Shown: in pieces, positions 1-64,000 of the stretch | Numbering within the stretch: position 1 is the first letter of the stretch | How the letters are laid out: each line of letters begins with the position of its first letter | Assembly (NCBI GenBank): GCA_036946405.1 | Contig: JAQIJC010000001.1 | Location: 937,001 to 1,001,000 of the forward strand | Direction of reading: 5' to 3' | Source: Sphingomonas phyllosphaerae | Lineage (GTDB): Bacteria > Pseudomonadota > Alphaproteobacteria > Sphingomonadales > Sphingomonadaceae | Length of the DNA stretch: 64,000 bases | Program-made: the position numbers and the translations under genes | Notes under the pieces: generated by a model | The model's database searches: none | Told to the model about the DNA's origin: nothing | What the model saw: the letters and a program-made list of their open reading frames with translations, nothing else

Positions 1-1519
1 GCTTCGCCGCCGCGCCCGCATCGGGGGTGCGGGTGTTGACCAAGGCGCGATTGGCGTCGCCCTTGAACAGCCTGTTGGTCGATTCGACGATCGCGGCGGG
101 CGTGAACATCCCCTTCGTACGCGCCTGCTTCAGAATGTCGTAGCTGGTCTGCGGACCCGCGACCGTCTCGCGGATGTCGAGCGCGCTGACCATGTCGTCG
201 GCCTGCTTCGCGCCCGCCTCGACCCGCGCGGTGTCGACGTCATTCTTCATCGCGGCGTCGAACTCGGCCAGCTCGCGGTCGATCTCACCCTGCGTCGGCG
301 GGGTCGCCATGGCGTCGGCGATCACCGCGCGGATATCCTTCAACGCGGCTTCCCAGTCGGTGCCGATCGGGATGACGTTGGTGAAGGTGCCGTTGGCAGA
401 GCGCGACACGTCGTCGAGATTGACCGCCGCCTGCAGGAAGCTGCCCCCGGCGCGCGCGCGCGTCTCCAGCCGGCGGTTGATGAGCCGCATCGCGAGCTGG
501 TCGACCATCCTTTTCTGGTTGAAGACGATCGTATCGCTCTGATATTTCCACGGGCGTAGCACCGCGGTGGCGACGACCGGCGGCAGCGATGGCTCGGCGA
601 TCGTCTTGGCGATCGGCTCATCGGTCTGCGGCGTGCCGAAATCGGGATCGGCGGGATTGGGACCCTTGCCCTGCCAGCCGCCGAAATTCTTGACCACCAG
701 CCGCGCGGCGACATCGGGATCGATATCGCCCGAGATGATGACCACCGCGCGCGAAGGGCGATACCATTTGTCGTGGAACGCCTGCACGCTGGCCGGGTTC
801 GCCGCTTCCAGCGTCTTGATCGTCCCGATCGGCGAGCGGCTGGCGAGCGGCTGGCCAGCGAAGAAGGTCTGGCGCAGCGCGTCGCCATAGCGGACCTGCG
901 GCCCCGGCGCCTCGCGCTGTTCGGCGAGCACCGCCGGGCGCTCGGCGGCGAGCCCGGCGTCGCTGATCGCGGGCGCGGCCATCATCCCCGAGAAGATCTT
1001 GAGGCTCTCGTCGAGCTTCACGTCGGTCGCGCCGGGCAGGTCGAGCTTGTAGACGGTCTGGGTCGGGGTGGTCGACGCGTTCGAATCGCTGCCGAACGTC
1101 GCGCCGAACCGCTGCCACACGCGCTTGGCCTCACCGTCGGGGACGTATTTCGAGCCGCGGAACGACAGATGTTCGATCAGGTGCGCAAAGCCCTGTTCGG
1201 CATCGGTTTCGTACAATGATCCCGCGTCGATGCGGACCCGCACCGCGACCTGCCCCGGCGGCACCGAATTGCGCCGCACCGCATAGCGCAACCCGCTGGG
1301 CAGTGCGCCGAAATGCCAATTGGTGTCGGGAGGGATGTCCGAGTCGGCGAACAGCCATGGCCGCGTGTCGACCGTGATCGGCGCGGCCGCCTGCGTGGGA
1401 ACGGTGGAGGTGGCGACCGGCGCGCGCCGCGCACGCTGCTGCGCGGGGAGCGGCAGCGCGACGGAGACGAGCAGGAGGGCGACGAGCGGCTTCGCGAGCA
1501 CGCGCGAATAAGGATGCAT
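1..1519 (-). CDS. M16 family zinc peptidase, N-terminal part (runs off the window)
   Basis: The minus-strand frame is open from an ATG at 1519 to the window edge, giving about 506 residues without a stop; the C-terminus lies outside. A hydrophobic stretch at residues 11-25 ending in ALPLPAQQ looks like a Sec signal peptide, so a periplasmic enzyme is likely. The inverted zinc motif HLIEH is at residues 113-117 (HxxEH of the insulinase/pitrilysin family), with M16 core and the following M16_C-type region visible. Family members degrade peptides or misfolded exported proteins. No clear Shine-Dalgarno precedes the ATG, so the start is moderately sure. Divergent from the hydroxylase gene next door. 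Confidence 0.88.
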   Translation of the reverse strand, partial: MHPYSRVLAKPLVALLLVSVALPLPAQQRARRAPVATSTVPTQAAAPITVDTRPWLFADSDIPPDTNWHFGALPSGLRYAVRRNSVPPGQVAVRVRIDAGSLYETDAEQGFAHLIEHLSFRGSKYVPDGEAKRVWQRFGATFGSDSNASTTPTQTVYKLDLPGATDVKLDESLKIFSGMMAAPAISDAGLAAERPAVLAEQREAPGPQVRYGDALRQTFFAGQPLASRSPIGTIKTLEAANPASVQAFHDKWYRPSRAVVIISGDIDPDVAARLVVKNFGGWQGKGPNPADPDFGTPQTDEPIAKTIAEPSLPPVVATAVLRPWKYQSDTIVFNQKRMVDQLAMRLINRRLETRARAGGSFLQAAVNLDDVSRSANGTFTNVIPIGTDWEAALKDIRAVIADAMATPPTQGEIDRELAEFDAAMKNDVDTARVEAGAKQADDMVSALDIRETVAGPQTSYDILKQARTKGMFTPAAIVESTNRLFKGDANRALVNTRTPDAGAAAK

Positions 1520-1687
1520 GGCCCGAGTGTAGGGACGGGCGCGGCGCGCGGCAACGGCCGCCCGCCTTTCCTTTGCCGTTGTGCGCCACGTTCTGGCCGC
1601 GATGCGGGTTTATCCGCCGCCACTTTCCTGTCGTTCGCGGCGGGCAAGTAATTGATCGACAAGCAGATGATGAGGTGAAATCTGAGA

Positions 1688-2467
1688 GTGTCCGCATCGG
1701 GATCGCTGGCTGCGTCGCCCTCGTCGGTGCTGGTCGCCGAACGCGGCCGGCCATGGCCGGTGCGCGTCGGAAAGCGGCTGCGCGGCACCGTCGACCGGCT
1801 GATCGCGGGATCGTCGCTGGTCGCCAACGCACCGGTGCTCGACGTGCGCGATTTCGCCTGGACCGCACTGCTCCGCGATCGCTGGCATGACATCCTTGCC
1901 GAGGCGCGCGCGGTGGCGCTGGTCGGCGATGCCGCGCCCAGCCTCGCCACCATTTCCCCCGATCACCGCGCGATCGCCGAGGTCGGCAAGTGGCGCTCCT
2001 ACTTCCTGTGGGGCTACGGCTATCGCATCGACGACAATCTGACGCGCTGCCCGCGGACCCGCGACGTGCTGGCGCGCGTGCCCGGGCTGACCACCGCCTT
2101 CTTCTCGATCCTCGCGCCCGGGACGCACATTCCGCCGCACCGCGGCGTGACGAAGGGGCTCATCACCTGCCATCTCGCGCTGATCGTGCCGCGCGACGGC
2201 GACGTGCGGATGCGCGTCGGCGACCGGATCGTCCGCTGGTCGGAAGGCGAGACGCTCGTGTTCGACGACACCTACGACCATGAGGTGTGGAACGATACCG
2301 ACGGCACCCGCGTGGTGCTGCTGATCCAGTTCGAACGCCCGCTGCGCCAGCCCGGAAAATGGGCGGCGGACCTGTTCCTCGGCGCGGTCCGCCGCTCCGC
2401 CTTCGTTCAGGAGGCGCGTGCGAATATCGCGAAGTGGAATGCGGCGGTCGGCCAGATGGACGGGTGA
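1688..2467 (+). CDS. Aspartyl/asparaginyl beta-hydroxylase family (LpxO-like) dioxygenase
   Basis: 259 residues from a GTG start preceded by AGGTGAAA. The C-terminal two thirds match the PF05118 jelly-roll: WRSYFLWGYGYRIDDNLTRC then CPRT near 121, iron ligands HIPPH at 147-151, and the second histidine in FDDTYDHEVWN at about 198. This layout is that of LpxO-type Fe(II)/2-oxoglutarate oxygenases, which 2-hydroxylate a lipid A myristate, and of the peptidyl Asp hydroxylases. Sphingomonads lack lipid A but carry 2-hydroxymyristate in glycosphingolipids, so a fatty-acyl hydroxylase role is an attractive inference that the sequence alone cannot prove. No membrane helix is obvious. Confidence 0.82.
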   Translation: MSASGSLAASPSSVLVAERGRPWPVRVGKRLRGTVDRLIAGSSLVANAPVLDVRDFAWTALLRDRWHDILAEARAVALVGDAAPSLATISPDHRAIAEVGKWRSYFLWGYGYRIDDNLTRCPRTRDVLARVPGLTTAFFSILAPGTHIPPHRGVTKGLITCHLALIVPRDGDVRMRVGDRIVRWSEGETLVFDDTYDHEVWNDTDGTRVVLLIQFERPLRQPGKWAADLFLGAVRRSAFVQEARANIAKWNAAVGQMDG

Positions 2468-2514
2468 TCGGCCTCCTTCGGTCATTCCCGGCCCGCCGTC
2501 ATTCCCCGGTTACC

Positions 2515-2608
2515 GTCATCCCCGCGGAGGCGGGGATCCAGAACCTCTGACGCCTGCGCCTCTATCGACAAACCTGTGCGTCTGGATCCCCGCCTTCGCG
2601 GGGATGAC
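2515..2608. repeat. Intergenic palindromic repeat, family A copy 1
   Basis: The left arm GTCATCCCCGCGGAGGCGGG is answered by CCCGCCTTCGCGGGGATGAC on the right, with the internal strings ATCCAGAACCTCTGAC and GCGTCTGGATCC between. The same element recurs at 47202, 48650, 49183 (inverted, diverged) and 57469. It fills the gap between the hydroxylase and nfuA and could fold as a long hairpin in either transcript. Confidence 0.9.
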
Positions 2609-2707
2609 GAAAGAGAGCGGAACGATCCCCTCCATCTATCCCGCCCGAAACGATCGCTTTCCTCCTGCGCGCTTGATCCGGCGCGCCGCACGCGCCACAT
2701 CGCCGCC

Positions 2708-3280
2708 ATGCTGATTGAAACCGAAGCCACGCCCAACCCGGCGACGCTCAAGTTCCTGCCCGGCCGCACCGTCATGGACGCCGGCACGCGCGACTTCGCC
2801 ACCCCCGAGGAAGCGGAAGCGAGCCCGCTCGCCGACGCGCTGTTCGGGCTCGGCGACGTCACCGGCGTGTTCTTCGGGCGCGACTTCGTTTCGGTGACCG
2901 CGGCGCCCGGCGTCCAGTGGAGCACGCTCAAGCCCGATGTGCTCGCGATCCTGATGGATCATTTCACCGCGCAGATGCCGCTGTTCCGCACCGGCGGCGC
3001 GGGCTTCAGCGTGCCGCCCGAGGAAGAGACGTTCGCCGAGAACCCCGAGGATGCGGACATCGTCGCGCAGATCAAGGAACTGATCGACACCCGCGTCCGC
3101 CCGGCGGTCGCCAACGACGGGGGCGACATCGTCTATCGCGGCTTCGACAAGGGCAAGGTGTTCCTGCGGATGCAGGGCGCGTGCGCCGGCTGCCCGTCGT
3201 CGAGCGCGACGCTCAAGAACGGCATCGAGCAGCTGCTGCGCTATTACGTCCCCGAGGTGACGGAGGTGCGCGCGGTCTGA
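2708..3280 (+). CDS. NifU-like Fe-S scaffold/carrier (NfuA type)
   Basis: 190 residues. Residues 1-90 form the Nfu_N (Scaffold) domain beginning MLIETEATPNPATLKFLPG. The C-terminal NifU domain carries the CAGC motif at about 159-162 (CxxC), which binds a 4Fe-4S cluster at a dimer interface. Family members receive clusters and deliver them to apo-enzymes such as MiaB and aconitase. The ATG at 2708 matches the conserved N-terminus of the family; a longer in-frame extension would run into the repeat. It lies just upstream of the nitroreductase and may be co-transcribed with it. Confidence 0.93.
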   Translation: MLIETEATPNPATLKFLPGRTVMDAGTRDFATPEEAEASPLADALFGLGDVTGVFFGRDFVSVTAAPGVQWSTLKPDVLAILMDHFTAQMPLFRTGGAGFSVPPEEETFAENPEDADIVAQIKELIDTRVRPAVANDGGDIVYRGFDKGKVFLRMQGACAGCPSSSATLKNGIEQLLRYYVPEVTEVRAV

Positions 3281-3315
3281 TCGCGCGCCGACCTTCCCGA
3301 TAATTGGAGTTTCCG

Positions 3316-3909
3316 ATGGCCACCCCGCTCGACGACCAGGCGCTCGACCAGCTGTTCCGCACCGCGCGCACCTTCAACCATTATCGCGACGAACCGGTCG
3401 GCGAGGACACGCTTCGCGCGCTGTGGGAGCTGGTGAAGATGGGGCCGACCTCAGCCAACCAGCTGCCCGCGCGGCTGGTATGGTGCGTGTCGGACGAGGC
3501 CAAGGCGACGCTCGCCGCCGCCTGCTCTGACACCAACCGCGACAAGGTGCTGAAGGCGCCGGTCAGCGTCGTGATCGGCATGGACGTCGAATTCCACGAG
3601 CACCTGCCCGAGCTGTTCCCGCACGTCGACGCCAAGAGCTGGTTCGATGGCAATCGCGAGCTGCGCGAGGCGTCGGCGTTCCGCAATTCGTCGTTGCAGG
3701 GTGGCTATCTGATCCTCGCCGCGCGTGCGTTGGGGCTGGATGTCGGGCCGATGTCGGGCTTCGACGCCGGTGCGGTCGACAAGGCGTTCTTCGCCGACAC
3801 GCCGGCGGTGCGCACCAATTTCATCGCGACGCTCGGCTATGGCGATCCCGCGACGCTCCACCCGCGCAACCCGCGCCCGGCATTCGAGACGTTCAACCGC
3901 CTCGCCTGA
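3316..3909 (+). CDS. Nitroreductase family flavoprotein (RutE/HadB-like)
   Basis: 197 residues from the ATG at 3316, with GGAG eight bases upstream; an in-frame TTG at 3304 is less likely. The N-terminus [12 protein letters not shown] and the motif [16 protein letters not shown] are typical of the RutE subgroup, FMN-dependent NAD(P)H reductases that reduce malonic semialdehyde or nitro/quinone compounds. A C-terminal GYGDP segment is the usual cofactor-binding strand. With no rut genes near, the substrate is unknown. Its stop codon overlaps the tsaB start (TGATG), so translation is probably coupled. Confidence 0.85.
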
Positions 3910-4538
3910 TGCGCACCCTGGTGATCGACACCGCGACCGCCGCCTGTTCGGTCGCGCTGTTCGAGGACGAGCGACTGCTCGCGCACACGCATGACGTGGT
4001 CGGGCGCGGCCATGCCGAACGGCTGGTGCCGATGATCGCCGCGCTGCCGGACGGCGGGCGCGCCGACCGCGTGCTGGTCGATGTCGGGCCGGGCAGCTTC
4101 ACCGGCATCCGCGTCGGGATCGCCGCCGCGCGCGCGCTCGCGTTCGGCTGGGGCGCGACGATCGCCGGCTATGGCGCGCCGTCGCTGGTGGCGGTCGCCG
4201 CGCTCACCGATGATCCGCGCCCGCTTGCGGTGGTGATGGAAGGCGGGCACGGTGAGGTCTTCATGCAGGGCTTCACCGCTCCCTTCGCCGCGCTCGACGC
4301 ACCCCGTTCGCTGACCCCGGCGGCGGCGCTTGCAGCGCTGGAAGGTCGCCGCGCGATCGGCAGCGGCACGCGCTGGCTCGCCGCGCTCGACGCGGGTGTG
4401 CCGCTCGACGAGACCTTGCCCGACGCGCGTCATGCGCTGCTGCTCCCGCCCGCGGCGCGCGCGCTGCCGCCGGTGCCCGTCTACGGCCGCGCGCCCGACG
4501 CAAAGCTGCCGGCCGTCGCGCGCGTGCCCGCCGCATGA
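3909..4538 (+). CDS. tsaB: tRNA threonylcarbamoyladenosine biosynthesis protein TsaB
   Basis: 209 residues starting [20 protein letters not shown], the ASKHA N-terminal fold of TsaB, followed by the signature GPGSFTGIRVGIAAARALA. TsaB partners TsaD (and TsaE) to form t6A37 in ANN-decoding tRNAs. The short, degenerate C-terminal half is normal for the family. It begins inside the nitroreductase stop codon and overlaps rimI by four bases (ATGA), and the tsaB-rimI pairing is a widespread gene order. Confidence 0.95.
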   Translation: MRTLVIDTATAACSVALFEDERLLAHTHDVVGRGHAERLVPMIAALPDGGRADRVLVDVGPGSFTGIRVGIAAARALAFGWGATIAGYGAPSLVAVAALTDDPRPLAVVMEGGHGEVFMQGFTAPFAALDAPRSLTPAAALAALEGRRAIGSGTRWLAALDAGVPLDETLPDARHALLLPPAARALPPVPVYGRAPDAKLPAVARVPAA

Positions 4539-5020
4539 GCACGCGGGTGCGGCTGATCGAGCTGGCGCCGGGCGGCGCGGCGGATGCCGAGGTGGTCGAT
4601 CGGATCATGCTCGCCGCCTTCGACCCGCGTTATGGCGAGGCGTGGACGCGGAGCCAGTGTATCGGCATCCTCGCCATGCCCGGTGTCTGGCTGACACTGG
4701 CGCGCGTCGACGACACGGTGGTCGGCTTCGCTTTGGTCCGCGCGATCATGGACGAGGCCGAATTGCTGCTGATCGCGGTCGACCCGCCCGCACGCCGCAG
4801 CGGCGTCGGTGCGGCGTTGCTGCGCGGGGTGATCGCCGAATGCGAGGGGCGCGGGGTGGCGAAGCTGCATCTGGAGGTGCGCGCCAACAACCCGGCGGTC
4901 GCGCTCTACGCCGCGCATGGCTTCCGTCACGCCGGGGTACGTCGCAACTATTATCGCGGGCGCGACGGACAGGCGTTCGACGCGCACACCTACGCCCGCG
5001 CGCTCGAAATTCATCGATAA
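4535..5020 (+). CDS. rimI: Ribosomal protein S18-alanine N-acetyltransferase RimI
   Basis: 161 residues. A GNAT fold is visible: the acetyl-CoA loop PPARRSGVGAALLRGVI (R/Q-x-x-G-x-G/A), then LEVRANNPAVALYAAHGF and a terminal RRNYY, the RimI signature. The enzyme acetylates the N-terminal alanine of S18. The start overlaps the tsaB stop, the usual tsaB-rimI coupling, which supports RimI rather than a generic GNAT. Confidence 0.9.
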   Translation: MSTRVRLIELAPGGAADAEVVDRIMLAAFDPRYGEAWTRSQCIGILAMPGVWLTLARVDDTVVGFALVRAIMDEAELLLIAVDPPARRSGVGAALLRGVIAECEGRGVAKLHLEVRANNPAVALYAAHGFRHAGVRRNYYRGRDGQAFDAHTYARALEIHR

Positions 5021-5027
5021 TCGCCTT

Positions 5028-5053
5028 TTGCGAGTCGGTAGCGCTTTTCGCAA
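5028..5053. promoter_or_regulatory. Inverted repeat upstream of fur (candidate operator)
   Basis: TTGCGA at 5028-5033 and TCGCAA at 5048-5053 form a perfect six-base inverted repeat with a 14-base spacer, 17 bases before the fur start. The position suits an autoregulatory site, but the spacing is wide for a classic Fur box, and the assignment is inference only. Confidence 0.3.
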
Positions 5054-5070
5054 CAAGCGCGATCCATTAC

Positions 5071-5499
5071 ATGGCGATCATGGCTCGCAAGATCGATCTC
5101 GAAGCGCTGTGTCACGAAAAGGGCCTGCGTATCACCGAACAGCGTCGCGTCATCGCGCGCGTTCTGTCGGAGGCGGAAGACCATCCTGACGTGGAAAAGG
5201 TCTATGCGCGCGCCTCCGCGATCGACCCCGGCATCTCGATCGCCACCGTCTATCGCACCGTGCGGCTGTTCGAAGAGGCGGGCATCCTCGACCGCCACGA
5301 TTTCGGCGACGGCCGCGCGCGCTACGAACCGTCGCCGGAGGCTCATCACGACCATCTGATCGATGTCGAGACCGGCAAGGTGATCGAATTCGTCGATCCC
5401 GAACTCGAGCTGCTGCAAAAGGCGATCGCCGAGCGGCTCGGCTTCCGGCTCGTCGACCATCGCATGGAATTGTACGGCGTCGCGCTCCGCAGGGACTGA
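5071..5499 (+). CDS. Fur family transcriptional regulator
   Basis: 142 residues from ATG 5071 (MAIMARKID); the second ATG at 5080 is equally plausible. The winged helix (GLRITEQRRVIARVLSEAED, then ISIATVYRTVRLFEEAGIL) is followed by the metal-sensing region AHHDHLIDVETGKVIEF. The CxxC pairs that bind structural zinc in E. coli Fur are absent, as in many alphaproteobacterial Fur/Mur proteins, so it may sense iron or manganese. It lies between rimI and plsC with a 50-base leader carrying an inverted repeat. Confidence 0.9.
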   Translation: MAIMARKIDLEALCHEKGLRITEQRRVIARVLSEAEDHPDVEKVYARASAIDPGISIATVYRTVRLFEEAGILDRHDFGDGRARYEPSPEAHHDHLIDVETGKVIEFVDPELELLQKAIAERLGFRLVDHRMELYGVALRRD

Positions 5500-5500
5500 G

Positions 5501-6214
5501 GTGCGGCTCAACGCGCGCGGCTGGGCGCGGCTCGTCGCGCTCGCGGCGGCGCTGGTCGTCGCGCTGCTGTTGCACGGCACGTGGCGGCTGTTCCGGTTGC
5601 GCTCGCCGTGGCCGCGACGCTTTCTCGGCTGGGTGGCACGGATCGTCGGGGCGCAGGTGCGCGTCATCGGTACACCGCTGCGCCGCGACGCGGTATTGCT
5701 TGCTAATCACGTCACCTGGATCGACATCCTCGCGATGGCCGGGGCGAGCGGTGCCGCGTTCGTTGCCAAGGCCGAGTTGCGCGACGCGCCGCTGGTCGGC
5801 TGGCTGTGCACGCTCAACAACACCTTGTTCGTCCGCCGTGGTGATCGGATGGGGATCGACGCACAGGTCGCCGCGCTCCGCGACCAGCTCGCCGGCCCGC
5901 AGCCAGTGGCGATCTTCCCCGAGGGCACGACCGGCGATGGCGTGACGTTGGGGCCGTTCAAGGCCGGTCTGCTCGCCGCGCTCGCCCCGCCGCCGCCCGG
6001 CGTGCGCGTTCAGCCGGTGCGGATTGACTATGGAGAAGCCACCCCAGACGTGGCGTGGGTCGGCGCCGAAGACGGTGCGCGCCACGCGAAGCGCGTCCTC
6101 AACCGCCGCGGCACGTTCGTGGCGACGCTGCACTTCCTCACGCCCTTCGTCCCCGAAGGCGACCGCAAGACGATCGCCGCCGCGGCGCGTGCGCAGATCG
6201 AGGCGGCGGCGTAA
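5501..6214 (+). CDS. plsC: 1-acyl-sn-glycerol-3-phosphate acyltransferase (PlsC family)
   Basis: 237 residues from a GTG one base after the fur stop. An N-terminal membrane helix (residues 9-25) precedes the acyltransferase motifs: NHVTWID (NHx4D, catalytic His-Asp), the conserved NTLFVRR, and FPEGTT (glycerol-phosphate binding). The family acylates lysophosphatidic acid at the inner face of the cytoplasmic membrane. The tight spacing to fur suggests co-transcription. A role on another lysolipid, such as an ornithine lipid, cannot be excluded. Confidence 0.88.
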   Translation: MRLNARGWARLVALAAALVVALLLHGTWRLFRLRSPWPRRFLGWVARIVGAQVRVIGTPLRRDAVLLANHVTWIDILAMAGASGAAFVAKAELRDAPLVGWLCTLNNTLFVRRGDRMGIDAQVAALRDQLAGPQPVAIFPEGTTGDGVTLGPFKAGLLAALAPPPPGVRVQPVRIDYGEATPDVAWVGAEDGARHAKRVLNRRGTFVATLHFLTPFVPEGDRKTIAAAARAQIEAAA

Positions 6215-6216
6215 GG

Positions 6217-6639
6217 GTGCGGTCCGTGCTGGTTGCGACCTTCGCGCTCGCTGCCTGCTCGCGTGACGACAGTGTCGAGCGACGCGCGCGGCTCGGGCCG
6301 AACCCGACCCTCGCGCACTATATGCAGGTCGCGGATGCGCAGGCCGGCGCGCGCCGCTTCGGGCAATGCGCCGCCTGTCACTCGATCGCGGCCGGCGGTG
6401 CGGATCGCAACGGCCCGAACCTGCACGGCGTCTATGGCGCGCCGATCGCGCAGAACCGCCCGCGCTTCGGCTATACCGACGCCTTGCAGGCGCAGCGCGG
6501 CGTGTGGGACGACCAGCGACTCGACGCGTGGCTCGCCGACCCGCGCGCCACCGTGCCCGGCACGACGATGACCTTTGCCGGGGTCCGCGATCCGCTCGCG
6601 CGCGCCGACCTGATCGCCTATCTCAAGGCCCAGCGCTGA
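6217..6639 (+). CDS. Lipoprotein c-type cytochrome
   Basis: 140 residues from a GTG two bases after the plsC stop. A short signal with lipobox LAAC (Cys at about 14) predicts a lipid-anchored periplasmic protein. The single haem motif CAACH is at 51-55, the conserved GPNLHGVYG follows, and a methionine in GTTMTF (about 118) is the likely sixth ligand, as in mitochondrial-type cytochrome c2. It probably carries electrons at the membrane surface. Its place between plsC and miaB has no obvious functional link. Confidence 0.87.
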   Translation: MRSVLVATFALAACSRDDSVERRARLGPNPTLAHYMQVADAQAGARRFGQCAACHSIAAGGADRNGPNLHGVYGAPIAQNRPRFGYTDALQAQRGVWDDQRLDAWLADPRATVPGTTMTFAGVRDPLARADLIAYLKAQR

Positions 6640-6684
6640 CCGGCGCGCTGGCCAGCTCGACGCGTTTCGGCTAAGGCGCGCGCC

Positions 6685-8019
6685 ATGTCCGTGCCCCAGA
6701 AGACCCCGCCGAAGACCTTCCACGTCAAGTCGTTCGGCTGCCAGATGAACGTCTATGACGGGGAGCGGATGGCCGAATTGATGGCGGCCGAGGGGATGAT
6801 CGCCACCGACGACGCCAATGCCGCCGACCTCGTCGTGCTCAACACCTGCCACATCCGCGAGAAGGCGACCGAGAAGGTCTATTCGGACATCGGTCGCGTC
6901 CGCAAGGTCGCGGGCGCCGCGGGCCGCGCGCCGATGATCGCGGTCGCCGGCTGCGTCGCGCAGGCCGAGGGCGAGGAGATCGTCCGCCGCGCCAAGGTCG
7001 ACGTGGTCGTCGGCCCGCAGGCCTATCACAATCTCCCGAAGCTGGTCGCCGCCGCGGCGAAGGGGGAGGCCGCGCTCGACACCGACATGCCGCTCGCCTC
7101 GAAGTTCGGCGCGCTGCCTGCCCGTCGCAAGGTCGCGCCCGGCGCGTTCCTGACCGTGCAGGAAGGTTGCGACAAATTCTGCACCTATTGCGTCGTCCCC
7201 TATACGCGCGGCGCGGAGATCAGCCGCCCGTTCGCGGCGATCGTCGACGAGGCCAAGGCGCTGGTCGATGCCGGTGCGCGCGAGATCACACTGCTCGGAC
7301 AGAACGTCAACGCCTGGACCGATGGCGAGGGGCGCGGGCTCCACCACCTGATCCGCGCCCTCGACCGCATCCACGGGCTGGCGCGGATCCGCTACACCAC
7401 CAGCCATCCCAACGACATGGCGGAGGGGCTGATCGACGCGCACCGCGATGTCGAGAGTCTCATGCCGTTCCTCCATTTGCCGGTACAGGCCGGCAGCGAC
7501 CGCGTGCTGCGCGCGATGAACCGCCAGCACACGCGTGACGGCTACCTGCGCCTGCTCGACCGCATCCGCGCCGCGCGCCCCGACATCGCGCTGTCGGGCG
7601 ACTTCATCGTCGGCTTCCCCGGCGAGACCGAGGCCGAGTTCGCCGAAACGCTCAGCCTTGTCGGCGCGGTCGGCTATGCGCAGGCGTACAGCTTCAAATA
7701 TTCGCCGCGCCCCGGCACCCCGGCGGCGACGCTCGGCGAGCAGATTGCCGCCGAGGTCATGGACGAGCGCCTCCAGCGCTTGCAGGCCGCGCTCAATCGC
7801 GATCAGGCTGCCTTCAACGCCGCGTCGGTCGGGCGCGACTGCAGCGTGCTGATCGAGCGCCGTGGCAAGCGCGAGGGGCAGTGGCTCGGCAAGTCGCCGT
7901 GGCTGCAATCGGTGCACGTCGTCGGCCCGCACGCGATCGGCGACGTGCTCGAGGTGACGCTGACGCAGGCCGGGCCGCTCTCGCTGACCGGCGAGGTACG
8001 CGCGCTCGCGGCGGCGTGA
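6685..8019 (+). CDS. miaB: tRNA-2-methylthio-N6-dimethylallyladenosine synthase MiaB
   Basis: 444 residues with the full methylthiotransferase layout: an N-terminal UPF0004 domain ([14 protein letters not shown]), the radical-SAM motif CDKFCTYC (CxxxCxxC) near 159-166, and a C-terminal TRAM domain. The enzyme uses two 4Fe-4S clusters to add the methylthio group to i6A37 of tRNAs. It begins the conserved miaB-phoH-ybeY-CBS gene string. A palindromic repeat follows the stop. Confidence 0.97.
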
Positions 8020-8025
8020 CCCTGC

Positions 8026-8112
8026 GTCGCCCCGGCCTTGATCCGGGGCCCCGCTTCTTCTTCCTTTCTGGCAGGCGGTGAAAGCGGGACCCCGGATCAA
8101 GTCCGGGGTGAC
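8026..8112. repeat. Intergenic palindromic repeat, family B copy 1
   Basis: GTCGCCCCGGCCTTGATCCG at the left is the near reverse complement of CCCCGGATCAAGTCCGGGGT at the right, with CCCCGCTTC and GAAAGCGGG as inner arms. A second copy lies at 11387. It sits between miaB and phoH. Confidence 0.88.
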
Positions 8113-8252
8113 GACCATCATGTCGATTCCGCCTTCCCCCCGCAAACATCGCCTGCCACATTCGTCGGCGATGCCATTGTGCCGTCACGCGCCGCCCCTA
8201 TCTCGCCCCTTGCGGCGATCTGCCGCGTGTCGCCCATCGCCACAGGAGCCGC

Positions 8253-9251
8253 ATGAGCCGTAAACCCGTCCCCGCCCAGACGGGCGAACGTTCGCGCGTC
8301 GAGGTCGTCTTCGACCGCCCGCAACTGCTGAGCCGGCTGTTCGGCCAGTATGACCAGCATCTGGTGGCGCTGGAGAATCGGCTGGGGGTCTATATCACCG
8401 CGCGCGGCAATCGCGTCGGGCTGGAGGGGACCGCCGAGCAGGTGGCGCTGGCGCGCGACGTGCTCCACGATCTTTATGCGCGGATCCAGCGCGGCGAGGA
8501 GGTCGATACCGGCCTCGTCGACGCATCGATCGCCATGGCGGCCGAGCCGGTGCTCGACGGGATCATCTCCGCCGAGCGCAGTCCGACGCCGTCGGTGATG
8601 ATCCGCACGCGCAAGAAGACGATCGTCCCGCGCACGCCCGCGCAGGCGCATTACATGCGCGAGCTGACCACGCACGACATGATCTTCGCGCTCGGCCCGG
8701 CGGGCACCGGCAAGACCTATATCGCGGTCGCGCAGGCGGTCGCGCAGCTGATCTCGGGCAGCGTCCAGCGGCTGATCCTGTCGCGCCCGGCGGTCGAGGC
8801 GGGTGAGCGGCTCGGCTTCCTCCCCGGCGACATGAAAGAGAAGGTCGATCCCTATCTCCGCCCGCTCTACGACGCGCTGTACGATTGCCTGCCTGCCGAG
8901 CAGGTCGAGCGGCGGATCGCGTCGGGGGAGATCGAGATCGCCCCGATCGCCTTCATGCGCGGCCGGACGTTGGGCGACGCGTTCGTGATCCTCGACGAGG
9001 CGCAGAACACCACTCCGGCGCAGATGAAGATGTTCCTGACCCGCTTCGGGCAGAACAGTCGGATGGTGATCTGCGGCGATCCCAACCAGACCGACCTGCC
9101 TGGCGGCGTCGGCGCCAGCGGCCTGGCCGATGCGACGACGCGTCTGGAGGGGGTGGAGGGTATCTCGCTGTGCCGCTTCACCGCCGCCGACGTCGTCCGT
9201 CATCCGATCGTCGGGCGGATCGTGGAGGCGTATGAGGGGGTGTCTGGTTGA
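8253..9251 (+). CDS. PhoH family ATPase (YbeZ type)
   Basis: 332 residues; ATG at 8253 is preceded by AGGAG. Residues 1-110 form the KH-like N-terminal region of the YbeZ subgroup. The P-loop GPAGTGKT is at about 148-155 and the Walker B/DEAQN box reads VILDEAQNTTPAQMKM. YbeZ-type PhoH proteins act with YbeY in rRNA processing. The usual direct phoH-ybeY junction is interrupted here by the vapBC pair. Confidence 0.94.
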   Translation: MSRKPVPAQTGERSRVEVVFDRPQLLSRLFGQYDQHLVALENRLGVYITARGNRVGLEGTAEQVALARDVLHDLYARIQRGEEVDTGLVDASIAMAAEPVLDGIISAERSPTPSVMIRTRKKTIVPRTPAQAHYMRELTTHDMIFALGPAGTGKTYIAVAQAVAQLISGSVQRLILSRPAVEAGERLGFLPGDMKEKVDPYLRPLYDALYDCLPAEQVERRIASGEIEIAPIAFMRGRTLGDAFVILDEAQNTTPAQMKMFLTRFGQNSRMVICGDPNQTDLPGGVGASGLADATTRLEGVEGISLCRFTAADVVRHPIVGRIVEAYEGVSG

Positions 9252-9257
9252 CGCGCT

Positions 9258-9289
9258 GGGATATCCTTGGTAGCTTGAAGGGATATTCC
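9258..9289. promoter_or_regulatory. Twin GGGATAT boxes upstream of vapB (candidate TA operator)
   Basis: GGGATATCC at 9258-9266 and GGGATATTCC at 9280-9289 are near-identical, individually palindromic boxes whose starts lie 22 bases apart, about two helical turns. They fall between the phoH stop and the vapB Shine-Dalgarno (GGAGG, 9290-9294). VapBC complexes commonly repress their own promoter through paired palindromes, so an autoregulatory operator is the likely role. Confidence 0.5.
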
Positions 9290-9299
9290 GGAGGATGCC

Positions 9300-9548
9300 A
9301 TGGCGTCTCTGTACATCAAGGATGAGGAGGCGAACGTGCTGGCGGCACGGCTCGCCGAGCGACGTGGCATCTCCAAGACGATGGCCGTGAAGCTGGCTCT
9401 CCAGCATGAACTGGCACGCGACGATGTTCATGTCCCGTTGCGCGAACGTCTGGCGGCGTGGCGCAAGACCCTTCCGTCCGGCAAGCGTACCGGGCTGTCG
9501 GCGGACAAGGCGTTTTACGATTCGCTCAGTGACGAGGACATGGATTGA
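9300..9548 (+). CDS. vapB: VapB-type antitoxin (PSK_trans_fac/Rv0623-like)
   Basis: 82 residues; GGAGG lies six bases upstream of the ATG. MASLYIKDEEANVLAARLAE followed by RGISKTMAVKLALQHEL is the short DNA-binding N-terminus of this VapB subgroup; the acidic tail (SLSDEDMD) would wrap the toxin. It neutralises the VapC RNase downstream and represses the operon as a complex. The toxin start overlaps its stop. Located between phoH and ybeY, which suggests later acquisition. Confidence 0.87.
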   Translation: MASLYIKDEEANVLAARLAERRGISKTMAVKLALQHELARDDVHVPLRERLAAWRKTLPSGKRTGLSADKAFYDSLSDEDMD

Positions 9549-9943
9549 CCATCTTCGTCGACGCCTCCGCCATCGTCGCGATCATCGACGGCGAAGCGGA
9601 GGCGGACGCCTTCTCGGACGCGATCGAGGCACATAATGATCGTTGCTATTGCGCGGTCGGGGCGTGGGAAGCCGCGCACGCGATCGCCCGTTTGTGGGGG
9701 ATCGACCTTCCCGAGGCCGGCGCCGTCATCGCCGAGTTCGCCCATCAGACCGGATTGCGGCTGGTGACGATCGGCGTGTCCGAGGGTCGCGCCGCGATCG
9801 ACGCCGCCGCGCGGTACGGCAAGCTGTCGAAACACCCCGCCAAATTGAACATGGCCGATTGCTTCGCCTATGCCTGCGCGAAAGCAAACGGCGCGAGTCT
9901 GCTCTACAAAGGCAACGACTTCTCCCACACGGACTTCGGCTGA
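9545..9943 (+). CDS. vapC: VapC-type PIN-domain ribonuclease toxin
   Basis: 132 residues from a TTG start that overlaps the vapB stop (TTGA). The PIN acidic residues are visible: D in MTIFVDASAIVAI, E in GAWEAAHAI, and D in LNMADCFAYACAKA, followed by the usual LLYKGNDFSHTD ending. VapC toxins are Mg-dependent RNases that cut tRNA or rRNA. The residues look intact, so an active pair is expected. Confidence 0.88.
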   Translation: MTIFVDASAIVAIIDGEAEADAFSDAIEAHNDRCYCAVGAWEAAHAIARLWGIDLPEAGAVIAEFAHQTGLRLVTIGVSEGRAAIDAAARYGKLSKHPAKLNMADCFAYACAKANGASLLYKGNDFSHTDFG

Positions 9944-9944
9944 C

Positions 9945-10454
9945 ATGATCCACATCGAACTCACCCGCGAAGAACCGTGGCCCGACACCGACTGGGACGC
10001 CCGCGCGCTCGCCGCCGCCCGCGCCGCGATCGCGCGGACGCCGTATGGCGAGCTCATCACCACGCCTGCGCATGTCGAGATCAGCGTCCGCCTCGCCGCC
10101 GACGAGGAGGTGCAGGGACTCAACCGCCAGTACCGGCAGAAGGACAAGCCGACCAACGTCCTGTCCTTCCCGATGGTCCAGCCCGACCTGATCGACACCG
10201 TCAGCCAGAACAGCGACGATGGCGAGGTGCTGCTCGGCGACATCGTCCTCGCGCACGGCGTCTGCGAACGCGAGGCGGCGGAGCGGAACATTACGGCGGC
10301 GGATCATTTCACGCATCTGGTGGTGCATGGCTGCCTGCATCTGCTAGGCTATGACCATATGACCGACGACGAGGGCGACGCCATGGAGCAGATCGAGCGC
10401 GATGCCCTTGCCGATCTGGGCATCGCCGACCCCTATCTGATTCGCGAGGATTGA
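9945..10454 (+). CDS. ybeY: Endoribonuclease YbeY
   Basis: 169 residues from the ATG at 9945, directly after vapC. The zinc motif HGCLHLLGYDH (HGxxHxxGyDH) is intact, and the upstream RQKDKPTNVLSFP block is typical. YbeY matures the 16S rRNA 3' end and takes part in ribosome quality control. It belongs to the phoH-ybeY-CBS string, interrupted upstream by vapBC. Confidence 0.95.
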   Translation: MIHIELTREEPWPDTDWDARALAAARAAIARTPYGELITTPAHVEISVRLAADEEVQGLNRQYRQKDKPTNVLSFPMVQPDLIDTVSQNSDDGEVLLGDIVLAHGVCEREAAERNITAADHFTHLVVHGCLHLLGYDHMTDDEGDAMEQIERDALADLGIADPYLIRED

Positions 10455-10465
10455 ACACCACGGCC

Positions 10466-11380
<915 letters not shown>

Positions 11381-11386
11381 TCCGCC

Positions 11387-11470
11387 GTCGTCCCGGACTT
11401 GATCCGGGACCCCGCTTCTTCTCTACCGAGCGGCAGAAGTGGGATCCCGGCTCAAGTCCGGGAGGACGAC
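11387..11470. repeat. Intergenic palindromic repeat, family B copy 2
   Basis: GTCGTCCCGGACTTGATCCG on the left matches CCCGGCTCAAGTCCGGGAGG on the right, with CCCCGCTTCTTCT and GCAGAAGTGGG within. Same element as at 8026, between the CBS protein and the dehydrogenase. Confidence 0.87.
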
Positions 11471-11524
11471 GGTCGGGGCACGAACCCGGTGGCGTCTCCC
11501 CGCGCACGCGCCTACATTCGCGCT

Positions 11525-12853
11525 ATGCGCAAACACGTCCTCGCCGTCATCGGCCTGTTGATCGCCCTCGGCGTCGCGATCTTTCTCTATCTGTCGTGGC
11601 CCGACACCGCCCGACGCGACGTGGCGGCGGTGACCGGCGCGCGTCCGGACATCACGCCCCCACGCGAGCAGGTGCTCCCGACCGTCAAGACCGCCGACCC
11701 GATCGGCTGGAAGGCCGGCGAGGCACCGACCGCCGCCGCCGGGCTGAAAGCCGCTGCGTTCGCGACCGGGCTCGACCATCCGCGCTGGCTCTATCGCCTG
11801 CCCAACGGCGACGTGCTGGTCGCCGAAACCAATTCGCCGCCACGCTCGGGCGGCGGCATCAAGGGCTGGGTGATGCGCCACTTGCTCGGCAAGGTCGGCG
11901 CGGGCGTCCCCTCCGCCAACCGCATCACGCTGCTGCGTGACGCGAACGGCGACGGCGTGGCGGAGCTGAAGACGCCGTTCCTGACCGGGCTCAACTCGCC
12001 GTCGGGCATGGCGCTGCTGGGCGGCCAGCTCTACGTCGCCAACACCGATGCGCTGGTCCGCGTGCCGTATCGCGACGGCGAGACGACGATCACCGCGCGT
12101 CCCGAGACGGTCGTCCGCTATCCCGGCGGCGGCAACCACTGGTCGCGCAACGTGATCGTCGCCGAGGACGGCAAGACGCTCTACGTCTCGGTCGGCTCGG
12201 CCACCAACATCGCCGACGACGGGCTCGACGTCGAGCACGACCGCGCCGCGATCCTGCAGGTCTATCCCGACAGCAAGAAATATCGCGTCTTCGCCGCCGG
12301 CATTCGCAACGCCAATGGCATGGCGCTGGTCCCCGGCACTGACCGGCTGTGGACCGTCGTCAACGAGCGCGACATGCTCGGTTCCGATCTCGTCCCCGAT
12401 TACCTGACAGCGGTTGAGCTGGGCGATCATTTCGGCTGGCCGTGGTATTATTGGGGCGGCTATATCGACCCGCGCGTCGAGCCGAAGAACCCGCAATTGC
12501 AGCAATATGCCAAGCGACCCGATTATGCCTTGGGGCCGCACGTCGCCGCGCTCGGGCTGACCTTCGCGGCGGACGCGAAGCTCGGCGACCGCTTCGCGCG
12601 CGGCGCGTTCATCGGCGAGCATGGCTCGTGGAACCGCAAGCCGCTGTCGGGCTACAAGGTGGTCTTCGTCCCCTTCGACGCGAGCGGCTGGCCGGTGAAG
12701 GGTGCCAAGCCCGTCGACGTGCTGACCGGCTTCCTCAACAAGGACGACGAGGCGCACGGCCGCCCGGTCGGCGTCATCACCGACAGGACGGGCGCGCTGC
12801 TGGTCGCGGACGACGTCGGCAACACGATCTGGCGGGTCAGCGCGGGCGGTTGA
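11525..12853 (+). CDS. Membrane-anchored sorbosone dehydrogenase/PQQ-type sugar dehydrogenase
   Basis: 442 residues. An N-terminal helix (residues 5-24) predicts a periplasmic enzyme held by a signal anchor. The rest is a beta-propeller of the GSDH/L-sorbosone dehydrogenase family: ATGLDHPRWLYRLPNGDVLV, GLNSPSGMALLGGQLYVANT, RNANGMALVPGTDRLW and the closing FIGEHGSWNRKPLSGYKVVF, VGVITDRTGALLVADDVGN. Many homologues are annotated PQQ-dependent; the sugar is unknown. No PQQ genes lie in the window. Confidence 0.86.
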   Translation: MRKHVLAVIGLLIALGVAIFLYLSWPDTARRDVAAVTGARPDITPPREQVLPTVKTADPIGWKAGEAPTAAAGLKAAAFATGLDHPRWLYRLPNGDVLVAETNSPPRSGGGIKGWVMRHLLGKVGAGVPSANRITLLRDANGDGVAELKTPFLTGLNSPSGMALLGGQLYVANTDALVRVPYRDGETTITARPETVVRYPGGGNHWSRNVIVAEDGKTLYVSVGSATNIADDGLDVEHDRAAILQVYPDSKKYRVFAAGIRNANGMALVPGTDRLWTVVNERDMLGSDLVPDYLTAVELGDHFGWPWYYWGGYIDPRVEPKNPQLQQYAKRPDYALGPHVAALGLTFAADAKLGDRFARGAFIGEHGSWNRKPLSGYKVVFVPFDASGWPVKGAKPVDVLTGFLNKDDEAHGRPVGVITDRTGALLVADDVGNTIWRVSAGG

Positions 12854-12863
12854 GCCAGCGGGC

Positions 12864-13148
12864 GTGGGCTGGGTGTACATCATGACCGATGCACCCAGCG
12901 GCACGCTCTTCATCGGCGTGACCGGCAATCTGGCGGCGCGCGTCCAGCAGCATCGCGAGGGCAGGGGTTCGGACTTCTGCCGCGAACACGGCCTGACGTG
13001 ATTGGTCTACGTCGAGTGGCACGACACGATGCTCGAAGCGATCACGCGCGAGAAGGCGCTGAAAAAATGGAAGCGCGCGTGGAAGCTCAACCTGATCGGT
13101 AAGATGAATCCCGATTGGGACGACCTGTGGGAAAAGATCAACATGTGA
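12864..13148 (+). pseudogene. GIY-YIG nuclease-like gene with an internal stop
   Basis: From GTG 12864 the frame reads GWVYIMTDAPSGTLFIGVTG (the GIY-YIG core), then LAARVQQHREGRGSDFCREH, then a TGA at 12999-13001, and continues in the same frame with LVYVEWHDTMLEAITREKAL, KKWKRAWKLNLI and MNPDWDDLW to the stop at 13146. The second half is fully family-like, so a single nonsense change interrupts an otherwise intact gene of about 95 codons. The usual residue at that point is Arg, and CGA to TGA is one transition. A sequencing error is possible. Confidence 0.8.
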
Positions 13149-13154
13149 TCCACC

Positions 13155-13286
13155 GTCGCCCCTGCGAAGGCAGGGGCCCATGTCTGTCGCGTTCCGCGGG
13201 CCATCTTGGACACACGACCAGCCTGTGTGTCCGAACCCGCACAAACCGACTAGACAGACATAGGCCCCTGCCTGCGCAGGGGCGAC
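13155..13286. repeat. Intergenic palindromic repeat, family C copy 1
   Basis: GTCGCCCCTGCGAAGGCAGG followed by GGCCCATGTCTGT at the left pairs with ACAGACATAGGCC then CCTGCCTGCGCAGGGGCGAC at the right; about 70 bases lie between. The second copy is at 24317. Here it lies between convergent genes and could act as a terminator. Confidence 0.88.
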
Positions 13287-13294
13287 GGCATTAA

Positions 13295-15130
13295 CTATCC
13301 CGCCCCATAAAGCGCATCCAACCGCGCGCCATACACCTGCCGCAACACATGCCGGCGGATCTTCAAGCTTGGCGTCAGCTGCTCGTTCTCGATCGAGAAC
13401 GGCGCGTCCGCGAGGATCCACCGCCGCACCCGCTCGGTCACCGACAGCATCGCATTGGTGCGATCCACCGCCGCCTGCACCGCCGACCGATACGCCGGGT
13501 CCTCCGCCAGCAATGCGCCCTGCTTGCCGTGCGCCGCCGCCCATTCCGCGCTCCACTCGGCATCTGGCACCAGCACCGCCACCATATGCGGCTTGCGGTC
13601 ACCCGCGATCATCGCCTGCCCGATTTCGGGCTGGAGCGTGAGCAGCCCCTCGACCTTCTGCGGCGCGACATTCTCGCCTTTGTCGTTGATGATGAGGTCT
13701 TTCTTGCGATCGGTGATGCGGATGCGCCCGCCGGCATCGATTTCGCCGATATCGCCGGTGTGTAGCCAGCCGTCCTTGAGCACCCGCGCGGTCTCGGCCT
13801 CGTTGCGCCAGTAACCGTGCATCACCAATTCGCCGCGCACCAAGATTTCGCCATCCTCGGCGATCTTCACCTCGGTAGCGGCGAGCGGCGGCCCGACCGA
13901 GTCCATCGTCACCCCGGCGCTCGGGCGGTTGCACGAGATCACCGGCGCCGCCTCGGTCTGGCCATAGCCCTGCAGGAAGGTGACGCCAAGCGACTGGAAG
14001 AACACGCCGACCTCCGGGGTCAGCGGCGCACCGCCGGAGATCATCGCCTTCATCCGTCCGCCGAACTTGCGCGCGATCTTGGGCTTGAACAGCGTGTCGA
14101 CCAGCAGCGCCTTGGGCCGGTCGCCCAGCCGCAGCCGCCCGGCATCGCGCTTCGCCCCGATATCGAGCGCGGCGGCGAGCAATTTGGCGGGCAGGCCGCC
14201 CTGCCGCTCGATCGCCTTGCTGATCCGCGTGCGCAGCACCTCGAACAAGCGCGGCACGACGAACATGATCGTCGGGCGCACCTCCTCGATATTGGCGGCG
14301 AGCTTGTCGATCCCCTCGGCATAATAGATCTGCCCGCCCATCCCGATCGGGAAGTGCTGTCCGCCGGTATGCTCATAGGCGTGGCTGAGCGGCAGGAACG
14401 ACAGGAATACCTCGTCGCCCCAGCCGAAATCCTCCGCCACCACCGCCGAGCAGCCCGCGACATTGTGCAGGATCGCGCCGTGATGCTGCATCACCCCGCG
14501 CGGCGCGCCGCCGGTGCCGCTGGTGTAGATGATGCACGCCAGATCATCGCGCGCGAAATCGGCTTGCGCGGCGACCGTGGCGACCTCGGTGGGATGGCGC
14601 TCGATCAGCGTCTGCCAATCGTGGACGTCGATCGCGGTCTGCCCCAGCCGCATCGCATCGATCCCGATCAGCATCTGCGGCCGGATCGAGCGCAGGATCG
14701 CGGGCATCAGGGTCTTCGCGAGCTTCGCGGTCGAGACGATCACCGCCTTCGCACCCGAATTCTCGATAATGTGCGCGTGGTCGCGCTCGGTGTTGGTCGT
14801 GTAGGTCGGCACGGTCACGCAGCCCGCCGCCATGATCGCCAGATCGGACAGGCACCATTCGGGGCGGTTCTCAGCGACCAGCATCACGCGGTCGCCGCGC
14901 TCCAGCCCGACCGCGCGCAGCCCCGTCGCCAGCCGCGCGACCGTCTCGGCCGCCTGTCGCCAGCTCGTCGACACCCATTTGCCGTCGCGCTTCTGCCACA
15001 GGAACGGCGCATCGCCCTTCTCCGCGGCGCGGGTGAAGAACATCGTCACCAGATTGGGGAATGGTTCCAGCCGACGAATAATGGTGCCGCTCCTCTCCTT
15101 GCGGGCGTGTCGCCCTTTCCCTTGCGTCAT
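13295..15130 (-). CDS. Long-chain acyl-CoA synthetase (AMP-forming)
   Basis: 611 residues from ATG 15130. The adenylation motifs are complete: YTSGTGGAPRGVMQHHGAIL (P-loop), GYGQTEAAPVISCN, the GWLHTGDIGEID box and DRKKDLIINDKGENVAPQKV with the C-terminal catalytic lysine region. The organisation resembles the COG1022/FAA1 group that activates long-chain fatty acids at the membrane. The frame stays open upstream toward the divergent ggt gene, but family homology starts near EPFPNLVTMFFTRA, supporting 15130. Confidence 0.92.
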   Translation of the reverse strand: MTQGKGRHARKERSGTIIRRLEPFPNLVTMFFTRAAEKGDAPFLWQKRDGKWVSTSWRQAAETVARLATGLRAVGLERGDRVMLVAENRPEWCLSDLAIMAAGCVTVPTYTTNTERDHAHIIENSGAKAVIVSTAKLAKTLMPAILRSIRPQMLIGIDAMRLGQTAIDVHDWQTLIERHPTEVATVAAQADFARDDLACIIYTSGTGGAPRGVMQHHGAILHNVAGCSAVVAEDFGWGDEVFLSFLPLSHAYEHTGGQHFPIGMGGQIYYAEGIDKLAANIEEVRPTIMFVVPRLFEVLRTRISKAIERQGGLPAKLLAAALDIGAKRDAGRLRLGDRPKALLVDTLFKPKIARKFGGRMKAMISGGAPLTPEVGVFFQSLGVTFLQGYGQTEAAPVISCNRPSAGVTMDSVGPPLAATEVKIAEDGEILVRGELVMHGYWRNEAETARVLKDGWLHTGDIGEIDAGGRIRITDRKKDLIINDKGENVAPQKVEGLLTLQPEIGQAMIAGDRKPHMVAVLVPDAEWSAEWAAAHGKQGALLAEDPAYRSAVQAAVDRTNAMLSVTERVRRWILADAPFSIENEQLTPSLKIRRHVLRQVYGARLDALYGAG

Positions 15131-15194
15131 GCCAAGGATTTCCCCGCCGCGCCAGCATGGACGCTGTCCCGGCTCGGAGCTATCGCATGGCGCG

Positions 15195-16952
15195 ATGACC
15201 GACACGAGACACGCGCTGCCGCGCCTCCACGCGCTCCTGTTCGGGGCGGCCTTGCTGCTCGGGGCGTGCGCCGCTCCGCAGGCGGCGGTCGCCCCGCCCG
15301 TTCCGGCACCGTCCGCCACGACCGCAAAGGCGCAGATCTTCGTCGTGTCGGCCAACCCGCTTGCCACCGATGCCGGGATGGCGGTGCTGCGCCGCGGCGG
15401 CTCGGCGGCGGATGCGGCGGTCGCGGTGCAGGCGATGCTGTCGCTGGTCGAGCCGCAAAGCTCCGGCGTCGGCGGCGGTGCGTTCCTGACCTATTATGAC
15501 GCCGCCGCGCGGCAGGTGCGCATCTACGATGGGCGCGAAACCGCACCGGCGGGCGCGACGCCCGACATGTTCCTCGACGACAATGGCCAGTCGCTGCCGT
15601 TCGCGCAGGCGGTGCTCAGCGGACGCGCGACCGGCGTGCCCGGCGCGGTGAAGATGCTGGCGATGGTGCACGCCGAACACGGCCGGCTCGCGTGGAACAC
15701 CCTGTTCGGCGACGCACGCCGCACCGCTAGGGACGGTTTCACCGTCTCGCCGCGGCTCGCGCGCTTCCTCGGCGGCAATTATGCCGAGCTGAGCGCGCTC
15801 GACGTCCGCGCCTATTTCGCGCGTCCCGGCGGCGGATTGCTCCGCGCGGGCGACCGGCTCCGCAATCCCGCCTATGCCGCATTCCTCGCGCGGCTGGCCG
15901 ACCAAGGACCCGACGCGCTCTACACCGGCGAAACCGCCCGGCGGATCGTCGCGCGCACCACGCAGGGCCCGCTCGCGGGCACGATGACGCTCGCCGATCT
16001 CACCGCCTATCACCCGGTGGTGCGCGAGCCGATCTGCGCGCCGTATCGCGTGCTTTTGGTCTGCGCGCCGCCACCGCCCGCCAGCGGGGTCGGGCTGCTC
16101 GAACTGCTCGGGCTGCTCGAACGTACCGACATCGCCACGCGCGGGCCGAACGATCCGCAGGCATGGTTCCTGTTCGCCGAGGCGAGCCGGCTGATGTACG
16201 CCGACCGCGACCGTTATGTCGGCGATCCCGCGTTCGTCGACGTGCCGGTCGCCGGGCTACTCGCGCCCGATTACCTCGCGAAGCGCGCGCAATTGATCGG
16301 CACCCGCGCCGGCCCTGCACCCGCGCCGGGCAACCCCGCCGGAGCGCCCGCCGCGGCCGTCGACCGCACGCTCGAGCCGACCGGCACCTCGCATTTCGTC
16401 GTCGGCGATGCGCGCGGCAACGTCGTGTCGATCACCACGACGGTCGAGTCGATCTTCGGCTCGGGACGGATGGTCGACGGCTTCTTCCTCAACAACCAGA
16501 TGACCGATTTCTCGTTCAGCCCGCGCGATGCCGCCGGCCGCGCCGCCGCCAACGCGGTCGCGGCCGGCAAGCGTCCGCGCTCGTCGATGACGCCGCTGGT
16601 GCTGCTCGACGACGGACGCCGCTTCGTCGGTGCGCTCGGCTCGGCGGGCGGCAATGCGATCCTCGCCTATGTCGGCAAGGCGGCGGTCGCGGCGATCGAC
16701 TGGAAGCTGCCGATGCAGGAAGCCTTGGGACTGCCCAACCTGATCGCCAAGGGCGACGCGTATCAGGGCGAAGCGTCGCGCTTTTCCCCGGCGGTGCGTG
16801 ACGGACTGGCCGCGCGCGGCGTCGTCGTGCGGCCGGGGCAGGGCGAGGATTCGGGGCTGCACGGCATCATCCTGCGCGACGGTCGCCTCGACGGCGGCTA
16901 CGACCCGCGCCGCGAAGGCAAGGTCGCGATCGAGCCAGCGCCAGCGAAATGA
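15195..16952 (+). CDS. ggt: Gamma-glutamyltransferase, lipoprotein
   Basis: 585 residues. ATG 15195 gives a signal with lipobox LLGAC, so the enzyme is predicted to be lipid-anchored in the periplasm. The large-subunit start IFVVSANPLATDAGMAVLRR, the substrate arginine in DGRETAP, the autoprocessing site PTGTSHFVVGD with the catalytic threonine, and GSAGGNAIL in the small subunit are all present. It cleaves glutathione and other gamma-glutamyl compounds. Divergent from the acyl-CoA synthetase, with a 64-base gap. Confidence 0.94.
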   Translation: MTDTRHALPRLHALLFGAALLLGACAAPQAAVAPPVPAPSATTAKAQIFVVSANPLATDAGMAVLRRGGSAADAAVAVQAMLSLVEPQSSGVGGGAFLTYYDAAARQVRIYDGRETAPAGATPDMFLDDNGQSLPFAQAVLSGRATGVPGAVKMLAMVHAEHGRLAWNTLFGDARRTARDGFTVSPRLARFLGGNYAELSALDVRAYFARPGGGLLRAGDRLRNPAYAAFLARLADQGPDALYTGETARRIVARTTQGPLAGTMTLADLTAYHPVVREPICAPYRVLLVCAPPPPASGVGLLELLGLLERTDIATRGPNDPQAWFLFAEASRLMYADRDRYVGDPAFVDVPVAGLLAPDYLAKRAQLIGTRAGPAPAPGNPAGAPAAAVDRTLEPTGTSHFVVGDARGNVVSITTTVESIFGSGRMVDGFFLNNQMTDFSFSPRDAAGRAAANAVAAGKRPRSSMTPLVLLDDGRRFVGALGSAGGNAILAYVGKAAVAAIDWKLPMQEALGLPNLIAKGDAYQGEASRFSPAVRDGLAARGVVVRPGQGEDSGLHGIILRDGRLDGGYDPRREGKVAIEPAPAK

Positions 16953-16988
16953 CGAGTCGGCGGCCGCGCGAAACGCCTTACGTCTGAC

Positions 16989-17070
16989 CCGTTCGCACTG
17001 GGCTTGTCGAAGTACGGGATTCCAGGCGGCTCGCTTGGGTCACGTGCTTCGACAAGCTCAGCACGAACGG
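16989..17070. repeat. Intergenic palindromic repeat, family D
   Basis: CCGTTCGCACTGGGCTTGTC followed by GAAGTACG at the left is the near reverse complement of CGTGCTTCGACAAGCTCAGC then ACGAACGG at the right. This GCTTGTCGAAG element lies between the convergent ggt and pyrD genes, where it could serve as a two-way terminator. Single copy in the window. Confidence 0.82.
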
Positions 17071-17093
17071 TGTGACTGTGACAGAGGGGCTTT

Positions 17094-18119
17094 CTACGCC
17101 CCCACCGCTTCCGCGACGCTCGCGAAGCCATCGCGCGCCAAGCAAGCCGCCAGTTCGCTCACCACCCGCCGCGGCAACCCCGGCCCTTCATAGACCAGCG
17201 CCGAATACAGCTGCACCAGACTCGCCCCGGCCCGGATCCGCGCATAGGCCTCCGCCCCGCTGTCGATCCCGCCCGCTGCCACCAGCGCGATCTGCCCGCC
17301 GGTCGCCGCGCGCACCTCCGCCAGCTTCGCCGCCGCCAGCGCGCGTAGCGGCGCGCCCGACAGGCCGCCGGTCTCCCCGGCGTGAACACTGCGCAGCGTC
17401 GGACGCGCGATCGTCGTGTTGCCGATCACCAGCGCATCGACGCCGCGTGCGATCGCGGCCTTCGCCACGCCGTCGATCCCGCCTGCGTCCAGATCGGGCG
17501 CGATCTTCAGGAACAGCGGCGTCGCCCCGCGCTCCGCGACGCACGCCGCCAGCAATTCGTCGAGCGCCGCCCCCTGTTGCAGGTCGCGCAAGCCGGGCGT
17601 GTTCGGCGAGCTGATGTTGATCGTCACATAATCCGCCACCGCCGCCGCCGCGCGCACCCCCGCGACATAATCGGCGACACGATCGGTCGCATCCTTGTTC
17701 GCGCCGACGTTGATCCCCAGCACCCCGCCGCGCCGATCCGCCGCCCGCGCGCGCGCAACGCCGTCCGCCAGCCCCCCGTTGTTGAACCCCATCCGGTTGA
17801 TGACCGCGCGATCCTCGGCCAGCCGGAACAGCCGCGGCTTCGGATTGCCCGGTTGCGCCAGCGGGGTGAGCGTCCCGACCTCGACCGCCCCGAACCCCAG
17901 CGCCATCAACCCGGTGATCGCGCGCGCATCCTTGTCGAGCCCCGCCGCCAGCCCGACCGGATTGGGAAAGCGCACGCCCGCCACCACCGTCTCCAACCGT
18001 GGCATCGTCCCCGCGAGCGGCGCGCCGCTCCGCCCCCAGCCGCCGAGCGCGCGAATCGCCCAGACGTGCGCGGTTTCGGGATCGAGCGTATGCACGAGGC
18101 GGGAGAGCAGGTCGGCCAT
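17094..18119 (-). CDS. pyrD: Dihydroorotate dehydrogenase (quinone), class 2
   Basis: 341 residues from ATG 18119. FPNPVGLAAGLDKDARAI, the class 2 block GFGAVEVGTLTPLAQPGNPK and the substrate loop NRMGFNNGG are followed by INISSPNTPGLRDLQQG (catalytic serine region), LKIAPDL and the FMN-phosphate site VAAGGIDSG. The N-terminal helix (residues 1-35) that docks to the membrane quinone is present. The enzyme makes orotate in pyrimidine synthesis. The leader toward the suf genes carries a separate plus-strand terminator. Confidence 0.95.
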   Translation of the reverse strand: MADLLSRLVHTLDPETAHVWAIRALGGWGRSGAPLAGTMPRLETVVAGVRFPNPVGLAAGLDKDARAITGLMALGFGAVEVGTLTPLAQPGNPKPRLFRLAEDRAVINRMGFNNGGLADGVARARAADRRGGVLGINVGANKDATDRVADYVAGVRAAAAVADYVTINISSPNTPGLRDLQQGAALDELLAACVAERGATPLFLKIAPDLDAGGIDGVAKAAIARGVDALVIGNTTIARPTLRSVHAGETGGLSGAPLRALAAAKLAEVRAATGGQIALVAAGGIDSGAEAYARIRAGASLVQLYSALVYEGPGLPRRVVSELAACLARDGFASVAEAVGA

Positions 18120-18227
18120 GCCCCGTCGTTTCGCCTCCTCGCGCGGGGAGATCAAGCACGGCGCAATTGTAAGTTTTGCCGTATGCTGCGTCGCATCCAT
18201 CCAATCTTTGCGGCCGAATCAGCGGCA

Positions 18228-18308
18228 TAAGATGCGTGCGACCCGAAGGGCTTCCTCAAGGAAGTCTCTTTCCTGAAGGGCCCGGCAGCGATGCCGGGCC
18301 CTTTTTTT
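18228..18308 (+). ncRNA. Candidate small RNA or attenuated leader upstream of the suf cluster
   Basis: A plus-strand intrinsic terminator ends at 18308, yet no plausible plus-strand gene lies between it and the pyrD start at 18119. A TAAGAT box (18228-18233) about 15 bases after TTTGCG could be a -10, giving a transcript of roughly 70 bases. It contains the hairpin CTTCC-TCAA-GGAAG (18251-18264), whose CUUCCU strand resembles anti-Shine-Dalgarno motifs of alphaproteobacterial sRNAs, then the terminator. A leader of the Rrf2 gene with premature termination is the alternative. Promoter and boundaries are inferred. Confidence 0.45.
18276..18308 (+). terminator. Strong rho-independent terminator
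   Basis: AAGGGCCCGGC (18276-18286), loop AGCGAT, GCCGGGCCCTT (18293-18303), with the T-run reaching 18308. A GC-rich stem running into seven T residues is a textbook terminator for plus-strand transcription. It lies 90 bases before the Rrf2 gene start. Confidence 0.88.
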
Positions 18309-18356
18309 GTGCCGAACGCGGCGGTTGATTTCGGGGCCACAAACGACCATCTGCCA

Positions 18357-18372
18357 ATCGGAACGATCCGAT
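18357..18372. promoter_or_regulatory. Inverted repeat upstream of the Rrf2 regulator (candidate operator)
   Basis: ATCGGA (18357-18362), four bases, TCCGAT (18367-18372) is a perfect inverted repeat 25 bases before the Rrf2 start. Its place after the terminator and before the suf cluster fits binding by the encoded Fe-S regulator. The identity of the binding protein is inferred. Confidence 0.4.
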
Positions 18373-18397
18373 CCGATTTAAGAGTGGTTCGCAACAG

Positions 18398-18844
18398 ATG
18401 CGTCTTTCCAGCCTGACCGATTATGCCGTGGTGCTGCTCGGCGCCGCCGCGCGGCATTGCGGCGGGATGGCGCGTCAGAATGCGACCTCGCTTGCCGAGG
18501 AAACCGGCGTACCGTTGCCGACCGCGCAGAAGCTGGTCAGCAAGCTCGCCGCGGCCGGGCTGATCGACAGTGCGCGTGGGCAGGGCGGCGGTTTCCGGCT
18601 GTCGCGCCCGCCGGCGTCGATCACGCTCGCCGACATCGTCGAGGCGGTCGAGGGGCCGATCGCGATGACCTCGTGCGTCGATGCCGAAAATCACGATTGC
18701 GCGATTGAGGGAAATTGCCGGGTGAAGCCGCACTGGGGTGCGGTCAACCGGGCGGTGCGCGGGGCGCTGGCGGGAATCACGCTCGCGCAACTCGCCGCAG
18801 ACGCGCCGCCCGCGGCGCAGCAGCAGATGAAGGTTGAGGCATAA
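18398..18844 (+). CDS. Rrf2 family Fe-S regulator of the SUF system
   Basis: 148 residues. The winged helix begins [20 protein letters not shown] and contains [32 protein letters not shown] is the conserved wing. Three cysteines in [16 protein letters not shown] (C-x7-C-x5-C spacing as in IscR-like proteins) likely hold a 2Fe-2S cluster. It stands directly before sufB (2-base gap), so it probably adjusts suf expression to cluster demand, perhaps through the inverted repeat upstream. Confidence 0.93.
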
Positions 18845-18846
18845 TC

Positions 18847-20310
<1,464 letters not shown>

Positions 20311-20318
20311 CGGAAAAA

Positions 20319-20421
20319 AGCCCCTCCTCTTCAGGGGAGGGGTTGGGGTGGGGGAATAAAGAGCGAAGGTCTCGGTGAGACCTCGCTCCACCCCCAACCC
20401 CTCCTCTGAAGAGGAGGGGCT
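20319..20421. repeat. Palindromic repeat (family G) between sufB and sufC
   Basis: AGCCCCTCCTCTTCAGGGGA with GGGGTTGGGGTGGGGG at the left is answered by CCACCCCCAACCCCTCCTCT and GAAGAGGAGGGGCT at the right; the centre contains a smaller palindrome, AGGTCTCGGTGAGACCT. As RNA it would be a very stable stem-loop inside the suf operon transcript and could reduce or protect the downstream message. Confidence 0.9.
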
Positions 20422-20431
20422 AAGAGGAAGA

Positions 20432-21174
<743 letters not shown>

Positions 21175-21178
<4 letters not shown>

Positions 21179-22239
21179 CGCTCGATCTCCCCTCCAACCG
21201 CGAGGAAGCGTGGCGCTGGGCGGATCTCGGCGGGATCGCCGCCGCCGCCGCGCTCGCGCCGATCACGCGTCCCGACGCGCAGTTCCTCGACCTGCCCGGC
21301 GCGAAGCTGCTGTTCGTCGACGGCGTCCTTGATGACGCCGCCAGCGACCTTCACCGCGTTCGGGTCGGCGACCTGGCCCCCGGCGCGCACGCGCTCGGCA
21401 AGCGCGCCACCCGCGGCTGGTCGCTCCACCTCGATGCGCAGGCGGTCGCGCACCCGGTGCAGGTCGTGCATGTCGCGACCGGCGGCGACAATCACGTCGC
21501 CGCGGAGATCGTGCTCGACACCGACACCTCGGCGCAGGTCGTCGAGACCTTCGTCGGCGCGGGCTGGGCGAACCGCAACACCCGCATCCGGCTCGGCAAG
21601 GCCGCGCGGCTGATGCGCGCCGTCCGCATGACGCAAGCGGCGGGCTTCGTCACGCTGCGCGACGAGGCGGAAGTGGGCGAGGGCGCGAGCTTGATCGGCA
21701 CGATGCTCGCGGCGGGCGATCAGGGCGTTCGCATCGACGCCGCGATCACGCTGGCGGGCGAGGGCGGCTATGCCGAGTACGGTGGCGCGCTGCTGACCCG
21801 CGACCGGCTTCGTCAAGAATGCGCGGTGCGCGTCCGCCACGCCGAGCCTAACGGCCAGTCGCACCAATTGTGGCGCGCGGTCGCGGCCGACCAGTCGCAG
21901 GCGAGCCTCGCCGCCGCAGTCGAGGTCGCGCGCCACGCGCAGAAGACCGACGGCGAGCAATCGTTGCGCGGCCTGCTCCTCCACCGCACCGCGACCGTCA
22001 ATCTCAAGCCCGAGCTGGAGATTTTCGCCGACGACGTGAAGTGCGCGCACGGTGCGACGGTCGGCGAACTCGATGCGCGCGCCTTGTTCTACATGGAGAG
22101 CCGCGGCATCCCGGCGCCGCGCGCCAAGGCGTTGCTGACCCGCGCGTTCGTCGCCGACGCGCTCGATCGCATCGCCGACGAAACGGTCCGCGCTGCCTTC
22201 GCCGCCGACGCGGATGCGTGGCTGGAGAGCGCGTTGTGA
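21175..22239 (+). CDS. sufD: Fe-S cluster assembly protein SufD
   Basis: 354 residues from a GTG overlapping the sufC stop. N-terminal LPSNREEAWRWADLGGI is the conserved SufD start; the C-terminal beta-helix half shows LKPELEIFADDVKCAHGATV, GELDARALFYMESRGI and ARALLTRAF-like text (AKALLTRAFVADAL). The histidine in KCAHG corresponds to the SufD residue at the SufB-SufD interface. Somewhat shorter than E. coli SufD (423 residues). Confidence 0.94.
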
Positions 22240-22282
22240 TACCCCGCCGGCGTCTCAACATTCGCAACATTCGGGCGCGGTC

Positions 22283-23494
22283 ATGAGCGTGACGACCGCC
22301 GATCGCCCGCTCGACGTGGTTGCGGATTTCCCCGCAATCCCGGAGGGTTGGGCGTATCTCGACACCGCCGCGACCGCGCAGAAGCCAAGGGCCGTGATCG
22401 ACGCGATCACCCGCGGCTACGACACCACTTACGCCACCGTTCACCGCGGCGTGTACCAACGTTCGGCGGACATGACGCTGGCCTATGAGGCGGCGCGTGC
22501 AAACATCGCCGACCTGATCGGCGCGCCCGCGAACGAGATCGTCTTCGTCCGCGGCGCGACCGAGGCGATCAACCTCGTCGCGCAGTCATGGGCGGCGCAG
22601 AACCTCAAGGCCGGCGACCGCATCCTGCTGTCGATGCTCGAGCATCACAGCAACATCGTGCCGTGGCAGATGGTCGCCGAGCGCGTCGGCGCGGCGATCG
22701 ACGTGATCCCGCTCACGCACGATCATCGCATCGACCTCGACGCGATGGCGGCGATGATCCGCCCCGAACACAAATTGGTCGCGCTGGCGCATGTCTCGAA
22801 CGTGCTCGGCTCGATCCTCAACGTCGCCAAGGCCAGCGCGATCGCACATGCGGTCGGCGCGAAGATCCTGATCGACGGCTGTCAGGCGGTGCCGCGCGTG
22901 GCGGTCGATGTCGCCGCGCTCGGCTGCGATTTCTACGTCTTCTCCGGGCACAAGCTCTACGGTCCGACCGGCATCGGCGTGCTGTGGGCACGCGCCGAGC
23001 TGCTCGACGTTATGCCGCCCTATCAGGGCGGCGGGTCGATGATCGACCGCGTCTCGTTCGAGCGCACCACCTACGCCCCCGCACCGACGCGCTTCGAGGC
23101 CGGGACGCCGCATATCGTCGGCGCGCTCGGCCTGTCGGCGGCGGTCGATTACGTCCGTGCGATCGGGCTCGACCGCATCCATGCGCACGAAACCGCTTTG
23201 GTGCGCGAGGCACGCGCCGCGCTGTCGCGCGTCAATTCGATCCGAGTGCTCGGGCCGGACGACAGCGCCGGGATCGTCTCCTTCGTGATGGAGGGGGTGC
23301 ATCCGCACGACATCGGCACCATCTTGGACGGGAGCCGGGTCGCGATCCGCGCCGGGCATCATTGCGCCCAGCCGCTGATGGCGGCGCTGGGCGTCGAGGC
23401 GACCGCGCGCGCCAGCTTCGCGGTCTATAACGGCCCGGAGGACGTGGCGGCGCTGGCGGCCGGGATCGAGCGAGTGAAGAGGATTTTTGGATGA
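22283..23494 (+). CDS. sufS: SufS-type cysteine desulfurase
   Basis: 403 residues from ATG 22283. PLP lysine in FSGHKLYGPTGIGVLW, LEHHSNIVPWQ, DGCQAVPRVAVDV, and the sulfur-accepting cysteine in AGHHCAQPLM are all present, defining a class II desulfurase (SufS/CsdA). It feeds sulfur to SufBCD. No sufE gene is visible in the window. The next gene overlaps its stop by four bases (ATGA). Confidence 0.96.
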   Translation: MSVTTADRPLDVVADFPAIPEGWAYLDTAATAQKPRAVIDAITRGYDTTYATVHRGVYQRSADMTLAYEAARANIADLIGAPANEIVFVRGATEAINLVAQSWAAQNLKAGDRILLSMLEHHSNIVPWQMVAERVGAAIDVIPLTHDHRIDLDAMAAMIRPEHKLVALAHVSNVLGSILNVAKASAIAHAVGAKILIDGCQAVPRVAVDVAALGCDFYVFSGHKLYGPTGIGVLWARAELLDVMPPYQGGGSMIDRVSFERTTYAPAPTRFEAGTPHIVGALGLSAAVDYVRAIGLDRIHAHETALVREARAALSRVNSIRVLGPDDSAGIVSFVMEGVHPHDIGTILDGSRVAIRAGHHCAQPLMAALGVEATARASFAVYNGPEDVAALAAGIERVKRIFG

Positions 23495-23952
23495 GCGACT
23501 CGGTGCGGAGCGAAACGGTCGAGGCGGTCGACAAGCCGCCGCGCGCGCAGGTGTCCGACGCGATCGATACGGGTGCGGAGCGGCAGCGCGATTATCTGTC
23601 GGGGTTCCTTGCGCAGAAACCGACCGGCGAGGCCGCGCACGAACCAGGCGGCGCGCTGTACGAGGCGGTGATCGACGCGCTCAAGGATATCTTCGACCCC
23701 GAAATCCCGGTCAACATCTATGACCTCGGGCTGATCTACGGCGTCGACGTCACCGAGGACGGTCATGCCGCGGTGACGATGACGCTGACCACGCCGCATT
23801 GCCCGGTCGCCGAGTCGATGCCCGGCGAGGTCGAGATGCGCGTCGCGGCGGTGCCCGGCATCGCCTTTGCCGACGTCAACCTCGTCTGGGACCCGCCATG
23901 GGACCCGCAGAAGATGTCCGACGACGCGCGGCTCGAACTGGGGATGCTGTGA
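23491..23952 (+). CDS. sufT: SUF-associated MIP18/DUF59 protein SufT
   Basis: 153 residues. A variable 50-residue N-terminus is followed by the DUF59 domain: LKDIFDPEIPVNIYDLGLIY, TLTTPHCPVAESMPGEVEMR (conserved Cys in the PHCP motif) and VNLVWDPPWDPQKMSDDAR. SufT proteins help mature Fe-S enzymes under iron limitation. Overlaps sufS upstream and the A-type carrier downstream. Confidence 0.92.
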   Translation: MSDSVRSETVEAVDKPPRAQVSDAIDTGAERQRDYLSGFLAQKPTGEAAHEPGGALYEAVIDALKDIFDPEIPVNIYDLGLIYGVDVTEDGHAAVTMTLTTPHCPVAESMPGEVEMRVAAVPGIAFADVNLVWDPPWDPQKMSDDARLELGML

Positions 23953-24305
23953 TGGCCACCACGCTCCGCGCGCGCCCCGCGCCGCTGCTGCTGACGCCGA
24001 CCGCGGAGGCGCGCATCGCCGAGCTAATGGCCAAGGCCCCCGCCGGTGCGATCGGCGTCAAGCTGTCCACCCCGCGCCGCGGCTGCTCGGGGCTGGCCTA
24101 TTCGGTCGATTACGTCACCGAGGCCCAGCCGATGGACGAGCGGATCGAGACGCCCGGCGGCACCTTGTTCGTCGACGGCGGGTCGATCCTGTATCTGATC
24201 GGCTCGACGATGAACTGGGTCGAGGACGATTTTACCGCAGGCTTCGTCTTCAACAACCCCAACGCCAAGGGCGCGTGCGGCTGCGGCGAGAGCTTCACGG
24301 TTTGA
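23952..24305 (+). CDS. sufA: A-type Fe-S carrier (SufA/IscA/HesB family)
   Basis: 117 residues starting at the last base of the sufT stop. The three cluster-binding cysteines are in RRGCSGLAYSV and in the C-terminal GACGCGESF. FNNPNAKGACGCG is the family signature. It takes clusters from the SufBCD scaffold and passes them on, completing the suf cluster. A family C repeat follows. Confidence 0.93.
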   Translation: MATTLRARPAPLLLTPTAEARIAELMAKAPAGAIGVKLSTPRRGCSGLAYSVDYVTEAQPMDERIETPGGTLFVDGGSILYLIGSTMNWVEDDFTAGFVFNNPNAKGACGCGESFTV

Positions 24306-24316
24306 CCGTCCTGACC

Positions 24317-24446
24317 GTCGCCCCTGCGAAGGCAGGGGCCCATGTCTGTGGAGTGTCGAGTAACATCTGACACATAGCACCGCGATCCTGTGTCATGCCG
24401 ACCGGAAGACGGCACAGCCATAGGCCGCTGCCTTCGCAGGGGCGAC
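24317..24446. repeat. Intergenic palindromic repeat, family C copy 2
   Basis: GTCGCCCCTGCGAAGGCAGG then GGCCCATGTCTGT at the left and CATAGGCCGCTGCCTTCGCA then GGGGCGAC at the right, as at 13155, with a different interior. It separates the suf operon from the YihY gene and probably acts in termination. Confidence 0.87.
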
Positions 24447-24516
24447 GGGAAGGGAATTAACCCAGGCTAATCCTTCGACCGGGAGCCTACGCCGCCGCGC
24501 TGCGTTCGCCCCCGTA

Positions 24517-25416
24517 ATGAACATCGACTTGTCTTCGACCGATCTGTGGCGATCCTTCCGGCGGGATTGGTGGGGCCAGATGAAGGCCGCCTACACCGCC
24601 GCGAACGACGACAATCTCGGGCTGATCGCGGCCGGCGCAGCCTTTTACATCATCTCGTCGATCGCCCCGATCCTCGCCGTAACCGTCTTCACCTATGGCC
24701 TGTTCGCCGACGCGGCGACCGTCCAAGAGGACATTCGCGCGCTGTTCGCCGCCTTGCCGGGCGACGTGGCCACATTGGTTGGGCAGCAACTCGACATCGT
24801 CACCTCGGGCTCGCAAGGTCGCAAGGGGCTAGGGCTGATCCTCGCGCTCGTCATCGCGCTCTACGGCGGCAGCAAGGCGGCAACCGCGATGATGACCGCG
24901 CTCAACGTCGCCTATGAGGTCAAGGACAAGCGCAACTTCATCGTCTGGACGCTCACCTCGTTCGCGATTGTGCTTGGCGGGATCGTGCTGATCTTCCTCG
25001 GTATCGCCGCCAGCGCGGTGGTGGCGTTCATCGGGGCGCTGATCCCGTGGTTTCCGGGCATCGTCCTCGCGCTGATCCGCGTCGCCACCTATGCGCTGCT
25101 CGCGACGATCGTCATCACCGGCGCCTCGCTGCTCTTCCGCTTCGGCCCGTATCGCCACGGTTCGCGGCTGCGCTGGGCGACGCCCGGGACGGTGACCGCG
25201 ACCCTCGTGTGGCTGATCGCGACCACCGGCTTCAGCCTCTACGTCGCCAATTTCGGCAATTACGGCGCGACCTACGGCTCGCTGGGGGCGATCATCGTCG
25301 CGCTGACGTGGCTGTGGCTCAGCGTCTACGCCTTCCTGCTCGGTGCCGCGCTCGACGTGCAGGCGTATCGCGGTCGCGCGGTGGAAACCGTTGCTGCAAC
25401 ACCGGCTACCGCCTAG
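24517..25416 (+). CDS. YihY/BrkB family inner-membrane protein
   Basis: 299 residues with about six hydrophobic helices. Family motifs include DDNLGLIAAGAAFYIISSIA near the N-terminus, GLGLILALVIALYGGSKAAT, LLFRFGPYRHGSRLRWATPG and YGATYGSLGAIIVALTWLWL. Despite old names (RNase BN, virulence factor BrkB) the function is unsettled. It ends 29 bases before glgP and could share its transcript. Confidence 0.9.
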   Translation: MNIDLSSTDLWRSFRRDWWGQMKAAYTAANDDNLGLIAAGAAFYIISSIAPILAVTVFTYGLFADAATVQEDIRALFAALPGDVATLVGQQLDIVTSGSQGRKGLGLILALVIALYGGSKAATAMMTALNVAYEVKDKRNFIVWTLTSFAIVLGGIVLIFLGIAASAVVAFIGALIPWFPGIVLALIRVATYALLATIVITGASLLFRFGPYRHGSRLRWATPGTVTATLVWLIATTGFSLYVANFGNYGATYGSLGAIIVALTWLWLSVYAFLLGAALDVQAYRGRAVETVAATPATA

Positions 25417-25445
25417 GCATTGCATCTACGAACAAGGGGGTAGGC

Positions 25446-27869
25446 GTGATCGAGACCGAAACCGCGCGGCAGCGGGGGCCGCTTGCGCTCAATATCCTCG
25501 ACACGCTGGTGCACCGCATCGGCAAGGACGAGCAGGCGGCGCGCCCGCACGACTGGCTCGCGGCGACGATCTTCACCGTTCGCAACGAAATCATCGAGCG
25601 TTGGATGGTGTCCACCAAGGCGGCGCACGCTGCGGGGGCGAAGCGCGTCTATTATCTCAGCCTCGAATTCCTGATCGGGCGGCTGCTGCGCGATACGCTC
25701 GCGAACCTGTCGGCGCGCGACGAAGTGGCGAAGGCGCTGAACGAACTAGGCGTCGACCTCGCCGCACTGGAGGAGATCGAACCCGACGCGGCGCTCGGCA
25801 ACGGCGGGCTCGGGCGCTTGGCGGCGTGTTTCATGGAGAGCCTCGCGACGCTCGACCTTCCCGCTTACGGCTATGGCATCCGCTATGTGAACGGCATGTT
25901 CCGCCAGCGGATCGACGACGGCTGGCAGGTCGAGCTACCCGAGACGTGGCTGCAATACGGCAACCCATGGGAATTCCGTCGCCGCGAGAGCGCCTATGTC
26001 ATCGGCTTCGGCGGCGAGGTGCACGGCGACGAAAGCGGCGCGGTGACGTGGAAGCCCGGCGAAGTCGTCGAGGCGATGGCGGTCGACACGCCCGTCGTCG
26101 GCTGGCGCGGACGGCGCGTCAACACGCTGCGGCTGTGGACCGCACGCAGCCTCGATCCGTTCAAGCTCGACGCGTTCAACCAGGGCGATTTCGCCGGCGC
26201 GATGGCGGACCAGCTGCGCGCCGAAACCTTGGTCCGCGTCCTCTATCCCAACGACTCGACGGCGGCGGGACAGGAATTGCGGCTGCGGCAGGAGTATTTC
26301 TTCTCCTCCGCCTCGATCCAGGACATCGTCCGACGCCACGTTCAGTATTTCGGGGACATCCGCACGCTGCCGACCCGCGCCGCGATCCAGCTCAACGATA
26401 CGCATCCGGCGGTGTCGGTCGCCGAGCTGATGCGGCTGCTGCTCGACGAACACGGTCTCGCCTTCGACGAGGCGTGGGAGATCACGCAGGCGACGTTCGG
26501 CTACACCAACCACACGCTCCTGCCCGAGGCGCTGGAGAGCTGGCCGCTGCCGCTGTTCGAGCGGCTGCTGCCGCGCCACATGCAATTGGTCTATGCGATC
26601 AACGCCAAATTGCTCCGCGCCGCGCGCAAGGCAGAGGGAATGGACGATCGTGCGATCGCCGCGATCAGCCTGATCGACGAGGGCGGCGAGCGGCGGGTGC
26701 GGATGGCCAATCTCGCCTTCGCCGGCGCGCACAGCGTCAACGGCGTCGCGGCGCTGCATACGGGCCTGATGAAGACCACCGTCTTCGCCGACCTGCACCA
26801 GCTTTATCCCGATCGGATCAACAACAAGACCAACGGCATCACTCCGCGCCGCTGGTTGCAGGAATGCAATCCGGGGCTGACGTCGCTGATCCGCGAGGCG
26901 ATCGGCGACGGGTTCATGGACGATGCCGGTAAGCTGACCGCGCTCGCCCCGTTCGCCGAGGATGCCTCGTTCCGCGAGCGTTTCGCCGCGGTCAAGCGCG
27001 CCAACAAGGCGGCACTGTCGGACTATCTGCGCGCCGAAATGGGCGTGCGCCTTGATCCGTCGGCGATCTTCGACGTGCAGATCAAGCGGATCCACGAATA
27101 CAAGCGTCAGTTGCTCAACATCATCGAGACGGTCGCGCTCTACGACCAGATCCGCAGCCATCCGGAGCGCGACTGGACGCCGCGCGTCAAGCTGTTCGCG
27201 GGCAAGGCGGCGTCGAGCTATCACCAGGCCAAGCTCATCATCAAGCTGGCCGGCGACGTCGCACGGCGCGTCAATGCCGATCCGTCGATCGGCGGGCTGC
27301 TCAAGGTCGCGTTTGTCCCCAATTACAACGTCAGCCTCGCCGAGCGGATGGTGCCCGCCGCCGATCTGTCCGAACAGATCTCGACCGCCGGCATGGAGGC
27401 GTCGGGCACCGGCAACATGAAGTTCGCGCTCAACGGCGCGCTGACGATCGGCACGCTCGACGGCGCGAACGTCGAGATCCGCGATCACGTCGGTGCCGAG
27501 AATATCGTGATCTTCGGCCTGACCGCCGACGAGGTCGCCGCGAAGCGTGCCGGCGGCTACAATCCGCGCGCGGTCATCGAAAATTCATCCGAACTGGCGC
27601 AGGCGGTGAACGCGATCGCTTCCGGCGTGTTTTCACCAGATGACCACGACCGCTACCGCGACCTCATGAAAGGCCTGTACGACCATGACTGGTTCATGGT
27701 GGCGGCGGATTTCGACGCCTATGCCGCCGCGCAACGCGACGTGGACGCGCGCTGGGCGGATCGTGACGGGTGGAGCCGCAGCGCGATCCGCAACGTCGCG
27801 AACATGGGCTGGTTCTCGTCGGACCGGACGATCGGCGAATATGCACGCGAGATCTGGGGCGTGAAGTGA
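25446..27869 (+). CDS. glgP: Glycogen phosphorylase
   Basis: 807 residues from GTG 25446, preceded by AAGGGGGT. The family N-terminus (RVYYLSLEFLIGRLLRDTLA), the catalytic region NGGLGRLAACFMESLATLDL, and the PLP-lysine site EASGTGNMKFALNGALTIGT are present. It releases glucose-1-phosphate from glycogen. First of six glycogen genes; the glgB start overlaps its stop by four bases (GTGA). Confidence 0.97.
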   Translation: MIETETARQRGPLALNILDTLVHRIGKDEQAARPHDWLAATIFTVRNEIIERWMVSTKAAHAAGAKRVYYLSLEFLIGRLLRDTLANLSARDEVAKALNELGVDLAALEEIEPDAALGNGGLGRLAACFMESLATLDLPAYGYGIRYVNGMFRQRIDDGWQVELPETWLQYGNPWEFRRRESAYVIGFGGEVHGDESGAVTWKPGEVVEAMAVDTPVVGWRGRRVNTLRLWTARSLDPFKLDAFNQGDFAGAMADQLRAETLVRVLYPNDSTAAGQELRLRQEYFFSSASIQDIVRRHVQYFGDIRTLPTRAAIQLNDTHPAVSVAELMRLLLDEHGLAFDEAWEITQATFGYTNHTLLPEALESWPLPLFERLLPRHMQLVYAINAKLLRAARKAEGMDDRAIAAISLIDEGGERRVRMANLAFAGAHSVNGVAALHTGLMKTTVFADLHQLYPDRINNKTNGITPRRWLQECNPGLTSLIREAIGDGFMDDAGKLTALAPFAEDASFRERFAAVKRANKAALSDYLRAEMGVRLDPSAIFDVQIKRIHEYKRQLLNIIETVALYDQIRSHPERDWTPRVKLFAGKAASSYHQAKLIIKLAGDVARRVNADPSIGGLLKVAFVPNYNVSLAERMVPAADLSEQISTAGMEASGTGNMKFALNGALTIGTLDGANVEIRDHVGAENIVIFGLTADEVAAKRAGGYNPRAVIENSSELAQAVNAIASGVFSPDDHDRYRDLMKGLYDHDWFMVAADFDAYAAAQRDVDARWADRDGWSRSAIRNVANMGWFSSDRTIGEYAREIWGVK

Positions 27870-30037
27870 AGCCGCCCGCCGCCGCGATCGACGCGCTGCT
27901 GGACGGCACCAACGAGGATCCCTTTGCGCTGCTCGGCCCGCATCGCGGGCCGCAGGGCACGTTCGCGCGCGTCTGGATACCGGGGGCCGACACTGCGGTT
28001 GCGCGCACGTTGGCAGGTGAGGTGCTCGGTACGCTGACGCGGGTCGACGATCGCGGGCTGTTCGAGGGGATCATTGACGGTGATCCGCAGCCGTTGCGCT
28101 ATGTCGCGCAGGGCGGGGGCGCGGAATGGTGGGTGACCGATCCGTACAGCTTCGGTCCGGTGCTCGGGCCCACCGACGACTTCCTGATGAACGAGGGTAC
28201 GCATTTCCGCCTTCATGACAAGATGGGCGCGCATCTGATCGTGCACGAGGGCGCGGAGGGGGTGCATTTCGCGGTCTGGGCGCCCAACGCACGGCGCGTC
28301 GCGGTGGTCGGTGACTTCAACGACTGGGATCTGCGCCGCCATGGCATGCGCCGGCGCAACGACACCGGCGTCTGGGAGCTGTTCCTGCCCGATCTCGGCG
28401 CAGGCCGGGCGTATAAATACGCGATCACCGGGCCGGACGGCGCACTCCAGCCGCTCAAGGCCGACCCTTATGCCTTCGCCGCCGAGCTGCGCCCCAAGAC
28501 CGCGTCGCTCACCACCGCGCCGATGCACCATGAATGGGGCGACGCCGCGCATCGCGAGGCATGGGCGTCGGTCGATCCGCGCCGCGCGCCGATCAGCATC
28601 TACGAGGTCCATGCCGGCAGCTGGCAGCGCGACGAGAATGGCTGGTTCCTGACCTGGGACCAGCTTGCCGAGCGGCTGATCCCCTACGCCGTGTCGATGG
28701 GCTTCACGCACATCGAGTTCATGCCGATCTCGGAACATCCCTATGATCCGAGCTGGGGCTATCAGACCACCGGCCTCTATGCCCCCAGCGCGCGGTTCGG
28801 CGATCACGAGGGCTTTGCGCGCTTCGTCGACGGCGCGCACCGCGCCGGGCTCGGCGTGCTGCTCGACTGGGTGCCCGCACATTTCCCGACCGATGCGCAT
28901 GGCCTGTCGCGGTTCGACGGCACCGCGCTGTACGAGCATGAAGACCCGCGGCTCGGCTATCACCCCGACTGGAACACCGCGATCTACAATTTCGGGCGGC
29001 GCGAGGTGTCGGCGTTTCTGGTCAACAACGCTTTGTTCTGGGCCGAGCGTTACCATGTCGACGGGCTGCGCGTCGATGCGGTCGCCTCAATGCTGTACCG
29101 CGATTATTCGCGCAGGGACGGCGAGTGGATCGCCAATCGCGAAGGCGGGCGCGAGAATTGGGAAGCGGTCGACTTCATGCGCGCCGCCAATCGCGTGCTC
29201 TACGCCCGCGAACCCGGCGTGTTCACCGTCGCTGAGGAATCGACCAGCTGGCCCGGCGTCTCCGCCCCCGCCTATGACGAGGCCCCGCGCACCGCGCTCG
29301 GCTTCGGATTCAAGTGGAACATGGGCTGGATGCACGACACGCTGAAGTACATGGCGCGCGAGCCGGTCCACCGGAAGCATCACCACGATGCGATCACCTT
29401 CGGGCTGGTCTACGCCTTCGACGAGAATTTCGTACTGCCGATCAGCCATGACGAGGTCGTGCACGGCAAGGGCTCGATGCTCACCAAGATGCCCGGTGAC
29501 GATTGGCAGAAATTCGCCAATCTCCGCACCTATTACGCGATGATGTGGGGCTATCCCGGCAAGAAGCTGCTGTTCATGGGGCAGGAGTTCGCGCAGCGCG
29601 GCGAATGGAGCGAGGAGCGCTCGCTCGACTGGGACCTGCTCAACTCGCACGCGCATGACGGCGTTCGCAAGCTGGTCCGCGATCTCAACCGGCTCTATCG
29701 CGAGAAGCGCGCGCTTCATGCCCGCGATTGCGAGCGCGACGGTTTTCGCTGGCTGGTACAGGACGATGCCGAGAATTCGGTGTTCGTCTGGCTCCGCACC
29801 GCGCCGGGCGCCGCGCCGATCGCGGTGATCGTCAACATGACCCCGGTCGCGCGGATGCCGTACCGGGTGCCGCTACCCAACGACGGTCGCTGGCGCGAAG
29901 TGCTCAATTCCGACGCGCACGATTATTGGGGATCGGGGCTCGGCAATCTCGGTGGCGTGGTCGCCTCGGGCGGCCACGCCGATGTCACGTTGCCGCCGCT
30001 GGCGACGGTGATGCTGGAGTGGGAGTCGGAGTCGTGA
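27866..30037 (+). CDS. glgB: 1,4-alpha-glucan branching enzyme
   Basis: 723 residues from a GTG overlapping the glgP stop. An N1 carbohydrate module precedes the CBM48 domain (GVHFAVWAPNARRVAVVGDF), then the GH13 barrel: GVLLDWVPAHFP, the nucleophile region GLRVDAVASMLYRDY, TVAEESTSWPGVS, and PISHDEVVHGKGSM. It makes alpha-1,6 branches. A 264-base gap, holding an opposite-strand small gene and probable promoter, separates it from glgC. Confidence 0.97.
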   Translation: MKPPAAAIDALLDGTNEDPFALLGPHRGPQGTFARVWIPGADTAVARTLAGEVLGTLTRVDDRGLFEGIIDGDPQPLRYVAQGGGAEWWVTDPYSFGPVLGPTDDFLMNEGTHFRLHDKMGAHLIVHEGAEGVHFAVWAPNARRVAVVGDFNDWDLRRHGMRRRNDTGVWELFLPDLGAGRAYKYAITGPDGALQPLKADPYAFAAELRPKTASLTTAPMHHEWGDAAHREAWASVDPRRAPISIYEVHAGSWQRDENGWFLTWDQLAERLIPYAVSMGFTHIEFMPISEHPYDPSWGYQTTGLYAPSARFGDHEGFARFVDGAHRAGLGVLLDWVPAHFPTDAHGLSRFDGTALYEHEDPRLGYHPDWNTAIYNFGRREVSAFLVNNALFWAERYHVDGLRVDAVASMLYRDYSRRDGEWIANREGGRENWEAVDFMRAANRVLYAREPGVFTVAEESTSWPGVSAPAYDEAPRTALGFGFKWNMGWMHDTLKYMAREPVHRKHHHDAITFGLVYAFDENFVLPISHDEVVHGKGSMLTKMPGDDWQKFANLRTYYAMMWGYPGKKLLFMGQEFAQRGEWSEERSLDWDLLNSHAHDGVRKLVRDLNRLYREKRALHARDCERDGFRWLVQDDAENSVFVWLRTAPGAAPIAVIVNMTPVARMPYRVPLPNDGRWREVLNSDAHDYWGSGLGNLGGVVASGGHADVTLPPLATVMLEWESES

Positions 30038-30044
30038 CTCCGGC

Positions 30045-30164
30045 TCAGACGATCCGGCCGACGATCGCGAAGATTGCGCCCCAGGCGAGCAGCGACGGAA
30101 CGAGCGCGCAGGCGACGCCACGGATCAAACCATCGGCGGAACGGGGCTGGCAAGCGGGGTGCAT
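30045..30164 (-). CDS. Small membrane protein, 39 residues (new candidate)
   Basis: A 40-codon minus-strand frame: MHPACQPRSADGLIRG then a hydrophobic stretch VACALVPSLLAWGAIFAIVG and a final RIV. A good Shine-Dalgarno (GAGAGGA) lies six bases before the ATG. The layout, a short polar N-terminus with one membrane helix, is that of many bacterial small membrane proteins. It lies in the glgB-glgC gap, opposite to the operon, ending eight bases from the glgB stop. No family is recognised. Could be chance; ribosome-site quality and hydrophobicity argue otherwise. Confidence 0.5.
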   Translation of the reverse strand: MHPACQPRSADGLIRGVACALVPSLLAWGAIFAIVGRIV

Positions 30165-30301
30165 CGGCGATCCTCTCGAAAGTCGTATTCTTCTTGATAC
30201 GCACTCACTTACGGCGACCGCGCCTTTTAGCGTCAGATCCGTGACTTTACGGTTAACGCCTGATGAACATTAAGTAAAGATGCTGGGAAGGAGAGCCTGA
30301 G

Positions 30302-31564
30302 GTGGACGAACGCAAAGGTCAGCCGCTAGCGCGCGACGCCATGGCCTATGTCCTCGCCGGGGGCAGGGGCAGCCGATTGAAGGAGCTGACCGATACGCGA
30401 GCGAAACCAGCGGTTTATTTCGCGGGCAAAAGCCGCATCATCGACTTTGCTTTGTCGAACGCGATCAACTCGGGCATTCGCCGCATCGGTGTTGCGACCC
30501 AGTACAAGGCGCATTCGCTGATCCGCCATCTCCAGCGCGGCTGGAACTTCCTGCGCCCGGAACGCAACGAAAGCTTCGACATCCTGCCGGCGTCACAGCG
30601 GATCAGCGAGTTCCAATGGTATGAGGGCACCGCCGACGCGGTCTACCAGAACATCGACATCATCGCGGAGAGCGCGCCGGAATTCATGGTCATCCTCGCG
30701 GGCGACCATATCTATAAGATGGATTACGAGATCATGCTGCGGCAGCACTGCGACAGCGGGGCCGACGTGACCGTGGCGTGCATGGAAGTCCCGCGGATGG
30801 AAGCGGTGGCGTTTGGCGTCATGCACGTCGACGGGAACGACCGCATCGTCGATTTCGTCGAGAAGCCTGCCGATCCGCCATCGATCCCCGGCCAGCCCGA
30901 CGTCGCGCTCGCCAGCCTCGGCATCTACGTCTTCAACACGAAGCTGCTGATCGAGGAATTGCGCCGCGACGCTGCCACGCCGGGGTCGTCGCGCGACTTC
31001 GGCAAGGATATCATCCCCTATCTGGTCGCGCACGGCCATGCGCATGCGCACCGCTTCTCCGCCAGCTGCGTCCGTTCGCCCGAGGAGCCCGAAGCCTATT
31101 GGCGTGACGTCGGGACGGTCGACGCCTATTGGGAAGCGAACATCGACCTGACCGATGTCGTCCCGCAGCTCGACCTCTACGACCGCGAGTGGCCGCTGTG
31201 GACCTATTCCGAGCTGACCCCGCCCGCCAAGTTCGTCCACGATATCGATGGCCGGCGCGGGCAGGCGGTGTCGAGCCTGGTGGCCGGCGATACGATCATC
31301 TCCGGCGCGAACGTCCACCGCAGCCTGATTTCGACCGGCGTGCGGGCGCACAGTTATTCGTCGCTCGATGAAGCGGTGGTGCTCCCGCATTGCAAGATCG
31401 GCCGCAACGCGCAGCTCAGGAAGGTGGTGCTCGACCGCGGCGTCATCATCCCCGACGGGCTGGTCGTCGGGGAGGACCCGTTGCTCGATGGTCACCGTTT
31501 CCGGCGCACCGAAAAGGGCGTGTGCCTCATCACGCAGCCGATGATCGACCGGCTGGAGCTATAG
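30302..31564 (+). CDS. glgC: Glucose-1-phosphate adenylyltransferase
   Basis: 420 residues from GTG 30302, with GGAAGGAGAG upstream. [20 protein letters not shown] (nucleotide loop), [20 protein letters not shown], the [13 protein letters not shown] catalytic block, the FVEKPADPP lysine site and the C-terminal left-handed beta-helix are present. ADP-glucose formation is the committed, allosterically controlled step of glycogen synthesis. The 264-base leader suggests its own promoter. glgA follows after four bases. Confidence 0.97.
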
Positions 31565-31568
31565 CCCC

Positions 31569-36359
<4,791 letters not shown>

Positions 36360-36378
<19 letters not shown>

Positions 36379-36677
36379 GGCGCGGCGTTGGCGGTCGCAT
36401 CGACCAGATCGCGCAGCTCCTTGCTATTCAACGGCTTCATGAACTCACAGCCGAAGATGTGACCGTCGACCCACGCAATGCGCGCGTGCCGCTCCGCACC
36501 ACCGGGCAAGGTCAGCTTCAGCAACGTGCCCGATATCAGCGTCATCGCTGTACGGGCGCGCAGTCCCGCTGCCGAGGCATCGAGGATTTCGATCGAAATC
36601 GCCAGCCGCGCCAGCCCGCGGCACTCGGCCGGGACGCGTGTCTCACGACGGTTGTCGATCAGCGGTTTGGATGCCAT
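36360..36677 (-). CDS. PilZ domain protein
   Basis: 105 residues; GAAGGGG precedes the ATG at 36677. The c-di-GMP motifs are recognisable: NRRETR near residue 9 (RxxxR) and ILDASAAGLRA (D/NxSxxG) about 20 residues later. A single-domain PilZ protein would be a soluble c-di-GMP receptor; partners are unknown. It overlaps the 3' end of glgX head-on and is divergent from the M24 peptidase. Confidence 0.88.
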
Positions 36678-36802
36678 GGCCCCTTCTCACGTCTTTTCTT
36701 CCCGACGCCCGGTTTACGGAGCGAGAAGTAAAGAAGCGGTAACCACCTATGTTATTGTCCGCCGTCGTTCCGGCGGAATGACCCATTTTGACGGAGCGTG
36801 GC

Positions 36803-37984
36803 ATGACGATCGGCGGATCCAGCGCGGCGGCGGAACTTGCCGCCATCACTCCCTGGGCGAACAAGGCGCCACCGATCGATACGACCGAGCGCCACGCGCG
36901 GCTGGAGCGCGCCCGTACGCTGACCGCCGGGCTGGGCGCCGATGCGCTGCTCGTGCAGGCCGGCCCGTCGCTCCACTATTTCACCGGCGTGGCGTGGAAC
37001 CCGAGCGAGCGGCTGGTCGCGCTGCTGTTGCCCGTCACCGGCACGCCGCGGCTGATTTGCCCGGCGTTCGAGCGCGGCTCGCTGGAGGCAGAACTCGCCA
37101 TCTCCGCCGATCTCGCGTTGTGGGAAGAGGATGAGGACCCGGTCGCACTGGTCGCCGACGCGCTGCCCGCCGGGGCGACGCTCGCGCTCGATCCGATGCT
37201 CTTCTACGGCTGGGCGCGGCGGCTGGCGGGAGCGGGGCTGGCGACCGTCGACGGCGCGCCCGCGATCGATGGCTGCCGGATGCTCAAGTCGTCCGCGGAG
37301 ATCGCGCTGATGACTCAGGCGATGCAGATGACGCTGGCGGTGCACGCCGCCGCCGCGCGCATCCTGCGCCCCGGCATCCGCGAGAGCGAGGTCATCCGCT
37401 TCATCGACGATGCGCATCGCGCGATCGGCGGCGGCCCGTCCTATTTCTGCGCGGTGCAGTTCGGGCAGGCGACCGCCTACCCGCACGGCCTCCCCGGCGA
37501 TCGCGCGCTGGCGGAGGGCGATCTGGTGCTGGTCGACACCGGCTGCCGCGTCCATGGCTATCATTCCGACATCACGCGCACCTATGCCTTTGGCCCGGTC
37601 GCCGACGAGGTGCGTGCGATCTGGGACATCGAACATGCCGCGCAGGCCGCCGCTTTTGCTGCGGTCGCACCGGGCGTGCCGTGCGAGGACGTCGACGCCG
37701 CGGCGCGTGCGGTGCTGGTGCGCGAGGGGCTTGGGCCCGACTATCGCCTGCCCGGCCTGCCGCACCGCACCGGTCACGGGATCGGGCTGTCGATCCACGA
37801 GCCGGCCTATCTGGTGCGCGGCGACAAGACCCCGCTCGCACCGGGCATGTGCTTCTCGAACGAACCGATGATCGTGGTGCCCGAACGGTTCGGCATCCGG
37901 CTGGAGGATCATTTCTACGTCACGAACGCTGGAGCGGCGTGGTTTACCGAGCCACAACCGAGTATCGACCGGCCATTCGATTGA
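36803..37984 (+). CDS. M24 family metallopeptidase (Xaa-Pro dipeptidase-like)
   Basis: 393 residues from ATG 36803; GGAG lies upstream. An N-terminal creatinase-like domain (ADALLVQAGPSLHYFTGVAW) is followed by the pita-bread fold with metal ligands Asp in DTGCRVHGYHSDITRTY, His in RTGHGIGLSIHEPAYL, Glu in SNEPMIVV and Glu in RLEDHFYVT. These are aminopeptidase P/prolidase features; cytosolic peptide turnover is likely. The MFS gene follows after 17 bases. Confidence 0.92.
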   Translation: MTIGGSSAAAELAAITPWANKAPPIDTTERHARLERARTLTAGLGADALLVQAGPSLHYFTGVAWNPSERLVALLLPVTGTPRLICPAFERGSLEAELAISADLALWEEDEDPVALVADALPAGATLALDPMLFYGWARRLAGAGLATVDGAPAIDGCRMLKSSAEIALMTQAMQMTLAVHAAAARILRPGIRESEVIRFIDDAHRAIGGGPSYFCAVQFGQATAYPHGLPGDRALAEGDLVLVDTGCRVHGYHSDITRTYAFGPVADEVRAIWDIEHAAQAAAFAAVAPGVPCEDVDAAARAVLVREGLGPDYRLPGLPHRTGHGIGLSIHEPAYLVRGDKTPLAPGMCFSNEPMIVVPERFGIRLEDHFYVTNAGAAWFTEPQPSIDRPFD

Positions 37985-38001
37985 AAACGGACCAAAATTC
38001 C

Positions 38002-39222
38002 ATGAAGCCCCACGCCGCGCCTCCGGGCATGAACGCGACCGAGTTCGTCATCTTCGTCGCGGCGGTCATGGCGGTGAATGCCTTGGGGGTCGACCTGATG
38101 CTCCCCGCGCTCGCCGATATCGGGCGCGATCTGGCGATCGATCAGGCCAACCACCGGCAATGGGTGGTGACCGCCTATGTGCTCGGCTTCGGCGTCGGGC
38201 AGTTGCTCTACGGCCCGCTCGCCGATCGCTATGGGCGCAAGCCGGTCCTGGTCGCGACCTTGATCGGTTTCGTCGGCGCGAGCGTCTTCGCCGCCGCCTC
38301 GGCGACCTTCGCGGCGCTGCTCGGCGCGCGGGTGTTGCAGGGGCTGATGTCCGCCTCGACGCGCGTGATCGCGGTGGCGGTTGTACGCGACAACGCCTCG
38401 GGCCGTGCGATGGCGCGTACCATGTCGGTGGCGCAGATGATCTTCTTCCTCGTGCCGATCCTCGCGCCGACGATCGGTCAGGGGTTGCTGGTGATCGGGC
38501 CGTGGCGGTTCGTCTTCTATGCGCTGGGCGGCTTTGCGGGGCTGGTGCTGGTCTGGACGCTGACGCGGTTGCCCGAGACGCTGCCGGCTGAGCGGCGCAC
38601 CGCGATCTCGCTCGCCAATCTTTCCAGCAGCTACCGGCTGACGCTCACCAACCGTTATTCGCTCGGCTATGCGCTCGCCGCCTCGCTGACCTTCGGCGGG
38701 ATCATCGCCTTCGTGTCCTCGGCGCAGCAGGTGTTCGTCGACGAATTCGGCGCAGGCGACCGCTTCACGCTCCTGTTCGCGATCTGCGCGGGCGCGATGG
38801 GCGTGGCGTCGTTCATGAACAGCCGCCTGGTCGAGCGGCTCGGCACGCGGCTGATCTCGCAGACCGCCGTGCTGGCGCTGATCGTGCTGTCGCTGATGCA
38901 CCTGTCGGTGGTGTGGATGGGGTGGGAGACGCTCGCCAGCTACATGGTCTTCCAGTCGCTGAGCATGACCTGCATCGGCCTGTGCGGGTCAAACTTCGGT
39001 GCGATGGCGATGGAGCCGGTCGGGCGGATCGCGGGCACCGCCTCGTCGGTGCAGGGCTTCATCACCAGCGTCGGCGCGGTGCTGGTCGGGTCGGCGATCG
39101 GCCAATCCTATGCCGGCACCACGCTGCCGCTGACGCTGGGCTATCTCGCGATCGGCGTCGCGGCGTTCGTGATCGTCTATGTCGTGGAGGAGGGCCAGCT
39201 CTTCCGCGCCCGGCTCGCCTGA
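38002..39222 (+). CDS. MFS transporter, Bcr/CflA-type drug exporter
   Basis: 406 residues with 12 predicted helices. The first-loop motif GQLLYGPLADRYGRKPVLVA (motif A) and GARVLQGLMSASTRVIAVAV (motif B/C region of DHA1 exporters) are clear, and PWRFVFYALGG is shared with Bcr/CflA. It is probably a proton-driven exporter of unknown substrate. Likely co-transcribed with the M24 peptidase. Its end overlaps the convergent PepSY gene by 46 bases. Confidence 0.9.
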   Translation: MKPHAAPPGMNATEFVIFVAAVMAVNALGVDLMLPALADIGRDLAIDQANHRQWVVTAYVLGFGVGQLLYGPLADRYGRKPVLVATLIGFVGASVFAAASATFAALLGARVLQGLMSASTRVIAVAVVRDNASGRAMARTMSVAQMIFFLVPILAPTIGQGLLVIGPWRFVFYALGGFAGLVLVWTLTRLPETLPAERRTAISLANLSSSYRLTLTNRYSLGYALAASLTFGGIIAFVSSAQQVFVDEFGAGDRFTLLFAICAGAMGVASFMNSRLVERLGTRLISQTAVLALIVLSLMHLSVVWMGWETLASYMVFQSLSMTCIGLCGSNFGAMAMEPVGRIAGTASSVQGFITSVGAVLVGSAIGQSYAGTTLPLTLGYLAIGVAAFVIVYVVEEGQLFRARLA

Positions 39223-40493
39223 GCCGCACCGACGACGGCCTTGATCCGGCCGTAGCCGAGCGCGGCGAGCATGGTCAGCCCGGTCAGCGGAAACAGCAGC
39301 CCCGCCACGCCCATGATCGCGAGCAGCCCGGTGCCGGTGCGCGCATCGGGCAGCGTCGTCCGCCCGCGCGGGCCCCGCTTCCACCACATCACCGGCGCGG
39401 TGATCGTCAGCAGCGCGAGCGCGGCGCAGGCGAACAGCATGATGAGCCGATTGGCCTCGCCATATTCCTTGCCCTGGTGGACGGCGGCGCTCCACTCGAT
39501 CACCTGACCGGCGCGGCCGAAGTCCTTGAACCCGGCATCCTGCAGCACCCGCCCGGTGCCGGCGTCGACATAGACGACATGCGCTGCCTCCGACGGCCCC
39601 AGCACGGCGCTGACCAGATACGGCGCACCGGGGCCTTCCGGCCACGTCAGCGTCCAGTCGGGCGCCATGCCGCGCGCCTGCGCCGAAGCCAGCGCGCGGT
39701 CGGCAGTAACGCGCGGGCCATCATGCCCCATTGGCATGGTATGTTGCTGAAGTGACCATGGCAGGTCGTGCCCGGCATGACCCTCGCCGCCGGGCGCGGC
39801 CGGTCGACCCCAGCCCGCGCCCGCGACCCCCGCCTGGACGTTATGCCCCCACACCGCGCTCCACGGCATGCCGCTGATCGCGAGGAACAGGATCAGTCCG
39901 CCCGCGAACAGCCCGGTCACGGCATGGAGGTCGCGCCAGAACAACCGCCCGCTCGCGCGCCCGCGCACCGTCATCGTCCGCCCGCGCCCCCACCACAAGT
40001 ACAGTCCGCTGACGACGAGGATGATCGACCAGCCGGCGGCGATCTCGATCAGCCAGTTGCCGACCCAGCCGGTAATCGCAAGGCTGTGGAGATGCTTGAC
40101 GGTCTGCATCACCCCGCCCGGATGGGTGGTGCCGAAAACGTGCGCATCATGCGGGTCGACGAACGCCATCAGCTTCGTGCCGTCGCCGCGACGAACCGTC
40201 ACGCGCCAGCTCTCGTCGAGGCGCGCGGGCTTCTGCACCTGCGTCACCGCACCGCCGACCGACGCGCCGACGCGCGCGGCGAGCGTGTCGAGCGGCAGCG
40301 TCGCGCGTCCCGGCGTGACGTGGATCCAGTCGGCATAGACCTGCCGCTCGATCTCGGGCTTGTAGAGATACAGCGCGCCGGTCACCGCCAGCCACAGCAG
40401 GAACGGCAGCACCAGCAGGCCGGCAAAGAAGTGCCAGCGCCACACCGCGCGCTGGAGTTCGGCCGCGATCGCGGCCGGACGGGAAGATGTCAT
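39177..40493 (-). CDS. PepSY-associated transmembrane protein
   Basis: 438 residues from ATG 40493. Four main helices: residues 20-40 (WHFFAGLLVLPFLLWLAVTG), about 140-165 (after the HLHSLAITGWVGNWLIEIAA segment), about 200-220 (WRDLHAVTGLFAGGLILFLA) and the C-terminal region, with PepSY-like periplasmic parts between. The histidines HLHS, DLHAVTG and AVHQGKEYG are those thought to carry haem in siderophore-reductase-like members. Often linked to iron uptake. The DUF2946-like gene lies 47 bases upstream in the same direction. Confidence 0.9.
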   Translation of the reverse strand: MTSSRPAAIAAELQRAVWRWHFFAGLLVLPFLLWLAVTGALYLYKPEIERQVYADWIHVTPGRATLPLDTLAARVGASVGGAVTQVQKPARLDESWRVTVRRGDGTKLMAFVDPHDAHVFGTTHPGGVMQTVKHLHSLAITGWVGNWLIEIAAGWSIILVVSGLYLWWGRGRTMTVRGRASGRLFWRDLHAVTGLFAGGLILFLAISGMPWSAVWGHNVQAGVAGAGWGRPAAPGGEGHAGHDLPWSLQQHTMPMGHDGPRVTADRALASAQARGMAPDWTLTWPEGPGAPYLVSAVLGPSEAAHVVYVDAGTGRVLQDAGFKDFGRAGQVIEWSAAVHQGKEYGEANRLIMLFACAALALLTITAPVMWWKRGPRGRTTLPDARTGTGLLAIMGVAGLLFPLTGLTMLAALGYGRIKAVVGAAQASRARKSWPSSTT

Positions 40494-40540
40494 GACGATT
40501 CCTCGGGTTCGGCGCGCATCGGGCGCGCCGCGACAGCAGG

Positions 40541-40924
40541 TCAGCGGGTCGGGAGGATCGTCGGTGGAGCGCGGAGTGGGGGACGCCAGCGGAGCGCGCT
40601 GCGTGGCGCGAGCCGGGTTTCGGGAGATAGAAGACGCCGGACCACCGCGGCCAGCGGCAGAACGAGCAACAGCACGATCGCGAGCAGCGTGGCAGGCGCG
40701 GCGACCGCGGCAAAGGCGCATGGTCGCTCGAAGCCGTCGTGCACCGGCGCGTCATGTCCATGATGGTGCGCGGTGCTCGCCGTCGCCATGCCGGGGCAGG
40801 CGACGATCGTGACCTGTCCGTGTGCAACCTGCGGCATGAACCCGGCAGGCACCAGCAGCCGCACGAGCAGCGCGAGCGCGGCGAGCGCGACCAGCAGCCG
40901 CGGCGAGGCGCGAAGGCCGCTCAC
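40541..40924 (-). CDS. DUF2946-like membrane protein
   Basis: 127 residues from GTG 40924; a longer frame to 40960 would start inside a palindromic repeat and is less likely. A first helix (LLVALAALALLVRLLVPAGF) ends in the family-typical PAGFMPQ, followed by a short periplasmic loop rich in histidine (HHHGHDAPVHDGFERPCAF) and a second helix. The His/Cys loop suggests metal contact. Such proteins often accompany TonB/PepSY metal-uptake genes, matching the neighbour. Confidence 0.75.
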   Translation of the reverse strand: MSGLRASPRLLVALAALALLVRLLVPAGFMPQVAHGQVTIVACPGMATASTAHHHGHDAPVHDGFERPCAFAAVAAPATLLAIVLLLVLPLAAVVRRLLSPETRLAPRSALRWRPPLRAPPTILPTR

Positions 40925-40936
40925 CACGGGCTCTCC

Positions 40937-41011
40937 GTCATTGCGAGCGCAGCGAAGCAATCCAGCGCCGGATCAGGAGGCCCTGGATTGCTTCGCTACG
41001 CTCGCAATGAC
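40937..41011. repeat. Intergenic palindromic repeat, family E
   Basis: GTCATTGCGAGCGCAGCGAA and GCAATCCAG at the left; CTGGATTGC and TTCGCTACGCTCGCAATGAC at the right. A nearly perfect inverted repeat of about 30-base arms with a short centre. This sequence type is known from many proteobacterial intergenic regions. Single copy here, between the DUF2946-like gene and osmC. Confidence 0.88.
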
Positions 41012-41048
41012 GATTGATTGTCATGTCCCGCATCTTACCGGGAGATGG

Positions 41049-41519
41049 TTAACCAGAACATACTGCGGCGACCGCGATCGCCGCCGCGTGGCGCACCGGG
41101 AAGGCGACCGAGCGCGCGATGAAGCAGCGCCGCTGCGCCTCCGCATGGAGCGCCTCGGCCAGCGCGACGTCGCCGCCGACGGCGATCGTGACGTGCGGGC
41201 GCAGCGTTGCCTCGCTCACCTGCCCATTGCCGTCCGCGTCGAGCGTCAGCACCGCCTCCGCCTCGTCGCGATAGGCGGTGACGACGATCCCCGCATCGGC
41301 GCACAGGTGCAGATACCACAATTGATGGCACGCGCTGATCGCACCGAGCAGCAGCTCCTCCGGATTCCAGCGTGTCGCATCGCCACGGAAGCGCGGGTCC
41401 GACGAGCCGGCGATCACCGCCTTCCCCTCGGCCGCAATCTCATGGTCGCGCGCATAGCTGGTATAACCCGCGGTGCCGACACCGCGATTGCCGGTCCAGT
41501 GCAGCTGGACGCGCGTCAT
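41049..41519 (-). CDS. OsmC family protein
   Basis: 156 residues from ATG 41519, which overlaps the OPT gene stop by four bases. The two redox cysteines are in LLGAISACHQLWYLHLCADA and AEAQRRCFIARSV. This is an OsmC/Ohr-fold thiol peroxidase or hydroperoxide reductase; the subgroup with NPEELLLGAISACH is usually called OsmC family. Coupling to an OPT transporter suggests a shared job, perhaps with thiol peptides. Confidence 0.88.
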   Translation of the reverse strand: MTRVQLHWTGNRGVGTAGYTSYARDHEIAAEGKAVIAGSSDPRFRGDATRWNPEELLLGAISACHQLWYLHLCADAGIVVTAYRDEAEAVLTLDADGNGQVSEATLRPHVTIAVGGDVALAEALHAEAQRRCFIARSVAFPVRHAAAIAVAAVCSG

Positions 41520-43453
41520 GCCGCGTGGAGCTTTCGCGTGCGGCGATACAGCCACCACGCGACCAGTGCGAACAGCAACGTCCCCGCGATCAGTGCCGGC
41601 CCCTCGAACCCGTCGACCAGCGCCAGCGGCGTCTCGGTGCCGGTTTCGTAGACGATCCCGGCGAAGACGACGTTCCACAAACTCTCGCCGACGATCATGC
41701 CGGTAGCGGTCAGCACGCCGAGCCGCTTCGCCGCCTCGGCATCGGGCATCGCATCGGCGCGCTTATCGTAGCAATGCCCGATCACCGCGCCGACCACGAC
41801 GGTCAGCGTCGCGCTCATCGGCAGATAGATGCCGAGCCCGACGCCGAGCGGCGGCAGCCGCAGCCGCCCGGCGCGCCCCAGCGCCTCGTCGAGCGCGATC
41901 GCCGCCACGCCGGCGAGCGCCCCCCAGCCGATCATCGTCCAGTTGAGATTGCCGCCCAGCACCCCCTGCGCCAGCGCCGAGATCAGCGCCGCCTGCGGTG
42001 CGGCGAGCGCGTTCGGCCCCGCGCCCGGCATCCCCGCGAAGCCGAACGAGGTATAGAGCAACTGCATCACCGGCGGCACCACCACCGAGCCGAAGCACAC
42101 GCCGATCACCAGCGCGACCTGCTGCTTCCACGGGGTCGCGCCGACCAGCTGCCCGGTCTTCAGGTCCTGCAGATTGTCGTTCGAGATCGTCGCCACGCCG
42201 AACACGATCCCGGTCACGATCAGCGCATAGGCGACCAGCGCCTGCGTCTGCGCGACCTCCCCGCCGCGTCCGAACAGCCCGACCAGCAAGGTCGCCGCCG
42301 CGATCACCGACAGGATGCCGATCCCCGACACCGGCGAGTTCGACGCACCGATCAGCCCGGCCATATAGCCGCACACCGCCGCGATCACGAGCCCGATCAC
42401 CGCCACGAACAGCAGGCTGCCCGCGACCAGCGCCCATTCATTTCCTGCGAGCGGCCCGCCGCTCACCACCGAATGCAGCAGCAACGCGATCGGCACGAGC
42501 GTCGCGAGACTTACCCCCGCGACGATGCCGATCGGCAGGTCGCGCTCCTCGATCGCAACGCTATCGCCCCGCGCGGCGGTCAGCGAGGCGCGCAGCCCGC
42601 CGACCACCGGGCGCGCAATCCGCAGCAACGTCCAGATCGCCGCCACCCCGATCACGCCCGCGCCGAAGAAGCGCACATCGCTGCGAAACACCCCGTTCGC
42701 CCAGGCGGCGACGTCGCCGGCCTGCGGCGCAGCGGCGGTCAGGATCGGCAGCACGATCCACCAGCCGACCACGACGCCGAGCAGGATCGCCAGCCCCGCC
42801 GACAGCCCGATCAGATGCCCCGCGCCGAGCAGCGCGAACGACAGTCCGGCGCTCACCCCGGTCGCGCCCGCGCCGACACGGAAGAACTGCGCGGCCTCCC
42901 CCGCGATCAACCGCGTCTGGGTCAGAATCGAAAAGGCCGCGGCGGCCAGCGTGCTCGCGACGATCGCCGACAAGCCCTTGGCGCTCTCCGCCCCGCCGTG
43001 GCGGCTTTCCTCGCCGACCTTGAGCACCTCGGCGGCGGCGCGGCCCTCGGGGAAGGGCAGCACGGTGTCCACCACCAGCGCGCGGCGCAGCGGCACCGAG
43101 AACATCACGCCCAGGATACCGCCGGTGGCAGTGATCGTCGCGGTGGTGACGAACGGAAACCCCTGCCACCAGCCGATCATCACCAGCCCCGGCAACACGA
43201 AGATGATCGCCGCCAGCGTCCCCGCCGCCGAGGCGACGGTCTGCACGATATTGTTCTCGAGAATCGTCGAATCGCGGAACGCGCGCAGCACCGCCATCGA
43301 GATCACCGCCGCGGGGATCGAGGTGGCGAAGGTCAGCCCGATCTTGAGCCCGAGATAGACGTTGGCGGCGGTGAACAGCAACGTGATGATGCCGCCGAGC
43401 AGCACGCCGCGGAGCGTGAGTTCGACAGGAGAGCGGAGCGGAGCGGAAGCCAT
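41516..43453 (-). CDS. OPT family oligopeptide transporter
   Basis: 645 residues from ATG 43453. About 14-16 hydrophobic helices; motifs include AANVYLGLKIGLTFATSIPA at the N-terminus, the conserved NNIVQTVASAAGTLAAIIFV, GYMAGLIGASNSPVSGIGIL and NDNLQDLKTGQLVGATPWKQ. OPT proteins import peptides, glutathione or metal chelates with protons. The stop overlaps the osmC start, so the two genes are probably translated as a unit. Confidence 0.93.
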   Translation of the reverse strand: MASAPLRSPVELTLRGVLLGGIITLLFTAANVYLGLKIGLTFATSIPAAVISMAVLRAFRDSTILENNIVQTVASAAGTLAAIIFVLPGLVMIGWWQGFPFVTTATITATGGILGVMFSVPLRRALVVDTVLPFPEGRAAAEVLKVGEESRHGGAESAKGLSAIVASTLAAAAFSILTQTRLIAGEAAQFFRVGAGATGVSAGLSFALLGAGHLIGLSAGLAILLGVVVGWWIVLPILTAAAPQAGDVAAWANGVFRSDVRFFGAGVIGVAAIWTLLRIARPVVGGLRASLTAARGDSVAIEERDLPIGIVAGVSLATLVPIALLLHSVVSGGPLAGNEWALVAGSLLFVAVIGLVIAAVCGYMAGLIGASNSPVSGIGILSVIAAATLLVGLFGRGGEVAQTQALVAYALIVTGIVFGVATISNDNLQDLKTGQLVGATPWKQQVALVIGVCFGSVVVPPVMQLLYTSFGFAGMPGAGPNALAAPQAALISALAQGVLGGNLNWTMIGWGALAGVAAIALDEALGRAGRLRLPPLGVGLGIYLPMSATLTVVVGAVIGHCYDKRADAMPDAEAAKRLGVLTATGMIVGESLWNVVFAGIVYETGTETPLALVDGFEGPALIAGTLLFALVAWWLYRRTRKLHAA

Positions 43454-43542
43454 GCTGCCTTCGTGCCACAAGTCCGCGGCCGGTTACAGCGCGGGCTCAC
43501 TCATGATGGTCAACCCGGATGTGCGATCGTACAACCCGGTCC

Positions 43543-44157
43543 ATGTACCGGCCGCCTGCGTTTCGCGAAGATCGTCCGGATGTGCTCCGTGATGCGATAC
43601 GGGCACATCCGCTTGCAACGCTCGTGACGGCGGGCGACCGCGGCATCATCGCCAACGTTATCCCTTTCAGCCTTGAGGTTACGGCGCAGGGTGACCTGCT
43701 CCGGGCGCATCTCGCTCGGGCGAACGAGCAGGTGGCCGAACTTCTCGGAGGTGCGGCGGCGCTGGTCATGTTCCACGGGCCGCAAGCGTATGTCAGCCCC
43801 ACATGGTATGCGAGCAAGCGCGTTCACGGGAAGGTCGTTCCCACGTGGAATTACGTCATCGTGCAGGCGCGGGGCAGCGCGCGCGTGATCGACGATCCGG
43901 CGTGGTTGCTGCAGCAGATCACCGCGTTGACGACCGCGGCGGAGAACGAACAGCCCGAACCATGGACGGTCGCCGATGCGCCTGATGACTTCATCCGGGC
44001 GCAACTGAAAGGCATCGTCGGCCTAGAAATCGCAGTCGAATGTCTCGAAGGAAAATGGAAGGTCAGTCAAAACCGTAGCCGCGAGGATCGCAAGGGCGTG
44101 GCTGATGGACTTCGCGCTGCTGACCATCATCTCGCTGGCCTCATCCCGCACGATTGA
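43543..44157 (+). CDS. FMN-binding PaiB-like regulator/flavoprotein
   Basis: 204 residues from ATG 43543 (MYRPPAFRED), the conserved PaiB start; an upstream in-frame ATG at 43519 is unlikely. IRAHPLATLVTAGDRGIIAN, HLARANEQVAEL, PQAYVSPTWYASKRVHGKVV and VPTWNYVIVQARGSA are family signatures of the split-barrel flavin fold. PaiB proteins were named as negative regulators of sporulation/protease genes in Bacillus; function here is unknown. Convergent with the propeller gene. Confidence 0.9.
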   Translation: MYRPPAFREDRPDVLRDAIRAHPLATLVTAGDRGIIANVIPFSLEVTAQGDLLRAHLARANEQVAELLGGAAALVMFHGPQAYVSPTWYASKRVHGKVVPTWNYVIVQARGSARVIDDPAWLLQQITALTTAAENEQPEPWTVADAPDDFIRAQLKGIVGLEIAVECLEGKWKVSQNRSREDRKGVADGLRAADHHLAGLIPHD

Positions 44158-44161
44158 GCAG

Positions 44162-44950
44162 CTACGCCGACACACCGTCCTTCAACCGGAACCGATACAC
44201 TCGCCCCGGCCCGTCCTCCGGCGCGAAATACAGGTCGTCTCCCTCGACCGCCATGCCCTCGGCGGTATAGGTCCCCGCATCGATCGAGCGCCGCAGCGTC
44301 AGCGCGGGCCAGTCGAGCCAGTCGACCGTCCCGCTCCACCACGATCGCGGGCCACCCGCGACCAATTGGCCGTTCGCGAACTTGATATCCTGATACCGGG
44401 TCGCGGACGGATTGGCGACGACCCGCATCCGCTCCGGTGCCGCGCGGTCGATCACATACAACAACCGGCTGTTCCAATTGCCCGCCACCAGCCAGCGTCC
44501 CTGTGCCGCGACGCAGCCGAGATGATCGGCGACGCGGATCCGTCGCCGCACGCGCAGCGTCTCGGTATCCAGCTCGATCAGCACCGCGGAGCTGTTCGCG
44601 CGCATTTCGGCGACGGGCACCCACAGGGAGCGGCCATCGACCGAAATCCCGCCGGGGTGATAGCGTGCGCCATCGGTCAATTCGACGCGCCGCACCAACC
44701 GGCCGGTCGCGCGATCGAACAGGTGCAGGAAGCCGCGCCGCGTGAAGCGGTCGACCGACGTCACCCACACGCGCTGCCCTTGCAGCGCCAGCCCCTGAAC
44801 GTGGAAGATGTCGCCATGGAGCGCCGTCGCGCCGCGGAAGCGCGCGCCTTCCACGTCGTCCTCCGCGGTCTGCGGCGCGGCGGCGACCGACAGGCTCGAC
44901 AGCAGCAACAAGGCGAGGGTCATTCCCGATCGCACCCATCGACGGTTCAT
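44162..44950 (-). CDS. Secreted beta-propeller protein (DUF6454/SMP-30-like)
   Basis: 262 residues from ATG 44950. A signal peptide (residues 1-30, ending near LSVAAAPQTA) precedes repeated propeller strands: HVQGLALQGQRVWVTSVDRF, YHPGGISVDGRSLWVPVAEM, and EGMAVEGDDLYFAPEDGPGR. It looks like a periplasmic propeller, possibly binding a small ligand; I cannot assign an activity. The start choice is moderately sure since an earlier in-frame ATG exists at 45004. Confidence 0.75.
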   Translation of the reverse strand: MNRRWVRSGMTLALLLLSSLSVAAAPQTAEDDVEGARFRGATALHGDIFHVQGLALQGQRVWVTSVDRFTRRGFLHLFDRATGRLVRRVELTDGARYHPGGISVDGRSLWVPVAEMRANSSAVLIELDTETLRVRRRIRVADHLGCVAAQGRWLVAGNWNSRLLYVIDRAAPERMRVVANPSATRYQDIKFANGQLVAGGPRSWWSGTVDWLDWPALTLRRSIDAGTYTAEGMAVEGDDLYFAPEDGPGRVYRFRLKDGVSA

Positions 44951-45062
44951 GGCCGGACCCCGCAGCTTGCCTGCGAAAGCCATGCCCGTCGTTCGTGTCA
45001 GCATCGCGCAAGTTACGTTGCGATTTGATGAGCGTCACGTGTCGGGTTAAAGACGGCGGGTC

Positions 45063-45545
45063 ATGTTGATCCGACCTGCCTCACCCGATGATGCGGCGGC
45101 GATCGCCGCGCTGATCCTTCCAGAAATCGCGGCCGGCGAAACCTATGCCTTGCCCCGCGACATGGATGCAGCGGCGGCGGTGGCCTATTGGTGTGGACCA
45201 GACCGTCAAACCTTTGCTCTCGAAGATGAAGGGCGGCTGCTCGGCAGCTATTTCCTTCGCGCGAACCAGGCCGGCGGCGGCGATCACGTCGCCAACGCCG
45301 GCTATATGGTCGACCCGTCCGCGCGCGGACGCGGCATCGCGCGGGCAATGGCGACCGATTCGTTCGACCGGGCGCGCGCCGCCGGCTTCACCGCGATGCA
45401 GTTCAATTTCGTGGTGGCGAGCAACACGCGAGCGGTGACGTTGTGGCAGGCGCTCGGCTTGGTGATCGTCGGGCGGCTGCCCGGCGCATTCCGGCATCCG
45501 ACGCTGGGCATCGTCGACGCGCTGGTGATGTTCCGCGCGCTGTGA
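45063..45545 (+). CDS. GNAT family N-acetyltransferase
   Basis: 160 residues. The acetyl-CoA loop is VDPSARGRGIARAMATDSFD (Q/RxxGxG/A variant), followed by AMQFNFVVASNTRAVTLWQA and LGLVIVGRLPGAFRHPTLGI. The last motif recurs in a common group of GNATs acting on small molecules or antibiotics, but the substrate is unknown. A hairpin follows the stop. Confidence 0.85.
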   Translation: MLIRPASPDDAAAIAALILPEIAAGETYALPRDMDAAAAVAYWCGPDRQTFALEDEGRLLGSYFLRANQAGGGDHVANAGYMVDPSARGRGIARAMATDSFDRARAAGFTAMQFNFVVASNTRAVTLWQALGLVIVGRLPGAFRHPTLGIVDALVMFRAL

Positions 45546-45557
45546 GGTGCCCCGCCC

Positions 45558-45583
45558 GGGGAACGGCCCGCCGACCGTTCCCC
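45558..45583. terminator. Hairpin after the GNAT gene
   Basis: GGGGAACGG (45558-45566), an eight-base loop, CCGTTCCCC (45575-45583). A perfect nine-base stem 12 bases after the GNAT stop, but without an immediate U-run, so termination strength is uncertain. The rest of 45584-45680 holds nothing I recognise. Confidence 0.45.
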
Positions 45584-45680
45584 GCTCCGCTGCCGGTTCG
45601 ACCGGCGCATCCTGTCCTGTTTTTCCTGTTCGTCCGTGCTCTTCGGCCCGGCGATTCGGTGCCTAGCTGACGGCGGGGCC

Positions 45681-45706
45681 AAAAAAAAGCCGGGCAAGGC
45701 CCGGCT
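45681..45706 (-). terminator. Strong rho-independent terminator on the minus strand
   Basis: On the minus strand the stem AGCCGGGC, loop CTT, GCCCGGCT runs straight into eight T residues (plus-strand A-run 45681-45688). On the plus strand the stem is not followed by T. This orientation shows a transcript coming from the hom side. Confidence 0.88.
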
Positions 45707-45777
45707 GTAAAAGTTTTTAGGAGAGGATGCCTGAAAGGCACACCTTTTTTGCGCCGCAGCACGACAGGACGCAAGTG
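45681..45777 (-). ncRNA. Candidate small RNA divergent from hom
   Basis: The minus strand carries a strong terminator (45706 to 45681) with no minus-strand protein gene upstream. Reading from about 45777: a short hairpin TGCCT-TTC-AGGCA (45740-45728), a single-stranded CU-rich stretch ATCCTCTCCTAAAAAC, then the terminator stem. A possible promoter is TTGCAA (45810-45805) and TAAGAT (45789-45784). The CCUCUCCU stretch could pair with ribosome binding sites. Boundaries and promoter are inferred; length about 95 bases. Confidence 0.5.
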
Positions 45778-45885
45778 CAATAAATCTTACCTCGATTGCA
45801 GGAATTGCAACCGTCTGGCGGCGGAGGCGCTCGACAGCATCTTTCCTACCGCCTAGCAGCGAGCGCTACGGATACGGAGGTCGGT

Positions 45886-47172
45886 ATGGCGCAGGCGTTG
45901 CGGGTGGCATTGGCAGGGCTGGGGACGGTCGGGGGCGGCGTGATCCGCGTGCTCGACGAGAACCGCGCGCTGATTACCCGTCGTGCCGGTCGGCCGATCG
46001 AGGTCGCCGCCGTTTCCGCACGCGATCGCGCGAAGGATCGTGGTGTCGATCTGTCGCGCTTCGCCTGGGTCGACGACACCGCGGCGCTCGCCGAGGCGGA
46101 GGCCGATGTGGTGGTCGAACTGATCGGCGGCTCGGACGGCCCGGCGCTGGCGCTCGCGCGGCGCACGCTGACGGCGGGGAAGGGGTTCGTGACCGCCAAC
46201 AAGGCGATGCTCGCCCATCACGGGCTCGAGCTGGCGCGCGTCGCGGAGGGCGCGGGCGTGCCGTTGAAGTTCGAGGCGGCGGTCGCGGGCGGCATCCCGG
46301 TCATCAAGGGGCTGCGTGAGGGCGCCGCGGCGAATGCGATCGCGCGTGTCTATGGCATCCTCAACGGCACCTGCAATTTCATCGTGTCGAAGATGGAGGC
46401 CGAGGGGCGCGACTTCGCCGAAGTGCTTGCCGAGGCGCAGGCGTTGGGCTTCGCAGAGGCGGATCCGTCGTTCGACATCGACGGCGTCGACGCGGCGCAC
46501 AAATTGTCGATCCTCGCCAGCCTCGCCTTCGGCACCGCGCCGGCGTTCGGCGACGTCGCGATCAGTGGCATCCGCCATCTGCTCGCTGCCGACATCGCCG
46601 AGGCGGCGGCGCTGGGCTATCGCGTGCGGCTGGTCGGGGTCGCCGAGGCAGATGGCGACAAGCTGTTCCAGCGCGTCCACGCGCACCTCGTTCCCAACGA
46701 TCATCCGCTCGCGCATGTCACGGGCGCGACCAACGCGGTCGTCGCTGAGGGCAATTATGTCGGCCGGCTGCTGTTCCAGGGCGCGGGTGCGGGCGAGGGG
46801 CCGACCGCCAGCGCGGTGGTCGCGGACCTGATCGATATCGCGCGTGGCGAGGCCGGCCCGCCGTTCGCGATGCCTGCAGACGCGCTGGCGACCGCCGCGG
46901 CGGCGGACAGCGGCGAGCGGCGCGGACGCGCCTATCTGCGCTTCGCGGTCGCGGACCGCGTCGGCGTGCTTGCGGAGATCGCCGCGGCGATGCGCGACGC
47001 GGGCGTGTCGATCGAGAGCCTGATCCAGCGCGGTGCGCCTGCCGATGGCAGCGTGCTGGTGGCGATCGTCACCCACGACGGCCCGGAACGCTGCGTCGCC
47101 GCCGCGCTGGAGCGGCTGCGCGGATCGCAGAGCCTGACCGGCGAGCCGCTGTGGATGCACATCCTGGGGTGA
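45886..47172 (+). CDS. hom: Homoserine dehydrogenase
   Basis: 428 residues from ATG 45886, with CGGAGG five bases upstream. The Rossmann loop VALAGLGTVGGGVIRVL, the KGFVTANKAMLAHHG block, catalytic region GILNGTCNFI and ADPSFDIDGVDAAHKL, and a C-terminal ACT domain (VADRVGVLAEIAAAMRDAGV) are present. ACT suggests threonine feedback. It reduces aspartate semialdehyde to homoserine; thrC lies next, after a repeat element. Confidence 0.97.
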   Translation: MAQALRVALAGLGTVGGGVIRVLDENRALITRRAGRPIEVAAVSARDRAKDRGVDLSRFAWVDDTAALAEAEADVVVELIGGSDGPALALARRTLTAGKGFVTANKAMLAHHGLELARVAEGAGVPLKFEAAVAGGIPVIKGLREGAAANAIARVYGILNGTCNFIVSKMEAEGRDFAEVLAEAQALGFAEADPSFDIDGVDAAHKLSILASLAFGTAPAFGDVAISGIRHLLAADIAEAAALGYRVRLVGVAEADGDKLFQRVHAHLVPNDHPLAHVTGATNAVVAEGNYVGRLLFQGAGAGEGPTASAVVADLIDIARGEAGPPFAMPADALATAAAADSGERRGRAYLRFAVADRVGVLAEIAAAMRDAGVSIESLIQRGAPADGSVLVAIVTHDGPERCVAAALERLRGSQSLTGEPLWMHILG

Positions 47173-47201
47173 GGGTGCCGGGGACGCACCCCGCGCCTTC
47201 C

Positions 47202-47296
47202 GTCATCCCCGCGCAGGCGGGGATCCAGAACCTCTGACACCGCGGCACGTGCGAGCATCTGCGCGTCTGGATACCCGCCGGCGCGGGAAGGATGAA
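47202..47296. repeat. Intergenic palindromic repeat, family A copy 2
   Basis: GTCATCCCCGCGCAGGCGGG, GATCCAGAACCTCTGAC, then GCGCGTCTGGATACCCGCCG and GCGCGGGAAGGATGAA. The right end has small changes from the consensus. It lies between hom and thrC, so it may be transcribed within a threonine operon. Confidence 0.85.
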
Positions 47297-47343
47297 GGTT
47301 GCAGGGATGACGCCCCTTCGGCCGGCCGCTAAACCTCCGAGGC

Positions 47344-48567
<1,224 letters not shown>

Positions 48568-48649
48568 TGGTGGCGGAAGTCGTCCAGCGTCTGACGCATT
48601 TACTGAATCACCACCAGTCCCGGTAGGTCACGCACTCGATCAGTGTCTC

Positions 48650-48742
48650 GTCATTCCCGCGAAGGCGGGAATCCAGAACCTCTGGCGTTCGTGGCTCCAG
48701 CGAAGCCCTGCGCGTCTGGATAACGGCCTTCGCGGGAATGAC
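48650..48742. repeat. Intergenic palindromic repeat, family A copy 3
   Basis: GTCATTCCCGCGAAGGCGGG, AATCCAGAACCTCTGG at the left and GCGCGTCTGGATAACGGCCT, TCGCGGGAATGAC at the right. It lies immediately next to a decayed gene fragment at 48769, the same arrangement as the copy at 49183. Confidence 0.87.
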
Positions 48743-48768
48743 GTAGGGTGTGGGGCCGACCCCTGACC

Positions 48769-48850
48769 TCAATACGGCGCGCATGCGCATTGGCGTTGCA
48801 ACGTCAGCACCAGATACTTCAGCCGCTCACGCCCATTTGCGGTCATCGAA
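48769..48850 (-). pseudogene. Decayed 3' fragment of the 49302-49505 gene
   Basis: Reading minus from about 48850, the frame ends RERLKYLVLTLQRQCACAPY and stop at 48769-48771. The intact neighbour ends RERLGHLVLTIKGMQRRRAC then APY, with a nearly identical flanking stretch (CTCAATA-GGCGCGCA) and the same adjacent repeat. Only about the last 26 codons are recognisable; the 5' part is gone, replaced by the membrane-protein gene at 48854. I read this as the remnant of a local duplication. Confidence 0.6.
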
Positions 48851-48853
48851 GGG

Positions 48854-49138
48854 ATGGACCTGGATCCTGAAAGCAGACATTCTGCTGACGTGACCAGCGG
48901 GCCTTCGCAGATCAAGCTATGGCTGTTCCGGCTCGTTGCTGCCGTTTGGTTGGCAACTGCCATCCCGATGTGCTTGCTTAGCGCGGCCCTTTTGGAAGTT
49001 CCGCTCTGGCCGACGTTCAGCGACGAAAGCACGCTTGAGGGAGTGGGGCTATGGGCGGTGATTGCTGCGTGGTTCTACATCACACCAGTGGTGTTAGTCG
49101 TGATCGGTCGTCGCTGGAACGGACGGTCCACTTCTTGA
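48854..49138 (+). CDS. Hypothetical membrane protein
   Basis: 94 residues with two hydrophobic segments: WLFRLVAAVWLATAIPMCLL (about 23-42) and VGLWAVIAAWFYITPVVLVV (about 64-83). No family is recognised. Codon use is slightly less GC-rich than the surroundings. AAGGG sits close before the ATG. It lies between two copies of a duplicated block, which makes its history uncertain, but the hydrophobic pattern supports a real gene. Confidence 0.5.
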   Translation: MDLDPESRHSADVTSGPSQIKLWLFRLVAAVWLATAIPMCLLSAALLEVPLWPTFSDESTLEGVGLWAVIAAWFYITPVVLVVIGRRWNGRSTS

Positions 49139-49182
49139 GGGCAGAAGTCGCAAAGCGAACTGTCCGCTTTCCACCAAATCCC

Positions 49183-49275
49183 GTCATTTCCGCAAAGGCG
49201 GCAATTCCGACGCGCCAGTATTCGCAAGAGCCAGAAACGTCAGAGTTCCCAGATTCCCGCCTCCGCGGAAATGAC
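49183..49275. repeat. Diverged inverted copy of family A repeat
   Basis: GTCATTTCCGCAAAGGCGGC at the left, AACGTCAGAGTTC and TTCCGCGGAAATGAC-like text (CGCCTCCGCGGAAATGAC) at the right. The internal string is the reverse complement of the family A interior, so this copy lies in the opposite direction and has more mismatches. Confidence 0.7.
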
Positions 49276-49301
49276 GTCGAGTGTAGGGCCGACCACCGGC
49301 C

Positions 49302-49505
49302 TCAATAAGGCGCGCACGCCCGTCGCCGCTGCATGCCCTTGATCGTCAGCACCAGATGCCCCAGCCGCTCGCGCACCAGCCCTTCGTCGAGCAATTGACG
49401 GATCGCTGCCGGATCGTGCCCGCGCGAGATGATCAACGTCGCGCCGGCGCTGCGTGCGGTCCAGAGGATTGTCTCGAGCGGCGAGCCGCCGGTCATCGCG
49501 TCCAT
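49302..49505 (-). CDS. Conserved-looking hypothetical protein, 67 residues
   Basis: From ATG 49505, preceded by GAGGGTGG; a longer start at 49523 has no ribosome site. MDAMTGGSPLETILWTARSA, GATLIISRGHDPAAIRQLLD, EGLVRERLGHLVLTIKGMQR. No transmembrane segment; the charged LLDEGLVRERLGHLVL part is probably helical. No function can be given. A decayed copy of its 3' end lies 530 bases to the left. Confidence 0.6.
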   Translation of the reverse strand: MDAMTGGSPLETILWTARSAGATLIISRGHDPAAIRQLLDEGLVRERLGHLVLTIKGMQRRRACAPY

Positions 49506-49647
49506 CGTTCCACCCTCGGGCATGCGGACGACTCGTGCCGCCGCAGGGCCGGGAGAGGACCGGTTATGCGTCCGTTCGTCAACGCCCCACCGTGACGTTA
49601 ATCGGCATTGCTTGACGAACCGTTAATGCGCCACGGCAAAGCGACCG

Positions 49648-50931
49648 TCAGCCGCCGCCGTCGCGCTCGATATCGGCACCCACCGCCTGCAGCTTCTCCT
49701 CCAGCCGCTCGTAGCCGCGATCGAGGTGATAGACGCGCGAGACGGTCGTCTCGCCGTCGGCGACCAGCCCGGCGATGATGAGGCTCATCGACGCGCGCAG
49801 GTCGGTCGCCATCACCGGCGCGCCGACCAGCCGCTCGACCCCGGTCACTTGGGCGGTGCGCCCGCGCACGCTGATGTCCGCGCCCATCCGCGCCAATTCG
49901 GGAACGTGCATGTAGCGGTTCTCGAAGATCGTCTCGGTCAGCGTGCTGGTGCCCGGCGCCTTGCACAGCATCGCCATGAATTGCGCCTGCATGTCGGTCG
50001 CGAAGCCCGGGTACGGCGCGGTCGACAGCGACAGCGGCTTCAGCTCCGCCTCGGAGGTGACCATGATCGAACCGCGCCGCTCCTCGATCCCGACGCCCGC
50101 CTGGCGGAGCGCGTCGAGCGTCGCGCCCATGTCGGCGGCGTTGACGTTGGTCAGCTCGACCGCGCCGCCGGTCACCGCGACCGCACAGGCGTAGCTGCCC
50201 GCCTCGATCCGGTCGGGCATCACGGCATAGGTCGCGCCATGCAGCTCGTCGACGCCCTCGATCTCCAGCGTGCCGGTGCCGACGCCCTCGATCCGCGCGC
50301 CCATAGCGATCAGGCAGCGGCACAGGTCGACGATCTCGGGCTCGCGCGCGGCGTTTTCGATCCGGCTCGATCCCTTGGCGGTCACCGCCGCCATGACGAC
50401 ATTCTCGGTCGCGCCGACCGACACGACCGGGAAGCTGTAGCTGCCGCCGGACAGCCGTCCGCCGGCCGCGGTGGCGGTGACATAGCCCGCGCTCATCTCC
50501 AGCGTCGCGCCGATCGCCTCCAGCGCCTTGAGATGCAGATCGATCGGGCGGTTGCCGATCGCGCAGCCGCCCGGCAGCGACACGCGCGCCTGCCCGGCGC
50601 GGGCGAGGATCGGGCCGAGGACGAGGATCGACGCGCGCATCTTGCGCACGATGTCATAGGGCGCCTCGGTCGAGGTCAGCTGCCCGGCGCGGATCGTCAT
50701 CACGCGGCCGAATTCGTCGGGCTTGCTGCCCTCGATCCGCGTCGAGGCGCCCAGCTGGTTGAGCAGATGCCCGAAGCCGTCGACGTCGGCCAGCCGCGGC
50801 AGGTTACGCAGCGTCAGCGGCTCGTCGGTGAGCAACGCGCACGGCATCAGGGTCAAGGCGGCGTTCTTGGCGCCGGAAATGGGGAGCTTGCCAGACAGGC
50901 GGCGGCCGCCGCGGATGATGATACGGTCCAT
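49648..50931 (-). CDS. murA: UDP-N-acetylglucosamine 1-carboxyvinyltransferase
   Basis: 427 residues from ATG 50931 (MDRIIIRGG); ATG 50940 gives three more. [20 protein letters not shown], the catalytic loop with cysteine in [16 protein letters not shown], the [16 protein letters not shown] region and [11 protein letters not shown] are all MurA signatures. It transfers enolpyruvate in the first step of peptidoglycan synthesis; the Cys makes it fosfomycin-sensitive in principle. Divergent from the Crp/Fnr gene. Confidence 0.97.
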
Positions 50932-51057
50932 CGGCACCATCTATCGAAGCTGCGGCGTCGCGCCAAGTGAAGCAACGCGCCTGCCGGTTGATCGGTTTTA
51001 ATGCGGGTCGACCCCACGCCCGCGTAACGATCCGAGGAATTTGAGGATCAACACCGC

Positions 51058-51798
51058 GTGCCAGCGCTTAGTTTCGCCGACCGGGTCGGTGATTTTCTAT
51101 CCCTTTCGGCGGTCGAACGCAGCGTACTGGCGGGGCTTGCCGAGCGCGAACGCCCGCTGCGTCGCGGCGCGACGCTCGTCCGCCAGAACGAACGTGGCAC
51201 CGATCTCTTCGCGCTGAAAAGCGGGATGATGATGGGCTATGTGCTGCTGGGCGATGGCGGGCGGCAGATCCTGCGGCTGATCTTTCCGGGCGACCTTTTC
51301 GGGACACAGGTGATGGTGTTCGGCAAGGCGCAGCAAACGCTGGTGGCCGCCGCCGACAGCGTCGTCGCGCCGATCGATCGTGCGGCGCTCGCGGAGGCGA
51401 CGCTGCGTCATCCGCGGCTCGCGCTGGCGCTCACCGCGCTCGAACAGATCGAAAGCGCGTCGCTGGCGGACCGGCTGGCGGCGGTGGCGAAGATGCCGGC
51501 GCGCGCCCGCGTCGCCGGGATGCTGCTCGAAATCCGCGCACGGATGCGGCGCGGCGATCCCGCGATCGGCGACAGCTTCGCACCGGGGTTGACGCAGGAG
51601 GAGATTGGCGACGCGGTCGGGCTGACCGCGGTGCACGTCAACCGGATGCTGCGTCAGCTCGAGGATCAGGCACTGATCGCGCGCACCAGCGGGCGGGTGA
51701 CGATCCTCGACGAGGCCGGCATGCGCCGCGCCGCCGGCCGCAACGATCGCGGCGACGGCGCCGATTTGTCGTGGCTTCCCGAAGTGCAGCCGGCGTAG
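51058..51798 (+). CDS. Crp/Fnr family transcriptional regulator
   Basis: 246 residues from GTG 51058 with TTGAGGA upstream. A cyclic-nucleotide-binding-like beta barrel (RRGATLVRQNERGTDLFALK, GGRQILRLIFPGDLFG) precedes the HTH LTQEEIGDAVGLTAVHVNRM. No N-terminal Cys cluster for an Fe-S sensor is seen, so it is not an oxygen-sensing FNR proper. Such regulators are common in sphingomonads; the signal is unknown. Confidence 0.88.
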   Translation: MPALSFADRVGDFLSLSAVERSVLAGLAERERPLRRGATLVRQNERGTDLFALKSGMMMGYVLLGDGGRQILRLIFPGDLFGTQVMVFGKAQQTLVAAADSVVAPIDRAALAEATLRHPRLALALTALEQIESASLADRLAAVAKMPARARVAGMLLEIRARMRRGDPAIGDSFAPGLTQEEIGDAVGLTAVHVNRMLRQLEDQALIARTSGRVTILDEAGMRRAAGRNDRGDGADLSWLPEVQPA

Positions 51799-51831
51799 CA
51801 TCCAATCGGCGTAGCTCGACCACCCTCAATC

Positions 51832-51936
51832 GTCACTCCGGCGAAGGCCGGGGTCCAGTTGGGGGACGCAGATGATGGCCGTCGCACCTCGCTTCTTCGG
51901 CCTTCCCGACTGGGCTCCGGCCTTCGCCGGAGTAAC
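51832..51936. repeat. Intergenic palindromic repeat, family F
   Basis: GTCACTCCGGCGAAGGCCGG with GGTCCAGTTGGG at the left; CCCGACTGGGCTCC and GGCCTTCGCCGGAGTAAC at the right. It lies between the convergent Crp/Fnr and phosphomannomutase genes and could terminate both. Confidence 0.87.
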
Positions 51937-51954
51937 GCCCTTTGAAGGCTCTGC

Positions 51955-53325
51955 CTAGGAAAGGCGCGACAGCCCGCAAGCCGTCAGCTGCGCGTCGATC
52001 GTCGCCACCAGCCGCGCCAGCGCCTCGGCGTCGCGCCCCTCCGCGCGCAGCGTCAGCGCCGCCTGCGTATTCGAGGCGCGCAACAGCCACCAGCCATCGG
52101 CGGTCGAGACGCGCACGCCGTCCGTCACCGTCACCCGCGCGCCCTGTTCGGCCAGTCGCGCCGCGACCTCCTCGACCACCGCGCCCTTGCGCGCTTCGGG
52201 CACCGGAACGCGCCATTCGGGCGTGGCCACCCGCGCGGAAGTGTCCGCCCGCAGCGCGGTGAGCGCGCGCCCCGACAGTTTCACCGCATGGATCAGCCGC
52301 ACCGCGGCATACAGCGCATCGTCGAACCCGTAATAATCGTGCGCGAAGAAGATATGGCCGGACAGCTCGCCCGCCAGCGGGGCGCGCAACTCCTTCATCT
52401 TCGTCTTGATCTCGCTGTGGCCGGTCCGCCACATCACCGGCGTGCCGCCCAGCGCGGTGATCCGCTCGAACAACGCGTCGCTCGATTTCACGTCGGCGAC
52501 GATCGTGCTGCCGGGCAGGTCGGCAAGGATCGGCGCGACCAGGATCGACAGGATCTCGTCGCCCCACAGCACGCGGCCCTGCGCATCGACCGCGCCGATC
52601 CGGTCGCCGTCGCCGTCGAAAGCCAGTCCGAAATCGAGCTTCTTCTCCGCCACCAGCGCCTGGAGCTGTGCGAGATTGGCCTCCACGGTCGGATCGGGAT
52701 GGTGGTTGGGGAAAGTGCCGTCGATGTCGCAGAACAACAGATGATGCTCGCCCGGAAGCTGCGCGGTGAGCGCGCGGATCGCCGGCCCGGCCGCGCCGTT
52801 GCCGGCATCCCAGCCGATCCGGTACGTGCCGCCCGCATAGCCGGCGAGCAGCCGGCCGACGTAGCGGTCGAGCACGTCGGCCTCGGTGACGACGCCGGTC
52901 CCGCGCTCCCAGTCGCCGGCCTCGGCGAGCCGCGCGAGATCGCGCACGTCCGGCCCGCAGAAGCTGTTCCCCTGCATCACAAGCTTGAAGCCATTGTCCT
53001 CGCGGGGATTATGGCTGCCCGTTACCTGTACGCCGCCATCCACTTTTAGCGTCGCGGCGGCATAATAGAGCATCGGCGACGGCCCGACGCCGATCCGGAC
53101 CACATCGACGCCGGATGCGGTCAATCCCGCGACCAGCGCCGCCTCCAGCATCGGCGAATGCGTCCGCCCGTCATAGCCGACCGCGACGCGCGTCCCACCC
53201 GCGCGCCGGATGCGCGTCGCGAAGCCGCGCCCGACCGCCCACGCATCCGCCTCGGTCAGCGTGTCGCCGACGCGCCCGCGAATGTCATAGGCGCGCAGGA
53301 TCTCGGGCGAGAGCCGGTGCGTCAT
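51955..53325 (-). CDS. Phosphomannomutase/phosphoglucomutase (AlgC/ManB type)
   Basis: 456 residues from ATG 53325. ILRAYDIRGRVGDTLTEADA, the phosphoserine loop VQVTGSHNPREDNGFKLV, the metal loop FGLAFDGDGDRIGAVD, the sugar loop GELSGHIFF and the phosphate loop LLRASNTQAALTLRAEG are present. It probably supplies mannose- or glucose-1-phosphate for surface polysaccharide. The start overlaps the J-protein stop by four bases. Confidence 0.94.
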   Translation of the reverse strand: MTHRLSPEILRAYDIRGRVGDTLTEADAWAVGRGFATRIRRAGGTRVAVGYDGRTHSPMLEAALVAGLTASGVDVVRIGVGPSPMLYYAAATLKVDGGVQVTGSHNPREDNGFKLVMQGNSFCGPDVRDLARLAEAGDWERGTGVVTEADVLDRYVGRLLAGYAGGTYRIGWDAGNGAAGPAIRALTAQLPGEHHLLFCDIDGTFPNHHPDPTVEANLAQLQALVAEKKLDFGLAFDGDGDRIGAVDAQGRVLWGDEILSILVAPILADLPGSTIVADVKSSDALFERITALGGTPVMWRTGHSEIKTKMKELRAPLAGELSGHIFFAHDYYGFDDALYAAVRLIHAVKLSGRALTALRADTSARVATPEWRVPVPEARKGAVVEEVAARLAEQGARVTVTDGVRVSTADGWWLLRASNTQAALTLRAEGRDAEALARLVATIDAQLTACGLSRLS

Positions 53326-53588
53326 CGTGGCTCCTTCAGCGCCGCCAGCAATGTGTCGCGCGCCGCATTGACGCGCCGCGCGCGCTGTTCGGAGCCGCCG
53401 CGGTCGGGGTGCAGCTCGCTCATTAGCCGGCGGTGCGCGGCGCGGATCTCGCCCGCGTCGGCGCGCGCGTCGACCCCCAGCACCCGCCGCGCCTCGCCGA
53501 GCGGGGAGGGGCGCTTCTTCGCCGGCTTGCGCAGCAGCATCCACACGCCCCACACGATCAGCGCCGCGACGATCCACTTCATCAGCAT
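53322..53588 (-). CDS. Small membrane-anchored J-domain protein
   Basis: 88 residues. One N-terminal helix (KWIVAALIVWGVWMLL, 4-19) is joined to a C-terminal J domain, GEARRVLGVDARADAGEIRA followed by LHPDRGGSEQRARRVNAARD; the HPD tripeptide is intact. The layout matches TIM14/PAM18-like J proteins that stimulate Hsp70 at a membrane. Overlaps the mutase gene; two bases separate its start from the mipZ stop. Confidence 0.88.
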   Translation of the reverse strand: MLMKWIVAALIVWGVWMLLRKPAKKRPSPLGEARRVLGVDARADAGEIRAAHRRLMSELHPDRGGSEQRARRVNAARDTLLAALKEPR

Positions 53589-53590
53589 CG

Positions 53591-54400
53591 TCAGGCGGCC
53601 TGTGTCGCGCCGATCTCGGGCAGCGCCAGCGCCGCCATCATCTCGCGCAGTTCCTGCCGCGCGGCGACATGGCTCAGCCCCATCCCGCCGAACTCCTTGG
53701 CGTCGATCAGCGTCAGCCCTTTGGGAAACAGCTCGCGATAGATCACGCGCTCGCCGAGCCCGGGGATGATGCGGAAACCGACGCGCCGCGCCAGCTGGTC
53801 GAGCGCCTCCGAGACGCGCCGCATGTTGCGCGCCTCCAGATATTGCAGGCGGTTGCGCAGCACGACCCAGTCGATCGTCGTCCCGTCCTCGCGCGCGCGC
53901 GCCTTGCGCGCGTCCCAGATCAGTTCCGAATAGAAGCTCGGCCGCACCACCTTGTACGTTTCGGGATCGACCTGCCCGATCAGGTCGAAGTCGACGAAAC
54001 TGTCGTTCATCGGCGTCACCAGCGTGTCGGCCAGCGCGGCGGCGATCCGCGCGGCGGGATCGTCACGCCCCGGCGTGTCGATGACGAGGAAGTCGAACCC
54101 GTCGGTGAAGTCGCGGTACATCGCCGGGAAGACCCCATCGGCGCGACCGTCGCCGGTGGCATGGACCGGTATGGCAAGTTCGATCCCGGCACGCTTGACG
54201 GTCGCCTCGCGGTTGTCGAGATAACGTCCCAGCGTCCGCTGGCGATGATCGAGGTCGATGCACGCCACCCGCGCGCCCTTCGCGGCCAGTGCGATCGCGA
54301 CGTGAACCGCCGTCGTCGACTTGCCTGTCCCGCCCTTTTCGTTCGCGAACACAATCACATGTGTGCGACCGTGTGGCGCTTCCGTCCCCGTTTCGGACAA
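53591..54400 (-). CDS. mipZ: Division-plane positioning ATPase MipZ
   Basis: 269 residues from TTG 54400, with GAGGA upstream. The deviant Walker A is NEKGGTGKSTTAVHVAIALA; CIDLDHRQRTLGRYLDNREA, VIDTPGRDDPAARIAA and the MipZ-specific WVVLRNRLQYLEARNMRRVS follow. MipZ forms a gradient from the chromosome poles and blocks FtsZ near them, restricting division to midcell in alphaproteobacteria. A GTG some 15 codons later is an alternative start. Confidence 0.94.
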   Translation of the reverse strand: MSETGTEAPHGRTHVIVFANEKGGTGKSTTAVHVAIALAAKGARVACIDLDHRQRTLGRYLDNREATVKRAGIELAIPVHATGDGRADGVFPAMYRDFTDGFDFLVIDTPGRDDPAARIAAALADTLVTPMNDSFVDFDLIGQVDPETYKVVRPSFYSELIWDARKARAREDGTTIDWVVLRNRLQYLEARNMRRVSEALDQLARRVGFRIIPGLGERVIYRELFPKGLTLIDAKEFGGMGLSHVAARQELREMMAALALPEIGATQAA

Positions 54401-54474
54401 TTCGTCGCATCCTCGATTGATTGCGTCCCGTCGCGACCATAGAACCCCCGACCGCGAGTTTCGAGGGGTAACGG

Positions 54475-55317
54475 GTGGAAGTGTATCGTGATCTCGCCGG
54501 CCTGCGCGCCGCGCTGGATGCGGCGCGTGCGGGCGGGCGTGAGGTGGCGCTGGTGCCGACGATGGGCGCGCTCCACGCCGGCCATATCGCGCTGGTCGAG
54601 GCGGCGCGGCGGCCCGGCGCGCTGGTGGTCGCCTCGATCTTCGTGAACCCGAAGCAGTTCGGCGCCAACGAAGATCTCTCGCGCTACCCCCGCAAGGAGG
54701 TCAGCGACATCGCGATGCTCACCGATGCCGGCTGCGACCTGCTGTGGCTGCCCCCGGTCGAGCAGATGTATCCCGCCGGCTTTGCGACCAACGTCTCGGT
54801 CGCCGGGGTCAGCGAGGGATGGGACGGCGCGGCGCGCCCCGGCCATTTCGACGGGGTGGCGACCGTCGTCGCGAAGCTGTTCAACCAGGTCCGCCCGAAC
54901 CGCGCCTATTTCGGCGAGAAGGATTTCCAGCAGCTCGCGGTGATCCGCCGGATGGTCGCCGATCTCGACTTCGCGATCGAGATCACCGGCGTGCCGACGC
55001 AGCGCGAGGACGACGGCCTCGCGCTGTCGTCGCGTAACGTCTACCTGCTTCCCGAAGAACGCCAGAAAGCGGTGGCCCTGCCGCGCGCCCTCGGCGTCGC
55101 GGCGCGCGCGGTGCTCGGCGGTGGCGATCCGGCCAAGGCGCTGGCGGACGCACAGGCGACGCTGGTCGCCGCGGGCTTCGCGGTCGATTACGTCACGTTG
55201 GTCGATGCCGAAACGCTCGAAAGCGATCCTGCGCCGGGGCGCCGCCGGCAATTGCTCGCCGCCGCGCGGCTCGGCAACACGCGACTGATCGACAACCTCG
55301 CCGTCGATCCCGCTTGA
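54475..55317 (+). CDS. panC: Pantoate-beta-alanine ligase
   Basis: 280 residues from GTG 54475 with GAGGGG upstream. VALVPTMGALHAGHIALVEA (HIGH-like), SIFVNPKQFGANEDLSRYPR, RPGHFDGVATVVAKLFNQVR, YFGEKDFQQL and LALSSRNVYL (KMSKS-like) are complete. It makes pantothenate from pantoate and beta-alanine with ATP. coaD, a later CoA gene, is 1.6 kb downstream. Divergent from mipZ. Confidence 0.97.
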   Translation: MEVYRDLAGLRAALDAARAGGREVALVPTMGALHAGHIALVEAARRPGALVVASIFVNPKQFGANEDLSRYPRKEVSDIAMLTDAGCDLLWLPPVEQMYPAGFATNVSVAGVSEGWDGAARPGHFDGVATVVAKLFNQVRPNRAYFGEKDFQQLAVIRRMVADLDFAIEITGVPTQREDDGLALSSRNVYLLPEERQKAVALPRALGVAARAVLGGGDPAKALADAQATLVAAGFAVDYVTLVDAETLESDPAPGRRRQLLAAARLGNTRLIDNLAVDPA

Positions 55318-55360
55318 TCGCCGGGATCGCGTGTTCTCAATGATTTAGGTGTTCACGCTC

Positions 55361-55368
55361 TTAACCAT
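55361..55368 (+). promoter_or_regulatory. CtrA-like half-site TTAACCAT
   Basis: TTAACCAT at 55361-55368 equals the 8-base half-site bound by CtrA in alphaproteobacteria and lies 59 bases before the Sel1-like gene start. The second half-site is absent, so this may be coincidence. Confidence 0.25.
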
Positions 55369-55426
55369 TTGGTGAGCCGAATCGGTGCACACTCCGCCTC
55401 ACATTGAAGGATTGAGGGGTGATCCG

Positions 55427-55717
55427 ATGGTAAGTGATTTCGATACCGCGTTGCTGGCGCGCCGCATCAACGAAGCGACCCGCGGCGATACCGATGCCGC
55501 CTACGATCTGGGCGTCGCCTATTCGACTGGCACCATGGGGGTCGTCCTCGACCTGATCGAGGCGCACAAGTGGTTCAATCTGTCGGCGGCCTGGGGCAAC
55601 GACGCCGCCGCGGCGGCGCGCTCGGACATCGCTGAGGACATGACCGCGCGCGAGATCGCGACCGCGCAGCGCGCCGCACGCGACGTGCTCGGCGGGATGC
55701 AGCGCCGCGCCGCTTAA
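55427..55717 (+). CDS. Small Sel1-repeat-like protein
   Basis: 96 residues from ATG 55427 with TTGAGGGGTGAT upstream. One Sel1-like unit is visible (DTDAAYDLGVAYSTGTMGVV and DLIEAHKWFNLSAAWGNDAA), then a helical tail of repeated ARDIA-type text. A single Sel1 helix-turn-helix is too little to infer a function beyond protein binding. The similarity of DLIEAHKWFNLSAA to Sel1 consensus is clear. Confidence 0.75.
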   Translation: MVSDFDTALLARRINEATRGDTDAAYDLGVAYSTGTMGVVLDLIEAHKWFNLSAAWGNDAAAAARSDIAEDMTAREIATAQRAARDVLGGMQRRAA

Positions 55718-55767
55718 CCTGCCGCATCTCCTTGACCCGTCAGGCTTGCCCGGCGCATAGCCCGGTC

Positions 55768-56007
55768 ATGGAGAATTCGACCGAGACGCCGTCCTTCGAA
55801 GCCGGTCTGCGCGAGCTCGAGGAGATCGTCGCGCGGCTTGAATCGGGTGACACCCCGCTGGAGGAGGCGATCCGCCTCTACGAGCGCGGCAGCGTGCTGC
55901 GGCAACGCTGCGCCGACCGGCTGGATGCCGCCCAGGCGCGGATCGAGGCGATCCGTACCGGTGCCGACGGGCGCCCCGCCGCGGTCGAGCCGTTCGCCGC
56001 CGGATGA
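55768..56007 (+). CDS. xseB: Exodeoxyribonuclease VII small subunit
   Basis: 79 residues. FEAGLRELEEIVARLESGDT then PLEEAIRLYERGSVLRQRCA is the family signature. With XseA it degrades single-stranded DNA. Overlaps ispA by four bases, the widespread xseB-ispA order. Start ATG 55768; an earlier in-frame start has no support. Confidence 0.95.
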   Translation: MENSTETPSFEAGLRELEEIVARLESGDTPLEEAIRLYERGSVLRQRCADRLDAAQARIEAIRTGADGRPAAVEPFAAG

Positions 56008-56912
56008 ACGTCGCCGCCAACGCCTCGCCGCAGCTGAAAGCGGCGCTGAAGGAAGTGTCGGCGGAGATGGACCGCCGCTTCGACGCGCTGCTGCCGGTGC
56101 CCAACGATCCGCGCGCGGACCTGTACCGCGCGATGCGCCACGCGACGATCGGCGGCGGCAAGCGGCTGCGTCCGTTGCTGGTGTTCGCGACCGCGCGGCT
56201 GTTCGACGTCTCGCGCGAGGCAGCGGGGCGGGTCGCGACCGCGCTGGAGGCGATCCACGTCTATTCGCTGATCCACGACGATCTGCCCGCGATGGACGAT
56301 GACGATCTGCGTCACGGCAAGGCGACCGTCCACAAGGCATTCGACGAGGCGACGGCGATCCTCGCCGGCGACTGCCTCCATGCGCTGGCGTTCGAAGTGC
56401 TCGCGGATCCGGCGACCCACGCCGACCCGTTCGTCCGTGCCGAACTGATCGCCGATCTCGCGCGCGCCTCCGGCCCGTCGGGGATGGCGGGCGGACAGGC
56501 GATGGATCTGAAGGCCGACGGCACGCGCTTCGACCTCAACACCGTCACCCGGCTCCAGCAGATGAAGACCGGCGCGCTGATCGGCGCGGCGGTGGAGGGC
56601 GGCGCGATCCTCGGCCGTATCCCGCCGGAGGGTCGCCGCCACCTGCGTGGCTATGCGCACGACCTCGGGCTCGCCTTCCAGATCGTCGACGACCTGCTCG
56701 ACGTCGAGGGTGACGAGGAACTGGCCGGCAAGAAGCTGCGCAAGGACGGCGAACAAGGCAAGGAGACGTTCGTCTCGCTGCTCGGCGTCGATCGCGCGCG
56801 CCAGCAATCGCGGATGCTGGTCGACCAGGCGATCGACCATCTGCGCAGCTATGGCGAGGAAGCCGAATTGCTCCGCGCGATCGCGCGCTTCGTCATTGAT
56901 CGTCGCGGCTGA
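56004..56912 (+). CDS. ispA: Polyprenyl synthase (farnesyl diphosphate synthase type)
   Basis: 302 residues. The first aspartate motif is in LIHDDLPAMDDDDLRHGKAT, the second in FQIVDDLLDVEGDEE; GGGKRLRPLLVFAT lies at the N-terminus. These match short-chain IspA/FPP synthases. The chain-length residues cannot be settled by eye, so a geranylgeranyl synthase remains possible. It follows xseB and precedes coaD. Confidence 0.93.
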   Translation: MNVAANASPQLKAALKEVSAEMDRRFDALLPVPNDPRADLYRAMRHATIGGGKRLRPLLVFATARLFDVSREAAGRVATALEAIHVYSLIHDDLPAMDDDDLRHGKATVHKAFDEATAILAGDCLHALAFEVLADPATHADPFVRAELIADLARASGPSGMAGGQAMDLKADGTRFDLNTVTRLQQMKTGALIGAAVEGGAILGRIPPEGRRHLRGYAHDLGLAFQIVDDLLDVEGDEELAGKKLRKDGEQGKETFVSLLGVDRARQQSRMLVDQAIDHLRSYGEEAELLRAIARFVIDRRG

Positions 56913-56927
56913 CCGAAGGGCTTTCCC

Positions 56928-57428
56928 ATGCGTATCGGCGTCTATCCCGGCACCTTCGATCCGGTCACGCTGGGGCATATGGACATCATCCGGCGCGGCG
57001 CGAAGCTGGTCGACCGGCTGGTGGTCGGTGTCACCACCAATCCCGGCAAGTCGCCGATGTTTTCGCTGGGCGAGCGGATGGCGATGGTCGAGCGCGAAGT
57101 CGCCGAGATCGGCGGCGACATTCGCGTCGTCTCGTTCGACTCGCTGCTCATGGACTTCGCCGAGCGCGAGCGCGCGACGATGATCGTCCGTGGCCTGCGC
57201 GCCGTCGCCGACTTCGAATATGAATATCAGATGGCGGGGATGAACCAGCAGCTGAACGACCGGATCGAGACGGTCTTCCTGATGGCCGACGTCTGCCTGC
57301 AACCGATCGCCTCGCGGCTGGTCAAGGAAATCGCGATCTTCGGCGGGCACATCGGCAAGTTCGTCAGCCCCGCGGTGTGCGACGAGGTCGTGGCGCGGGT
57401 CGAGCGCGACGGTCGCCGGGGGAGCTGA
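56928..57428 (+). CDS. coaD: Phosphopantetheine adenylyltransferase
   Basis: 166 residues. GVYPGTFDPVTLGHMDIIRR (HxGH), KSPMFSLGERMAMV, RGLRAVADFEYEYQMAGMNQ and the C-terminal VKEIAIFGGHIGKFVSPAVC are conserved. Penultimate step of CoA synthesis. Starts 15 bases after the ispA stop. A family A repeat follows. Confidence 0.97.
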   Translation: MRIGVYPGTFDPVTLGHMDIIRRGAKLVDRLVVGVTTNPGKSPMFSLGERMAMVEREVAEIGGDIRVVSFDSLLMDFAERERATMIVRGLRAVADFEYEYQMAGMNQQLNDRIETVFLMADVCLQPIASRLVKEIAIFGGHIGKFVSPAVCDEVVARVERDGRRGS

Positions 57429-57468
57429 GCCGCTTCCTCACCCACCGTCATCCCCGCCCCCTCTTTGC

Positions 57469-57561
57469 GTCATTCCCGCGAGGGCGGGAATCCAGAACCT
57501 CTGACGTCCCGTCTCCTTCGACGAACCTGCGCGTCTGGATCCCCGCCGCCGCGAAGATGAC
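57469..57561. repeat. Intergenic palindromic repeat, family A copy 4
   Basis: GTCATTCCCGCGAGGGCGGG, AATCCAGAACCTCTGACG at the left and GCGCGTCTGGATCCCCGCCG at the right, ending CGAAGATGAC. The central part differs from other copies. A partial arm (CGTCATCCCCG) also lies just upstream at about 57446. Confidence 0.87.
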
Positions 57562-57640
57562 GGGTGCGCGTTCAGTTTGGCGCAAGCGCATTTCTGGTCT
57601 AGGGCGAAACGGAAACCACTGATCCGATCCGAAAGACCCG

Positions 57641-58315
57641 ATGCGCCCGATCGCCCTTCTCGCCGCCGCGCTCGCCGCGACGCTTTCCGTCGCCGCTTCC
57701 GCCCAGGCGACCACGCAGGACCGGCTTCCCGCCCCGCCGCTGGGCGACAAGACCAACATCTGGGTGCTCGATCTCTCGACCGGCGGCCGGGTCGAGGTGG
57801 CGCTGCGTCCCGACGTCGCGCCGAAGATGGTCGACCGGATCAAGACGCTGACCCGTCAGCATTTCTATGACGGGCTGGTCTTCCACCGCGTCATCGACGG
57901 CTTCATGGCACAGGGCGGCGACCCCAAGGGCGACGGCACCGGCGGCAGCACGCTCCCCGACCTGCCCGCCGAGTTCAACTACCTTCCGCACGTCCGCGGG
58001 GCGGTGGCGGCGGCGCGCGCCGAGAAGGAAGACAGCGCGAACAGCCAGTTCTACATCGTGCTGCAACCGCGCTTCCAGCTCGACAAGAAATACACCGTGT
58101 TCGGCCGCGTGCTGACCGGCATGAACTATGTCGATGCGATCGAGAAGGGCGAGCCGCCGCAGAACCCGTCGCGGATCGTCCACGCCTATATCGCATCGGA
58201 CAATCCCCCGGCGTATCAGCCGCTCGCGGTCGCGCCGCCGCCGACGCTGCCCGCCACGCTCCCGACGTTGCCGGGCACGCAGCCCGCGCCCAGGAAGCGC
58301 GCCGCCCGCCGCTGA
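57641..58315 (+). CDS. Exported cyclophilin-type peptidyl-prolyl isomerase
   Basis: 224 residues. A signal peptide (residues 1-23) precedes the cyclophilin fold: [40 protein letters not shown] (active site), [20 protein letters not shown], and a proline-rich C-terminal tail. It acts on proline bonds of exported proteins in the periplasm. Located between coaD and queA, four bases before queA. Confidence 0.93.
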
Positions 58316-58319
58316 CACG

Positions 58320-59345
58320 ATGAACGTCGATCTGTTCGACTTCACGCTCCCGCCGGAGCGGATCGCGCTGCGTCCCGCTGCCCCGCGCGATGCGGCGCGG
58401 ATGCTGGTGGTCACGCCCGGGGGGCTGGCCGACCGCCTCGTCGCCGATCTGCCGGCGCTGCTGCGGGCCGGCGACCTGCTGGTGTTCAACGACACGCGCG
58501 TGATTCCCGCGCAGCTGGAGGGCACGCGTGGATCGGCGCGGATCGGCGCGACGCTCCACAAGCGCGAGGGTCCGCGGCGCTGGCGTGCGTTCGTCCGCAA
58601 CGCGCGGCGGCTGCGCGACGGCGACGCGATCGACTTCGGGCGCGACGTCACCGCGACCGCGCACGACCGCGCCGAGGACGGCAGCTGGGCGCTGGTCTTC
58701 GCGGGTGACGAGCCGGTCGAATTGCTGCTGGAGCGCGCCGGGCGGATGCCGCTGCCGCCGTATATCGCGGGCAAGCGCGACACCGACGCGCGCGACGCGC
58801 AGGACTATCAGACGATGTTCGCGGCCGAACCCGGTGCCGTCGCCGCGCCGACCGCCGCACTGCACTTCACCACCGCGCTGCTGACCGCGCTCGAGTCCGC
58901 CGGGGTCGCGCATGCGACGCTGACGCTCCACGTCGGTGCGGGCACGTTCCTCCCGGTCAAGGCGGAGGATACCGCCGACCACAAGATGCACGCCGAATGG
59001 GGGCGGATCGACGCGGCGACGGCAGAGCGGCTCAACGCGGTGCGTGCGCGCGGCGGACGCGTGATCGCGGTCGGCACCACCTCGCTACGGTTGATCGAGA
59101 GCGCCACCGACGCGAAGGGTGTGATCCAGCCGTTCGAGGGCGATACCTCGATCTTTATCACTCCCGGCTATCGCTTTCGCGGCATCGACGGCCTGATGAC
59201 CAACTTCCATCTGCCGCGCTCGACATTGTTCATGCTGGTTTCGGCGCTGATGGGGCTCGACCGGATGCAGGCCGCTTACGCCCATGCGATCGGGCACGAC
59301 TATCGCTTCTATTCCTACGGCGACGCGAGCCTGTTGCTGCCATAG
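58320..59345 (+). CDS. queA: S-adenosylmethionine:tRNA ribosyltransferase-isomerase
   Basis: 341 residues from ATG 58320. [78 protein letters not shown] and the closing [19 protein letters not shown] are family motifs. It makes epoxyqueuosine from preQ1 in tRNA. No tgt gene follows here. A hairpin separates it from the convergent ferritin-like gene. Confidence 0.97.
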
Positions 59346-59348
59346 TCG

Positions 59349-59382
59349 ACGGCCGCCCGGGTGAGGTCACCCGGACGGCCGT
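59349..59382. terminator. Hairpin between convergent queA and ferritin-like genes
   Basis: ACGGCCGCCCGGGTGA (59349-59364) pairs with TCACCCGGACGGCCGT (59367-59382), one mismatch, two-base loop. The position four bases after the queA stop and just before the other gene's stop fits a bidirectional terminator, although no U-run follows. Confidence 0.6.
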
Positions 59383-59387
59383 GCGCC

Positions 59388-60446
59388 TTACGACGACAGC
59401 CCGACGCGCAGCGCGGCGTTGGGGTTGTTCGTCCCGTTCGGGAAGAATCCGCCGCCGGTACGGTTCGCGCCGGTCGCGTTCAGATACACGATATTGTGCA
59501 CCTGCTCGCTGCTGCGGCTATAGGCGATGCCGTTGACGTTGGCCGGGACCAGATTGGCGGCGTTGCCGTTGCTGGCGTCCACCAGCCCCTGATCGTCGTC
59601 CGCGCCGATCCCGCGCGTGGTGTCATCGGTCGGCTTGCCGTCCAGCAGGTCGCGCGCATCGGAGATCTTCGTCGTCGCGGTGATGAGCGCGTCGGTCGAC
59701 ATGCCCTTGGCATAGAGGACGGTGCGCACGATCCCGGCGTGATACGCCTCCGCGGCAAGGATGCCCGCCGCCGCTTCCAGATAGGTTTTGTTCGTCAGCA
59801 GCGGCGCCGCGCCCTTGTACGCGGTGACCCCGACGTCCTCGAACAGGAATGCACCAAGCAGGAAGTTTTCAGGTGACGAATAGGGATTGAACGTATCGCT
59901 CGATCCGATCACGCCCGCCGCGCGCGCCGCTACGGTGAAGGCGCCGTTCGCGCCGCCGTCGATGTTGATGTTCGGCATCGCCACCGCCGCCGACCCAAGC
60001 GCTGCACGCAGGAAGGCGACGTGCGCCGCTTCGTCCGCGGCGATCTCGCGCGCATAGGCGCCCACCATCGGATCGCCGGAGAAGTCGACCTTCGCCCCGC
60101 CGGTCACGGTGCCGCCGGCGGTGCCGCCGCCGCTGGCGGTCTGCGTTGCGGACAGACCGGTCCCGTTGACCGCGTACAGATAGAATTGCGCCTCGAGATA
60201 TTCGAGGTTGAGCGCGAGGTTCAGCACGTCGCTGTCGGTGATCGCGGTCGGGGTGGGCGTCGGGGTAGGGGAGGGCGTCGGCGTCGGGTCGACCGTATCG
60301 CCGTAATCGCCGTAGCACCCCGACAGCAGCGAAGCGCCACCCAATAGCACCGCGCCGCCACCAGCGGCCTTGAGGAAGCCGCGCCGGGCGGCACGCCGCG
60401 CATCGGCGGCGGACAGGATTTCGAGAGCCTTGAACGGGTCGATCAT
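59388..60446 (-). CDS. Ferritin-like protein, Tat-exported lipoprotein (paralogue 1)
   Basis: 352 residues; AAGGAA precedes the ATG at 60446. The N-terminus carries a twin-arginine pattern (RRGFLKAAG) ending in a lipobox (LLSGC), followed by a PTPTPSPTPTP spacer. The ferritin-like domain holds di-iron-type ligands: LNLEYLEAQFYLYA, AADEAAHVAFLRAA, FLFEDVGVTAYKGA and AAEAYHAGIVRTVL. The closest family type is Ferritin_2/desiccation-related protein. Role, possibly iron or peroxide handling in the envelope, is inferred. Paralogue next door. Confidence 0.85.
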   Translation of the reverse strand: MIDPFKALEILSAADARRAARRGFLKAAGGGAVLLGGASLLSGCYGDYGDTVDPTPTPSPTPTPTPTAITDSDVLNLALNLEYLEAQFYLYAVNGTGLSATQTASGGGTAGGTVTGGAKVDFSGDPMVGAYAREIAADEAAHVAFLRAALGSAAVAMPNINIDGGANGAFTVAARAAGVIGSSDTFNPYSSPENFLLGAFLFEDVGVTAYKGAAPLLTNKTYLEAAAGILAAEAYHAGIVRTVLYAKGMSTDALITATTKISDARDLLDGKPTDDTTRGIGADDDQGLVDASNGNAANLVPANVNGIAYSRSSEQVHNIVYLNATGANRTGGGFFPNGTNNPNAALRVGLSS

Positions 60447-60499
60447 GGAAAATTCCTTCGGAGCGTCAGGGAAACATCATCGGAAGCGCACGTCGGCGC

Positions 60500-61489
60500 T
60501 CAGGTCGTCGACTTGATGTTTCCGTTGACGCCGTTGGGGAAGAAGCCGCCCATCGTCGCCGTGCCGGGGTTGAGATAGACGATGTTGAGCACCTGTCCCG
60601 GCGTGCGGCTGAAGGCGAGCCCGTTGCTGTTGAGCGGGGACAGATTGGCGGTCAGCGTGTCGCCGCTGCCAGACGGCGCGATCCCCTGATCGTCGTTCGG
60701 CGCGATGCCGCGCACCTTGTCCTCGGTCGGCGCGCCGTCCAGCGAGTCGCGCGCGGCGGCGATCTTCTCGGTCGCGTCGATCAGCCCCTGCACACCCTTC
60801 GAATAGAGCGTCGTGCGGACGATCGCGGCATGATACGCCTCGACCGCGAGGATGCCTGCGGCGGCCTCCAGGAAGGTCTTGTTGCTCAGCAATGGCGCCG
60901 CACCCTTATAGGCGGTCACCCCGACATCCTCGAAAATGAACGCGCCGAGCAGGAAGTCGGTTGGCGAGGCATAGGGATTGAAGGCGCCCGACGTGATCAC
61001 CCCGGCCGCAAGCGCGGCGGCGGTGAACGGCCCGTCGGCCGCGCCGCTGATATTGATGTTCGGCATCGCCACCGCCGCCGTGCCGAGCGCGGTGCGCAGG
61101 AACTTGACGTGCGCCAGCTCGTCGGCGGCGATCTCGCGCGCATAGGCGCCGACCAGTGGATCGGTGGTGAAGTCCACCTGCGCACCGCCGGTCACCGTGC
61201 CGCCGGCCGTGTTGCCGCCGCTCGCGGTCAGGTCGCTGGTCAGTCCGGTGCCGTTGGCCGCGTAGAGATAGAATTGCGCCTCGAGATATTCGAGATTGAG
61301 CGCGAAGTTCAGCACGTCGCTGTCGGTGACGCTGGTCTGCGCCAGTGCCGGATCGGCATAGGCGAACGCCCCGCCGACGGCGGCGACCCCCAGTGCAGCG
61401 GTGAAGAAGGCACGGCGGTTTTCCCGGCGGCGCGCACGGCCGTCGAAGGTTTCGATCAACAGATCCTGCTCGGTTCGGGCGTCTTGCAT
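60500..61489 (-). CDS. Ferritin-like protein, Tat-exported (paralogue 2)
   Basis: 329 residues from ATG 61489. Twin-arginine signal (RRENRRAFFTAALG) and an ALAQ end suggest Tat export with cleavage near residue 50; no lipobox. The domain repeats paralogue 1 almost motif for motif: LNLEYLEAQFYLYAANGTGL, AADELAHVKFLRTA, FIFEDVGVTAYKGA, AVEAYHAAIVRTTL, and the same Gly-rich loop GGTVTGGAQVDF. The C-terminal part (FFPNGVNGNI) is also shared. Divergent from the ECF sigma gene. Confidence 0.85.
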   Translation of the reverse strand: MQDARTEQDLLIETFDGRARRRENRRAFFTAALGVAAVGGAFAYADPALAQTSVTDSDVLNFALNLEYLEAQFYLYAANGTGLTSDLTASGGNTAGGTVTGGAQVDFTTDPLVGAYAREIAADELAHVKFLRTALGTAAVAMPNINISGAADGPFTAAALAAGVITSGAFNPYASPTDFLLGAFIFEDVGVTAYKGAAPLLSNKTFLEAAAGILAVEAYHAAIVRTTLYSKGVQGLIDATEKIAAARDSLDGAPTEDKVRGIAPNDDQGIAPSGSGDTLTANLSPLNSNGLAFSRTPGQVLNIVYLNPGTATMGGFFPNGVNGNIKSTT

Positions 61490-61585
61490 CGTCACTTCGC
61501 ACCTCCCACAACCCACGGGAATGACACGAAGCATCTTCCTCGACGTGGGTGAATGCAGCTACGAGACGAGTTCGGGATAGGATGC

Positions 61586-61621
61586 GGGATCGTTAAAAAA
61601 ACAATTTCAGCGGGCGATCCC
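61586..61621. promoter_or_regulatory. Inverted repeat in the sigma-gene leader
   Basis: GGGATCG (61586-61592) and CGATCCC (61615-61621) flank an AT-rich centre (TTAAAAAAACAATTTCAG) ahead of the sigma start at 61639. It could be a regulator site between the divergent genes, or a hairpin in the sigma leader. Confidence 0.3.
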
Positions 61622-61638
61622 GCCAGCGGAGTGAAGCG

Positions 61639-62223
61639 GTGACGGCAACCGACACACAGACGGCGGACGCGCGAAGAGCGACGCTCGTCGCCGCGTTGAC
61701 GATGAGCGCGGATGGAGACCGGCAGGCGTTTCGACGCGTGTACGACCTGACTGCCGCGAAGCTTTACGGCATCTGCCTGCGTATCTGTGGCGAGCGGCAG
61801 GCCGCGGAGGACGTGTTGCAGGAGGTATATCTGATCGTCTGGCGCCGCGCCGCCGCCTATCGGCCGGAGCGCAGCCATCCGGTGACGTGGCTGGCGACGA
61901 TCGCGCGCAACCGCGCGCTCGACTGGCGACGCTCGCCGCGCGGCCGCGCCTTCGCGCCGATCCCGACCGACGATGCGCACGAATCGGTCGATGACGCGCT
62001 GCCGGCGGATCAGGCGATGGTCGCCATCGAGGACGGGCAGCGGCTCGATCTCTGCCTGGAGGAACTCGACGAGCGGCCGCGCCACGCGATCCGGTCGGCA
62101 TTCCTCGACGGGCTCACCTATGCCGATGTCGCCGGGCGCGCGGGCGTTCCGCTGCCGACGATGAAGAGCATCATCCGTCGTGCGTTGATCCGTCTGCGGG
62201 AGTGTCTGAACGATGACGCCTGA
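61639..62223 (+). CDS. ECF-type RNA polymerase sigma factor
   Basis: 194 residues from GTG 61639 with GGAGTGAAG upstream. Sigma-2 region: GDRQAFRRVYDLTAAKLYGI, AAEDVLQEVYLIVWRRAAAY, VTWLATIARNRALDWRR; sigma-4: PRHAIRSAFLDGLTYADVAG and VPLPTMKSIIRRALIRLREC. The type is near SigK/SigL-like ECFs that go with RskA anti-sigma factors. The next gene overlaps its stop. The adjacent divergent ferritin-like genes are candidate targets. Confidence 0.92.
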   Translation: MTATDTQTADARRATLVAALTMSADGDRQAFRRVYDLTAAKLYGICLRICGERQAAEDVLQEVYLIVWRRAAAYRPERSHPVTWLATIARNRALDWRRSPRGRAFAPIPTDDAHESVDDALPADQAMVAIEDGQRLDLCLEELDERPRHAIRSAFLDGLTYADVAGRAGVPLPTMKSIIRRALIRLRECLNDDA

Positions 62224-62917
62224 CGATCGCATTCTGGCGGCCGAGCTGGTGATCGGCCTGCTCGCGGAGGAAGAGGCCGCCGCGGCGGAAGCGCGGCGGG
62301 CGCAGGATGCCGATTTCGCCGCCGAGGTCGACTGGTGGGAAACCCGCTTCGCGCCGCTGTTCGATCACTATCCCGAGGTCGCGCCGCCGCCCCAGCTCGC
62401 GGCGCGGATCGAGGCGATGCTGGGGCTGCCGCACGTCGCGGGACGTACGAAGCGCGTGCACTGGCGCTCGCTCGCGTTCGGCGCGACCGGTGGCGCGCTC
62501 GCCGCGTCGCTCGCCGCATGGCTGCTCACCCCCGCCACCGTGACGCCGCCCGCGCCGCCGGTGACGGTGCCGGCGGCGCCGGCGAAGCTGATGATCGCGC
62601 AGCTGGCGTGGACCGACAAGACGAAGACGCCTGCCCCGGTCGCGATCGTCGAAGCGACGACCGGGTCGGTGCGGTTGAGCCGCGCCGTCGACACGCCCGC
62701 CGGTCGCGACGGACAATTGTGGCGGATTCCGGCGGGCGGCAAGCCGATCCCGCTCGGCTTGCTGCCGCGTGGCGACGGGCGTGAGGTGCGCGTCGCGCTC
62801 GCCAACCTGCCGGTGGCAGGCAGCACGCTGGCGATCTCGATCGAGCCGCTCGGCGGGTCGCCGACCGGGCAACCGACCGGACCGGTGGTGCTGGCCGGGA
62901 CGGTGGAGCGTTTGTGA
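62213..62917 (+). CDS. RskA-type anti-sigma factor
   Basis: 234 residues overlapping the sigma gene by 11 bases. The N-terminal LAAELVIGLLAEEEAAAAEA is the sigma-binding part; a single membrane helix (SLAFGATGGALAASLAAWLL, about 86-105) precedes a periplasmic RskA domain with LVRIP-like text (GQLWRIPAGGKPIPLGLLPR). It would hold the sigma factor at the membrane until an envelope signal. No zinc-binding HxxxCxxC is present. Confidence 0.9.
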   Translation: MTPDDRILAAELVIGLLAEEEAAAAEARRAQDADFAAEVDWWETRFAPLFDHYPEVAPPPQLAARIEAMLGLPHVAGRTKRVHWRSLAFGATGGALAASLAAWLLTPATVTPPAPPVTVPAAPAKLMIAQLAWTDKTKTPAPVAIVEATTGSVRLSRAVDTPAGRDGQLWRIPAGGKPIPLGLLPRGDGREVRVALANLPVAGSTLAISIEPLGGSPTGQPTGPVVLAGTVERL

Positions 62918-62960
62918 TCGTCGACGGGACAGCAACACCCGATCGCTGCCCCAGGGTTTT

Positions 62961-62990
62961 GAAGGCTTACGGGAAGAGCCTTCCGGATTT
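62961..62990 (+). terminator. Possible terminator after the sigma/anti-sigma operon
   Basis: GAAGGCT (62961-62967), a nine-base loop, AGCCTTC (62977-62983), then CGGATTTT. Seven-base stem with a weak T-run, 44 bases after the anti-sigma stop. Confidence 0.45.
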
Positions 62991-63062
62991 TCATCGATCT
63001 TCAAGGTACTTCGACGTGGCTTGATCTGAATTTATTTACCAGACCGCGTTAGCGTCCCGCGT

Positions 63063-64000
63063 ATGTGGACCTGGAGCAAGTGTGCGCCATTCAGGCGGTG
63101 GAACGTCGTCGCGGATCGCCGTGGCGGCGTCAGCGTGCTCGCGGCGCTCTCCGCGGTCAGCCTGATCGGCATGGCCAGTTTCGCGGTCGATCTCAATCGC
63201 GGCTACGAGACCATGGTGTCGAACCAGCGCGTCGCCGATATGGCCGCGCTGGCCGCCGCGGTCGCTTATGGTGCGGCAAAGAACGAGGCGATCCTCCAGC
63301 CCACCGCGCAGGATCTGGCGACCGTTCACGGCATTACCAACGGCACCGTCGTGGCGCGACTGGTGACCGACGTGCCGACGCCCGGCGCGAAGGCGGTGCA
63401 GGTGACGATCACCGTGCCGCTCAACATCACGCTTGGCCGTGTGCTCGGGCTCGGTGCCAGCTATCCCGTCAGCACCATCGCTACCGCAAGCCTCGCCACG
63501 CAGTCGACCGCCGGCTGCATCGTCGGGCTCGCGAACTCGGGCAACGCGATCGAGACGCAGGGCGGGGCCACGATCAACGCGGCGGCGTGCGCGGTCGCGG
63601 GGGTCGGGACGGTCGCGAACAACGGCAACGGCATCACCGCGAAGAACATCATTTCCGGCGCGGGCGACATCGTGAACAATTACGGCACGCTCAGCGCCGA
63701 TCTGCTCCGCTACGCCGGCACTTTCACCAATCCGAGCTGGAACAACAACGTGCCGAGCGCGGACAAGCGCGTGAAGCAGAGCTCCACCGTCACCGATCCG
63801 CTGGCCGACAATCTCGATCTCAGCAGCGCGCGGTCGCTGATCGGGACGTGGCGTGCGCCGGCCACCCTCGCCAACCCGACCACGCCAGGCGGGGGCGCGG
63901 CCTGGTCGTTCAGCAGCACGCCGTCGCCGGCGGTCGTCGCATTTCGCAAGGGGGGCAGCAGCAACTTCGTCGTGCCGGCCGGCAATTACACGATCGACAC
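63063..64000 (+). CDS. TadG-like pilus/secretion protein, N-terminal part (runs off the window)
   Basis: At least 312 residues from ATG 63063, open to the window end. An N-terminal block DRRGGVSVLAALSAVSLIGM (about 18-37, hydrophobic with the tight-adherence TadE/G pattern) is followed by SFAVDLNRGYETMVSNQRVA and DMAALAAAVAYG, the usual TadG start. The Gly/Asn/Thr-rich remainder has Cys pairs in STAGCIVGLANSG and NAAACAVAGVG. TadG-like proteins assist Flp-pilus assembly; no other tad gene is visible before the window ends. Confidence 0.82.
   Translation, partial: MWTWSKCAPFRRWNVVADRRGGVSVLAALSAVSLIGMASFAVDLNRGYETMVSNQRVADMAALAAAVAYGAAKNEAILQPTAQDLATVHGITNGTVVARLVTDVPTPGAKAVQVTITVPLNITLGRVLGLGASYPVSTIATASLATQSTAGCIVGLANSGNAIETQGGATINAAACAVAGVGTVANNGNGITAKNIISGAGDIVNNYGTLSADLLRYAGTFTNPSWNNNVPSADKRVKQSSTVTDPLADNLDLSSARSLIGTWRAPATLANPTTPGGGAAWSFSSTPSPAVVAFRKGGSSNFVVPAGNYTID

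Follow-up and report, generated by a model that had tools for sequence, protein, structure and literature searches.

A SigK-like sigma factor gene beside a twin operon of Ferritin_2 proteins in Sphingomonas: a candidate circuit with a putative envelope output

The window analysed here, the whole stretch of 64,000 nt from Sphingomonas phyllosphaerae, carries a tandem pair of Ferritin_2 genes (FER1 and FER2) divergent from the genes of an ECF sigma factor (SIG) and an anti-sigma factor (ANT), which overlap by 11 nt. The features are as follows:

59388..60446, minus strand: FER2, Tat lipoprotein with a PT-rich tether, a Ferritin_2 domain and a conserved C-terminal region (GGFFPNG), 352 aa
60500..61489, minus strand: FER1, soluble Tat-type Ferritin_2 protein with the C-terminal region (export predicted), 329 aa
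61557..61585, minus strand: SigK-type promoter predicted for the FER operon, -35 GCATCC (61580-61585), N16, -10 CGTAGCT (61557-61563)
61639..62223, plus strand: SIG, SigK-like ECF sigma factor, GTG start, Pfam sigma-70 regions 2 and 4
62213..62917, plus strand: ANT, RskA-type membrane anti-sigma factor (RskA_C)

The preliminary description had read the locus as twin Tat-type Ferritin_2 paralogues, FER1 soluble and FER2 a lipoprotein, divergent from an ECF sigma/RskA anti-sigma pair, and this reading is borne out by the Pfam matches, the RR signals and the lipobox. Both proteins exceed the curated Pfam cut-off for Ferritin_2 (PF13668, 24.7 bits), FER2 with 148.9 bits (E 1.3e-43) and FER1 with 153.1 bits (E 6.6e-45). 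Their RR signals (NRRAFF; ARRGFLK) join a twin-arginine motif to a hydrophobic stretch, and the genome encodes a Tat system (TatC, E 3.0e-71), as expected of Tat substrates. The FER1 signal ends in AxA; that of FER2 ends in the lipobox LSGC, which a PT-rich linker follows. All 111 aligned FER proteins have the RR, first genes are of the soluble type in 54/55 cases by pattern, and 52/55 second genes show a lipobox by pattern, the other three being lipoproteins by eye. We are highly confident that FER1 would be free in the periplasm and FER2 lipid-anchored through its PT-rich tether.

The two paralogues also share, as had been proposed, a common pattern of dinuclear-metal ligands. The set is complete in both: E67, E70, E124, H127, E187, E217 and H220 of FER1 are conserved in 48/48 alignment rows, and E82, E85, E139, H142, E203, E233 and H236 of FER2 in 35/35. 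The C-terminal region of the FER proteins is conserved as well, with the motif GGFFPNG.

The best PDB relative of SIG is M. tuberculosis SigK (4nqw, E 2.6e-24), followed by RpoE (1.5e-19). Cys139 and Cys189 of SIG align with Cys133 and Cys183 of SigK, a pair kept in 31/31 aligned proteins, SIG included. Since SIG scores 139.5 bits against a cut-off of 226 in the NCBIfam SigK model, we name it SigK-like and not SigK. ANT matches RskA_C with E 3.1e-17, over the Pfam cut-off. RpoE, as the second-best solved relative of SIG, links the pair to RpoE-ChrR (ECF11) as well; unlike ChrR, however, ANT matches RskA_C and its protein has no cysteine, and because a ChrR-type zinc site requires Cys, ANT has no such site. 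The closest known systems are SigK-RskA-MPT83/MPT70 (ECF18/ECF19) of M. tuberculosis and Yersinia enterocolitica, with which the locus shares a SigK-nearest sigma factor with both regulatory cysteines, an adjacent RskA-type anti-sigma factor and a box before the target. As with MPT70/MPT83 of mycobacteria, the target consists of soluble and lipoprotein paralogues (PMC7509140, available sections); unlike in those systems, it is a Tat-type dinuclear-metal Ferritin_2 pair and not a fasciclin.

By this likeness, ANT would hold SIG at the membrane until a signal frees or activates SIG, possibly through redox at Cys139/Cys189 and/or through stepwise proteolysis of ANT, as the SigK-RskA literature suggests. 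An M50 protease is encoded in the genome. Redox sensing through the cysteine pair is a concrete candidate, though one that we lean slightly against.

The box GCATCC-N16-CGTAGCT lies 67 nt ahead of FER1 and has the general form GCATCY-N15/16-CGTAnCT. Among 47 non-redundant first-gene upstreams, CATC-N16/17-CGTA is the commonest spaced pair of 4-mers (19/47; near-identical upstreams were removed before this and the matrix counts); in ten shuffles the commonest spaced pair, C/G-rich, occurs 9 to 16 times. The strict pattern is found twice in the genome, before FER1 and within a hisI-like frame. The SigK promoter consensus is CCATCC...CCGAAT, and we take the GCATCC of the FER box to resemble it; a search of the text of open-licence PMC literature did not find this consensus. 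The EcfG general stress response of Sphingomonas likewise joins an ECF sigma factor to stress-protection outputs in the same genus (PMC6599016, in the sections available), but EcfG reads GGAAC-N17-20-GTT (PMC6599016) and uses NepR/PhyR, whereas the partner of SIG is RskA-like. By eye, GGAAC is absent from the 150 nt before FER1. EcfG control of FER was rejected, as the box differs from the EcfG motif.

We carried out the survey of gene neighbourhoods that the preliminary description had called for. The tandem FER pair, or two of them, is present in 52/54 loci from genus genomes, four of these loci being from the genome studied here, and in 73/79 named loci, which were selected for likeness to FER1. 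The strain S. phyllosphaerae FA2 also carries the locus (L110). A SIG homologue lies at most 3.5 kb from FER in 14/53 genus loci and 20/79 named loci, two sets that have some genomes in common. Three named loci came out as convergent, and L153 and L179 are divergent after allowing for over-extended frames; L036/L107 (G042) belong to a sample other than the 144-genome class sample and were excluded from its counts. Most SIG-bearing genus genomes hold a single SIG, so that adjacency of SIG and FER by chance would be expected to be far rarer; the FER/SIG arrangement exceeds chance.

Away from FER, the same box marks another output. Fasciclin is an MPT70/83-type SigK target, and in 9/16 SIG loci separate from FER the box stands ahead of a fasciclin gene directly after ANT (the Sphingobium gene matches Pfam Fasciclin with E 4.1e-34); neither FER nor fasciclin is near SIG in the other 7/16. 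In the SIG tree, FER-neighbour and fasciclin-neighbour branches interleave. No fasciclin match (PF02469) was obtained in the genome studied here; relatives have the gene next to their copy of this sigma factor. Three genomes carry the box at both unlinked FER and fasciclin loci: G022 (L073, L097), G031 (L081, L095) and G033 (L084, L098). In Rhodobacter sphaeroides, the fasciclin gene RSP_1409 is tabulated among photooxidative-stress responses (PMC7074977, available part). Judged from these sequences, the twin operon probably belongs to the outputs of a SigK-type circuit, in place of or in addition to the fasciclin of other sphingomonads.

To score the box we used a matrix trained on 11 fasciclin sites beside SIG homologues. 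The pattern for picking these sites was first noticed at FER, and 9/12 fasciclin genes were located by looking behind the box (L158, L171 and L183 by protein profile), so that a matrix trained in this way is not wholly independent of FER. L182, a weak fasciclin match (123 bits), was omitted from the fasciclin and matrix counts, and the matrix count also excludes FER copies that lacked a readable RR.F or had less than 100 nt upstream. The threshold of 12.58 was placed at the 99% point, so that 1% of 2661 control upstreams pass; these controls precede open frames 250 aa or longer, which in many cases are not real genes, and some controls reach the top score of 22.4. The best hit in the window is the FER1 box (22.3), with a runner-up of 16.4. 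The matrix passes 48/111 FER first (or only) genes and 0/88 second genes, leaving 63/111 first genes below threshold; the passing ones are 24/31 in SIG-holding loci and 24/80 in others. The search for a promoter motif shared by both sides of the locus thus succeeded for FER1, which has a strong box, and failed for the sigma gene, since 0/41 sigma gene upstreams pass. Autoregulation of SIG through the FER box was discarded on the same count.

A passing FER pair is found in 22/25 genomes with SIG and 0/4 without (Fisher p 0.0015), a comparison among related genomes in which the SIG-free group numbers only four, two of them 79-85% complete. If the four passing genomes with a best score below 13 are not counted as passing, 18/25 SIG-bearing genomes remain with a passing pair (p 0.014), and the per-locus version gives p 0.053.

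These data bear on whether SIG/ANT and the twin operon might be mere neighbours, the box being that of another regulator or a lineage relic. No SIG is in reach of FER in 39/53 genus and 59/79 named loci, boxless FER pairs are common (the other two pairs of the same genome score 5.4 and 1.8 against the threshold of 12.58), and by a hand tally FER and ANT go together only weakly within the genus (25 both, 4 FER only, 5 ANT only, 3 neither; p 0.16). However, the box of SIG-adjacent fasciclin genes also stands at FER promoters, passing FER pairs occur only in SIG-bearing genomes among the 29, and G022, G031 and G033 have the box at loci of both kinds that are unlinked. We consider mere neighbourhood very improbable. 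The FER pair is very likely the output of the adjoining sigma factor, as far as promoter sequences can tell, and we have high confidence that SIG would be held at the membrane by ANT and would read the FER1 box.

What the twins do is suggested by their predicted fold. The FER1 model best matches RvFeMP-1 (8wai; Z 17.7, 165 aligned, 2.2 A; next protein 13.9), as does the FER2 model (Z 17.0, 165 aligned, 2.2 A; next protein 12.7). An iron-storage ferritin as nearest kin is disfavoured, RvFeMP-1 standing 3.8 (FER1) and 4.3 (FER2) Z above the next protein. A PDB sequence search with FER1 alone gave no relative; RvY_06210 was matched with an E of only 1.3e-3 by Foldseek alone and only 0.41 by sequence profile. 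The preliminary description had called Ferritin_2 proteins poorly characterised, which no longer applies: a 2024 paper presents a structure, and reports activity for three members, two from tardigrades and one from Deinococcus (PMC11616004, in the sections available). RvFeMP-1, RvFeMP-2 and D. radiodurans DRB0118 are phosphatases there, with metal dependence demonstrated for RvFeMP-1 and activities 1-2 orders of magnitude under those of known metabolite phosphatases, and earlier work quoted in the same sections reports that inactivation of DRB0118 lowers desiccation survival.

Like these proteins, the FER twins combine the fold, a dinuclear site and an export signal (PMC11616004, available sections); unlike them, they are twin genes with Tat signals, one product being lipid-anchored, and a GGFFPNG C-terminal region, under predicted SigK-type control and with a putative phosphatase role. 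The catalytic Asp135 of RvFeMP-1 corresponds, by spacing, to Gly190 in FER1 and Gly206 in FER2, so we do not file the twins as RvFeMP-1-type enzymes. RvFeMP-1 needs Asp135, and the active DRB0118 has Gly at the equivalent position; the FER ligands fit DRB0118, with Glu at the Glu132/Glu191 position, Gly at +3 and a second helix-1 Glu, a match to RvFeMP-1 numbering that derives from spacing and the description in the available text of PMC11616004.

Under the same SigK-type regulation, the twins might instead do iron or peroxide work in the envelope, as ferroxidase, Mn-catalase-like enzyme, peroxidase or iron scavenger. The E, ExxH, E, ExxH set complete in 48/48 and 35/35 near relatives would suit this, as would the matches of ferritins, bacterioferritins and Dps proteins to the FER1 fold (Z up to 13.9) and the presence, in three distant genomes, of a c-type cytochrome gene directly beside a short Ferritin_2 gene. 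However, the match to RvFeMP-1 (Z 17.7, 17.0) is clearly better than to any of these, and the Ferritin_2 members assayed are phosphatases (PMC11616004, whose available sections contain no ferroxidase or peroxidase assay of RvFeMP-1, RvFeMP-2 or DRB0118). We regard iron or peroxide work as rather unlikely. Because both models match RvFeMP-1 clearly better than iron-storage ferritins, an envelope dinuclear-metal phosphatase is the likelier guess; that the twins are phosphatases and do not carry out chemistry on iron or peroxide is about an even bet. Of the earlier proposal of a sigma-driven envelope response with metal or peroxide output, the first part stands, as the box marks the FER pair as a very likely sigma output; the second, the handling of metal or peroxide, is not our first choice, since the closest solved fold is that of a metabolite phosphatase.

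The fasciclin output allows a further reading, as the fasciclin domain is usually linked to adhesion. The twins could be structural or protective envelope proteins against desiccation, or binders of phosphate compounds without turnover, with a role in the surface matrix over catalysis. The circuit has fasciclin as its other output, the strict soluble/lipoprotein twinning recalls MPT70/MPT83, and the conserved C-terminal region (GGFFPNG) has no assigned role; yet most copies of both paralogues retain metal ligands that pure structure would not need, and we find this reading improbable.

Overall, we moderately favour a scheme in which an operon encoding two exported proteins with dinuclear metal sites is controlled by a SigK-type sigma/anti-sigma switch. 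Once released from ANT, SIG with RNA polymerase would read the GCATCC-N16-CGTAGCT box, whose sequence signal is observed. FER1 and FER2 would be expressed as one operon, fold in the cytoplasm, acquire their metal there and be exported by the Tat route. Judging from the in vitro activity of the tardigrade and Deinococcus proteins, the twins may then hydrolyse phosphorylated or damaged metabolites in a metal-dependent way under desiccation or oxidative stress; their enzymatic role is in this sense inferred.

Among the matches listed in open-licence PMC literature, we recognised no report that ties Ferritin_2 to a SigK/RskA pair. With what appears to be a single principal target operon, an enzyme fold for which both an assay and a solved relative exist, and a defined promoter box, the circuit of plant-associated Sphingomonas makes it testable what SigK-RskA senses and why its outputs are secreted proteins. 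For Ferritin_2 proteins, which recent work reinterprets as phosphatases linked to desiccation (PMC11616004, available sections), the locus supplies a specific candidate regulator in bacteria.

In distant Alphaproteobacteria, short Tat Ferritin_2 genes adjoin SigK-like loci, 3/7 of which pass the matrix at FER; FER genes of L213 and L215 are without nearby SIG, yet pass. We tentatively suggest, with some doubt, that an exported Ferritin_2 enzyme was an ancient SigK-RskA output in this class, that sphingomonads made it a soluble/lipoprotein twin, in parallel to MPT70/MPT83, and interchanged it with fasciclin behind the same box, and that the circuit would serve redox- or desiccation-triggered cleaning of envelope metabolites.

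The c-type cytochrome encoded next to the short Ferritin_2 gene in three of the distant genomes is small, and its presence there would fit redox chemistry.

The ferritin-like genes and the sigma/anti-sigma pair form a real, conserved module, and the four genes of the preliminary description are present as it reported them:

59388-60446, minus strand: FER2, lipoprotein paralogue, Ferritin_2 match far over cut-off
60500-61489, minus strand: FER1, soluble Tat-type protein, Ferritin_2 match far over cut-off
61639-62223, plus strand: SIG, SigK-like ECF sigma factor, sigma-70 regions 2 and 4
62213-62917, plus strand: ANT, membrane anti-sigma factor, RskA_C match

FER2 and FER1 are read in the same direction across a 53-nt gap, and SIG and ANT overlap by 11 nt. 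The genome (G000, about 3.8 Mb) encodes TatC and an M50 protease and contains six Ferritin_2 genes, all within three tandem pairs. The best named relative of FER1 among the matches listed, from which records of the window's own genome were possibly left out, is from Sphingomonas phyllosphaerae FA2 (92%). The second and third pairs (L038, L039) have neither a predicted SigK-type promoter ("box") nor a sigma pair nearby, and an orphan fragment (G000:C1:1550150-1550419; L040 6088-6438, plus) matches the C-terminal part of FER1 only, at 34%.

Twinning is the rule for such genes (FER, in any locus), with a fixed order of FER1-type first and FER2-type second gene. Genomes of the genus supplied 54 loci, including four in G000: 49 with two FER genes, three with four, one with a single gene and one with just a fragment; the 79 named loci behind the best matches listed show two in 71, four in two and one in six (two Comamonas, Roseateles, Paracidovorax, Subtercola and one Sphingomonas MAG). 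The RR motif is kept in all 111 aligned FER proteins. The signal ends in AxA in 54/55 first genes. A lipobox was recognised by pattern in 52/55 second genes, and inspection by eye gives VGC, SAC and EGC for the remaining three; in most cases acidic residues and a P/T-rich stretch come next. This soluble/anchored split is similar to that of MPT70/MPT83, described in PMC7509140 as one secreted and one lipid-anchored protein born of duplication; by analogy, the circuit may perhaps serve to cover both the free periplasm and the membrane surface.

The best PDB relative of SIG is M. tuberculosis SigK (4nqw, E 2.6e-24), and in this alignment Cys139 and Cys189 of SIG fall on two SigK cysteines, which we take to be Cys133 and Cys183 after correcting for 17 extra chain residues and assuming a SigK length of 187. 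Both are kept in 31/31 aligned proteins, the window's own among them. Since SIG scores below the cut-off of the NCBI SigK model, we term it SigK-like. As set out in PMC7509140, SigK activity requires these cysteines, the oxidised disulfide stabilises the SigK-RskA complex and reduction releases SigK, RskA cleavage is stepwise, and mpt83-sigK-rskA is a minimal cassette that also occurs in Yersinia. The present module belongs to the SigK-RskA kind, as a variant of it.

Among spaced 4-mer pairs upstream of 47 non-redundant first genes, CATC-N16/17-CGTA is the most frequent (19/47); in ten shuffles the leading pairs were C/G-rich and reached 9 to 16. A strict pattern occurs in 22/56 FER upstreams (220 nt each), with 64 matches altogether in 1.087 Mb on both strands. 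Across G000, the strict pattern GCATCY-N15/16-CGTAnCT matches twice, before FER1 and inside a frame named hisI-like by eye, and the reversed control once. Among 16 SIG loci away from FER (L091-L106), nine carry the box directly after ANT, preceding a gene of ~185 aa; neither box nor such a gene was found in the other seven. This gene encodes fasciclin (Pfam E 4.1e-34 for a Sphingobium example), the domain of MPT70/MPT83. The box is present in 12/12 fasciclin upstreams taken, nine of these genes having been located by looking behind the box and those of L158, L171 and L183 by protein profile.

We built a weight matrix from 11 distinct fasciclin sites and applied it to FER. The threshold was chosen so that 1% of 2661 control upstreams exceed it; the top score is reached by some of these controls. 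The site-picking pattern was first seen at FER, and therefore this fasciclin-to-FER test is not fully independent; comparisons with second genes, sigma genes and controls are unaffected by its origin. The matrix was passed by 48/111 first or only FER genes, 0/88 second genes and 0/41 sigma gene upstreams; the search proposed in the preliminary description for a motif shared by FER1 and SIG gives a box before FER1 and no passing site before the sigma genes. First genes passed in 24/31 cases in loci holding SIG versus 24/80 in others. By genome, a passing pair occurs in 22/25 with SIG versus 0/4 without (p 0.0015), or 18/25 if the four with a best score <13 are not counted as passing (p 0.014), these genomes being related, the negatives few and two of the four negatives 79-85% complete; by locus the counts are 26/50 versus 0/5 (p 0.053). 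The window's pair alone passes in G000, at 22.3 (the other pairs score 5.4 and 1.8), and the FER1 box is the top score of the 64-kb window, the next being 16.4. With a single passing pair, two strict matches and no fasciclin found in G000, the twin operon looks, from sequence, like the one main target of this genome's circuit.

The sequence itself shows the gene order, the signals, the promoter box, the cysteines and the ligands. In the mechanism we propose, ANT would restrain SIG, redox and/or proteolysis may free it, and SIG would read the box; for a case built on sequence only, the regulatory link to the twins is strong.

In the S. sanguinis group and kin (L076, L120-L122, L124, L129), the box position before FER reads GCGTCYTTTTT-N-CGTTK, perhaps a co-evolved sigma specificity. 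A DUF3419 gene beside SIG-ANT-fasciclin, also preceded by a box, is a possible further target of the sigma factor (L095, box 9186, gene 9374-10699, plus, by Pfam; L097, box 6412, gene 4924-6330, minus). A Crp-type regulator gene with a box in front lies divergent from the FER pair in L171 (8948-9700, by HTH_Crp_2), L150 (8795-9646), L183 (1660-2406) and L174 (1-385), all minus and the last three assigned by likeness, which suggests a sigma-to-Crp cascade there.

In a tree of 55 sigma proteins, built by a quick method with several long branches and a midpoint root, FER and fasciclin neighbours interleave (7 and 5 label changes, with at least 2 and at least 3 forced by well-supported branches). 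A Sphingobium locus, L171, combines SIG, ANT, fasciclin and FER pair. The tree places the sigma factors that accompany short Tat Ferritin_2 genes outside the sphingomonad group. In the class, sampled evenly at 144 genomes, Ferritin_2 exceeds the cut-off in 12 genomes outside the genus. Eight of these have an ECF sigma gene within 3 kb (L209, L211, L212, L214, L216, L218, L219, L221); the remaining four include some short contigs. Six of the eight have a SigK-like sigma and anti-sigma part, L211 and L219 having other, weaker relatives (54 and 103 bits), and a seventh SigK-like case, L107 (genome G042), was taken from another sample. Both SigK-type cysteines are read in all seven and not in L219; the Roseateles case L179 has one, by pattern. 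All seven have GCATCC or GCATCT before FER, as do two of the remaining eight loci, L208 and L219. Because the -10 varies, only 3/7 exceed the matrix threshold; L213 and L215, whose FER genes have no SIG nearby, exceed it too.

Adjoining the short Tat Ferritin_2 gene in L209 (4270-5208, minus) and L216 (6020-6967, minus), a SigK-like sigma runs without stop into a stretch judged anti-sigma-like by eye (in L209 Pfam finds the sigma part only), with a membrane helix at the end, an apparent natural sigma/anti-sigma fusion.

The best structural match of both twin models (mean pLDDT 79.7 for FER1, 73.2 for FER2) is RvY_06210 (RvFeMP-1), at Z 17.7 and 17.0 over 165 residues and 2.2 A; the next proteins reach 13.9 and 12.7. 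Plain Foldseek with FER1 places it first with a weak E-value (1.3e-3), and a sequence profile search gives E 0.41. According to PMC11616004, RvFeMP-1 has a dinuclear site and performs metal-dependent hydrolysis of sugar phosphates and normal or damaged nucleotides, RvFeMP-2 and D. radiodurans DRB0118 are also phosphatases, these activities lie 1-2 orders below known enzymes and, citing earlier work, DRB0118 inactivation lowers desiccation survival. FER1 E124, H127, E187 and E217 match the spacing of RvFeMP-1 Glu90, His93, Glu132 and Asp162, and E67 lies on helix 1, like Glu51. FER1 has Gly190 in place of Asp135, a difference that PMC11616004 also reports for DRB0118. That paper notes a further Glu on helix 1 of DRB0118, and E70 may be its counterpart. 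All eight positions are invariant in 48 (FER1) and 35 (FER2) aligned near relatives; remoter copies drop some, second genes mostly at the E187 position (Glu in 39/55).

Because of the fold match, the published phosphatases and the ligand spacing, we infer on good grounds a function other than the metal or peroxide handling of the preliminary description: we favour an envelope phosphatase, to which we give an even chance. Iron or peroxide chemistry ranks below it as a tentative alternative. In its favour, three distant genomes have a small c-type cytochrome gene next to their short Tat Ferritin_2 gene (L036 1013-1405, minus; L219 5793-6167, plus; L221 5110-5574, minus; Pfam identification for L221 only), hinting at electron transfer there. 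The twins would be exported folded and, as phosphatases, would act on phosphate compounds during desiccation or oxidative stress. Both twins also have a C-terminal region with a near-invariant GGFFPxGxNG (window 60503-60796, FER1 residues 232-329; 59391-59705 in FER2), modelled at lower confidence.
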